The notes under the pieces were generated by a model, which ran no database searches, was not told the DNA's origin, and saw nothing but the letters and a program-made list of their open reading frames with translations. From a virus, in IMG/VR virus record IMGVR_UViG_3300015202_000030, positions 1 to 36,373 of that record: DNA of 36,373 nucleotides; one strand, 5' to 3'. Of this stretch, positions 1 to 36,373 are shown piece by piece. A program made the translations under genes and the position numbers. Within the stretch, counting starts at the first letter, position 1. Every line of letters starts with the position of its first letter.

Positions 1-6
1 CCGTGC

Positions 7-23
7 ATTATACCCTGTATAAT
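7..23 (+). promoter_or_regulatory. Perfect palindrome overlapping a -10 box (candidate operator/promoter of the rightward arm)
   Basis: ATTATAC and GTATAAT form a perfect 7-bp inverted repeat with a 3-base spacer. The right half contains a consensus -10 hexamer TATAAT (18-23). A transcript from it would start near base 30-31, at the ATG of the first gene, so that mRNA may be leaderless; no Shine-Dalgarno precedes the ATG. A -35 box would fall before the start of the window and cannot be judged. The palindrome is the right size for a small dimeric repressor. The call of operator is inference. Confidence 0.5.
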
Positions 24-30
24 CGAACCT

Positions 31-306
31 ATGACCCCCCATCCCACCCTGCCCGACGAAGACGCCGACGCCAGCACTACCAAGCCTCTGCGAATTTATG
101 ACGGGCATCATCGTAAAACTAATCGCCCTACTATTATGACCTCGATGCGAATTTTTAAAGACCAGCGAGTAAAACTAGTAGCGCAAGGGTACGATGGAAA
201 TTCGTCAGTTCTTATAAGGCTACTACTTGATAAATTTTTTGCAGATGAAATTCCAGATGTACGAGAGAAATATCAACAGCTTTTAAACAATGCTACAAAG
301 GAGTAA
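31..306 (+). CDS. Small ribbon-helix-helix-like protein, possible early regulator
   Basis: A 91-residue protein with no certain family. The first 35 residues are proline- and charge-rich and probably disordered. From about residue 36 the pattern resembles a ribbon-helix-helix DNA-binding fold: a short strand around MRIFKDQ, a helix, a loop with GNSS, then a hydrophobic helix IRLLLDKFF. It is the first gene of the rightward arm and its ATG sits 7 bases after a TATAAT box inside a perfect palindrome, so autoregulation is a natural guess. No ribosome-binding site is visible, which fits leaderless translation; an internal ATG at 136 is an alternative start but also lacks one. The N-terminal coding DNA is C-rich, unlike the AT-rich remainder, and contains a G-quadruplex motif on the other strand. 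The regulator role is inferred. Confidence 0.55.
   Translation: MTPHPTLPDEDADASTTKPLRIYDGHHRKTNRPTIMTSMRIFKDQRVKLVAQGYDGNSSVLIRLLLDKFFADEIPDVREKYQQLLNNATKE
35..54 (-). other. G-quadruplex motif, minus strand, inside the start of the first gene
   Basis: Plus-strand C-runs at 35-40, 43-45, 47-49 and 52-54 give four G-tracts of at least three on the minus strand with loops of 1-2 bases. This fits the canonical G3+N1-7 pattern. It lies on the template strand of the first gene, just after its start codon. A second, stronger motif on the same strand lies near the other end of the window (36321-36345). Confidence 0.6.
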
Positions 307-308
307 GT

Positions 309-941
309 ATGGCTAAGTATAGTGCCGATACTATCCCAGTATGTCTTGCTTGTGATAACAGCAACAAGAAAGATGCAACTCGGACGTGTAAAAGATGCGG
401 AGTTACATTTTGTAAACATTTTATGTCCACTACGGATGTGAGATTTTGCGCTAATTGCATAGGAGATGTTCTCCTACGCGAAACTATAATGGAAAAAGAA
501 ATCTCGCACGAGCGGGCAGACGGTACAGTTTCTTTTAGTAGAAAGTACCAAGCAAGGAGGATTACTTTGCAAGGTATTGATTGGTTATTTGCTTCTACTT
601 TAATTGAAAATTCTTCTGATGAAGAACTTGAAGCTACGATAGAATATCATCGTGCAAATGTAGATTTGATGTTGATGGAGCGGGAATCTAGGAAACTGGA
701 AAGAATTAAAAAGCTTGCCGGGATTAGAATTCCTCGATCTACTGCTGTCTCACAACATGAACGTGATAAGCAGATGGGTAAAGATGCAACGTCTGTACTT
801 AAAGGCAGTAAGCGGACTAAAACAAAAGAAAAAGATATTACACCAGAAGCTATGCTTGCTGCTATTATGCAACTTGCATCTAATGGAAGCGCGGCTGATA
901 GAGCAAAGCTGATTGCGGCTTTGGGAGGAGCGAGTAAATAA
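309..941 (+). CDS. Cysteine-rich zinc-finger protein of unknown function
   Basis: A 210-residue protein not assigned to a family. The N-terminus has CxxC pairs at residues 12/15, 27/30 and 47/50, with C35 and H37 between them. This is a layout for one or two structural zinc sites of the treble-clef or B-box type. The rest is charged and helical (about residues 55-145), followed by a lysine-rich linker and an alanine-rich helical C-terminus. It starts 3 bases after the preceding gene behind a GGAG site, so the two are probably co-translated. No catalytic motif is visible. In the early arm it could act as a host-takeover or nucleic-acid-binding factor, but that is a guess. Confidence 0.6.
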   Translation: MAKYSADTIPVCLACDNSNKKDATRTCKRCGVTFCKHFMSTTDVRFCANCIGDVLLRETIMEKEISHERADGTVSFSRKYQARRITLQGIDWLFASTLIENSSDEELEATIEYHRANVDLMLMERESRKLERIKKLAGIRIPRSTAVSQHERDKQMGKDATSVLKGSKRTKTKEKDITPEAMLAAIMQLASNGSAADRAKLIAALGGASK

Positions 942-942
942 T

Positions 943-1386
943 ATGATAGCTTATGATAATCCATATGCAGGCGGGGCTTATAATCCTAATGATGTTAAAA
1001 ACGAAGGCCAACGTGCTGTGCCGCGTAAAACAAATCCTACTATAACGCCTTTAGTAGATTATAAACGTGATGAAACATATCAAGAGATGCCGTCAAAATT
1101 AGAACCAGTTTATCCCGAAGTAAATAATATTCTTGAGCAACGCGGAAAACGCTATGGTTCTTTTGTAGGTCAAGCTCATGTTACAGATCGTCTCAGTTCT
1201 GCCATAGAAGACGAACTTCAAAAACGAAATAAAAAGCTACTCCCAGTACAGCAGCAAGCAATTAATATGATTGTAAGTAAACTTGCTAGAATTATTAATG
1301 GAGATTCTAATTATGATGATAATTGGATTGACATAGCAGGTTATTCACAACTTGTTGTAGATTATTTGCACGGAAAATTAACCTAA
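943..1386 (+). CDS. DUF6378-like phage protein
   Basis: A 147-residue protein. The C-terminal half shows the pattern I associate with the phage domain DUF6378: an RGKRYG element near residue 67, a central region of aliphatic helices, KLARII near 113, and the strongly typical DNWIDIAGY near 126-134. The function of this domain is unknown; it is common in phage early regions. The N-terminal 60 residues are polar and probably disordered. The ATG at 943 is chosen over an upstream TTG at 913 because a GGAGGAG site lies about 12 bases before it and it avoids a 29-base overlap with the previous gene. Confidence 0.65.
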   Translation: MIAYDNPYAGGAYNPNDVKNEGQRAVPRKTNPTITPLVDYKRDETYQEMPSKLEPVYPEVNNILEQRGKRYGSFVGQAHVTDRLSSAIEDELQKRNKKLLPVQQQAINMIVSKLARIINGDSNYDDNWIDIAGYSQLVVDYLHGKLT

Positions 1387-1408
1387 AGTAGAAAGCGGGC
1401 AAAAGCCA

Positions 1409-2437
1409 ATGACAATTGAACAAGCAGTATCTAAATTTCACTGGATTAAAATTGGAGAAGATGGAGTGGCCGAAATGTATTTAGACCATCATTCTCTCTC
1501 GACATTTCGTTCGTGCGAAGCCGGATTTGAGCTTAGTATGATGGCTAATATTAAAGGCAAGCATAAAAGCTGGAATCTTGAGTTCGGGATTCTTTATCAT
1601 AAGATGATTGAAGAATTTTATATAGCCCAACGAGATAATGTTTTTGATATAGATGCATGGCTCGCTCAAGCAGTAGGGCTTTGGCAAGAAGCTGAGCTTG
1701 ATAACCAATTTGAAGAGCATAAGATGTACAAAGTGCTTGGAGGTCTTTATGGTTTTATTGCAATGCTTGGGCAGTATGCAAATCATTTTGCAGTAGAAGC
1801 AGATAGGCTTAGAGTTATTGGGATTGAGATTACATTTGGGAAGAAAAAAGAAGTGCCGCTGGGGGAGTTTAAAGTAGTAGATAATAATTATATTCTTGGC
1901 TTTAATACTCCTATCCGCTGCTACCTAACAGGACGCATCGACTTCCTAATGGACAACGGCTCCTCAATAGGCCCACTTGACCATAAAACAACCGCGTTCT
2001 TTAAAGGCAATCCGGCTAATTCCTACGACCCACAAGAAGGCATGACCGGGTATGTGTTTGCAACCAAATTTATTCTTGAATCTCGATTTCCTGAGCTTTT
2101 AGCGGGGCGTAAAGTAGACCGTATTTGGATGAACTTTGCACAGATTACGCCAGACGCAGATGCGCTTAAAAGATTTAAACGTGTGCCAGTGTTTAAAACC
2201 GAATTCCAACTAGAAGAGTATCGTAAAAGACAACTAAGAACTTTTCATAAAATCTACGATATGGTCATTGGTGGAGAACGTCCTGATTGGAACACTGCGG
2301 TTTGTAATAATATGTTTCATAACGAATGTCAGTACCGTAATTTGCACCGACAAAATACTAGCTCTTCTATGCTGAATGTACTTAATGCAGATTTTATAGT
2401 AGCAGCGCCTTGGAATCCAGAAGAACTTGATAAATAA
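1409..2437 (+). CDS. PD-(D/E)XK superfamily exonuclease (RecB/Cas4-like)
   Basis: This 342-residue protein is probably the nuclease of the phage recombination set, resecting DNA ends for a single-strand annealing partner. Visible motifs fit the RecB/Cas4 branch: H64 in GILYHKMIEEF, E140 in IGIEITF, D178 in GRIDFLMD, D191-x-K193 in LDHKTT, and Q209 with Y215 downstream. Cysteines C36, C299 and C307 lie where AddB/Cas4-type enzymes bind an iron-sulfur cluster, but a fourth cysteine is missing (H313 is nearby), so a cluster is uncertain. It is followed by a Sak4-like ATPase and a DUF669-like single-strand-binding protein, the usual partners. Family call confident; exact substrate polarity unknown. 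Confidence 0.8.
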   Translation: MTIEQAVSKFHWIKIGEDGVAEMYLDHHSLSTFRSCEAGFELSMMANIKGKHKSWNLEFGILYHKMIEEFYIAQRDNVFDIDAWLAQAVGLWQEAELDNQFEEHKMYKVLGGLYGFIAMLGQYANHFAVEADRLRVIGIEITFGKKKEVPLGEFKVVDNNYILGFNTPIRCYLTGRIDFLMDNGSSIGPLDHKTTAFFKGNPANSYDPQEGMTGYVFATKFILESRFPELLAGRKVDRIWMNFAQITPDADALKRFKRVPVFKTEFQLEEYRKRQLRTFHKIYDMVIGGERPDWNTAVCNNMFHNECQYRNLHRQNTSSSMLNVLNADFIVAAPWNPEELDK

Positions 2438-2446
2438 AGGAGACTT

Positions 2447-2629
2447 ATGAATCTCGGCCCACGTTGTGAAGTAATGCTTCCTAATCGACTACAATGTTCT
2501 AACACTGCGATGGACGGCATGAGCAAATGCTTGCTGCACACTCAGCTAATGCCTGGAATTACAACAGTAGACGAACAGAATCAAAACATAAACTCCAACC
2601 CAAGCGAAACTACTGATAACAAAATCTAG
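2447..2629 (+). CDS. Small zinc-binding-type protein of unknown function
   Basis: A 60-residue protein with C7, C17, C28 and H31 in its first half, spaced as a single CCCH-type structural zinc site, and a polar, probably disordered C-terminus. The start is supported by an AAAGGAG site 5-6 bases upstream. It sits between the exonuclease and the Sak4-like ATPase, 9 and 17 bases from them, so it is part of the same operon. No function is recognised. Confidence 0.55.
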   Translation: MNLGPRCEVMLPNRLQCSNTAMDGMSKCLLHTQLMPGITTVDEQNQNINSNPSETTDNKI

Positions 2630-2646
2630 CCTAGAGGTAGTAAAAA

Positions 2647-3423
2647 ATGTCATACGAAAACATATCAGGACTACTCGACTTAGACGCCGAGCAAAGATTT
2701 AAAATCGCATTAGTAGGTGAACCCAAAACTGGTAAGTCATGGCTTGCTATGACCGCTCCGGGACGTGTGTTTGTTGCGGATTTTGATTCGCGTTCGGAGT
2801 CGATTAAGGCGTTTATTAAAAAGAGTAGTAGAAAAAATATCACTGCTAAGTCTTATATCGACACCGAGCCCTCTAACCCCGTAGCGGTATCACAACTCGA
2901 AGTTGATATTGCTATGTTCGAGTATCTAAAGCAAAGTGGCAAAGAAATCCCAGAGTGGTTCGTGCTTGATTCCATTACCTTTCTACGAGCCGCCTGCGAG
3001 CACGAGCTTATCAAGCAGCATCCTGCAATGAGTCGTACTATTAAACTCGGGGCAAAGAATATTAAAATCCCTCAAGGATGGGATATTGTTAATGGAAATA
3101 AAGCGTATCTTGAATATCTTATCGGGCGGCTTTCAGAGCTAGGAAACGTGATCGCAGTATTTCACGAGCTTGACGAAAAAGATAACCCGCGTTCTACTAA
3201 AGAGCAGAAGGCTTATACAGGACGTAAAACAATTCAGCCTCAGTATCTTTCTTCGCTCCTAAGCATATTCAACGATATTTTTCGTATCACTATTGATTAC
3301 TCAGGAAATCGTATTGTTACTGTTAAACCGACTTCTGAATTTCTAGCCTCTACTTCAATGCAACTTGGGGATACAGAAGAACCGGATTTGGGTAAAATGA
3401 TCGCGAAAAGTAAAAACGCGTAA
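2647..3423 (+). CDS. Sak4-like RecA-fold ATPase, single-strand annealing recombinase
   Basis: A 258-residue P-loop ATPase. Walker A is GEPKTGKS at residues 24-31; a Walker B-like strand EWFVLDS lies near residues 101-108. The length and the start of the fold at the Walker motif match the short phage Sak4/AAA_24 group, which is distantly related to RecA/Rad51 and promotes annealing with help from a phage single-strand-binding protein. The neighbours fit: a PD-(D/E)XK exonuclease before it and a DUF669-like SSB after it. It probably works in recombination-dependent replication or repair of phage DNA in the cytoplasm. The Sak4 label rests on fold pattern plus context. Confidence 0.75.
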   Translation: MSYENISGLLDLDAEQRFKIALVGEPKTGKSWLAMTAPGRVFVADFDSRSESIKAFIKKSSRKNITAKSYIDTEPSNPVAVSQLEVDIAMFEYLKQSGKEIPEWFVLDSITFLRAACEHELIKQHPAMSRTIKLGAKNIKIPQGWDIVNGNKAYLEYLIGRLSELGNVIAVFHELDEKDNPRSTKEQKAYTGRKTIQPQYLSSLLSIFNDIFRITIDYSGNRIVTVKPTSEFLASTSMQLGDTEEPDLGKMIAKSKNA

Positions 3424-3425
3424 AG

Positions 3426-3443
3426 TTTGCACTAACCTGCAAA
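3426..3443 (+). promoter_or_regulatory. Small hairpin with weak promoter-like boxes upstream of the SSB gene
   Basis: TTTGCA and TGCAAA form a 6-bp stem with a 6-base loop in the 61-base gap before the SSB gene. The same stretch offers a poor -35 (TTGCAC) and, 17 bases on, a poor -10 (TTAAAT). Either a weak internal promoter or an mRNA stem; evidence is thin. Confidence 0.2.
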
Positions 3444-3484
3444 GATGTATTAAATTAAAATAAAACCAAACGAGGATACAAATC

Positions 3485-3988
3485 ATGGCTTTTAAAATGA
3501 AAGTAAGCAATGAAAAGATCGAAGGACAAGATGTATTTCCTGCTGGTCAGTACGAAGTAAAGCTTGTATCGTTTAAGCCTGCTAAGAGTAAAGATGGTGC
3601 TTCAATCAATCTAAATGCAATGATGGCAATTACTAATCACCCGGAGTACGCAAATCGTAAGCTTTACGATTCTCTTAATACTCCCGGCGGTGCTTTTACT
3701 CAGCCAGATTTTGTTCATTGCTTCGGGCTTCCTATGGAAACTGACGGCAAAGAAAGTTGGATTCCGGGCGAGTGGGATGGAGATGTTGCTAAGTTTAAAG
3801 AAGACGACCCAAGCACTTGGGTTTACAAAGGCCCGCTTATTGGACGTAGTGGTAAAGTAGAAGTATACGTTGATAATTATAACGGGCGAGATAATAATAA
3901 AATTCGTCGTTATTTTTGCGCGGTTTCTGATTGCGCTACTAAATTTCCAAAGATCCGGCACAGTGCGGATTTGGCAAGAAAGTCGTAA
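3485..3988 (+). CDS. DUF669-like single-stranded-DNA-binding protein
   Basis: A 167-residue protein with the profile of DUF669-type phage SSBs: an opening with FPAGQYEVKLVSFKPAKSKDG (residues about 18-38), beta-rich middle, GPLIGRSGKVEVYVDNYNG near 120-138 and a basic tail. DUF669 proteins replace host SSB in phage replication and are frequent partners of Sak4-type annealases. It is the last gene before a strong hairpin with a U-rich tail, so it may end a transcript and be expressed at a high level. The identification is by pattern; it lacks the acidic C-terminal tip of bacterial SSB, as is common in this group. Confidence 0.65.
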   Translation: MAFKMKVSNEKIEGQDVFPAGQYEVKLVSFKPAKSKDGASINLNAMMAITNHPEYANRKLYDSLNTPGGAFTQPDFVHCFGLPMETDGKESWIPGEWDGDVAKFKEDDPSTWVYKGPLIGRSGKVEVYVDNYNGRDNNKIRRYFCAVSDCATKFPKIRHSADLARKS

Positions 3989-4000
3989 ATTATTCTTACG

Positions 4001-4036
4001 AAGCGGGGCGGCTTTTACAGCGCCCTTCTTTTTATC
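4001..4036 (+). terminator. Rho-independent terminator or attenuator after the SSB gene
   Basis: Bases 4001-4010 and 4021-4030 pair over ten positions with one mismatch and one G-U pair (core GGGCG/CGCCC), loop of 10, followed by a T-rich run (CTTTTTATCT). It lies 13 bases after the SSB stop codon and before the next Shine-Dalgarno. Genes continue in the same direction, so partial read-through is expected. Confidence 0.6.
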
Positions 4037-4057
4037 TAAAATCCTAGAGGAGATGCT

Positions 4058-4207
4058 ATGATGCGTGATTGTGAAGTATGTAATGAAGAATTTGAAGTAG
4101 ACCCAGAATTTCCTGGAGCTACAGTCTGTGACGACTGCGATGAAGAATTTGGCGAAGAAGAGGACGAAGATGACGATGAAGAAAGTGGCATTGACGACGA
4201 AGATTAA
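4058..4207 (+). CDS. 49-residue zinc-ribbon protein with a very acidic tail
   Basis: A short ORF starting at ATG 4058 behind an AGAGGAG site. It encodes 49 residues with two CxxC pairs (C5/C8 and C24/C27), consistent with one zinc ribbon, followed by a tail made almost entirely of Asp and Glu (about residues 29-49). Acidic phage proteins of this size are sometimes DNA mimics or inhibitors of host enzymes; nothing here proves that. The next gene starts inside its 3' end in another frame. Coding status is supported by the good ribosome-binding site and the ordered cysteines. Confidence 0.55.
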   Translation: MMRDCEVCNEEFEVDPEFPGATVCDDCDEEFGEEEDEDDDEESGIDDED

Positions 4208-4373
4208 GCTCACACAAGCTGCATCTTCCGCTCTTGAAAATCAAACACCATCTGATAATAGACTTGTAGATGTACTTAATGGGAATAGTCTTAACTCTGA
4301 CGCAACTCGGCAGTTGCAGCGTTGGATGGCGGCTCAAATTCTAGGTAATATGGGATATAAATTGGAGGAATAG
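4170..4373 (+). CDS. Small protein of unknown function
   Basis: The open frame reaches back to 4128, but an AGGA site 5 bases before ATG 4170 makes a 67-residue product more likely (ATG 4176 is also possible). The start lies inside the acidic gene, overlapping it by 38 bases in another frame. The N-terminal residues are basic because the DNA there also encodes the acidic tail. The remainder has two predicted helices ending in QRWMAAQILGNMGYKLEE. No family is recognised. Confidence 0.45.
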   Translation: MTMKKVALTTKIKLTQAASSALENQTPSDNRLVDVLNGNSLNSDATRQLQRWMAAQILGNMGYKLEE

Positions 4374-4374
4374 T

Positions 4375-4575
4375 ATGCAAGTAGGAGATGTTGTTTTCGC
4401 TGGTAAAAATGCTTTTAAAATTACTGGAATTTATCTTGGTGGAGTAGGAACACAAAATCTTGTGGGTTTAGAATCGTTGCTTAAAGCTCCGGGATACGCC
4501 GAAAATAAAATAGTAGAAATGTTCGTACCGGAAGAATTACTTATCATCGCTGGAGTTTACAGAAGGGTAGATTAA
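4375..4575 (+). CDS. Small beta-rich protein of unknown function
   Basis: 66 residues beginning MQVGDVVFAGKNAFKITGIY, a pattern suggestive of a small SH3-like barrel, but no family can be named. An AGGAATAGT site precedes the ATG, and the stop codon directly abuts the ATG of the UDG-exonuclease gene, so translation of the two is probably coupled. It could be an accessory factor of the replication proteins; that is context only. Confidence 0.5.
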   Translation: MQVGDVVFAGKNAFKITGIYLGGVGTQNLVGLESLLKAPGYAENKIVEMFVPEELLIIAGVYRRVD

Positions 4576-5691
4576 ATGTATATTCCAAGCAAAGGCTCTC
4601 CTAGCGCACCTTGCTGGGTTATTGTAGATACCCCTATGTCTGGAGATGTAGATAAGGGGTATCTTTTTTCTTCTTCTACCGGATATGTTTTCGATAAAAT
4701 GATGCAGGAAGCAGGAATTCCAAATTACTATGTAACCTGCTACCGCCCCGATACAGAGCATAATGATGCTTATGCTAATATTCCAGGAGATCTTAATCTT
4801 TACAAACCCCCGATTATTATCCCACTTAGCGCTATTGGGCATAAACTTCTTCCAGTAATGAGTCCGAGACGGCGCAAGAAAAATTTCAATCCCGATAAAG
4901 ATTCCGAACTTTCTAAATACGCCGGAAGCTTAATGCAATCAGAACAACTTAATTACCCGCATTATGTAATTCCTACTTATCATCCTGTTGATATAATACG
5001 GCAATGGAAACTTCGAGATATTATAATAAGTTGTGATCTAGGCAAAGCAGCCGCGGAATTAGATTTTCACAAGGCAAATAACTATGCTCTCAACCCTCTT
5101 CCAATCCGAAATCCAAAAATTGATTTCGACTCGTTCGACGAACTTATCTGGTTACTTAATAGCTGGAACGGGCTTCCTTATATTAGTAACGATATTGAAA
5201 CCATCTACCCGCGGGCACCTACAAAAACTCAACCCAGTCAATTTTACAAAATTCTTCCGGGCTATCCTGTCACTATTGGTCTTGCGCCTAGTAAAGATTT
5301 TGGCATATCTTTTGATCTATTTCGTGAAAGTAAGTCTGAGACGAGAGAACTCTGGCGGGTACTTTATAAACTCCTTAAAGATACTCCTAGTATCGGACAA
5401 AATTTCTTTAATTTCGATGCAAACTTCTACGAGTGTTTGGGATTTACTCTTCCGTTAGAGTTGTGTCGAGATACTATGATTTTGCATCATCTTCTTTGGG
5501 CTGAACTTCCACATAAACTTCAATTCTTGGCTCGCCAATATACTAGAGAGCCTTATTGGAAAGACGAAGGCGCAGGGTGGAGTCCTAAGAATATGCGCGG
5601 GATGAAAATATATAACTGTAAAGACGTTATGGTAACTTATGAAATTTTTGAGGAAGAAATGAAAGAATTGAAAGAGCGAGGGCTTGAATAA
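4576..5691 (+). CDS. Uracil-DNA-glycosylase-like domain fused to a family A polymerase 3'-5' exonuclease domain
   Basis: A 371-residue two-domain protein. Residues about 10-165 follow the uracil-DNA-glycosylase superfamily layout: a strand and glycine-rich loop (VIVDTPMSGD, 16-25), GYLFSSSTGYVFDKMMQEAGI in place of the family 4/5 GxPFVGxxG...AGI element, YYVTCYRP (51-58) and PTYHPVDIIR (133-142). Active-site residues are degenerate, so glycosylase activity is doubtful. Residues about 180-371 are a DnaQ-like exonuclease: ExoI D206-I-E208, ExoII GQN...D281, ExoIII Y346-xxx-D350. This is the proofreading half of a family A polymerase. The polymerase half is a separate gene 1.2 kb downstream. UDG-like N-termini are known on some phage family A polymerases. 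The two products presumably assemble in trans. Confidence 0.75.
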   Translation: MYIPSKGSPSAPCWVIVDTPMSGDVDKGYLFSSSTGYVFDKMMQEAGIPNYYVTCYRPDTEHNDAYANIPGDLNLYKPPIIIPLSAIGHKLLPVMSPRRRKKNFNPDKDSELSKYAGSLMQSEQLNYPHYVIPTYHPVDIIRQWKLRDIIISCDLGKAAAELDFHKANNYALNPLPIRNPKIDFDSFDELIWLLNSWNGLPYISNDIETIYPRAPTKTQPSQFYKILPGYPVTIGLAPSKDFGISFDLFRESKSETRELWRVLYKLLKDTPSIGQNFFNFDANFYECLGFTLPLELCRDTMILHHLLWAELPHKLQFLARQYTREPYWKDEGAGWSPKNMRGMKIYNCKDVMVTYEIFEEEMKELKERGLE

Positions 5692-5894
5692 TGTCAGTAA
5701 TCAACAGCGAAACCCAAGAAGAACTATATCGCCAAATAAATGCGGAGTTCTCAAAGCTTGGTACTAAAATGTCAGATGAGGAATATGCCCATCGCAGTGA
5801 CTTCTGGCAGCTTAATATAAAATTTATAGAATACGCAGATAATATGCGTATTCTTCTTCAAAAAACTGAAACAAACGAGGGCATTATACAATGA
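5691..5894 (+). CDS. Small helical protein of unknown function
   Basis: 67 residues, charged and helical, with no recognised motif. The ATG shares one base with the stop codon of the UDG-exonuclease gene (TAATG), so it is translationally coupled to it. It is the first of five small ORFs separating the exonuclease and polymerase genes, which makes a role as a replisome accessory possible but unproven. Confidence 0.5.
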   Translation: MSVINSETQEELYRQINAEFSKLGTKMSDEEYAHRSDFWQLNIKFIEYADNMRILLQKTETNEGIIQ

Positions 5895-6241
5895 TTAGTG
5901 TTGAAGTTTCTTCGATAGAATTTTACAACGCAGCAGTAACTATGCTTGAAGAGCATGGTATTACAGGTGAGTATGAGTATGTAAATCATGCTACTTATGG
6001 TGGTTGTTTGCTTCTTAAAAGCCCTATGTCAACAAATGTATCTGATGATACTATTGGGGCCCAAGTACTTAAACTCATAGGAGTAATGTCATGGCCAGTC
6101 AGCACAGAGACAACCCCGGAGAGCAACCAAGAAAATACTACTACCTCAGTAATAGCATTTGTGAAACCGACAATTACTGTACCGACCCAAGCTGCGGAGA
6201 TTGTAACTGGAGAAAACTCCAGCGAACAATTTTCTGTATAG
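5891..6241 (+). CDS. Protein of unknown function, 3' part overlapped by another ORF
   Basis: 116 residues in this frame; starts with ATGA overlapping the previous stop. Residues 1-70 look like a folded alpha/beta domain. Residues after about 72 become Ser/Thr-rich and low in complexity, and this part overlaps a second ORF (6091-6324) that has a good ribosome-binding site and more protein-like composition. Possible readings are a true out-of-frame overlap, a programmed -1 frameshift joining the two, or a sequence error. No function is recognised. Confidence 0.45.
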   Translation: MISVEVSSIEFYNAAVTMLEEHGITGEYEYVNHATYGGCLLLKSPMSTNVSDDTIGAQVLKLIGVMSWPVSTETTPESNQENTTTSVIAFVKPTITVPTQAAEIVTGENSSEQFSV

Positions 6242-6324
6242 GACTTGCAATAAATCCCGGATTACAATACTATCATCTAGAAGCTGCATTTGAAGCATTG
6301 TATAAACCTCAACTCGCTAATTAA
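6091..6324 (+). CDS. Small cysteine-cluster protein, overlapping ORF
   Basis: 77 residues starting at ATG 6091, 7 bases after an AGGAG site. Cysteines C24, C30, C35 and C38 form a compact cluster (CxxxxxCxxxxCxxC) fit for one zinc ion; C49 follows. It overlaps the preceding ORF by 151 bases in another frame. It lies between the exonuclease and polymerase genes. I recall that the SAR116 phage HMO-2011 carries a DnaJ-type zinc module between those two domains of its polymerase, so the position is suggestive, but homology is not shown. Confidence 0.5.
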   Translation: MASQHRDNPGEQPRKYYYLSNSICETDNYCTDPSCGDCNWRKLQRTIFCIGLAINPGLQYYHLEAAFEALYKPQLAN

Positions 6325-6346
6325 CTAATTAAAGGGGCAAATAGTT

Positions 6347-6667
6347 ATGGCAGTTCAAACCGCACCACAGTATCAACTTAGTTTTGCTTGTACTCTCGCG
6401 CAATATAATACAATGTGTACTGTTACTTTGCCGGCACTCGGCTCAGTAATCAGAGCGCCTCAGCAATTCCAAGGTACTTTTATTCACAACACTCCTGTTA
6501 TTGGGCATTGTGATTTTAGTTACGAGGGCAAGCGGTGGCTTAAGTTTTATGATAGTAATATGACTTCGACTATGATTCCTGCTCTTACAGCAGGACTCGC
6601 AGCTACGCTAGGCGCTCCAGTACCAGAAAATCTAGCAAACAATCCTTCGTATTGGGGTGATGTATAA
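6347..6667 (+). CDS. Protein of unknown function
   Basis: 106 residues, probably beta-rich, with GHCDFSYEGKRWLKFYDSN near the middle; no family recognised. An AAAGGGGC site lies upstream of the ATG. Its stop codon overlaps the ATG of the next gene (TAATG), indicating coupled translation. It is one of the small genes inserted between the two parts of the DNA polymerase. Confidence 0.5.
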   Translation: MAVQTAPQYQLSFACTLAQYNTMCTVTLPALGSVIRAPQQFQGTFIHNTPVIGHCDFSYEGKRWLKFYDSNMTSTMIPALTAGLAATLGAPVPENLANNPSYWGDV

Positions 6668-6912
6668 TGATTAAACCTACTATTGGTCGTGTTGTTTGGT
6701 ACCATCCTGACAAGCCTCATAATCAGCCTTGGACGGCTCTTGTAGTATATGTCCATTCAGATAACTATGTTAATCTTGTAGTTTTTGATGAATATGGGCT
6801 GAGTAAATCAAAACTAACTGTACCTCTCATCCAAGAAGGCGATGAAAAACCTGAAGGATTTTACTGTGAGTGGATGCCGTATCAAATAGGGCAAGCAAAA
6901 CTTGCTAAATAG
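6667..6912 (+). CDS. Conserved-type small phage protein of unknown function
   Basis: 81 residues beginning MIKPTIGRVVWYHPDKPH and ending with CEWMPYQIGQ. This opening and closing pattern resembles a small, widespread group of uncharacterised phage proteins; a short beta barrel is likely. It lies immediately before the polymerase-domain gene, 11 bases away. Its function is unknown. Confidence 0.55.
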   Translation: MIKPTIGRVVWYHPDKPHNQPWTALVVYVHSDNYVNLVVFDEYGLSKSKLTVPLIQEGDEKPEGFYCEWMPYQIGQAKLAK

Positions 6913-6923
6913 GACAAAATAGC

Positions 6924-8456
6924 GTGCAAGAAAAAATAACAGCACAATACTTACACGCGCTACAAAGCCTCTATCATCGTATTGATGCTAGGGGCATTGT
7001 AGTTGATCGTGGGAGACTTAGAGATGCTTCGGTATATATTGACAACGATATTAATAAACAGTGTGCTATTGTTAGCTCTCATTGGAGCATACCATGTTAT
7101 ATCGGGGCGGCGAATAAGCCAGATGCGGTTCTTGGAAACTCTATTAATCTCAATAGTAGTTCAGGTGCTAATACGCCGCTTCAACATCTAAAAAACATGG
7201 GATTTAAAATTCCCAAAGTCGGGGGTCGAGATGAAGAAGGTAACTATATTAGTAAAGAATCTCTCGCAGAACTCACTCTCCAAAAAATATATGCGACAAA
7301 TCAATTTAACACCCAAGGCGGCGATCCCGCTATTCGAGCACTTCTTCGGATTCGGGAACTTGGGACTTTACGTGCCCGTTACATCAACGCGAATCTCTAT
7401 AGAAAAAATGGACAAGAAATTTTTCTTAGCAATTACAACTGCGCTGGAACAGTCACAGGCAGAAGAGGTTCTAGAAAACATGCTTATGGCTATGGAGGTA
7501 ATGCACAAAACTTTCCTAAACACGGCGAACTTGCTAAAATCTTCCGGCGTTGCTTGGTAGCACGTCCCGGCAAGATATTTCTAATGGTCGATCAAATGCA
7601 AGCCGAAGACTGGCCTACATCAGCACTTGCTAATAACACAGAAGCTCTTGATGATCTACGCAACGGTATTGATAGACATAGAAAACTCGGTTGTCTTATC
7701 TTTGATTTATCTTGGAATCACTATACTGATTCTCAGTGGAAAGACAGTATTGAAAGATTCCTTGGTAAAAAAACGCGTCACGCTAATAATTATGGCATGC
7801 GTGGTAATACTATGTCAGATTCTCTTGCTAAAGAAGGTCATTCACTAACTCCTCTTCAATGTCAACATATTCTCGACAAAGTAAATTTAGTAGATCCTTC
7901 CGTAGATAAAGTATTTCATAAATACATAAAGGATTGCTTATATGCAAATAGAACACTGCAAACCCCATTTGGTCGAGAACGAATCTTCTTTGGACTTCGT
8001 GGGGGAGAAGTCGGAAGCAACAATAAAATATTCAACGAAGCGTATTCTTACATTCCACAGTCTACGATCGCTGATAATAATGGATTTGCTGTCTATAAAC
8101 TTGAATCAGGAGATTACAAAACAAGAGGCAATGTTATACAAGAAGGCCATGACTCTATTATTCAAGAGGTTGACGATTCTGTTGATGCTATCTGGACTGG
8201 CATCCAAAAGACTAAAACTGCATATTGTAGAACAATTCGCTTCCACAATGGAATTGAAGTTCAAGTCCCAACAGAAGGAGAAATTGGATACGATTTCTAC
8301 GGAACCGAAACCTTTAAATCCAACATAACTAAGACTAAAAAACTAGAAGACCTCTCTTACGCGGACGTTCAAGCTTCATACTACAAGCTCCAAGAATATC
8401 GTGAAAAACAGAGAGACATAGATGCCGCCTCGGAAGCTAAATACAAATTGGATTAG
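6924..8456 (+). CDS. Family A DNA polymerase, polymerase domain only
   Basis: A 510-residue replicative polymerase lacking an exonuclease domain (that is encoded separately upstream). Landmarks: TVTGR (176-180) and NAQNFP (193-198) before the palm; motif A D223 in VDQMQAED; O-helix R278, K282, Y290-G291; PQSTIAD (378-384); motif C H409-D410. Two departures stand out. The residue aligned with E. coli Pol I F762 is H286, and motif C reads HDS instead of HDE. Both metal-binding aspartates are kept, so it should be active. Translation starts at GTG 6924 after an AGGA site. The 3' end overlaps the helicase gene by 35 bases. Confidence 0.85.
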   Translation: MQEKITAQYLHALQSLYHRIDARGIVVDRGRLRDASVYIDNDINKQCAIVSSHWSIPCYIGAANKPDAVLGNSINLNSSSGANTPLQHLKNMGFKIPKVGGRDEEGNYISKESLAELTLQKIYATNQFNTQGGDPAIRALLRIRELGTLRARYINANLYRKNGQEIFLSNYNCAGTVTGRRGSRKHAYGYGGNAQNFPKHGELAKIFRRCLVARPGKIFLMVDQMQAEDWPTSALANNTEALDDLRNGIDRHRKLGCLIFDLSWNHYTDSQWKDSIERFLGKKTRHANNYGMRGNTMSDSLAKEGHSLTPLQCQHILDKVNLVDPSVDKVFHKYIKDCLYANRTLQTPFGRERIFFGLRGGEVGSNNKIFNEAYSYIPQSTIADNNGFAVYKLESGDYKTRGNVIQEGHDSIIQEVDDSVDAIWTGIQKTKTAYCRTIRFHNGIEVQVPTEGEIGYDFYGTETFKSNITKTKKLEDLSYADVQASYYKLQEYREKQRDIDAASEAKYKLD

Positions 8457-9666
8457 TGCATATGCTACTGCTCTCAGTCCAATCACTGAGGCTCCTGAAG
8501 CATTTGTTATCTGGTCTGCAATTTCAGTTGTTAGTGCTGTACTTAAAAAGAAAGTATGGGTAAATCGTGGAACGTATAAAGTCTATCCGAACCAATATAT
8601 TGTCCTTGTCGGGCCTCCTGGCGTTGGAAAAGGCACAGCAATACATCCGGCTCACTCGTTCATTAAAGAATTCAAACCAAAACTTTCCAATTACCTTTCG
8701 GATCGTATTACCGCACCTAAGATCATTGAGAAACTCGCAAGCGGATTTCAAACACAATCAGTAGTAGCAGGGCACGTTGTTACTTCTACTGAAAGTACAG
8801 CAGTACTTATGGCTACGGAGTTATCTACTTTCCTTGGAAGTTCAGATTGGATGACTTCTTTTCTTTGTGATACTTGGGATAGGAATGAATTTGAATATGA
8901 CACTAAAAATAAAGGCACGAGCCATGTTAAAGATATGTGCGTTTCACTTATTGGTGCTTGCGTACCGGATTTCATACGTAAAATTAACGGAAAGCAAAAC
9001 TCACAAGAAGCGATTAATGGCGGCTTTACAGCACGGACAATGTTCGTCTTTGCTAACGAAAAATCCAAAAAGCTCCCGTGGCCGGTATCTCTTGAAAATA
9101 CTAAAGGAGGAAAAGAATTAATAGTAAATCTTCGCCACGACCTAGAATGTATTGCTTGTCTAGGAGGCGAGTTTTCTTTTAGCCAAGAAGCGTATTTTAA
9201 ATGGGAAGCTTTTTACAAAACTATAAAAGCCGAAGATCACGATTCAGATGTAGTTCGTTATTTTAAATCCCGTCAAGATGTTCATGTAATGAAAGTCGCT
9301 ATGTGTCTAAGCGCGGCTATGAATGATTCTTTGCAGATAGATTTATGGTGTCTTACTACTGCAATCGCACTCGTAGAAGGAGTTCTAGCAACTCTTGACG
9401 TGACTTTTAGAGGGGTTGGAGAATCTTCTCTTAGCGAAGCTACTGCTAAAATTCAAACCTATATTGAAAGAAAAGGTCTTACAACGCGCAAAGAGCTTCT
9501 TCGTGACAATCATCGTCATGCAACTATGGATGATATTGATCGTATTATAAACACACTCTACGCAATTGGAATTATAAACGTATATACAAAAGGCGGACAG
9601 CAATTTTATGAACACACTGCAAGAACTACTAAACCGACCGGAACAAAGCCTACAAATATCCCATGA
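8422..9666 (+). CDS. DUF3987-like P-loop ATPase, probable replicative helicase/primase-helicase
   Basis: 414 residues. Walker A is GPPGVGKGT (64-72), preceded by an N-terminal helical region with EAFVIWSAISVVSAV. This is the arrangement of DUF3987/YfjI-type phage and plasmid helicase-primase ATPase domains. The C-terminus (about 335-400) looks like a winged helix (IERKGLTTRKELL...IDRIINTLYAIGI). No primase motif is present, so priming may come from the host or another protein. It follows the polymerase with an overlap of 35 bases and overlaps the next gene by 59 bases. It is the best candidate for the replication-fork motor. Confidence 0.7.
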   Translation: MPPRKLNTNWISAYATALSPITEAPEAFVIWSAISVVSAVLKKKVWVNRGTYKVYPNQYIVLVGPPGVGKGTAIHPAHSFIKEFKPKLSNYLSDRITAPKIIEKLASGFQTQSVVAGHVVTSTESTAVLMATELSTFLGSSDWMTSFLCDTWDRNEFEYDTKNKGTSHVKDMCVSLIGACVPDFIRKINGKQNSQEAINGGFTARTMFVFANEKSKKLPWPVSLENTKGGKELIVNLRHDLECIACLGGEFSFSQEAYFKWEAFYKTIKAEDHDSDVVRYFKSRQDVHVMKVAMCLSAAMNDSLQIDLWCLTTAIALVEGVLATLDVTFRGVGESSLSEATAKIQTYIERKGLTTRKELLRDNHRHATMDDIDRIINTLYAIGIINVYTKGGQQFYEHTARTTKPTGTKPTNIP

Positions 9667-10174
9667 AAATAACACTATTTTTGTCGTAGCTGGAAAACTT
9701 GGCCTGGAGGCGATTGAAGATAAAATTCTTATTCTTATTGATAAATTCAAATCCGGGTACGAATGTAAAGATTGTAATGAAACAGGAATTTACGCAGCGT
9801 GCCCTTGTTCGATTCGGGGAGAATTTGGAATTAAAGAAAATGGTAAAGCGTGTAGTTTTAAAGACGCTTGTACAAGACAAATTATCGGAAACACTTGTCT
9901 TACTTGCAAAGGAACAGGAACTACTCTCGCGCTTCCTGAAAATGCAAGAGCGATTCCTACGTCGGGAGTCATTGTATCGCTCGGCCCTCTCGCAACAAAA
10001 AGAAAACTTGGAGAGCGTGTACTTTTTGGAGCACATACAGGATATTATCTTCCGTTTAAAGGAACCGCAAAAATTAGATGTATGAGACAAGATGAGCCAT
10101 TGTGTCTTATTCATGCAATAGATAATACCCAAACTTTAGGGGACTTTATTCAAATTGAAGAGTTTCAAACATAA
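9608..10174 (+). CDS. GroES-like co-chaperonin with an inserted DnaJ-like zinc-finger module
   Basis: 188 residues. The first strand of a GroES fold is recognisable at EDKILILIDKFK (37-48). Residues 53-104 hold eight cysteines (53/56, 65/67, 82/88, 97/100), including CKDCNETG and a perfect DnaJ-type CxxCxGxG (CLTCKGTG). The GroES fold then resumes: SGVIVSLGP (119-127, like GEVLAVG), KLGERVLF (133-140, like VKVGDIVIF), and IRCMRQDEPLCLIHA (157-170, like LIMSESDILAIV). The zinc module therefore sits where GroES has its mobile loop, the GroEL contact. T4 Gp31 shows that phages can encode co-chaperonins for capsid folding. Last gene of the rightward arm. Fold match is by pattern; function inferred. 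Confidence 0.65.
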   Translation: MNTLQELLNRPEQSLQISHENNTIFVVAGKLGLEAIEDKILILIDKFKSGYECKDCNETGIYAACPCSIRGEFGIKENGKACSFKDACTRQIIGNTCLTCKGTGTTLALPENARAIPTSGVIVSLGPLATKRKLGERVLFGAHTGYYLPFKGTAKIRCMRQDEPLCLIHAIDNTQTLGDFIQIEEFQT

Positions 10175-10196
10175 CAAGCACTAATAAACAAACAAA

Positions 10197-10232
10197 TAGG
10201 GAAGCCCTTGATTGGGCTTCCCTATATTTTTG
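10197..10232. terminator. Bidirectional terminator between the convergent arms
   Basis: A perfect 11-bp stem, TAGGGAAGCCC (10197-10207) and GGGCTTCCCTA (10214-10224), with a 6-base loop. Rightward it is followed by TATTTTTGTCTTTTT. On the minus strand it is followed by a stretch rich in T (complement of AAACAAACAAATAG). It ends both the replication arm and the fibre genes. Confidence 0.85.
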
Positions 10233-10253
10233 TCTTTTTACATTTCAACTAGC

Positions 10254-11357
10254 CTAATAACTAGGATACCACTTTGTCCCGTCATAGCACAATTGCAGTT
10301 GCTTGCTTACTACGGCAACAGACGCAAGCGCAATATTGCCCGCTGTCGTTGTAGTAAAAACTCCGTCGGGAATAATATTAATACATCCAGTATAACTTGC
10401 GTATGGGATAGTAATAGTTGCTATTGCTATCGTTCCGGTCACATGAAATAAACCATTAGTGGGAGCAATAGTCGTAGCTGAGGCAATTGCCGTTTGTGTA
10501 GTTGTAGCCAATAGCGGAGTTGTAATACCTGCTCCGCCAATAGTCAACGCTATTGACGCACTATTGAATAGGCCAAAAGTCACATTATTTGTAGGATTAT
10601 TAGGGCTATATCGTACAAACGACATAACCATTGAATCGTATGCATTGCTTGACTGCCCAAAAATTATCTGGCAATACGATGAGTTGGCATTGGGGCAATA
10701 AAACGTTGCTGGAGTTGATCTGGTTTGCAAAACTTCGTTATCTATTACGTTCAAAGTGCCATTAGTAACTGTAGTTACAGTAGACGAGTTGACTGTTTGA
10801 TTGCCAGTAAATGAATTAGTTCCTAGTGTTGCGCCTCCACCGATCAAAGAAAATGTTGAACCGTTGCTAATGCGAAGTGCGTTGTTCGTTACATTATAAT
10901 AAGCCGCCCCAATAGTACTTGTATTAGTAAGTTCCACGTCCGCATAACCATAAGCGCCGCTAATGCCAGAAAACCGAGGAACAGTAACAAGTGCGCTCAA
11001 AGTAGCACTCATATTAGCAACATTAACAGGGCTCAAAAATTGACTACACGGCCCGCTTGTATTAGAACACAACGTCCACAAATACTGAGAGCCAATTGGA
11101 GTAATAGTATTAGTATTATTAAGAATAACACTAACATTACCAATACCACTCTGCGTTGCGGTAGAGAGCGGGGTTCCATTGTAAAACGGCGTTCCGTTAG
11201 AAGGACTATACAGCGCTACACTCCAACGCATGCCAGTCCAAACTTGAGCATCTGAATCTGTAATAGTAGCAGTTACAGAAAGTGTCTGGGCATAGCTCGT
11301 GCCGAAGCATAGGGCTAGTGCAAAGGTAAAAATTAACAACTTACAAATCTTCAACAC
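10254..11357 (-). CDS. Secreted fibre-like protein with Sec signal peptide
   Basis: 367 residues. The N-terminus is a classic signal peptide: basic start, hydrophobic FTFALALCF, then TSYAQ with cleavage near residue 23. The mature part opens with an Ig-like or carboxypeptidase-regulatory-like pattern (VTATITDSDAQVWTGM) related to that of the gene at 15039-15314. Then comes a long Ser/Thr/Asn-rich, beta-rich region with repeated short strands as in phage fibres and adhesins. The C-terminus has LCYDGTKWYPSY. Position in the fibre cluster suggests a virion adhesin, but phage fibres do not normally carry signal peptides, so export to the envelope is the simplest reading. Last gene before the terminator. 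Confidence 0.6.
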   Translation of the reverse strand: MLKICKLLIFTFALALCFGTSYAQTLSVTATITDSDAQVWTGMRWSVALYSPSNGTPFYNGTPLSTATQSGIGNVSVILNNTNTITPIGSQYLWTLCSNTSGPCSQFLSPVNVANMSATLSALVTVPRFSGISGAYGYADVELTNTSTIGAAYYNVTNNALRISNGSTFSLIGGGATLGTNSFTGNQTVNSSTVTTVTNGTLNVIDNEVLQTRSTPATFYCPNANSSYCQIIFGQSSNAYDSMVMSFVRYSPNNPTNNVTFGLFNSASIALTIGGAGITTPLLATTTQTAIASATTIAPTNGLFHVTGTIAIATITIPYASYTGCINIIPDGVFTTTTAGNIALASVAVVSKQLQLCYDGTKWYPSY

Positions 11358-11367
11358 AAGTAGCTCC

Positions 11368-11874
11368 TTATTTTGTTGGTGCGGTGGGGTTACAAATTAA
11401 ATAAAAATATTCCTTATTATCGCTAGCAGTTGTATAACCGAATCTACAATTACTAAACAAACCGTCAGGTAAATTCATTGTAAGAACTGCGCCGACAGCC
11501 GGAATAGTAACTGGCGCGATGAAAGCTGGTATTGTAACAGCTTTTAAAATACCTGGAGCAGCAGCAAAAGTATAAAAAATTGTCTGTGTTTTAGTTGTTT
11601 GAAGTACATTAAATTCTTTTACCTTACCGGATGCTGGATCGCCTAATATATTACTATTTACCGTAATCAGTCGTTGACGATCATAACTACTTGGCCCTAT
11701 CCATCCTCCAGTCGCATCTGGAGTAGGAGCAATCCCGTACCTATACATAGCACCAATAGGCATATTAACAATCGTACATCCTTGAGAATCGTCACAAATT
11801 TTTACCCAGCTTTGCGCTGTTCCACTAAGTACGAAGCTAAAAAAGAACAAACAGGGCAAGATTTTTTTAAACAT
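11368..11874 (-). CDS. Secreted protein of unknown function with Sec signal peptide
   Basis: 168 residues with a clear signal peptide: MFKKILP, hydrophobic CLFFFSFVL, and SGTAQ as probable cleavage region near residue 21. The mature protein has cysteine pairs (KICDDSQGC; later NCRFG and LICNP) that could form disulfides after export, and an alternating hydrophobic pattern indicating beta structure. An AGGAG site lies 5-6 bases before the ATG, which makes the start firm. The start lies within the 3' end of the LuxR-type gene. No family is recognised; an envelope or periplasmic role is inferred from the signal peptide. Confidence 0.55.
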   Translation of the reverse strand: MFKKILPCLFFFSFVLSGTAQSWVKICDDSQGCTIVNMPIGAMYRYGIAPTPDATGGWIGPSSYDRQRLITVNSNILGDPASGKVKEFNVLQTTKTQTIFYTFAAAPGILKAVTIPAFIAPVTIPAVGAVLTMNLPDGLFSNCRFGYTTASDNKEYFYLICNPTAPTK

Positions 11875-12104
11875 TCTATCTCCTCTTGAAGTTTAAGTAC
11901 AGCAAAAGCGCTAAGTTCAGCCCGTGTATTTACATCACATTTGTAAAAAATATTACGCATATGATTTGATACAGTGTGTACAGATATAGCTAAAATCACA
12001 GCTATATCTAAATAAGCTTTTCCTTCAGTGACATATTTGTAAACGAGAGCCTCCCGTTTAGTAAGAAGCTCTCCAGGTTTAGGTATAGGTTTTTTTCTAT
12101 ACAT
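11802..12104 (-). CDS. Solo LuxR/GerE-type HTH transcription regulator
   Basis: Starting at ATG 12104 the product has 100 residues. Residues about 13-70 match the LuxR C-terminal HTH closely: LTKRE, then EGKAYLDIAVILAISVHTV with the scaffold and recognition helices, SNHMRNIFYKCDV, and NTRAELSAFAVL. There is no sensor or autoinducer domain, so it is a DNA-binding domain alone, followed by a short helical tail with CPVC. The ATG lies 1 base after the fibre gene's stop and has no Shine-Dalgarno, suggesting reinitiation. The 3' end overlaps the following secreted-protein gene by 73 bases. It may control host envelope genes or late phage genes; targets are unknown. The family call is strong. Confidence 0.8.
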   Translation of the reverse strand: MYRKKPIPKPGELLTKREALVYKYVTEGKAYLDIAVILAISVHTVSNHMRNIFYKCDVNTRAELSAFAVLKLQEEIECLKKSCPVCSFLASYLVEQRKAG

Positions 12105-12105
12105 A

Positions 12106-15042
12106 TTAATAGCAATAAATAGTAGTACTAAATGCAATTGGCCCTGTTGGATTTACACTCCAGTTAGGGGTATTTATAAATACTTGAAGCAAATCCCCTA
12201 CTGCAATAGTTCCAGCGACATTCAACAAACTAGAGTGCTGCCCAGCTGTACTCCAAATAGTAAGGCTCTGAGTAGTCATTGACACTCCATTTTTGTAAAG
12301 AGTAAAGCTAGGTAGATCAGTGCCAATACCAACTGGCGGAGAACCACTAGCAACAATCTCTGTAACATACACAGAAAGACCACTAACAGTACATGCCACC
12401 GGAGATCTAGAACTAACACTATTATCAGTCGTAAGCACTGGTGGATCGCCAAGATAATAGTTTTGATTAGCAACTATAGTTCCAGTCCCAGCAAGCTTAA
12501 ACAAAATTTTAGTTGCGGTAGGGCAATTTATACCATTAGATAAACAAACATTAATACTATTATTTTGAAGAGTACCCCCAATAACATTCCAAGTTTGACT
12601 TACAGTGCTAGATTTTATTTGTTGTATAAAACCACTAGGAGCTTGGGATTCGAGCCAAGTAAGATCAGGAACAATTCTTTGACAAGACGGATTATTAGCT
12701 GGCCCGTCTTGTCCTTGTGCTTGACATTCAACTCTAAAAATTGCTCCGCTTTCAGTGATTCCAAGTCCTTGATGTGGAAATGTATGAAAAACAAAAGCAT
12801 GATTCCAAGCTCCTCCTACTTCTCTAATAGTAGGGGGAACTCCTTGCGCGTATAAAGCTTTAGTCGGGTCATTACTAGCTTGGTATCCGGTAGTAACATC
12901 TCCATCATAATACCAATCCGGAGTCTGATTAGCCCAATAATCTAAACCAACTCCATTTTGGGGAAATTGAGTTGCTAAAACTCCAGAAGGGCCATATCGT
13001 CTAGAATTGCGAACAAAAGGACTTTGCGCAAATTGACGATTATTTGCTACATACATATTTGTATTAGGAGTAGTTTCAACTAAATCCCCAGTTATCCATT
13101 TTGTAGTATCCATTAAAGGATAGGCTAAAATATATCCAGTACTAGGACTAAATGTAATAGGATCTTGTACTTTATACGTCCTAGTAACAGGATAAAAGAA
13201 AATAGAATTAGCCCAAGTTGTTTGTAGCATAATAGAAAAATCAGAAGGGCATCCAGAGCCTCCGGTAAGGAGTTTTAAATCGTAAAATTTATAAGTCCCA
13301 GCCGCTCCTCTAACCCATTGAAAAGTAGGAAGTAGAGAACAAGTACTAGAACCCCCAAAAGTATAAGTAGGTGGAGGAAAAAACCAAAGATAAGAATTTG
13401 CAGATCCTGTGTTTTGGTAATTATTAGTAGTCATACTAACAGCTGTAACTACCCCAGCTACAATAGTAGGTGTAGCAGTTCCAGCAAGAATTGGAGTAGT
13501 TGTATTATACAAATTCATCTTTAATTCTGTTTGAGCTGCGGACGAGTTTGTATATACAATTAACTTACTGCCCGAAGAACTATACCCGACAATAGGAAAT
13601 GTTACATGAATATCAGAATATTGAATCTTACTACTAGAAGTAAGTGTTCCTGCAAGAATAGTCGATTTAGTAGAAGAAACACCAAGACCAACTCCGGCGC
13701 CCCAAGTAATAAGTTCTCCAGGATCGTGTGGCCTATGCAGGGATAAAACAAGATGTGTAGAATCAGGCCTAGAAACTACAAGAGCTGATTCCCAGTTATC
13801 GTGCGCTCCCCAAATACTTACTCTACTAGTGCTCGCTATTAAAGAAGACGTATCCCCACTTGTAGTTAAACATTGAGTATAAGTGAGTCCGCCACTACCA
13901 TCTGGATTTGTATTATAAGGATCAATAGCAGTTAGAGTTCCTCCAGGTGCGGTATAATTACCCCAATTAGCTGCGATTACAGTAGCCGGGCAATTTCCGT
14001 CATATTTTTGCAAATCCGCTCCTGCAACTACAGTTGCAATATGCAAAGTAGTTCCCAGCAATCCATCAAGAGACGTTTTAAGAGTACTATTTACATCAAG
14101 CTCTATAAATCTAGAATCTCCTGTATAGTTTAAAATCCCTACAACATCTCCAGTTGGATTTATAGTTCGTGATTTATTAATTAAAAGATTATCAGTACCA
14201 GCTCCATTCAAAGCACTTCCAGAAGTGAGCTGAATTTGAGCGTTTCCGTGAAAATCAGTACCGAGTAAATTTAAAATCCCCGCTTCGGGGTTGTAATCAA
14301 ACCCCATAAAAATACGCTCATACTCATTCCCTTCATGGAACCCTTCTGTGATTCCTCTATTATTTGATGTTAATGATGTATAAACACCGTCTCCAGGGGA
14401 ATTTTGAACTATTTGATAATCGTGAAATCCTCCGCCTTGTATTGGGGAGTTGATATACATATTAGCATAATCATACGCCCAATCTCCACCGCATGAATCT
14501 GTACTAACAAGTTGAAAACTACAAGTACCATTCACATAAAAATCAGTAGTCTTAGCCCCCCAAAAATCATGCAAGCTATAAGGTTTATCGCCAGCATAAT
14601 TATTAGTAAAAGGAACCTGAAATGGATAAATTGGATTGTTTGTTTTATACGGATTTGTATAATTAAGAGCTTGATTTGCAATACCTTGAGTTAAATATGG
14701 AATTGTTTTAGTCGCGCAATCCATATACATAGCTGTCGGACTAACAGCACTATTAGTGCTTGGGTAATACGAAAAAGGACAATTAATTGTCCCAGGATTA
14801 ACAATACCAGAACCGCTTCCAGTACCAATAGGATTCCATGCAGTACCGTTATAAAATTGTATATATTTATTAGTGCTATCATATACAATAGCTCCTTGGT
14901 TCAATGGAATAGCACCTGTCTGTGCTGTGTTATAAACTAGGGGTATAAATAACGCTTTTACATTATTTACAGGCCAAGCTCCAGCCGCAGTGATAAGCGG
15001 TACTATATTAATACTCCCCCCTGTAAGCCCTACATTAATCAC
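12106..15042 (-). CDS. Large tail fibre/spike-type protein
   Basis: 978 residues, the longest protein in the window. The N-terminal part contains NQGAIVYDSTNKYIQFYNGTAWNPIG, a strand-turn pattern common in phage fibre and adhesin proteins. The centre is beta-rich with many aromatic and Ser/Thr residues, and the last 100 residues resemble a C-terminal jelly-roll-like trimerisation domain. It begins at GTG 15042, overlapping the stop of the signal-peptide gene by four bases (GTGA), with no Shine-Dalgarno, so its translation should depend on that gene. It has no signal peptide of its own. Receptor binding is inferred from size, composition and position. Confidence 0.6.
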   Translation of the reverse strand: MINVGLTGGSINIVPLITAAGAWPVNNVKALFIPLVYNTAQTGAIPLNQGAIVYDSTNKYIQFYNGTAWNPIGTGSGSGIVNPGTINCPFSYYPSTNSAVSPTAMYMDCATKTIPYLTQGIANQALNYTNPYKTNNPIYPFQVPFTNNYAGDKPYSLHDFWGAKTTDFYVNGTCSFQLVSTDSCGGDWAYDYANMYINSPIQGGGFHDYQIVQNSPGDGVYTSLTSNNRGITEGFHEGNEYERIFMGFDYNPEAGILNLLGTDFHGNAQIQLTSGSALNGAGTDNLLINKSRTINPTGDVVGILNYTGDSRFIELDVNSTLKTSLDGLLGTTLHIATVVAGADLQKYDGNCPATVIAANWGNYTAPGGTLTAIDPYNTNPDGSGGLTYTQCLTTSGDTSSLIASTSRVSIWGAHDNWESALVVSRPDSTHLVLSLHRPHDPGELITWGAGVGLGVSSTKSTILAGTLTSSSKIQYSDIHVTFPIVGYSSSGSKLIVYTNSSAAQTELKMNLYNTTTPILAGTATPTIVAGVVTAVSMTTNNYQNTGSANSYLWFFPPPTYTFGGSSTCSLLPTFQWVRGAAGTYKFYDLKLLTGGSGCPSDFSIMLQTTWANSIFFYPVTRTYKVQDPITFSPSTGYILAYPLMDTTKWITGDLVETTPNTNMYVANNRQFAQSPFVRNSRRYGPSGVLATQFPQNGVGLDYWANQTPDWYYDGDVTTGYQASNDPTKALYAQGVPPTIREVGGAWNHAFVFHTFPHQGLGITESGAIFRVECQAQGQDGPANNPSCQRIVPDLTWLESQAPSGFIQQIKSSTVSQTWNVIGGTLQNNSINVCLSNGINCPTATKILFKLAGTGTIVANQNYYLGDPPVLTTDNSVSSRSPVACTVSGLSVYVTEIVASGSPPVGIGTDLPSFTLYKNGVSMTTQSLTIWSTAGQHSSLLNVAGTIAVGDLLQVFINTPNWSVNPTGPIAFSTTIYCY

Positions 15043-15314
15043 AGCACATTGTATTGTTGAAGATTTATACTAAAAACACCGGAGCTATCTGCTGTAACAC
15101 CTGTGGGGGTTTTATTAAAAGCTCCGCCACTCCAAGTATACGGGCCTGGAACACCCGGCGATTCTGTAAAAACAGGCTGCACTAAAGCTCCAGCCCATAC
15201 ATATCCACTAGGGTCAATAATAGTACCATTTACTGTTGTAGTGGATTGGGCTACTGCAACACCTGTCCACAGCCCGAGCAACCAAAAAAGAAATTTAAAG
15301 CGCCTGTATAGCAT
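15039..15314 (-). CDS. Short secreted protein, signal peptide plus one beta domain
   Basis: The start is chosen at ATG 15314, 7 bases after AAGGAG; ATGs at 15317 and 15320 precede it and a TTG at 15341 is less likely. About 91 residues: MLYRRFKFLF, hydrophobic WLLGLW, then AVAQ as signal-peptidase site. The mature part starts with TTVNGTIIDPSGYVWAGALV, similar to the start of the mature secreted protein at 10254-11357. The frame stops where the large fibre gene begins, with a GTGA overlap. It may be a genuine small secreted protein, or the N-terminal piece of a split fibre gene. Confidence 0.5.
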   Translation of the reverse strand: MLYRRFKFLFWLLGLWTGVAVAQSTTTVNGTIIDPSGYVWAGALVQPVFTESPGVPGPYTWSGGAFNKTPTGVTADSSGVFSINLQQYNVL

Positions 15315-15675
15315 CATCATACTCCTTCCAATCCACCCCAAGTTCAGCAGCTATTAGTCTTTCAATACTTGTAGCAAAGAAATGCTCTTTCTTATACGGA
15401 GCATTAGGAGCATCTCCAGGTTCGTCAGTATTACCATCGGCGCGATTTTTCTCAAATTCAATATCAAACGCAGTTATTTGTTTCTCACAAATCCCACGCT
15501 TTAAACAAAGCAGCGCTTCTGTTTGTTCATGCAGCGATACAAGATTTTCAAAATCTTCATTTCCCATGCGACTTACTCTAATGGTTAATCTAGTATTATC
15601 TGGATTAAACCACCAATCTCCAACAGTTTCATACCGTTGTTCTCTATGCGGAATTACTTTCACGTCGATCATCAT
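15295..15675 (-). CDS. Conserved-type phage protein with an HExxE motif
   Basis: 126 residues. A helix carries H49-E50-Q-T-E53 in SLHEQTEALLCLKRGI, and a second histidine, H98, lies in APYKKEHFFATSIE. This could make a small metal site like that of zincin peptidases or other metal-dependent enzymes, but the canonical HExxH is absent. It shares one base with the stop of the ATP-grasp gene (TAATG), so the two are translationally coupled and likely act together. Its function is unknown; a metal-dependent processing role is speculative. Confidence 0.5.
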   Translation of the reverse strand: MMIDVKVIPHREQRYETVGDWWFNPDNTRLTIRVSRMGNEDFENLVSLHEQTEALLCLKRGICEKQITAFDIEFEKNRADGNTDEPGDAPNAPYKKEHFFATSIERLIAAELGVDWKEYDDAIQAL

Positions 15676-16949
15676 TAGAGTAAGCCCATCCTTGAAAGTT
15701 CATAATACCGTTGTGTAGTAGTTTTTTGTATGTCTGTACGAATTTGCATATTAGGAATTTTTAAATCTTTTACTTTTTGATCTACAATTTCAAAAGCCTC
15801 GCCAATACTATTCCCGTGGCCCATAGGCACTGCTATAAAACCACTATGGCCTGCTGTTACAAGTTCATTATCTTCAACCATTACATCGTACATAAAAGTA
15901 CTTTGATATTGATCTTTAGTAATTCCTTTTACAGGAATTCCTTGCGGGTGCTTACCTTTAATTTCAGTGGGATAAGGAGGTATGCTTACTCTAATTCCGG
16001 CTGCAAATTCTCCACGCCAACTCTGATCCGGTACTTGTCCGGTTGCAATTTTATGAAACATTTCGCCAAGATCCCCACCGTACATTTGAAACAAAGTAGC
16101 ACTTGCATCATAGCCAAATCTAGGAGTCCACTCAAGTCCAAACAATCCACGTTCAGTAGCAATTGTATTAAGATCAATCATTCCAGTATAATTAACTCGT
16201 TGCAAATACTCTCGCATCTTACCAAGCCCTTGTTTATAAAGCTCTGAAGACTCGTTAAGATAAAATACAAGATTCCCAGCGCAACCAGTATTAGGGCCGT
16301 GATTCTTGTTCATAAACTTTTTTTCTTCTAAAGTTACATTAACAAGATAAAAATCATCCCCATTAAAATACCCTTCTACTGATACCTCGGTGCCTTTGAT
16401 AAACTCCTGGAGTACAAAAGGAGCGCCTTTAGTTTTAATAAAAAGTTTATCTAAATTTGCCAACATATCTTCAGGAGAAGTGGCAACGTAAGTAGTATCA
16501 GTATCTTGATCTTGTCCCCCGTCAGGTTTATAAACGTAGCGCTTATTCGACTTCCGCACAAATATTTTTGCTGCTCCAACATCTGTAAATCTTTCATACG
16601 GAGGAACTTGAATTCCACACTCTTCCATTGCTTCTAAGCCAAACATTCTATCATCTTCAACCGCACAATTAAACGCGCCGTCTCCAATAGTAGGACATAG
16701 AGTCGCGCTAAACTCAGCTTGTTTTTCTTTTCCAGTAAGATCAAACAAAGAAAGATCATACTTCCCATATGCCGGGTATCCACTTTTTCCACGTCCTCGT
16801 ACAAAAGGCGCGGGCACTATACCACCAAGAATATTTTCGTAATCAGGCTCCGTAAGATAATAATCAACTTTATGACCTTCTTCAAGAAGGCGCAAAGCAA
16901 ACCATGCGCCGTAACCTGTATACGATGATAGTGCAATTCTCAACGACAT
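15675..16949 (-). CDS. PurD (GARS)-like ATP-grasp ligase
   Basis: 424 residues resembling phosphoribosylamine-glycine ligase. Matching elements: an N-terminal nucleotide-binding-like loop (SSYTGYGAWFALRLLEEGHKV, residues 8-28), K141 in YVYKPDGG, E182 and E188 in QEFIKGTEVSVEGYF, HGPNTG (217-222) followed by CAGN in place of GGMG, and LEWTPRFGYDA (272-282) supplying E273 and R277 for metal binding. True PurD uses phosphoribosylamine, glycine and ATP in purine synthesis. This copy lies in the late arm beside fibre genes rather than with nucleotide metabolism, and substrate loops differ, so it may ligate another substrate. AAAGGAG precedes the ATG. Confidence 0.7.
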   Translation of the reverse strand: MSLRIALSSYTGYGAWFALRLLEEGHKVDYYLTEPDYENILGGIVPAPFVRGRGKSGYPAYGKYDLSLFDLTGKEKQAEFSATLCPTIGDGAFNCAVEDDRMFGLEAMEECGIQVPPYERFTDVGAAKIFVRKSNKRYVYKPDGGQDQDTDTTYVATSPEDMLANLDKLFIKTKGAPFVLQEFIKGTEVSVEGYFNGDDFYLVNVTLEEKKFMNKNHGPNTGCAGNLVFYLNESSELYKQGLGKMREYLQRVNYTGMIDLNTIATERGLFGLEWTPRFGYDASATLFQMYGGDLGEMFHKIATGQVPDQSWRGEFAAGIRVSIPPYPTEIKGKHPQGIPVKGITKDQYQSTFMYDVMVEDNELVTAGHSGFIAVPMGHGNSIGEAFEIVDQKVKDLKIPNMQIRTDIQKTTTQRYYELSRMGLL

Positions 16950-16967
16950 AATACCCGCTCTCCTTTA

Positions 16968-17096
16968 TTACTGCTTGCTAGTTGTCTTCAACGACATCTT
17001 AGGTGCGCTAGAACCAGCGGTGTTTTTATTCTGTTCAACGCTTTTAATCTTTGAACGCACTTCATCACGAGAACAGCAAGCTGCTTGTCCGGCCAT
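16968..17096 (-). CDS. 42-residue protein of unknown function
   Basis: A short ORF with an ATG at 17096 and an AAAGGAG site 7-8 bases before it. The product starts MAGQAACCSRDEV, with a CC pair, and ends in a lysine- and serine-rich tail. It fills the 161-base gap between the ejection-type protein and the ATP-grasp gene. The strong ribosome-binding site and the otherwise gapless gene layout support it; no function is recognised. Confidence 0.5.
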   Translation of the reverse strand: MAGQAACCSRDEVRSKIKSVEQNKNTAGSSAPKMSLKTTSKQ

Positions 17097-17110
17097 TGTG
17101 TTTCTCCTTT

Positions 17111-18886
17111 TTAATACTTAAAATCATTTGAATTCAGTGGGTTCCAGCTATCAGGTTTTCGCTTAATATGACGCCTGAATTTTTTAGGCTTGTTTTTACT
17201 TTCTTCGGCCTTTGTAGGTAAAGTCTTGTGCGAAGCAATAGCTCCAAGTCCCATGCTAGGGGTATCGCTCATTAAATCACGAGCTAAGTACTTCCAAGCA
17301 TCCGGTTTAGTACTGTCTGTATGCAGAGCTTTAAGCCCATCTTGAGCCCCTTGGATAAGCATATTAGCATCAGGCCCAAGCATTTGTCCAGCCAAGTTAG
17401 CTCTAGAAGCGCCTCTAATAAACCCAGTAGCTACTCCAAACGAAGCAACGTGGGAAAGCCCGTCAATTGTATTAAGAGTAGTTCTTGCCGCACTAGCAGC
17501 GTTTTCACGCCCAGTTAAAGCATCGTAAATTTGACCCGGAATAGATGCTTCATATCTATTTTTAAAATGCTGTGCCGGATCGTCCCAATCTGTCCCACTA
17601 AGTAATCGTTCGACTTCATAAATAGTAGATCCAACAATCGGAAAAGCGGTAGCCATTAGCCCAATATTCCGAGCAATACCTATAAAATCACCTTGTTCAT
17701 ATTGACGTTTAAATACCCGACGAAAAAAATTAGACTGATTAGTAATATACCCATGAAACGCGCCCATAATTCTAAACATTGGCGAACGTTGCGAAAGTAT
17801 AGTTCTGTTTTCATGGTAATTCAAAAAAGCTCTTACATTAGTTCCATTATAGTACGCTTTTTGAATATCATCCGGGTCTAGTACAAAATTTTGCCTTTTT
17901 AACTTAGCCGCATCAATTCCAAGTTCCCGCAACATAGGAAGCGCCATTTTATCATTGCTTTGTTTAAAATGATTAGCTGCTTCCTCTGCTGACATTCTAG
18001 AAGCATTAGCACTCATAAGCAAAGTCTCATACCGAACTCTACTCATGCCTGGAATCAACATATTACGATGAATAAATTCTCCAGCTTTACCGGGCGCAAA
18101 TTTACTAATAACCCCATTATCAAACGCAAGTTTTTCTTTATACCCTTGTTCCCATAACTCCGAAATAGCATTAGAAGCAAGTACCGTAGCTTCAGCACCT
18201 TTTCTTGAAGTGGGATTTAACTCAGTAGCAAGTACTTTAGCATAAGTTTTAAAACCATCTGAGATAAGAATATTTAAATTAGAAGCTAAGTGCGGAACAG
18301 CAGCTTTATATGCAAGTAAAGCTTGATGCCCACGCGCTATTTTTTCTCCTAAATTAGCATTTTTATAAGAAGAGGGATTAGTTTGATACGAATTTTCTTC
18401 CTTGCCTTTTCTCATATCTCTATCAAATCTTGAAAGCCCTTCTTTATCAGTAGCCTCTTTGAACATGATATTAAGATGGTCAGCAAGAATATCAGCGCGA
18501 TTTTTACTTACCGTTTTTTCAACGTGCTTTAACACACCTTGAATAGCAGTACGATTCGGCCCAAATACCATATCTTGAGCATCTTTTTCAGCCTGACGTG
18601 TAATTTCATGCGCTGGTTGTATATTTCCTGTAGCCTTAGCTGCTTGAATACGCTGTGAAGTAAGTTTATTAACTGTTTCTTTATACGATCCATCGTAAGC
18701 GTGGAGCAAAGTTTTAGCTGCCGGAATATCTTGAAACGCAGTTTTAGCGGGAAAAATTCCATGATAAAGTCCGCGTTCTACACTTTCGGCTGCTTTGTCA
18801 GCAAAAGAAGATAGGCCTATTTTAGCGCCAATCTTCTCAATACCTTCAGTAGCAAACTTAGCTGCTATGTTATAAAATCCGCCCAT
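17111..18886 (-). CDS. Large internal virion/ejection-type protein
   Basis: 591 residues, mainly helical. It begins with an amphipathic MGGFYNIAAKFATEGIEKIGAKIG, has glycine/alanine-rich helical stretches around 400-430 (NIGLMATAFPIVGSTIYEVERLL) that could contact membrane, and ends in a basic tail (KKFRRHIKRKPDSW). Three large helical proteins downstream of the tail adaptor are the layout of podovirus internal or ejection proteins, which leave the capsid with the DNA and bridge the envelope. No enzyme motif such as a transglycosylase was seen. The call rests on size, composition and position. Confidence 0.5.
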   Translation of the reverse strand: MGGFYNIAAKFATEGIEKIGAKIGLSSFADKAAESVERGLYHGIFPAKTAFQDIPAAKTLLHAYDGSYKETVNKLTSQRIQAAKATGNIQPAHEITRQAEKDAQDMVFGPNRTAIQGVLKHVEKTVSKNRADILADHLNIMFKEATDKEGLSRFDRDMRKGKEENSYQTNPSSYKNANLGEKIARGHQALLAYKAAVPHLASNLNILISDGFKTYAKVLATELNPTSRKGAEATVLASNAISELWEQGYKEKLAFDNGVISKFAPGKAGEFIHRNMLIPGMSRVRYETLLMSANASRMSAEEAANHFKQSNDKMALPMLRELGIDAAKLKRQNFVLDPDDIQKAYYNGTNVRAFLNYHENRTILSQRSPMFRIMGAFHGYITNQSNFFRRVFKRQYEQGDFIGIARNIGLMATAFPIVGSTIYEVERLLSGTDWDDPAQHFKNRYEASIPGQIYDALTGRENAASAARTTLNTIDGLSHVASFGVATGFIRGASRANLAGQMLGPDANMLIQGAQDGLKALHTDSTKPDAWKYLARDLMSDTPSMGLGAIASHKTLPTKAEESKNKPKKFRRHIKRKPDSWNPLNSNDFKY

Positions 18887-18896
18887 CTAAAACTCC

Positions 18897-21263
18897 TTAT
18901 TGCAGTAACGGCCCAAGATACTTATCTGCTTTGTGCTTGACAATGTTATTAGTTGCTTCTGCAATACCACTTTCAAAAGCAATTACTTCTTCGGCGGTTT
19001 TAAGATTGGGGCGAGTTTTCTTTAAAGCAGCGATAGAAGCATTAAAACCTTTAAGCGCATGAGGATGATTTTTCAATGCTTTCTGCGCTGGTTTTATAGT
19101 CTCGTTAATAACTTCATCACTAAGCTGAGTCTGCCACTTTGTCCAGCTATAAGGGCCGACTGTTTTAGTACTTCTAAACACATTTCCCTCAGCAACAAGT
19201 TTACCAGATCGAGCTAGGCTAAGAAGATGCGCTTGCAGCATCCCAGATTCGCGTCGTAAATCTGCTGAAGTTGCATTTTCATAGCCTTTGGTTTGATTAA
19301 GTCTAAAACGTAATGCTTTTTTAATTCCAGGCTCTAGTTTTTCTGCATTGCCGTAATGAAAAAGCATCATGTGTGCTGGGTCTTCAAATTTTAATCCAGC
19401 GGGCACAAACTTTTTCATTGTATCAATAAATTTATTAAGATTAGTTTCTTGTCTATCCGATATAGCATTTGCAATTTCAACTCTATTACGTGGCGCTCGC
19501 ATAGAAGCAATTGAATCTATTTTATACGAAGCGAATGCTTTTTCATCAATCTTAGTTCCTGGGAGTTTTGTTGCTTTAGCAACCTTATTCGCGGCCCTTG
19601 CCGTATTAGATATGCCTGTTTCTTTTGCGATAATTTCAATGTTGTTTTCTGTGACTGAATCCGCGAGCTTGATGCCATACTTCTCAAGCTCGCCGGCGAG
19701 AGAATTAAACATAGGATTAGCGGCGCGAGATTTTTCAATAGAAACCTCTATTTCGTTCTTGTGAAGATCTGGTAAATGGACAGGGGCTTCTTGTGCGGCT
19801 TGAGTAATTTGTTTCCAGCGTTCTCCAAGGACTTCAAGTTTTTGCTTGTCTGTGATAGATTCCATGCCCATTTTAAACTTAGCAACGGCAATAGATTCTA
19901 GCGAGACTTTTTCAGCTTCATGCAATTTAGCAAGTACGGGATCGGTTTCAGTTCTAGCAGTTTCAGCACGGTGCATTAATTCATTAAATACTGTTTGCTG
20001 GTGCTGTTTTCCTTGATATTTAAAAATTTGACCGTCTTTAGTAGAAAAATGCCCAGTTCCTTCAGTTTCAGGATGTACTCTTATTCCGAGTCCAAGATCG
20101 TGCGAGGCTCCAAATTTTACATTTTCAATTTTATCTTGGAGCATGAACCAGTCTTTAGATGCGGTTATTTCATGGTAAGCGCTCTGAGCCAGGTCTTGAG
20201 CAAAAGGAATACCTCCCATAGCTACAGTATTAGCAGTCCATTTTTTAATAAGCGGAGCCGCAGCAGCTTTAAACACCTTACCAGCTACTTTAATACCAGC
20301 TTCTCCTACGAGACCCCCAACCGCTCCTTTAATACCTTCCGCATTTGAACCACCGCTTTCTGCAAGACTTGCTAAATACCAATCCGAAGCGGTGATAAGG
20401 CGCTTTGTAACAAATTTCCCAATAGCAGACGTAGCAAGTTTTGTAGTAAACGGCGTTCCAAGTTTTCCTCCAAGGCCAAAAGCCCCTACTGCTTCGTAGA
20501 GAGGTAACGTAGCTACTAATTCGCCAATGGTTGAATCTAATTTACCTAGCCTCGTATCTCTAGGATGTGTCTCTAACCAAAAATCACTTGATTGAATTTT
20601 AGCTTTTTGCGAATCAATAAAATTACCAATCTGCTTTTGAATCGGAGCTTCTACATGATGTTCAAATTTATCAATAAGCCCATCCGGATGCGAGAAGTGC
20701 TCATCAAGTCCGTGCATCGCAGAAAAAACTTTATTAGTAACTCTGGCTCCAAAAAGTGCAATACCATCTAAAGCTTTAGACGCACCTACCCTAGTATCTT
20801 GAGATTGCTGTGTATTAACATCCCAATATTTGGGATTTTTTACATAAGTTTCAGATAACTTTTTTCCGTCAATAGTAGTAGCTCGACCCGTAGCTCCGAC
20901 CCAAGTTTCTTTATCTGGGACAGGAAGATGAAAGCCAGAATAAGACTTTGGAACGTATTTATTATACAAATCCGCTCTTACTTTGGCTTTGCGATCTTCT
21001 GGGAGGGCTTGATACTTTGGATCGGCTTTAACAGATTCAAGCCGCTTTGCAATAGCTGTACCACGCTCTGCAAAAGTCGGAAGTTTGGTAATAGCAGAGT
21101 GGTCTTTTTTAATCGTCCCCGATGCCGTACTTGTCGGAGTCATCATCTTCGCCGGACTCGTCGGAGTTGTCGCTACCGACAAGTTTTGGTTTAGCGCTAT
21201 TGACAAGTTTTGGTTTAGCGGTACCGACAAGTTCTGGTTTAGCGGTACTTGCTGCTCTGCCAT
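18897..21263 (-). CDS. Large internal virion/ejection-type protein with N-terminal octapeptide repeats
   Basis: 788 residues. The N-terminus has three octapeptide copies (VPLNQNLS, VPLNQNLS, IALNQNLS) encoded by a 24-bp tandem repeat that also encodes repeats in the overlapping upstream gene. Residues about 230-300 are glycine/alanine-rich and hydrophobic (ATLPLYEAVGAFGLGG; GAVGGLVGEAGI), and the rest is a long helical, charged region. ATG 21263 is supported by a GGAG site 9 bases upstream in spite of a 155-base overlap; ATG 21146 would avoid most of it but has no good site. Position after the tail genes suggests an ejection protein. Confidence 0.5.
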   Translation of the reverse strand: MAEQQVPLNQNLSVPLNQNLSIALNQNLSVATTPTSPAKMMTPTSTASGTIKKDHSAITKLPTFAERGTAIAKRLESVKADPKYQALPEDRKAKVRADLYNKYVPKSYSGFHLPVPDKETWVGATGRATTIDGKKLSETYVKNPKYWDVNTQQSQDTRVGASKALDGIALFGARVTNKVFSAMHGLDEHFSHPDGLIDKFEHHVEAPIQKQIGNFIDSQKAKIQSSDFWLETHPRDTRLGKLDSTIGELVATLPLYEAVGAFGLGGKLGTPFTTKLATSAIGKFVTKRLITASDWYLASLAESGGSNAEGIKGAVGGLVGEAGIKVAGKVFKAAAAPLIKKWTANTVAMGGIPFAQDLAQSAYHEITASKDWFMLQDKIENVKFGASHDLGLGIRVHPETEGTGHFSTKDGQIFKYQGKQHQQTVFNELMHRAETARTETDPVLAKLHEAEKVSLESIAVAKFKMGMESITDKQKLEVLGERWKQITQAAQEAPVHLPDLHKNEIEVSIEKSRAANPMFNSLAGELEKYGIKLADSVTENNIEIIAKETGISNTARAANKVAKATKLPGTKIDEKAFASYKIDSIASMRAPRNRVEIANAISDRQETNLNKFIDTMKKFVPAGLKFEDPAHMMLFHYGNAEKLEPGIKKALRFRLNQTKGYENATSADLRRESGMLQAHLLSLARSGKLVAEGNVFRSTKTVGPYSWTKWQTQLSDEVINETIKPAQKALKNHPHALKGFNASIAALKKTRPNLKTAEEVIAFESGIAEATNNIVKHKADKYLGPLLQ

Positions 21264-22617
21264 TTTGAGTTTCTCCGACGTTACCGTAAATCTTAGAAGC
21301 TGTTTGAAGCCTATACTGATTCATTGATTCTAAATGCACTTGATTATAATTTATCATCATATCAAGTTGTTGTAATTGCTGTGCTTTATCTTCTTTGGTA
21401 AGATTTAAATTTTGAGCTACTCTATCACGTTCAGCCCCAAGAGTTTTGCGAGTAGTCGAAATTGTATTAATATCCTTATCAATCATTTCTAACGATTGTG
21501 ATTGCAACTTGCCACGTTGCATAGGATCCAAACGCTTATCATCTGCGATTTTAAGTCTCGCATTTACTTCTAAAGTAGTACGAGCAAAAGCACTACTATC
21601 TCGCATTGCTTGAGTTTCAAGCAAAGTCTCATTACGTTTGTCAGAAATTTGCATCTTAGTAATAGCATCGTTAGCTTGTTTCTGAAACGTAATTACCGCC
21701 CCAAATTGCTGTCTAGCTTCCGCACTTCCATCTTTCATTGCTTGTACGGTTTTAGCGCTTTCGGCTCTAACAGCAGCAGGGATAATATACTGATCCATAC
21801 GTTTAGCTGCTTCTTGCTGCTGCTTAAGTGCTGCCGCATACTGTGGATTCTCAGCCATCGAAGAAGTATCTTTAGCAATAGCTTTATCTGCATACGGTGT
21901 AGCACTTTGAGGAGCTTGCTGTTGCTGTGGCTGTTGAGTAGGAGCTTGAGCCCCCGCTCTACCAGCACCAGCCGACGCTTGAGCTACTGCGTGTTCTTGT
22001 GGATTATTGCTATTAAAAACTCCAGCAGCTTCATGCTCTTTTAAAGCCGCTTGATAAGCTTGGATTTCAGGAGTTTTATTTTTAGACGAATCAACATAGC
22101 TAATATCAAGAGCTTTAGCAAGCTGTTTTTGTTTCTTTGGATCGCTAAGAATTGTATTAAGTTGTTTTTTATTAGCCTCAATAACCCCTTTGGCAATCGC
22201 GTTATTAGGATCTTGCTGAAGTACAGATTCAGCGTTAGCGATATTAGTCTTAGAAGTCATAACAGTCTTAAGATCATCTTTAAGACTAATTTGCTTTTTT
22301 TCAGCAATTTGCTCGCCAGCGCGCCCAATCATATTAGAAAGCCCGGCTACCGCATTTTCCCTCCTTGCTCGTTTTACATCAGCTACCTGGCCAGTAATAG
22401 GGCCATTATGTTGCTGCAAAGGCTGAAAAGGAGTATATGTAGGAGTTCTAGGTTCTGCTATTGTTTTATTTTGAATATACTGTTGTGGCAACGGTGCTTT
22501 AATAGCATCCGAAATTTGGCTAAAAATTGAATCAAGCCCACTATCACCAGCTGGAGTTGCTGCGGCTTGAGTCTGCGAGATTTGTGGAACTTGGGGAGTT
22601 TCGGGAACATTCGCCAT
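21109..22617 (-). CDS. Internal virion-type coiled-coil protein with C-terminal repeats
   Basis: 502 residues rich in Gln and Ala, with a Gln-rich linker (QQPQQQQAPQ) and long coiled-coil-like helices (about 110-190 and 270-430). Near the C-terminus are octapeptide copies AKPELVGT, AKPKLVNS, AKPKLVGS, followed by an acidic tail rich in Asp, Ser and Glu. The repeats come from the same 24-bp DNA repeat that gives the next gene its N-terminal octapeptides. Its ATG overlaps the previous stop by one base. A virion-internal role is inferred from position and composition. Confidence 0.5.
   Translation of the reverse strand: MANVPETPQVPQISQTQAAATPAGDSGLDSIFSQISDAIKAPLPQQYIQNKTIAEPRTPTYTPFQPLQQHNGPITGQVADVKRARRENAVAGLSNMIGRAGEQIAEKKQISLKDDLKTVMTSKTNIANAESVLQQDPNNAIAKGVIEANKKQLNTILSDPKKQKQLAKALDISYVDSSKNKTPEIQAYQAALKEHEAAGVFNSNNPQEHAVAQASAGAGRAGAQAPTQQPQQQQAPQSATPYADKAIAKDTSSMAENPQYAAALKQQQEAAKRMDQYIIPAAVRAESAKTVQAMKDGSAEARQQFGAVITFQKQANDAITKMQISDKRNETLLETQAMRDSSAFARTTLEVNARLKIADDKRLDPMQRGKLQSQSLEMIDKDINTISTTRKTLGAERDRVAQNLNLTKEDKAQQLQQLDMMINYNQVHLESMNQYRLQTASKIYGNVGETQNGRAASTAKPELVGTAKPKLVNSAKPKLVGSDNSDESGEDDDSDKYGIGDD
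21172..21243. repeat. Three tandem 24-bp repeats inside a dual-coding overlap
   Basis: Units at 21172-21195, 21196-21219 and 21220-21243 share the core GACAAGTTTTGGTTTAGC with few changes (one T to C in the third). Because 24 is divisible by three, both overlapping minus-strand frames read an octapeptide repeat: AKPKLVxS in one and xxLNQNLS in the other. Confidence 0.9.
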
Positions 22618-23318
22618 TATATCGCCAAAGCCCCCGCTAGTTTAACTGCGCTTTCTGCAATATTACCAACATCAGTAATACCATTCATTACCGCATCCCA
22701 AGTAGAGCCATCAGTACCGTGCGCCGTGCCTTCTCCAGTAAGAGAACCTATAAGAGTATCCTGCTGGTGCAATTCCATTTGACCAATTTCAGATTGCAAA
22801 TTAGAATTAACACTTGAATAAAAATCAGCGTCTCCGAGAGCCGCCGCGCTCGAATTAGCGGTAATTCCCGAAGCTGCACGACCAGCTTGCATATTAGCAT
22901 TTTGTTTATTAGCTTCTAAATTTGTATTAGCAATAAGTCCTTGAATTGCTGTATTATTAACAGTCCCTAATCCTTGCAAAGCTCCAGCAAGCGCTGTCCC
23001 AGTTCCTTGTCCATAAGTAGCTTGAAAATCCCCTACTACCGAATTATCTCCAGTAGTCCAATTAACCCCGTTATTAGTAACTGCTCCGGGCAAACTTCCC
23101 GGAGCCGCAGTAGTTGGCACAGTTCCCGGAGCTACTAACCCAGGAGCGCTTGCAGCAGGAGGAGTATAAGGGTTATTAGTAACTTGCCCCGCAACTCCTA
23201 ACGACCCAGGTACAGCTCCCGGAACCGCCGCAGCATTAACTCCCGGCGTAGTTCCATTAGAAGCGCCACCAGCACCGGGCATTCTTAGTATTTCATTACC
23301 TTGGCCTTGTACCGGCAT
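22617..23318 (-). CDS. Gly/Ala/Pro-rich virion protein of unknown function
   Basis: 233 residues. The first 110 are low in complexity, rich in Gly, Ala, Pro and Thr (PGAVPGS, VAPGTVPTT), and probably extended. The C-terminal half is helical with few charged residues and ends with a hydrophobic NIAESAVKLAGALAI. This form, a flexible start and a membrane-active-looking end, is seen in small ejection proteins. It lies between the tail adaptor and the coiled-coil protein in one operon. No family is recognised. Confidence 0.45.
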   Translation of the reverse strand: MPVQGQGNEILRMPGAGGASNGTTPGVNAAAVPGAVPGSLGVAGQVTNNPYTPPAASAPGLVAPGTVPTTAAPGSLPGAVTNNGVNWTTGDNSVVGDFQATYGQGTGTALAGALQGLGTVNNTAIQGLIANTNLEANKQNANMQAGRAASGITANSSAAALGDADFYSSVNSNLQSEIGQMELHQQDTLIGSLTGEGTAHGTDGSTWDAVMNGITDVGNIAESAVKLAGALAI

Positions 23319-23320
23319 AA

Positions 23321-24079
23321 TTACCTTCCATTCTGCGGTCGAATTTGTTTTAATGCTTGGCTAGATACAATATCTGATTCCATCTGTGAAACGCGAGCCG
23401 CTATAAGACCAACATCACTAGGCTTTTTAGGGTCGCCAAATAAAGTTGTTTTATAAGAAGTTGCGTAATCGAGCATTCTTAAATTACCTGCTCCTCTTAG
23501 AGCAGCGCTATATTCAACAATCTCACGCCACTCATCTGGAAGCATAATAACATCAGTAAGCGCCGCTGGCTTACTAAAAGGATGTTGTTTTTGATATCTC
23601 AAATAAGCAAAATAATTTTGATTCGGTTGTGGAGCAATCCAATATCTGTTTTGAAACCGTGCAAAATAAGCAGGAGTTCCAGGAGTGCTAAACATTAGTT
23701 CGAGCGAATCTATGCTCTTATACGAAAGCCCAATCCCAGGATTATACCCGCCGGGAATTGCGGTTGGATTAAGATAGTACATATAAAATGACGGAATTAA
23801 ATTAGCATTAGCAATCACATCTGCAGGGTTAAGAAAAAATTGAATAGGATAACTATACACATTCGCGAGCATTTGTACAGTAGGCCCGGTATCTTGTAAA
23901 TCATCGAATGGATAACTACGACTAAGTTCAATTACAGCATCAGCAATCCACTGTGGCTTTACATCTGTTCTATTAGAAAGTTTTTCCCAGACCCCGCCAT
24001 TATAAGTAGCTGCATTTCCTGCCGTAGAACCAATTCCATACAGCAAGTCTTGAATTGTGTATTGCGAATTAGTTGCCAT
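23321..24079 (-). CDS. Head-tail adaptor / tail tubular A-type protein
   Basis: 252 residues. The pattern in the second half, ARFQNRYWIAPQPNQNYFAYLRYQKQHPF followed by LPDEWREIVEYSAALRGA, is typical of podovirus tail tubular A/gp11-like adaptors that join the portal ring to the tail nozzle. An N-terminal helical part with WIADAVIELSRSYPFDDL fits the same family. The neighbours support it: the nozzle/hub gene is just upstream in the transcript and ejection-type proteins follow. The assignment is by pattern. Confidence 0.6.
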   Translation of the reverse strand: MATNSQYTIQDLLYGIGSTAGNAATYNGGVWEKLSNRTDVKPQWIADAVIELSRSYPFDDLQDTGPTVQMLANVYSYPIQFFLNPADVIANANLIPSFYMYYLNPTAIPGGYNPGIGLSYKSIDSLELMFSTPGTPAYFARFQNRYWIAPQPNQNYFAYLRYQKQHPFSKPAALTDVIMLPDEWREIVEYSAALRGAGNLRMLDYATSYKTTLFGDPKKPSDVGLIAARVSQMESDIVSSQALKQIRPQNGR

Positions 24080-24086
24080 GTTTATC

Positions 24087-24476
24087 CTATGCTAGAAGCC
24101 AAATTGTTGTATCTACGGTCGCATCAGTGGTTTTTAAAGTTATATTTGTACTAGTCGCATCAACTGAACCCCAATACACATCGCAAGGGCCACGTTTTGC
24201 TATTACAATAAATCCGTATGGGATTTTATTTAAATTATGTGCAAAAGTTAAATCAGTATTAGCTGCTGCCCAGGCCGCAGGTAGTGAAAATGGATTAGCA
24301 GTGGCCCCGATTCGAATAATAATCCCACTCATATTATCCGGATTAAATGTAAGCGGTTGGCTATGAGTATCAAATGTGAGTCCATTTCCAGGACTCACAT
24401 TTCCATTTAGTGTTCTATGTACAGATTTATTAAGTTGGTCTTGATTAGAAATAGATGACGGAGTTTGAGATCGCAT
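24087..24476 (-). CDS. Small tail-associated protein
   Basis: 129 residues, beta-rich. It contains FAHNLNKIPYGFIVIAKRG (about 77-95), an element like the HxLGxxPxGF pattern often found in phage tail or fibre-attachment proteins. It overlaps the hub gene stop by one base and precedes the adaptor gene by 7 bases. A role in the tail is inferred. Confidence 0.5.
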   Translation of the reverse strand: MRSQTPSSISNQDQLNKSVHRTLNGNVSPGNGLTFDTHSQPLTFNPDNMSGIIIRIGATANPFSLPAAWAAANTDLTFAHNLNKIPYGFIVIAKRGPCDVYWGSVDATSTNITLKTTDATVDTTIWLLA

Positions 24477-26155
24477 TAGTCAATTTCCCCGTCTGCAAAA
24501 GTCCCAGCAAGCATTACTTTTACAATTACGCCCTTAAAATTAGTAGAAGTAATTGTAAGTTGCGGTGACTCCCCAGTATACTTTCCAAATGGACTTTTAT
24601 AAACTTGAACATTAGTAGTCCCGTCAAGTACAATTTGACCGAACTGAACACCATTAATGCTCAAAGTAAGAGTACCACTTCCATAAGCTTTTACTAAAGC
24701 TCGACGTATTGTGGGCTGTCGTCCAAGTTTTATTTCTTCTATCTTAAATTGAAGTTTGAGAATCCCAGCATAATTATTAACAGTATCGTCACTACTAACA
24801 CTGTATCTATACGGAGACATAATAACTGTTTTTTGTCCGCCGGCAGTAGAATTAATAGACACAACAACCATGGTCAAAGCATTGATAAACGTAGGAATCT
24901 GCGGCTCTGCTGTTTGAACATTTGTAGATATTACATCAACTGCGCCAATTAAAGCATCTGTGGCATTAATATTCCATTGCTTATTAACAAGATCGTTCGC
25001 GTCATAAATCGCATTCTGCCAACTGCCAGTACCTAAATCAAGATACCAAACATTAAGTTTAGTAAAGTCTTGACTCGGCGCACAAAACATATAACAAATA
25101 TGTGGGCTTTTTTCATTATAAAAATAGAGCACCACAGCAGCGGCGGGAAAAGGATTTCCAACCGGAAAATTTAAATTAGAGGTCTGAAAACAATTAAGAA
25201 TTGCGCGTTTTGCCGAGCCTGAAATATCAGTAAAACCGGCTCCTGTGCTTACATTGTACACGCCACTATCAGTTATTAAAAATCCTTTTTGTCCATATTG
25301 GGTAACAGTAGACGGATAAATACAACCTTGCCCTACATCTGAAGTCCAGAGCGTTGTAAAGTTAAACGGCTGAATACCAATTCCGGTAGGACTAAGTTCT
25401 ACAAGCCCTTTTTGAGTAGTAGCTACTCCAACACTTGCATAAGAGAAAAACCCAGTAAGTTGGTCTTCAACAGATGGGAGAGTATTAAAACCGGCTGTTC
25501 TGTCGATAGCTGGATCCCAAGTACTAAATTTACTTGGCCCGCTCCAATTAATTCGCGTTGGTTGAGGCCCATCTACGATGTTATTAGTATTAAACTGGAT
25601 AAGATAATTATCCAGTACCCCCATTATCTTACCACCGACATAATTACTTACGAGAGTAAAAGCATAAGCACCGTCATAAGTATAAGTACTATGTCTAGCG
25701 TAATTTGCAATGTACGCAATCCCATTAATTACTTTTACCGCGGTAGGGGGCTGCGAAGCCCAAGGCCCGTCTGAAGCTACTACCGGAACGGAACCGTGGG
25801 GAAGAATAGGAGTATTAAAAGGACGAAAAAGTGCAGGGGTAGCAGAAGTAGGAGTTGCTTGATTTAAATAAACATAAACATAGCCATATTGATCAATCGC
25901 ATAAAGCTGCCCATTCATTTCAAAAATAATATAAGGAAACGAATCGGGATTACGACCACCAAAAATAAACCTAGCTGGGTCGGCTACTAAATTTGAATAC
26001 GCAAGAACTCCATCAATCCCTACAACTCCTTGCTGCAATACCATCTGATTAGGTTGAATATCTGCGGGATCAGAATTGGTAGCTACACCACCAAAAGGAG
26101 CTTCATAGTAGATTTCAAAATGATTTCCACTCGTTTTACGAAGTCCAGAAGGCAT
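24476..26155 (-). CDS. Tail nozzle/hub protein (beta-propeller-like, tail tubular B / P22 gp10-type)
   Basis: 559 residues, almost entirely beta structure. Repeating strands such as GIAYIANYARHSTYTYDG, LDNYLIQF, ASVGVATTQKGLVELSPTGIG and QKGFLITDSGVYNVSTG resemble the beta-propeller of short-tail hub/nozzle proteins (P22 gp10, T7 gp12). WSGPSKFSTWDPAIDRTAG is also typical of this group. The position beside the tail adaptor supports it. In the virion it would form the tail tip and keep packaged DNA in place until adsorption. Confidence 0.6.
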   Translation of the reverse strand: MPSGLRKTSGNHFEIYYEAPFGGVATNSDPADIQPNQMVLQQGVVGIDGVLAYSNLVADPARFIFGGRNPDSFPYIIFEMNGQLYAIDQYGYVYVYLNQATPTSATPALFRPFNTPILPHGSVPVVASDGPWASQPPTAVKVINGIAYIANYARHSTYTYDGAYAFTLVSNYVGGKIMGVLDNYLIQFNTNNIVDGPQPTRINWSGPSKFSTWDPAIDRTAGFNTLPSVEDQLTGFFSYASVGVATTQKGLVELSPTGIGIQPFNFTTLWTSDVGQGCIYPSTVTQYGQKGFLITDSGVYNVSTGAGFTDISGSAKRAILNCFQTSNLNFPVGNPFPAAAVVLYFYNEKSPHICYMFCAPSQDFTKLNVWYLDLGTGSWQNAIYDANDLVNKQWNINATDALIGAVDVISTNVQTAEPQIPTFINALTMVVVSINSTAGGQKTVIMSPYRYSVSSDDTVNNYAGILKLQFKIEEIKLGRQPTIRRALVKAYGSGTLTLSINGVQFGQIVLDGTTNVQVYKSPFGKYTGESPQLTITSTNFKGVIVKVMLAGTFADGEID

Positions 26156-26163
26156 AATTTATC

Positions 26164-26430
26164 CTATTTGTTAATAAATACAGTAAGAATTCCACTACCG
26201 AGTGTTACAAGATTAAGTCCATTAATCCAACTCAAAGTCCCAAACTCAAACATTGGATCAGAAGCGTTTGCAATGGTATCAATAATAGTACGCCCGGCAT
26301 CATCTACAATCTTGAGCGCTCCACCAGCAGTCGGCCTGTTCCAAACAATATCTTTAATATAAACATTACCATGCCAGATAACTCCTGCTGTATCCAGCTT
26401 CCACGGATTTCCGCTGATATCGTTTGCCAT
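26164..26430 (-). CDS. Small beta-rich protein, probably virion-associated
   Basis: 88 residues beginning MANDISGNPWKLDTAGVIW, rich in short strands with VYIKDIVWNRP and a glycine-containing C-terminal strand. This type of small protein is common next to short-tail nozzle genes and may be a minor tail or decoration component. It is 8 bases from both neighbours and in the same direction. No family is recognised. Confidence 0.5.
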   Translation of the reverse strand: MANDISGNPWKLDTAGVIWHGNVYIKDIVWNRPTAGGALKIVDDAGRTIIDTIANASDPMFEFGTLSWINGLNLVTLGSGILTVFINK

Positions 26431-26438
26431 AAAACTCC

Positions 26439-26711
26439 TTAAATAAAAATATCGTCATTTGAGCCATCTAAACTTGGCATAGTAAGTTTTGGGTCTGGTT
26501 GCAAGTCTGGACTTTGCACAATGTTAGATAAAGCATCTGCAATCCCTTTATCAATCTGCCCAATAAGAGGAAAAGAGTCAAAGCACTTAGCGTCGAGCAA
26601 TTTTCCACGCTGCCATCTTAAATCTTTTACCGGAGTCCTACTTTCACAACGATCGCAAAAAGCCCATGCACCTTGATCTTGTGTGTGTTTGTTGGGAAGT
26701 CCTTGACTCAT
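26439..26711 (-). CDS. Small cysteine-containing phage protein
   Basis: 90 residues. The sequence has FCDRCESR (C19, C22) and C43 in LLDAKCFDSFP, a likely partial zinc-ribbon, with a conserved-looking KDLRWQRGKLLDAKC in between. It ends with an acidic, hydrophobic tip. Small CxxC proteins of this form recur among phage structural genes, but no role is known. It overlaps the lysozyme-like gene by 4 bases. Confidence 0.5.
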   Translation of the reverse strand: MSQGLPNKHTQDQGAWAFCDRCESRTPVKDLRWQRGKLLDAKCFDSFPLIGQIDKGIADALSNIVQSPDLQPDPKLTMPSLDGSNDDIFI

Positions 26712-27058
26712 AGCAAATCCTTAACCAAATCCGTAGGCTTACAACCTACCCACGCACATACGTTAGTTACATATATATTAGTATTATTCTCAACCGGAGG
26801 CGCCCATCTATTGAGTGCTTGCTCTACGGTTAAATTAACATACCCATTTGTTTGAAACAATGCTCGCATAGCATTAAATCCTACTTGGGCATTAGGAAAA
26901 ACTGCAAATCTATCTTTTGGCTGTTCCGCACCTATTGAACCATGTGCTTGTGTAAATTTACCATACTCAATATCCCCAGGATTGTTATTACGCTGTGGGC
27001 GAGTTCCAGGATTATAAAAACCTTCTTGCCTAGCTACAGCTTCTAAAAACGTAATCAT
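26708..27058 (-). CDS. Lysozyme/transglycosylase-like endolysin or virion muramidase
   Basis: 116 residues. The pattern ARQEGFY (E12 as likely catalytic acid), RNNNPGDIEYG (23-33), RFAVFPNAQVGFNAMRALF (50-68), then LTVEQALNRWAPPVENNT matches the compact muramidase-type protein seen in many phages and in peptidoglycan-penetrating virion proteins such as PRD1 P5-like domains. It should cut the glycan strands of peptidoglycan. No signal peptide, so either a holin releases it or it travels in the virion. It is the first gene after the capsid-gene terminator. Confidence 0.7.
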   Translation of the reverse strand: MITFLEAVARQEGFYNPGTRPQRNNNPGDIEYGKFTQAHGSIGAEQPKDRFAVFPNAQVGFNAMRALFQTNGYVNLTVEQALNRWAPPVENNTNIYVTNVCAWVGCKPTDLVKDLL

Positions 27059-27080
27059 AACTTTCTCCTTGTAGATAAAT

Positions 27081-27122
27081 TAAAACCCCGCTAGAGTTGG
27101 GGAGATGGCCGCTCTAACGGGG
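27081..27122 (-). terminator. Rho-independent terminator downstream of the major capsid gene
   Basis: On the minus strand CCCCGTTAGAG pairs with CTCTAGCGGGG (plus 27112-27122 with 27086-27096; 11 bp including one G-U), loop of 15, followed by TTTTAATTT. It would end or reduce transcription after the capsid gene, a common way to give the capsid protein the highest expression. Confidence 0.75.
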
Positions 27123-27124
27123 CC

Positions 27125-27175
27125 GAGCTATTAGCAATCCCAGCCCCCTTGACAAGACTTTTGCGCTAATAGCTC
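27125..27175 (-). ncRNA. Perfect 11-bp stem-loop in the 3' UTR of the capsid mRNA
   Basis: GAGCTATTAGC (27125-27135) and GCTAATAGCTC (27165-27175) are perfect inverted repeats around a 29-base loop. Only two bases separate it from the terminator hairpin. It could protect the capsid mRNA 3' end from exonucleases or be an RNA processing site. Together with the terminator it fills the 134-base gap; there is no ORF. Confidence 0.55.
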
Positions 27176-27192
27176 TACCTCGTTGCTAGTAC

Positions 27193-28152
27193 TTAGGCGC
27201 CGTTACTGCCCCAAGTACCAAGCCAATCTGTAGCTCCCGCAGACATACGCATGGTAGTCTTCTGCTTCATAGCTCCAGTGTCAAAATCCTCGTCAAATTC
27301 ATCTTCGGGATTTTGGCGCATGAATACAGTAAGGGAGTGATTTTTCTTATCGGTGAGCATAAACCAAGGCCCAGCGCTTGTTAGATAATGCCCAACCATA
27401 TAACCAAGGTCTTCGCCCAGCAAAGAATTGATATCATTAGTATCAGTTCCAGGCTTGCCAGAAGAACCAAACAATTCACGAGCTAGGAAACGATTCTCTG
27501 GCGCAATAAGCACCATCTTAGGCTTCAAATTAATCGGAAGTCCCTGAGAATCTACCAAACGCTCAAACTGAGTAGTTGCAAGTTGAACACCAGTAAATGA
27601 CAAATCAATATCAGTCGCGGGCCGATTAGGAAAAGTACCTGCCGCACTAATAAGATTAGGAAGAGCTGCCCAAGTTGAAGTAGCACTAGGCCCACCGAGA
27701 AGCGGGTGCTGGTTGCTAAACAACGGAAGTCCATCCGTAGTCGTTACGTTAGTGGAAAACCCTTGATTAAAGATATTAAAAGCGACAATTTCTTTCGTAT
27801 ATCGAATCGAACGAGCCAAAGCTTTAGGAGCTTGCTTAATAACCCCGTACTTAGCATCCTGCCACAATTCCTTAGAAGTGCGAACAGCAAGCGCGTAAGT
27901 AAGATGGATATACCGCTTATCGCCACCTTGAATCATGTTAGTATACGCGACGGGCGTATTTTCCGGCTTTTCCTGAAGTGGGCCAAATCCAGCCATCTTC
28001 AAGTCCTGCTCGTATTCCGAGGTAGAAGTTTTTGTATTAAAAACACCCTGATACTCTTCTGCACGCTGTTCTGTTTCAAGAGCATCAACGTAGATTTTAT
28101 GCAACCCCGGAGCCATTAGTTTAGGATACGCTCCACGTACTTGTGTAGGCAT
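27193..28152 (-). CDS. Major capsid protein, Mu gpT-like
   Basis: 319 residues. The pattern closely follows the Mu gpT-like major head protein family (HK97 fold): YVDALETEQRAEEYQGVFNT near the N-terminus, YEQDLKMAGFGPLQEKPENTPVAY, ALARSIRYTKEIVAFNIFNQGF, DGLPLFSNQHPLLGG, and then LIAPENRFLARELFGSSGKPGTDTNDIN. A Mu-type capsid in a short-tailed phage is a mosaic but not rare combination. An AAGGAAAAA stretch precedes the ATG. The gene is followed by a stem-loop and a terminator, fitting high expression. Confidence 0.85.
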   Translation of the reverse strand: MPTQVRGAYPKLMAPGLHKIYVDALETEQRAEEYQGVFNTKTSTSEYEQDLKMAGFGPLQEKPENTPVAYTNMIQGGDKRYIHLTYALAVRTSKELWQDAKYGVIKQAPKALARSIRYTKEIVAFNIFNQGFSTNVTTTDGLPLFSNQHPLLGGPSATSTWAALPNLISAAGTFPNRPATDIDLSFTGVQLATTQFERLVDSQGLPINLKPKMVLIAPENRFLARELFGSSGKPGTDTNDINSLLGEDLGYMVGHYLTSAGPWFMLTDKKNHSLTVFMRQNPEDEFDEDFDTGAMKQKTTMRMSAGATDWLGTWGSNGA

Positions 28153-28181
28153 AATTTATTTTTCCTTATTTTGTGATTATA

Positions 28182-28829
28182 TTAGATAATAACTTGGCGA
28201 GCCGTAGCAAGTACCTGAAACCGTACACGAGCATTTACATTGTATACGCTACCAGTAGCAGTCATATCAATCGGATTAATTCCAATCAAAGTAACTACTG
28301 TATTAGTCCCCGGTGTAACTTTACCACCGTCAACGTAAAACTGACCACTAGCATCAATTGTAAGCCCAAACTGAGATCCGATCATTGCTTGAGTAGGCGT
28401 ATAATCCGCTGCAACAGCGCCAGCGGAATTATCAAAAGTACCTTCAAAAACATTAATACCGACCGCAGATTCAAACAAAGTACGACCATCAGTAATAGGA
28501 GCGCCGACGGCAATATTAAAAGCACTGGTTTGATTAGGAACATTTCCATAAGTCTGAATTGCGCCTGGAGGCCCAATCTGACCAAATCCACCAGGAGCGC
28601 CCTTGCCATTAGAGCCAAGATTTACACCCGGAATAAGACTAAATCCAGCAATAGCCGCTACAATAGTAGCGCCATCCCACTGCTGAGTAAAGCCAGCATT
28701 AAGTTGTACAGGCACACCCAATTTAAAGGTCTGTCCTGCTTTTTCAGGAACTGACATTGTAAGAGGAGTCAATCCTGTTAGAGTCTCCACTGCGCCAATA
28801 GGCTGGTGGTATAGAAGATTTGCGGCCAT
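28182..28829 (-). CDS. Probable head decoration/structural protein
   Basis: 215 residues directly upstream of the capsid gene. It is rich in Gly, Ala, Thr and short strands, starts MAANLLYHQPIGAVETLTG, and has a central glycine-rich PGGFGQIGPPG. In many phages with gpT-like capsids a small beta-rich decoration or stabilising protein is encoded at this place. No firm family match; position and composition support a virion role. Confidence 0.5.
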   Translation of the reverse strand: MAANLLYHQPIGAVETLTGLTPLTMSVPEKAGQTFKLGVPVQLNAGFTQQWDGATIVAAIAGFSLIPGVNLGSNGKGAPGGFGQIGPPGAIQTYGNVPNQTSAFNIAVGAPITDGRTLFESAVGINVFEGTFDNSAGAVAADYTPTQAMIGSQFGLTIDASGQFYVDGGKVTPGTNTVVTLIGINPIDMTATGSVYNVNARVRFQVLATARQVII

Positions 28830-28863
28830 ATAGCTTTATCCTTCGACTTAAATTAAATACAAA

Positions 28864-29640
28864 CTACACTCCAACATTCGGGTCATAGAATTCCATCTTC
28901 TTAGTGGCCTTAGCGCTGTTAAAATCTGCTGGGCGATAATTTGGGTTATCATTATCTGAATGCTGCATAAATTGGTTTGCACTATTAGCAGCACGTTTGA
29001 TTGCGTTTGCTTGATTTGTAGTAGCAATTGCTCTAATATGAGCAGCCCGCAAAGCAGAATAATAAGTTGCTTTATCAATTTTCATAGCTACTACGTCGTC
29101 ATAAGAATAATGTTTCTGGGCATCTAGAGCAATTTCTGCTTGTAGAGGTTTAAGAAGATCATTTTCTGTAACGTAAGTAAAACCTTTTGCGAGCATACTG
29201 CCAAGCCGCTGTGGATTTTTATTAACCCATCGAGCTTCAAAATTAGTATCTTTAAGATCAATTTTGAGCACATCAGCACTCATAAATGCTTTTGCTTCAA
29301 TATTAATACTCAAATCATACACATCATCTAGTGTTAGATTTGAAAAATCAGTAATAGTAACTGCACTTTTAGGCACTACCTGAGCAGCAAGATTCGGATT
29401 AAACTTAGAATTTGCAATTGCTTCTGCTGTTGCTTCTTGTACAGCATGAGAAATTGCAATCATTTGGGCTGGTGTTAATACTGAACCATCTTGCATAATA
29501 GCTGCGGCTGCGTGAGAGGGTTCTACATGAATAGGAGCTTTTACAAAAGGCTTCCAATTATCTCCACGCAAATCAGAAGTCATATCTTCGACTTCTGATT
29601 TTATTTGACGTTCGTTTTCATTCTCATTCTTGTTAGACAT
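28864..29640 (-). CDS. Head-region protein of unknown function
   Basis: 258 residues. The N-terminal 30 are charged and disordered; the middle is alanine-rich and helical; FEARWVNKNPQRLGSMLAKGFTYVTENDLLKPL (about 134-166) looks like a conserved small domain also found in other phage head regions. It starts 8 bases inside the end of the scaffold-like gene. Its place between scaffold-like and decoration genes suggests head assembly. No function can be named. Confidence 0.5.
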   Translation of the reverse strand: MSNKNENENERQIKSEVEDMTSDLRGDNWKPFVKAPIHVEPSHAAAAIMQDGSVLTPAQMIAISHAVQEATAEAIANSKFNPNLAAQVVPKSAVTITDFSNLTLDDVYDLSINIEAKAFMSADVLKIDLKDTNFEARWVNKNPQRLGSMLAKGFTYVTENDLLKPLQAEIALDAQKHYSYDDVVAMKIDKATYYSALRAAHIRAIATTNQANAIKRAANSANQFMQHSDNDNPNYRPADFNSAKATKKMEFYDPNVGV

Positions 29641-30337
29641 AACTCATCTCCCTGCGTGATGTAATCCAGTCTTTATCCGAAATACCCATATGCTTAGCTA
29701 CTTCTTTTTCTTCAGCACTAAGTACTTCAGAACCCTCTGAATTATCTTTACCGCCATGCCCGCCAGTAGAACCACCTTCAAATACTGTAGAAGCTGTGCG
29801 AGATTTAATTTTACCTTCTGAAATATCTTGCAAGTGATTATAATGAACAAGTTTATAACAATTTTCAATAATATCCGGCTTCATTTGATTCTCAAGTGTT
29901 TGCTGAGAGATCATACGATCTACTTCTGTTTTTATTTCGCCGTGATAATATTCTTTATCAACAAGAGTATCTTGCTTAGCCATTCGCGCTGCCAGCATAC
30001 GAATAGCGTTATTAGTAGGGTTCAACTTCTTTTCCATTGCAGCATTAGGATCGAGCATGAAATCAGTATCATCTATTTGATCATCTTCACGCCTTTTCTT
30101 AGTTTCTGCCGCAAGCCTAGTAGCTTCACGTTGTTCTCTATCTGCTTTAATAGACTCAGCCATCTCAAGCAACGGCTTAAGTTTTGCGTCTTGTGCAGTA
30201 GAAAATTCTGTAAATTTAGTTGTTACTTCGTTTGTAATATCTTCTTTAAGCTTTTCGGGCTTAAATTCAATATCTCCAGTTCCTTCTTTTTCAGAACTCA
30301 TACTTCCATCTGATCGTCGAACCCAATCATTAGCCAT
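29633..30337 (-). CDS. Scaffold-like protein
   Basis: 234 residues, strongly charged and helical: a long coiled-coil-like stretch covers about residues 25-85 (KLKPLLEMAESIKADREQRE) and a second about 110-150. It lies between portal and capsid genes, where podoviruses encode the scaffold that guides procapsid assembly. A Gly/Ser-rich linker (GGSTGGHGG) precedes a C-terminal helix that could touch the capsid protein. Assigned by composition and position only. Confidence 0.5.
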   Translation of the reverse strand: MANDWVRRSDGSMSSEKEGTGDIEFKPEKLKEDITNEVTTKFTEFSTAQDAKLKPLLEMAESIKADREQREATRLAAETKKRREDDQIDDTDFMLDPNAAMEKKLNPTNNAIRMLAARMAKQDTLVDKEYYHGEIKTEVDRMISQQTLENQMKPDIIENCYKLVHYNHLQDISEGKIKSRTASTVFEGGSTGGHGGKDNSEGSEVLSAEEKEVAKHMGISDKDWITSRREMSYV

Positions 30338-30348
30338 AAGCCATCTCC

Positions 30349-30504
30349 TTATTTTACTTCTGGTACTTTAAATGCTTTCATAAAAGCTACAAGTCCTACA
30401 ATTTCATCAATCATTTGAAGCTGCCCACGGAGATACGCTTTATCTACTTCCGTGGTATTTTTTTGCTCAAAAAACCCATCTTTTTCCCTATCTGCTAGGG
30501 CCAA
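30349..30504 (-). CDS. Small protein downstream of the portal gene, start uncertain
   Basis: The frame is open from 30654, but most of it overlaps the portal gene. A TTG at 30504 with a GGAG site 8 bases before it gives 51 residues and a 17-base overlap; ATG 30546 is the alternative and has a poor site. The product is charged and helical (REKDGFFEQKNTTEVDKAYL, then a hydrophobic MIDEIVGLVAFMKAF). Small helical proteins of this type often follow the portal gene and may be minor head components. No family is recognised. Confidence 0.45.
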   Translation of the reverse strand: MALADREKDGFFEQKNTTEVDKAYLRGQLQMIDEIVGLVAFMKAFKVPEVK

Positions 30505-32452
30505 CAGGTACTCCAGTAGGAGCTGTCCCGCTACCGACTGGAACATTTCCACTACTATTATCTTCGCCCCCATTAAATTCGGAAGGATTTGATCCAACTC
30601 CAGGTTGCGGACTTCCTTGTTGGCCATTAGTGCTTTGCTGTGGAGTAAGTTCATTTGGTCGCCCGCTTTTAATAATTGAAGGAACTGGAATTAATCTAGC
30701 TGCATCGTCATGCCCAAAGTTTTGAACAATCTGTTTGTACAGCGCTTGTTTTGCTCGTAGTACTTCTGTGTAATATTCTACAAGCTGTGGCGGGCATCCT
30801 TGCATTGTGATAGCTTGGATAATTTGAGCATCTGCTTGATACAATCCAGTAAGAGTTTGAGAAAGCATAATATCATTTTGCTTTTCAAGTTCTTTATTCA
30901 TCGAAGCAGTAGAAGCACGAACACTAAGACCGAGCTTACCGGATTTAATATTTTCAAGTGCTTCTTTTAAAGCTTCTGCATTATCTCCAAATTGACGTAG
31001 CTTTTTACCGAGGCCAAAATGGGCATACATCTTAGCAAATTTGCTGCCTGCTCTACTATGAGCAGAGCGCATATCTGACATTCGCAACCCAGTACGGGAA
31101 TTCTGCTGCTGTAAAACGGCAAATGTTCCTTGCGAAGAATAAATACCGCGTTTGGAATTAACAATCCCGCCACCAGTACCTCCTGTCGCTGGATCTATCC
31201 CTGTTCGTTCTTTTACAAGTGCTAGAGATAGATTTTCACCGTCTAAACTATCTGCTTGTGGGTTTGTAAGATCGAGTTTTTCAATTTCACCTTGGTTCGC
31301 AGGAACAAGAACACCTGGGTAGAATTGAAGAATAGAATGAAGCTTACTGTTTTTGTCAACCCTAAAGGCAGTTGTATTTGAAAGCGTTTTTGCATTAATA
31401 CGTTGCCTATGAAGCTCGCTGATTTCTTCTTGATAAGACTTAAGCATTTCTGCAAAGCCGTAACCGTAGTATTGATCGTCGTCATAAGCAAGTTTAGCAT
31501 CTTCAAAAATATCCATATTGTCTGGATAGTAATTAAAAAATGAAACTAATCTAGTATTAGACAAAGGATGATGCTGTGCTACGAGGCGAAGATTTTGACC
31601 ATTATGCTGATAACGGAACCAGCATTCGTATATATCAAATTCGTCACTAAGATCGCCATCGGCCGCACTTTCAAGTCCTTGTTTTTCTTCTATATACTGT
31701 TGAAGTATGTCAGATTGGCTACGATCAGGCTGCGCTAGAATTGTATCTATGTCTAAGTCTTTATAAAATTTAAGAGCTTTTTTATCTTCAAGTTTTTTGC
31801 GGGATACTGTCATAATATGACACTTGAATGAAGAATCTTCAAGTTTTTGAGTATTAATATCCGTTAGAAACTTATTAAGCGGAACATTTTCTGGTCTAGG
31901 GCCATCAAGACGAATAATTTCTTTTGTTTCGTATTTATAATCTTCTCCGGCCATGCCATCAGTAGAAACATACTGTGTCTCGACGTGATAAAGCCACGGA
32001 AATTTAATAATTCCAGTTCCATTTCTAATTGTAGAAGAAAACCAAGCTTCTTCTACACGATAAAAATCAAGTTCTGCTGGCTCCAAAGCCATGTTATTAA
32101 GAAATCGCTCTACGGCAGAACGCTGGTCATCGCCTTTGCCGCGTTCGATATCGCCAAAAATCTTAGCGCTCCACAAAGGATCGGTCATATATACTGCCAT
32201 GACCCGAGCTAGTAGTTGGTCTGAGTTAGTGGCAATTACTTGAATCTCAATATTAGAAGCGCCCGGCCAAGGCATATCTCGATGATCTGATGCTGGTGTT
32301 CCTTTGTAAAGCCGAGCGTATTCTTTAAGTTTTTCATCACGGAACTTTTTAGTCCGTCCATACCAATACTTACTTGAATCCTCAACAAACTTCCACATAT
32401 CTTCTGTGGCATCTTTGCCGAAATTAGTTTTAACTGGTCTGATCGCTGGCAT
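30488..32452 (-). CDS. Portal protein
   Basis: 654 residues, a typical length for a podovirus portal. The N-terminal KYWYGRTKKFRDEKLKEY, then LYKGTP and MPWPGASNIEIQVIATNSDQLLARV (about 60-85), is the conserved opening of large short-tail portals. A long helical region follows (QEEISELHRQRINAKTLSN, the crown/stem), and the last 60 residues are Gly/Ser/Pro-rich and disordered. It lies two genes upstream of the capsid block and downstream of the terminase, the expected place. It forms the dodecameric ring for DNA packaging and the tail joint. Confidence 0.8.
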   Translation of the reverse strand: MPAIRPVKTNFGKDATEDMWKFVEDSSKYWYGRTKKFRDEKLKEYARLYKGTPASDHRDMPWPGASNIEIQVIATNSDQLLARVMAVYMTDPLWSAKIFGDIERGKGDDQRSAVERFLNNMALEPAELDFYRVEEAWFSSTIRNGTGIIKFPWLYHVETQYVSTDGMAGEDYKYETKEIIRLDGPRPENVPLNKFLTDINTQKLEDSSFKCHIMTVSRKKLEDKKALKFYKDLDIDTILAQPDRSQSDILQQYIEEKQGLESAADGDLSDEFDIYECWFRYQHNGQNLRLVAQHHPLSNTRLVSFFNYYPDNMDIFEDAKLAYDDDQYYGYGFAEMLKSYQEEISELHRQRINAKTLSNTTAFRVDKNSKLHSILQFYPGVLVPANQGEIEKLDLTNPQADSLDGENLSLALVKERTGIDPATGGTGGGIVNSKRGIYSSQGTFAVLQQQNSRTGLRMSDMRSAHSRAGSKFAKMYAHFGLGKKLRQFGDNAEALKEALENIKSGKLGLSVRASTASMNKELEKQNDIMLSQTLTGLYQADAQIIQAITMQGCPPQLVEYYTEVLRAKQALYKQIVQNFGHDDAARLIPVPSIIKSGRPNELTPQQSTNGQQGSPQPGVGSNPSEFNGGEDNSSGNVPVGSGTAPTGVPVGPSR

Positions 32453-32690
32453 TAGACTCTACTTTAACAGAGGGTTTAGAATCAACAGTCATTGTCATAT
32501 TAGGGGCATTTCTTACATCTTGGTAATGTTGAATTCCAAGAAGTGTAGACCCCACGCCAGCAAAGTAATATCCAATATCTGAATTATACTTCACTGCAAT
32601 ATACATAGAAGAAAACAATACGAGGATCCCCCAAAATGTATTTGGAAGACCCCCGACTGCTCTTACTAGATTTGTAAGCCCAGTAAGCAT
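32430..32690 (-). CDS. Small membrane protein, holin-like
   Basis: 86 residues with two predicted membrane segments (about 18-34 and 38-54) and a polar, negatively charged C-terminal tail. Size and topology fit a class II holin, which would let the muramidase reach peptidoglycan. It overlaps the start of the portal gene by 23 bases. The family is not certain; other small phage membrane proteins look similar. Confidence 0.5.
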   Translation of the reverse strand: MLTGLTNLVRAVGGLPNTFWGILVLFSSMYIAVKYNSDIGYYFAGVGSTLLGIQHYQDVRNAPNMTMTVDSKPSVKVESNASDQTS

Positions 32691-32692
32691 TT

Positions 32693-33055
32693 TTACTTTC
32701 CCACTACTTCGGCTCCGGTTGTGGCTGCGGAAGGAATGTTAACAACCATTGTAGGACTAGGAATAGAACTCGGCAGCGGAATAGAAGGTTTAAATCCAAA
32801 TGAATTAGTAGTCTTGAACGCAGCAGTAAACTGGTCAATCAAATTTCCAGCCAACTGAGTTGCTACTGCGGCATATGCAGCATTATCGCCAGTAAGAACA
32901 CCACTTGCAGTATTGCCAGCAAGCCCAAGAGCTTCCATAGCGAGTGTTTTCTTATCAGCGCCGCTTTTAGCGGAACCATGAATCTGTTGAATTCCAGAGA
33001 TAACATATGGAATAGCATTAAGAATAGTACTAAGAAACGAAAAATTAAAAGCCAT
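32693..33055 (-). CDS. Hydrophobic protein of unknown function, possibly lysis-related
   Basis: 120 residues. The first 20 are hydrophobic (FSFLSTILNAIPYVISGIQQI), then an Ala/Gly-rich helical section with GSAKSGADKKTLAMEALGL and NAAYAAVATQLAGNLIDQF. The C-terminal 40 residues are Pro/Ser-rich. Similar small proteins occur near phage holins and may join the membrane. It stands between the two other small membrane proteins in one operon, so a joint lysis role is plausible but unproved. Confidence 0.45.
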   Translation of the reverse strand: MAFNFSFLSTILNAIPYVISGIQQIHGSAKSGADKKTLAMEALGLAGNTASGVLTGDNAAYAAVATQLAGNLIDQFTAAFKTTNSFGFKPSIPLPSSIPSPTMVVNIPSAATTGAEVVGK

Positions 33056-33067
33056 ATTACATCTCCT

Positions 33068-33331
33068 TTAATGATGAAATGATTGAATTAACTCTGCTAT
33101 TTGACGTACAGACCAAACTATAACACCCCCCGCAGCAAATTTAACAATAACAGCTTGTGTAGCTTCCATTTTTGTTAAACTTAAAACAAGAGTTCTTATT
33201 TCAATCTGCATTGCTTTTAAAATTGATTGGTTTTCTTCATGTTTAGGTTTGTTTACATTTTCGTCGTGTTGTTTTATTCGTTCGTCCACGAGAACAATTA
33301 CCTCAGAACGATTCATAGTAACATCTGACAT
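33068..33331 (-). CDS. Coiled-coil protein with C-terminal membrane segment (XhlA-like)
   Basis: 87 residues: a charged N-terminal helical part (residues 8-55, with EVIVLVDERIKQHDENV) and one C-terminal membrane segment (about 58-80). This topology resembles XhlA-type haemolysin/holin-accessory proteins and some small inner-membrane spanins. It directly follows the large terminase gene, sharing one base, and precedes two other hydrophobic proteins. Family call tentative. Confidence 0.5.
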   Translation of the reverse strand: MSDVTMNRSEVIVLVDERIKQHDENVNKPKHEENQSILKAMQIEIRTLVLSLTKMEATQAVIVKFAAGGVIVWSVRQIAELIQSFHH

Positions 33332-35169
33332 TATTGTAATCCCAGGTTTGAATTTCGTATATTTCTTTTATATTGTTCTCTACGTTTGAGTATTTCAATT
33401 TCTATTTCGTCCGTATTTGTATCGAAATCCCAAACTTGTGGGCCGTAACCAAGTGTATCAAGTACGTCTCTAAGTTTTCCCGCCGGATAGCTTTCAAATT
33501 CTTCTAAGAATTCTTCCATACCAAAAGAATTAATCCAAAATTCTCCACGTTCAAAAATAGGCCCAAGACCATCAATACGCATTATTTTTGCGTTAGCAGT
33601 TTTAGGAGTTTTAAGTTCTACTATTTTTAAATTCTGATACCTAGAATCAGTAGAAGCTTTTTCTTTAATTATGTAGTCTAAGTGATACTTGAGATATTTT
33701 TGAGCTGCAATTGTTTCAAGATGTATCTCATCTAGTTTCCATACTTCTACTGCTAGATGAAGCATTTGCTCGATAAATTCATCTGTACCACAACTTTTAG
33801 CCCAAACATCAAGAAGATAAACTCTCCTAGGATTTTCAGCAATCCCTGTTACAGTAATTGCGTGTCTGCATCTTCCTTCGTTACCGGAATGATTAGGATC
33901 TGCAATCATGTAACGCTTAAGATTACGAGGAGCAATATCTTCTTCTACATCCCCTTCACGAACTTTGTGATGAATTAAAACTTTATGTCGAACTCTAGTT
34001 GTAGATTTATTAAAAAGTGACGTATCGGTATACGAATAAGCCAAATCTTTAATAAATTCATACCTACGTAAATGTTTAAGTTCAAATTTAATTTCTGCCG
34101 GATTAATTGGAACATTAAGATACTGACACGAAAAAAGATATGAACCTAGACGTTTTTTGTATCGTGCGAGTTTTTCAATGTTGAATGCTTCAGGAAAGAT
34201 TGGAGTACCAAATGGATGAAGCGAGCAACAGCCGCCGAGAGCACTATGAGTAGTAAAGTTAAAATACTGCTCATTAGCTCTAATATAGGAATTAAGGTCT
34301 TTATATGACCAACGGTTTCCGACGACAATCTCATCATTATCTCGTCCTCCGTCATCAATAGCAGCATCGAAAGCACCGACAAGAAGCTGATGATATTCGA
34401 TAGTTTTTTGCATCGTTGTTTCAGATTCATACGCTGCGCGTCCTACTAAATCGTCTTGAATTACTAGATCATAGTGTCTCGACTGAAGCGCAGAACCAAC
34501 TCCAATAAAATCATAAGTACCTTCTCCTTGAATTCTACCAGCCGCAGTACGCATATGATGAAAGGATTCATCGTTTTGTGTGCAGCTTGAATCTGGCAGA
34601 ATTTCTGGAAACAAGTATTTAAAAAAGTCATTGTCAGAATAAGTACTACTAATACGTACACCAAGTTTTTTAGCATTAGTAATTACTTCAGAGACCAAAA
34701 GAATTCTAATATCTTGATTATGAACAAAACGCATCCACTGTATATAACGATCATTATAACCCATGCTACGCATATAAAGCTCATCCTGATTAGAAAAAGG
34801 GAGAGCGCGCCACATTGGGTACACTTCGGAATATACGGTACTTTTAAAATGGTCACGAGGGATTTCAATAACTTCTTTGAGCCCATCTTTTTCAACCACT
34901 TTACACATTTGATAATGTAGATTTTGTTCTGCGATTGGATTTTTTTGAAATTTTCGCTTTTTTAAAACTACGGTCGCAAAATAATACAAAGATCCAAGTG
35001 AATTCAATCTATGAATCACACGCAGAGTTTTATCGTCGGGGTGACTAGGTGGAATAATATTCCAACTTCTAGTAACACTAGAAGGCAAATACAATCCACC
35101 TGTTTCGCTATACGCAAACTCATCTGATTTATCAAGAACATCTTGTAAATCTTTTTGTGTATAGCTCAT
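33331..35169 (-). CDS. terL: Large terminase subunit (packaging ATPase and nuclease)
   Basis: 612 residues. Walker A-like IPRDHFKST (103-111) fits the PRxxxKS form of T7 gp19-type terminases. Walker B is HYDLVIQDD (232-240), with the acidic pair D239-D240. The C-terminal RNase H-like nuclease has D424 in MIADPNHSG, D454 in VYLLDVWAKS and a late acidic site near DVLDTLGYG. It powers DNA translocation into the procapsid and cuts the concatemer. It is preceded by the small terminase gene and a 205-base structured gap. The Shine-Dalgarno before its ATG is weak, so its expression may depend on the upstream RNA structure. Confidence 0.9.
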   Translation of the reverse strand: MSYTQKDLQDVLDKSDEFAYSETGGLYLPSSVTRSWNIIPPSHPDDKTLRVIHRLNSLGSLYYFATVVLKKRKFQKNPIAEQNLHYQMCKVVEKDGLKEVIEIPRDHFKSTVYSEVYPMWRALPFSNQDELYMRSMGYNDRYIQWMRFVHNQDIRILLVSEVITNAKKLGVRISSTYSDNDFFKYLFPEILPDSSCTQNDESFHHMRTAAGRIQGEGTYDFIGVGSALQSRHYDLVIQDDLVGRAAYESETTMQKTIEYHQLLVGAFDAAIDDGGRDNDEIVVGNRWSYKDLNSYIRANEQYFNFTTHSALGGCCSLHPFGTPIFPEAFNIEKLARYKKRLGSYLFSCQYLNVPINPAEIKFELKHLRRYEFIKDLAYSYTDTSLFNKSTTRVRHKVLIHHKVREGDVEEDIAPRNLKRYMIADPNHSGNEGRCRHAITVTGIAENPRRVYLLDVWAKSCGTDEFIEQMLHLAVEVWKLDEIHLETIAAQKYLKYHLDYIIKEKASTDSRYQNLKIVELKTPKTANAKIMRIDGLGPIFERGEFWINSFGMEEFLEEFESYPAGKLRDVLDTLGYGPQVWDFDTNTDEIEIEILKRREQYKRNIRNSNLGLQ

Positions 35170-35185
35170 TGTTTTTACGCTCTAG

Positions 35186-35211
35186 GCGACTGCCCCTCCG
35201 GGGCAGATCGC
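35186..35211 (-). promoter_or_regulatory. GC-rich hairpin 16 bases upstream of terL
   Basis: CTGCCCC/GGGGCAG (7 bp, 3-base loop) extended by GCGA/TCGC past one bulge. The GGGG run can instead pair with CCCCGG at 35213-35218, which is also used by helix A of the tract, so mutually exclusive folds exist. The minus-strand loop region contains GGAGG, but it is about 28 bases from the terL ATG, too far for a normal ribosome-binding site. Confidence 0.6.
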
Positions 35212-35388
35212 TCCCCGGTTTCTTTTTGGCCTGCTGAAGGTCTACGTGTTTAGCTAAATCTTAATAATAAAAGCCTAACTAATAAAGTTGATCCTGTCTC
35301 TTCAGCGGGGCCACTTACAGCTCAAACCGGGGAAGAAGAACTTGTAAGATTTAGGGTTGGCAGGAGGTTGAGTATTAGTTAGGCTTTT
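35186..35388 (-). ncRNA. Structured tract between small and large terminase genes with four crossed long pairings
   Basis: No gene fits in 35170-35374. Four complementary pairs are present. D: 35269-35284 with 35373-35388, 16 bp perfect. C: 35254-35263 with 35345-35354, 10 bp. A: 35212-35221 with 35324-35333, 10 bp. B: 35233-35239 with 35300-35306, 7 bp, continued by GGCC 35228-35231 with 35309-35312. A and B nest as one interrupted stem. C and D lie in its loop and pair with sequence outside it, D reaching into the end of terS, so they make pseudoknots. A separate 11-bp hairpin with one bulge closes the tract (35186-35211). Function unknown: riboregulator of terL, structured RNA or packaging-site DNA. 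Confidence 0.65.
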
Positions 35389-36034
35389 GAGTTGAAAGAT
35401 CGACTTGGACTAGAGCTTCGAGGGTTTTTTCAGTATTGGACTCGCTCATTCCACGAACCACGCTTGCAGCATTTAAAGCGCTTGTGGTAAAGGAGCCGCC
35501 CCCGGCTGAGATTGAAACATCGGTAATGGGAGTAGAAGTAGGAGCACTAGCAAGCAGTGAGAGTAAATTTTGCTGCACTTGTGGATCTACATTCATATTT
35601 GGTTTCTGCTCCACAGTAACGCTGGATTTAGAAACCTTAGCCATAGTACCTTCACGATCCATTACTTCAAGTGCGGCTTTGTACTGAAGCCCTGGGCCAT
35701 GCTTTCCAGTAAGAGCGTTACGAATAACCATCATAGAAGATGGAATCATACTCTTCAACTCATCCCGCATATTCTCGGAATTAGCTCTAATATCCATATC
35801 ATACGGACTTGTAAGATTAGTAGACAACTCAATCATCTTAGCGTGAAACGCTGGGAGTTGCCGGATTAAAACTACCGTCTGCTTATTACACCCAAGATGA
35901 TTTGCGATCTGTTCGTTTGTGTAATTAGCCGGATCAATAGTAAGCCTGGCTATAACCTCAATCTTCTTCGCTCGTTTCCACGTCATGCCTAACCGTGGAT
36001 GCAATGCCGTAGGCTTACCGGGTGCGCTGGCCAT
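35375..36034 (-). CDS. terS: Probable small terminase subunit
   Basis: 219 residues. A helix-turn-helix lies at about residues 38-60 (YTNEQIANHLGCNKQTVVLIRQ), preceded by a basic TWKRAKKIEVIARL. A helical central region follows, where small terminases oligomerise (about 90-140), and then a Gly/Ser/Ala-rich tail. Position directly before terL supports small terminase, which recognises the packaging site. GAGG about 10 bases before the ATG. The end of the gene supplies one arm of the 16-bp inverted repeat in the following tract. Confidence 0.65.
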   Translation of the reverse strand: MASAPGKPTALHPRLGMTWKRAKKIEVIARLTIDPANYTNEQIANHLGCNKQTVVLIRQLPAFHAKMIELSTNLTSPYDMDIRANSENMRDELKSMIPSSMMVIRNALTGKHGPGLQYKAALEVMDREGTMAKVSKSSVTVEQKPNMNVDPQVQQNLLSLLASAPTSTPITDVSISAGGGSFTTSALNAASVVRGMSESNTEKTLEALVQVDLSTQKPN

Positions 36035-36179
36035 TTATAAAATCCTCAATAGAAGTATCTGGGGGCGGGGGCTGTACGATTTGTGAAGGAGTAATAGCAG
36101 CAGGAACATTCAGGGATTTATCCCAAGCATAATCTATCTTGAACTTAGCAAGAGCTAGAATTATTTTAGATTCCGCCAT
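36015..36179 (-). CDS. Small first gene of the leftward arm
   Basis: 54 residues from ATG 36179 (MAESKIILALAKFKIDYAW...), with a proline-rich QPPPPDTS section. The open frame extends to 36278, but the promoter at 36241-36269 would place the transcript start near 36234, excluding the longer form. It overlaps the small terminase start by 20 bases. No family recognised. Confidence 0.5.
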   Translation of the reverse strand: MAESKIILALAKFKIDYAWDKSLNVPAAITPSQIVQPPPPDTSIEDFINGQRTR

Positions 36180-36240
36180 AGATTTTACCCGCCTCGCGGC
36201 CACAAACCGCTCCCGCACCCCGCCTCGCTCAGATTCCCTT

Positions 36241-36269
36241 ACTATATAAGGATACGGGCAAAATGTAAA
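36241..36269 (-). promoter_or_regulatory. Sigma-70-type promoter of the leftward structural arm
   Basis: On the minus strand TTTACA (36264-36269) and TATAGT (36241-36246) are separated by exactly 17 bases; each is one base from consensus. Transcription would begin near 36234 and run into the first leftward gene at 36179. It is the only good promoter noticed for the roughly 26-kb structural arm. Confidence 0.7.
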
Positions 36270-36320
36270 CCCGCGCATTACACTACCAAAACCCTATATT
36301 GCACCTTCCCTCAACCAACT

Positions 36321-36345
36321 CCCCGCCCTCGCCCATCCCCGCCCC
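36321..36345 (-). other. Strong G-quadruplex motif, minus strand
   Basis: C-runs at 36321-36324, 36326-36328, 36332-36334, 36337-36340 and 36342-36345 give five minus-strand G-tracts with loops of 1-3 bases, a near-ideal quadruplex sequence. It lies about 50 bases upstream of the leftward promoter's -35 box and near the putative circular junction. Confidence 0.7.
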
Positions 36346-36373
36346 AATACTAACTCCCAACAAGAATCCATCA

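Follow-up and report, generated by a model that had tools for sequence, protein, structure and literature searches.

To our knowledge, phage RNA folds with several crossing helices have seldom been described. The put RNA of phage HK022 consists of two simple hairpins with conserved sequence. Phages T4, T2 and RB69 carry in the leader of gene 32 an H-type pseudoknot that serves as an autogenous translational operator and is absent in RB49, and a review of T4 regards it as possibly the sole viral pseudoknot in translational autoregulation (PMC3014915). The phi29-type pRNAs keep their structure and function with about 12% of their sequence in common (PMC5340915). The neighborhood of terminase genes is also favored by homing endonuclease genes, which collaborate with introns that lack an ORF (PMC10448857).

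The locus described here comes from an uncultured virus, record IMGVR_UViG_3300015202_000030, whose 36,373 bases we analyzed as a whole and refer to as the window. Between its genes for the small and large terminase subunits (terS and terL) lies a tract in which an H-type pseudoknot is combined with further helices, and whose place is taken by an HNH gene in close relatives.

Results

Both terminase genes of the window lie on the minus strand, separated by a gap of 205 nt, and an element of about 200 nt (minus strand 35388-35190) runs between them on the same strand (Table 1). Read 5' to 3' on that strand, its helix arms follow the order A5-P2a-(C5)-P2b-D2a-D1a-A3-D1b-D2b-C3-E. In the window, the long helix A is crossed by a two-part helix D, in which D2 prolongs D1 beyond a small internal loop, and the two form an H-type pseudoknot. 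The loop of hairpin P2 is C5, which pairs with C3 on the 3' side, and the fold ends 3' with the GC-rich hairpin E. Arm A5 lies partly within terS, where it spans the final codons (Lys-Pro-Asn-stop). At the other end of terS, an 87-aa ORF (36015-36278, minus strand) overlaps the start of the gene; it is present in most relatives and has no Pfam or PHROG match.

Table 1. Coordinates of the terminase genes and of the helix arms between them (positions in the window).
Feature	Position	Strand	Remarks
terL, large terminase subunit	33331-35169	-	phrog_38, E 2e-53
terS, small terminase subunit	35375-36034	-	phrog_7344, E 8e-5
Helix A, 5' arm (AAAAGCCTAACTAATA)	35373-35388	-	16 bp, perfect; pairing kept with other letters in relatives
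Helix B arm	35345-35354	-	10-bp pair with 35254-35263; overlaps P2; not conserved
Hairpin P2, 5' arm (CTTACAAGTTC)	35338-35348	-	5+5 bp
Helix C, 5' arm (TTCCCCGGTTT), inside P2 loop	35324-35334	-	10-11 bp
Hairpin P2, 3' arm (GAGCTGTAAG)	35314-35323	-	5+5 bp
Helix D2, 5' arm (TGGCC)	35309-35313	-	5 bp
Helix D1, 5' arm (GCTGAAG)	35300-35306	-	7 bp
Helix A, 3' arm (TATTAGTTAGGCTTTT)	35269-35284	-	16 bp, perfect
Helix D1, 3' arm (CTTCAGC)	35233-35239	-	7 bp
Helix D2, 3' arm (GGCCA)	35227-35231	-	5 bp
Helix C, 3' arm (AAACCGGGGAG)	35211-35221	-	10-11 bp
GC-rich 3' hairpin E (CTGCCCC GGA GGGGCAG)	35190-35206	-	in seven of eight variants

The tract had first been noticed in an initial annotation made from the sequence of the window. 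All four inverted pairs that it reported are present: one perfect pair of 16 bp (35269-35284/35373-35388), two of 10 bp (35254-35263/35345-35354 and 35212-35221/35324-35333) and one of 9/10 (35230-35239/35300-35309). Its GC hairpin, its order of the arms and its 5-base spacer between two of them were likewise correct. P2 and D2 had been overlooked, and we added both to the fold.

Elsewhere in the window, a family A DNA polymerase appears to be split between 4576-5691 and 6924-8456 (both plus strand), in the order of a protein that weakly matches uracil-DNA-glycosylase and 3'-5' exonuclease, four small ORFs and the polymerase domain. An ATP-grasp protein resembling phosphoribosylglycinamide synthetase (15675-16949, minus strand; GARS_A, E 7e-12) is encoded among late genes, and a protein with a LuxR-type DNA-binding domain (11802-12137, minus strand; GerE, E 2e-12) between predicted late genes. 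A strong inverted repeat between two convergent gene blocks (10183-10238; 25-nt arms, 84%) is probably a two-way terminator, and another (27116-27184; 20-nt arms, 85%) immediately follows the gene for the major head protein on its 3' side.

The claim that so many pairings would not arise by chance holds. The best crossed A-C-D set of the window has a stacking energy of -60.3 kcal/mol, below every one of 200 dinucleotide shuffles (mean -36.6, minimum -48.0). The same is true of all eight distinct sequences described below, none of which has its own score reached by any of its own 200 shuffles. When only nested folds are allowed, the window tract is mildly better than shuffled sequence (z -2.8 on the minus strand, -2.3 on the plus strand), a weak signal that is expected where the structure is pseudoknotted. 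Our own scan for crossed helices ranks the tract first in the window; we rejected the scan as a discovery tool, as its specificity is too low.

We collected relatives by searching IMG/VR with TerL and TerS. Seventeen contigs, the window included, carry the element at the same place; they form one clade of uncultured viruses with TerL 74-83% identical to that of the window. Among them are eight distinct sequences: those of the window, L001 (=L003-L005), L002, L006 (=L007), L010, L013 (=L016), L028 (=L029, L030, L050, L052) and L034. The order of helices is identical in all eight, and the strongest helices of each gap line up in that order. The letters themselves are so divergent that a plain MAFFT alignment of all eight misaligns the helices, and an ordinary sequence search therefore fails to link the variants. 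Unpaired letters that are shared are scattered, namely an A-rich stretch before C3 and, in some variants, AAAU before P2. The P2/C5 stretch (CTGTGC..CCCCACTCACAAC) is nearly identical in L006 and L013, which belong to different TerL subgroups and differ in the rest of the element, reflecting either recombination or local constraint.

Comparison of the variants also separates the conserved helices from those private to the window. Of the helices in the initial annotation, A, C and D are kept in the relatives. Helix B has no counterpart in the other seven, where the best pairing of the same regions is 4-6 bp, equal to shuffles; as it also clashes with the conserved P2, we dropped it from the fold. 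None of 300 shuffles of the window reaches 10 bp at that place, and helix B may be a genuine private alternative of the window. No other perfect 6-bp GC-rich hairpin comparable to E occurs in the 36-kb window, and related records have few. Hairpin E is found in seven of the eight variants (L010 is without it), and, given this recurrence and its rarity elsewhere, we count it as part of the element. The proposed competition of this hairpin for a CCCCGG motif does exist in the window, where C3 and E clash (CCGGGG/CCCCGG), and in similar form in L028, but it has no consistent counterpart in the other variants and was dropped as a conserved switch.

The helices persist while their letters change. 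Between the window and L001, whose cores are of equal length, three clean double changes are seen: GCUGAAG/CUUCAGC to GCCGAAG/CUUCGGC in D1, UGGCC/GGCCA to UAGCC/GGCUA in D2, and UAAUA/UAUUA to UAGUA/UACUA in A. Helix A is wholly rebuilt in L006 (AAGACGAAGCC/GGCUUCGUCUU), L013 (GCGAGGUCUACUU/AAGUAGACCUCGC) and L028 (UGCGGUACACAG/CUGUGUACCGCA). In an alignment of the seven relatives, window excluded, which was arranged by hand and padded with N (the two-base bulge of L001 omitted, part of L006 misplaced by MAFFT), 97.5% of 162 cells are paired and 21 of 25 base pairs have two-sided changes. The covariation score is 0.83 against 0.22 for shuffles, 0/500 of which score as high, and pairing falls to about half when partners are slid by one column. 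Compensatory changes thus exceed both the shuffled and the slid controls. With the same hand-set arms, arms from one phage pair at 88-99% and arms from different phages at 42-72%.

As a manual alignment makes pair counts lean towards structure, the shuffles of single sequences and a leave-one-out search carry more weight. With the window left out of its training set, a covariance model recovers the window tract with 26.0 bits on the minus strand and 22.3 bits on the plus strand, and places C, D1 and E as we had drawn them by eye. When the whole window is searched with default speed filters, the best match is the plus-strand mirror of the tract (22.3 bits, E 0.0013) and the minus-strand match is missed; C and D are nested and so look similar on both strands. 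A pseudoknotted structure with covarying pairs in related phages, which the initial annotation had named as its key check, is strongly supported by the shuffles, the alignment of relatives, the arm swaps, the G-U pairs described below and the leave-one-out model. We are highly confident that a conserved pseudoknotted RNA exists at this locus.

Three features indicate the strand of terS and terL as the one that is read: the order of A, the G-U wobbles that occur in A and P2, and the preference of P2 for the sense strand. P2 alone folds at -7.6 kcal/mol sense versus -3.5 antisense in the window, and better in the sense direction in five of the eight variants. The conserved element thus almost certainly acts as RNA, read from terS to terL.

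Its placement between genes is fixed. In all eight variants, the start of the element falls either in the final codons of the upstream gene or no more than about 10 nt from that gene's stop codon, and 23-93 nt separate its end from the following start codon. The gene ahead of it is terS except in L034, where a 60-codon ORF comes after terS and takes that position. The next gene is terL in the window, L010, L013, L028 and L034, an HNH gene of 103-111 aa in L002 and L006, and a 64-aa ORF in L001. Ribosome-binding sites, where recognizable, lie 3' of E, outside the fold. We found no promoter-like site directly upstream of the element and no intrinsic terminator on the sense strand at or after the tract. 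We considered an element for stop-codon readthrough and rejected it, because more stops soon follow in frame (doubled in L001 and L002).

Three further related contigs carry intact terS and terL with a 135-aa HNH gene in place of the RNA (L011/L012 and L027), and in all three the replacement is exact, from the terS stop codon to terL. L012, with the HNH gene, and L016, with the RNA, share 99.93% identity across the 6,846 bases that begin near the start of terL, and 96% as far as the terS stop; between these points there is no alignment (L012 4574-4987 versus L016 4728-4987). L027 (HNH) and L050 (RNA) show the same pattern with 92% identity downstream. No RNA copy was found elsewhere in the two longest records of the HNH type (47.8 and 29.0 kb, maybe incomplete). 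This exact swap between close relatives marks the slot between terS and terL as an exchange site in which the RNA is not strictly required. From the aligned sequences, the HNH gene probably took the place of the RNA, at least in the L011/L012 and L027 lineages.

The possibility that the element belongs to a known family found no support in Rfam 15: at curated cut-offs, neither the window nor the loci of nine relatives match any family, and up to E 10 there are chance-level matches only. The phage pRNA family is among those without a match, and the scan found no group I or group II intron, HEARO or ribozyme catalytic core. Nor does the element resemble a riboswitch: the shared letters are scattered and form no highly conserved ligand core, and an expression platform is missing, with neither a sense terminator nor a masked ribosome-binding site.

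The element was also sought more widely. In TerL relatives of at most 55% identity (L036-L049, L075) and in the named phages Pf-WMP3, TR020, ctLwi270 and ANMV-1, cyanophages among them, the space ahead of terL is small or absent, or is occupied by unrelated genes, and no TerL relatives were found in bacterial genomes. A DNA-pattern search of viral contigs, in which one pattern used a gap that excludes L028 and L010 and so covered the L034 type only, returned the known places and coding coincidences in L098, L100 and L103; the same kind of search of genome contigs returned no copies. No second copy was found elsewhere in the window or in related records. In the open-access literature on terminase-linked structured RNAs, we recognized none as this RNA. 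Given the lack of an Rfam match, of a recognizable description and of the element in distant TerL relatives, we take it as an undescribed RNA family, so far limited to one clade.

Discussion

The initial annotation is partly supported: the observation itself is confirmed, and the roles that it offered fare less well. What is kept across the clade is shape rather than letters. In this the element differs from riboswitches that bind a ligand and from catalytic RNAs, and it resembles a mechanical barrier, a scaffold or a shape bound by protein. As the element also has a fixed place from stop to start codon within one operon, a cis role in the mRNA is favored. Our tentative best guess is a cis element of the packaging-operon mRNA whose action depends on its shape. 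In such a model, the element would be transcribed within the packaging-operon mRNA and would begin to fold after ribosomes clear the upstream stop codon, since in the window A5 lies in the final terS codons. The folded element would then work by its shape as an obstacle to ribosomes, nucleases or polymerase between two genes, and might thereby keep the expression of terS apart from that of the following gene and set both. Against a cis role stand the downstream gene, which is not always terL, the three contigs without the element, and the position of the ribosome-binding site outside the fold, where no direct masking is visible.

A trans-acting RNA would give the same sequence picture as a cis element. 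Such a small RNA, excised from the terS-terL transcript or expressed from a promoter of its own, could be a structural component of the packaging machine or act on the host. Almost the entire intergenic space is structured, the location is in the packaging operon, the fold is conserved rather than the letters, as in phi29-type pRNAs (PMC5340915), and the loop-to-tail helix C could conceivably form between molecules. However, there is no promoter-like site directly upstream and no sense intrinsic terminator after the tract, Rfam has no match, its phage pRNA included, and the element is absent in three relatives with intact packaging genes. On balance we consider this main rival somewhat unlikely.

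The swaps with HNH genes raise another explanation, in which the RNA is a selfish or mobile cassette of an intron-like or guide-like type, and it and HNH homing endonucleases compete for one site. Two close phage pairs differ exactly in this way (L012/L016 and L027/L050), two more variants carry both the RNA and an HNH gene (L002 and L006), and the known preference of homing endonucleases for terminase neighborhoods and their collaboration with ORF-less introns (PMC10448857) would fit. Yet the element has no conserved catalytic core and no match to group I or group II introns or HEARO, it has no second copy at another site in the window or related records, and an HNH gene that homed into and overwrote a resident RNA would explain the swap equally. 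We therefore regard a mobile cassette as doubtful.

A loss of the RNA in close relatives that keep intact terminase genes speaks against an essential part of packaging. That the element is a second, unrelated packaging-associated phage RNA, made as a pseudoknot from the terminase operon and contributing to the assembly of a terS/terL packaging motor or timing it, is a long shot.

The position beside terS and terL, and the inverted repeats themselves, would also suit a pac or cos site, or another site in DNA that TerS recognizes. We hold this to be very improbable, as arms in the order A C D A D C have the crossed topology of an RNA pseudoknot, G-U pairs occur, the letters are not conserved, as would be unusual where a conserved TerS reads the site, and the tract is missing in near-identical phages. 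Least probable of all is a riboswitch or attenuator that controls terL by alternating folds, to which the leader-like position and, in the window, the competition of B with P2 and of E with C would point: the helices kept in evolution are topologically compatible, the competing pairings are not conserved (with B private to the window and overlapping P2, the argument that not all pairings fit at once fails), there are few conserved unpaired nucleotides and no sense terminator, the ribosome-binding site is outside the fold, in three of the eight variants the RNA is separated from terL by another gene, and three contigs that keep both terminase genes intact have no RNA.

The function of the element is directly testable, given its strong covariation, its eight natural variants and the two phage pairs in which an HNH gene replaces the RNA, and L012 and L016 amount to a ready-made natural experiment of RNA versus HNH gene. 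The locus also illustrates how annotation of genes alone can overlook a structured RNA that is not in Rfam and whose variants are too divergent for sequence search.

Four known systems resemble the shape-dependent cis element that we tentatively favor, each in part. HNH homing endonucleases, encoded by free-standing genes in the packaging regions of phages, hold the same terS-terL slot in close relatives (cf. PMC10448857), but they are protein-coding, whereas the present RNA encodes nothing apparent. The put RNA of HK022 is likewise a structured phage RNA that acts in cis within an operon without masking a ribosome-binding site (PMC9378689); it is found in early operons, where its target is the transcription elongation complex, whereas the present element lies in the packaging operon. 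The pRNAs of the phi29 family share with it the tie of a phage RNA to packaging and a shape that is kept with little sequence (PMC5340915), but they form a three-way junction with interlocking loops, while the present RNA has no Rfam match and is dispensable in some phages. The gene 32 pseudoknot is H-type, precedes a gene for the phage's DNA machinery on the mRNA, and is patchy among relatives (PMC3014915). It has one downstream gene and a known protein ligand, whereas the gene downstream of the present element varies, and it is much smaller, without helix C, P2 or E.
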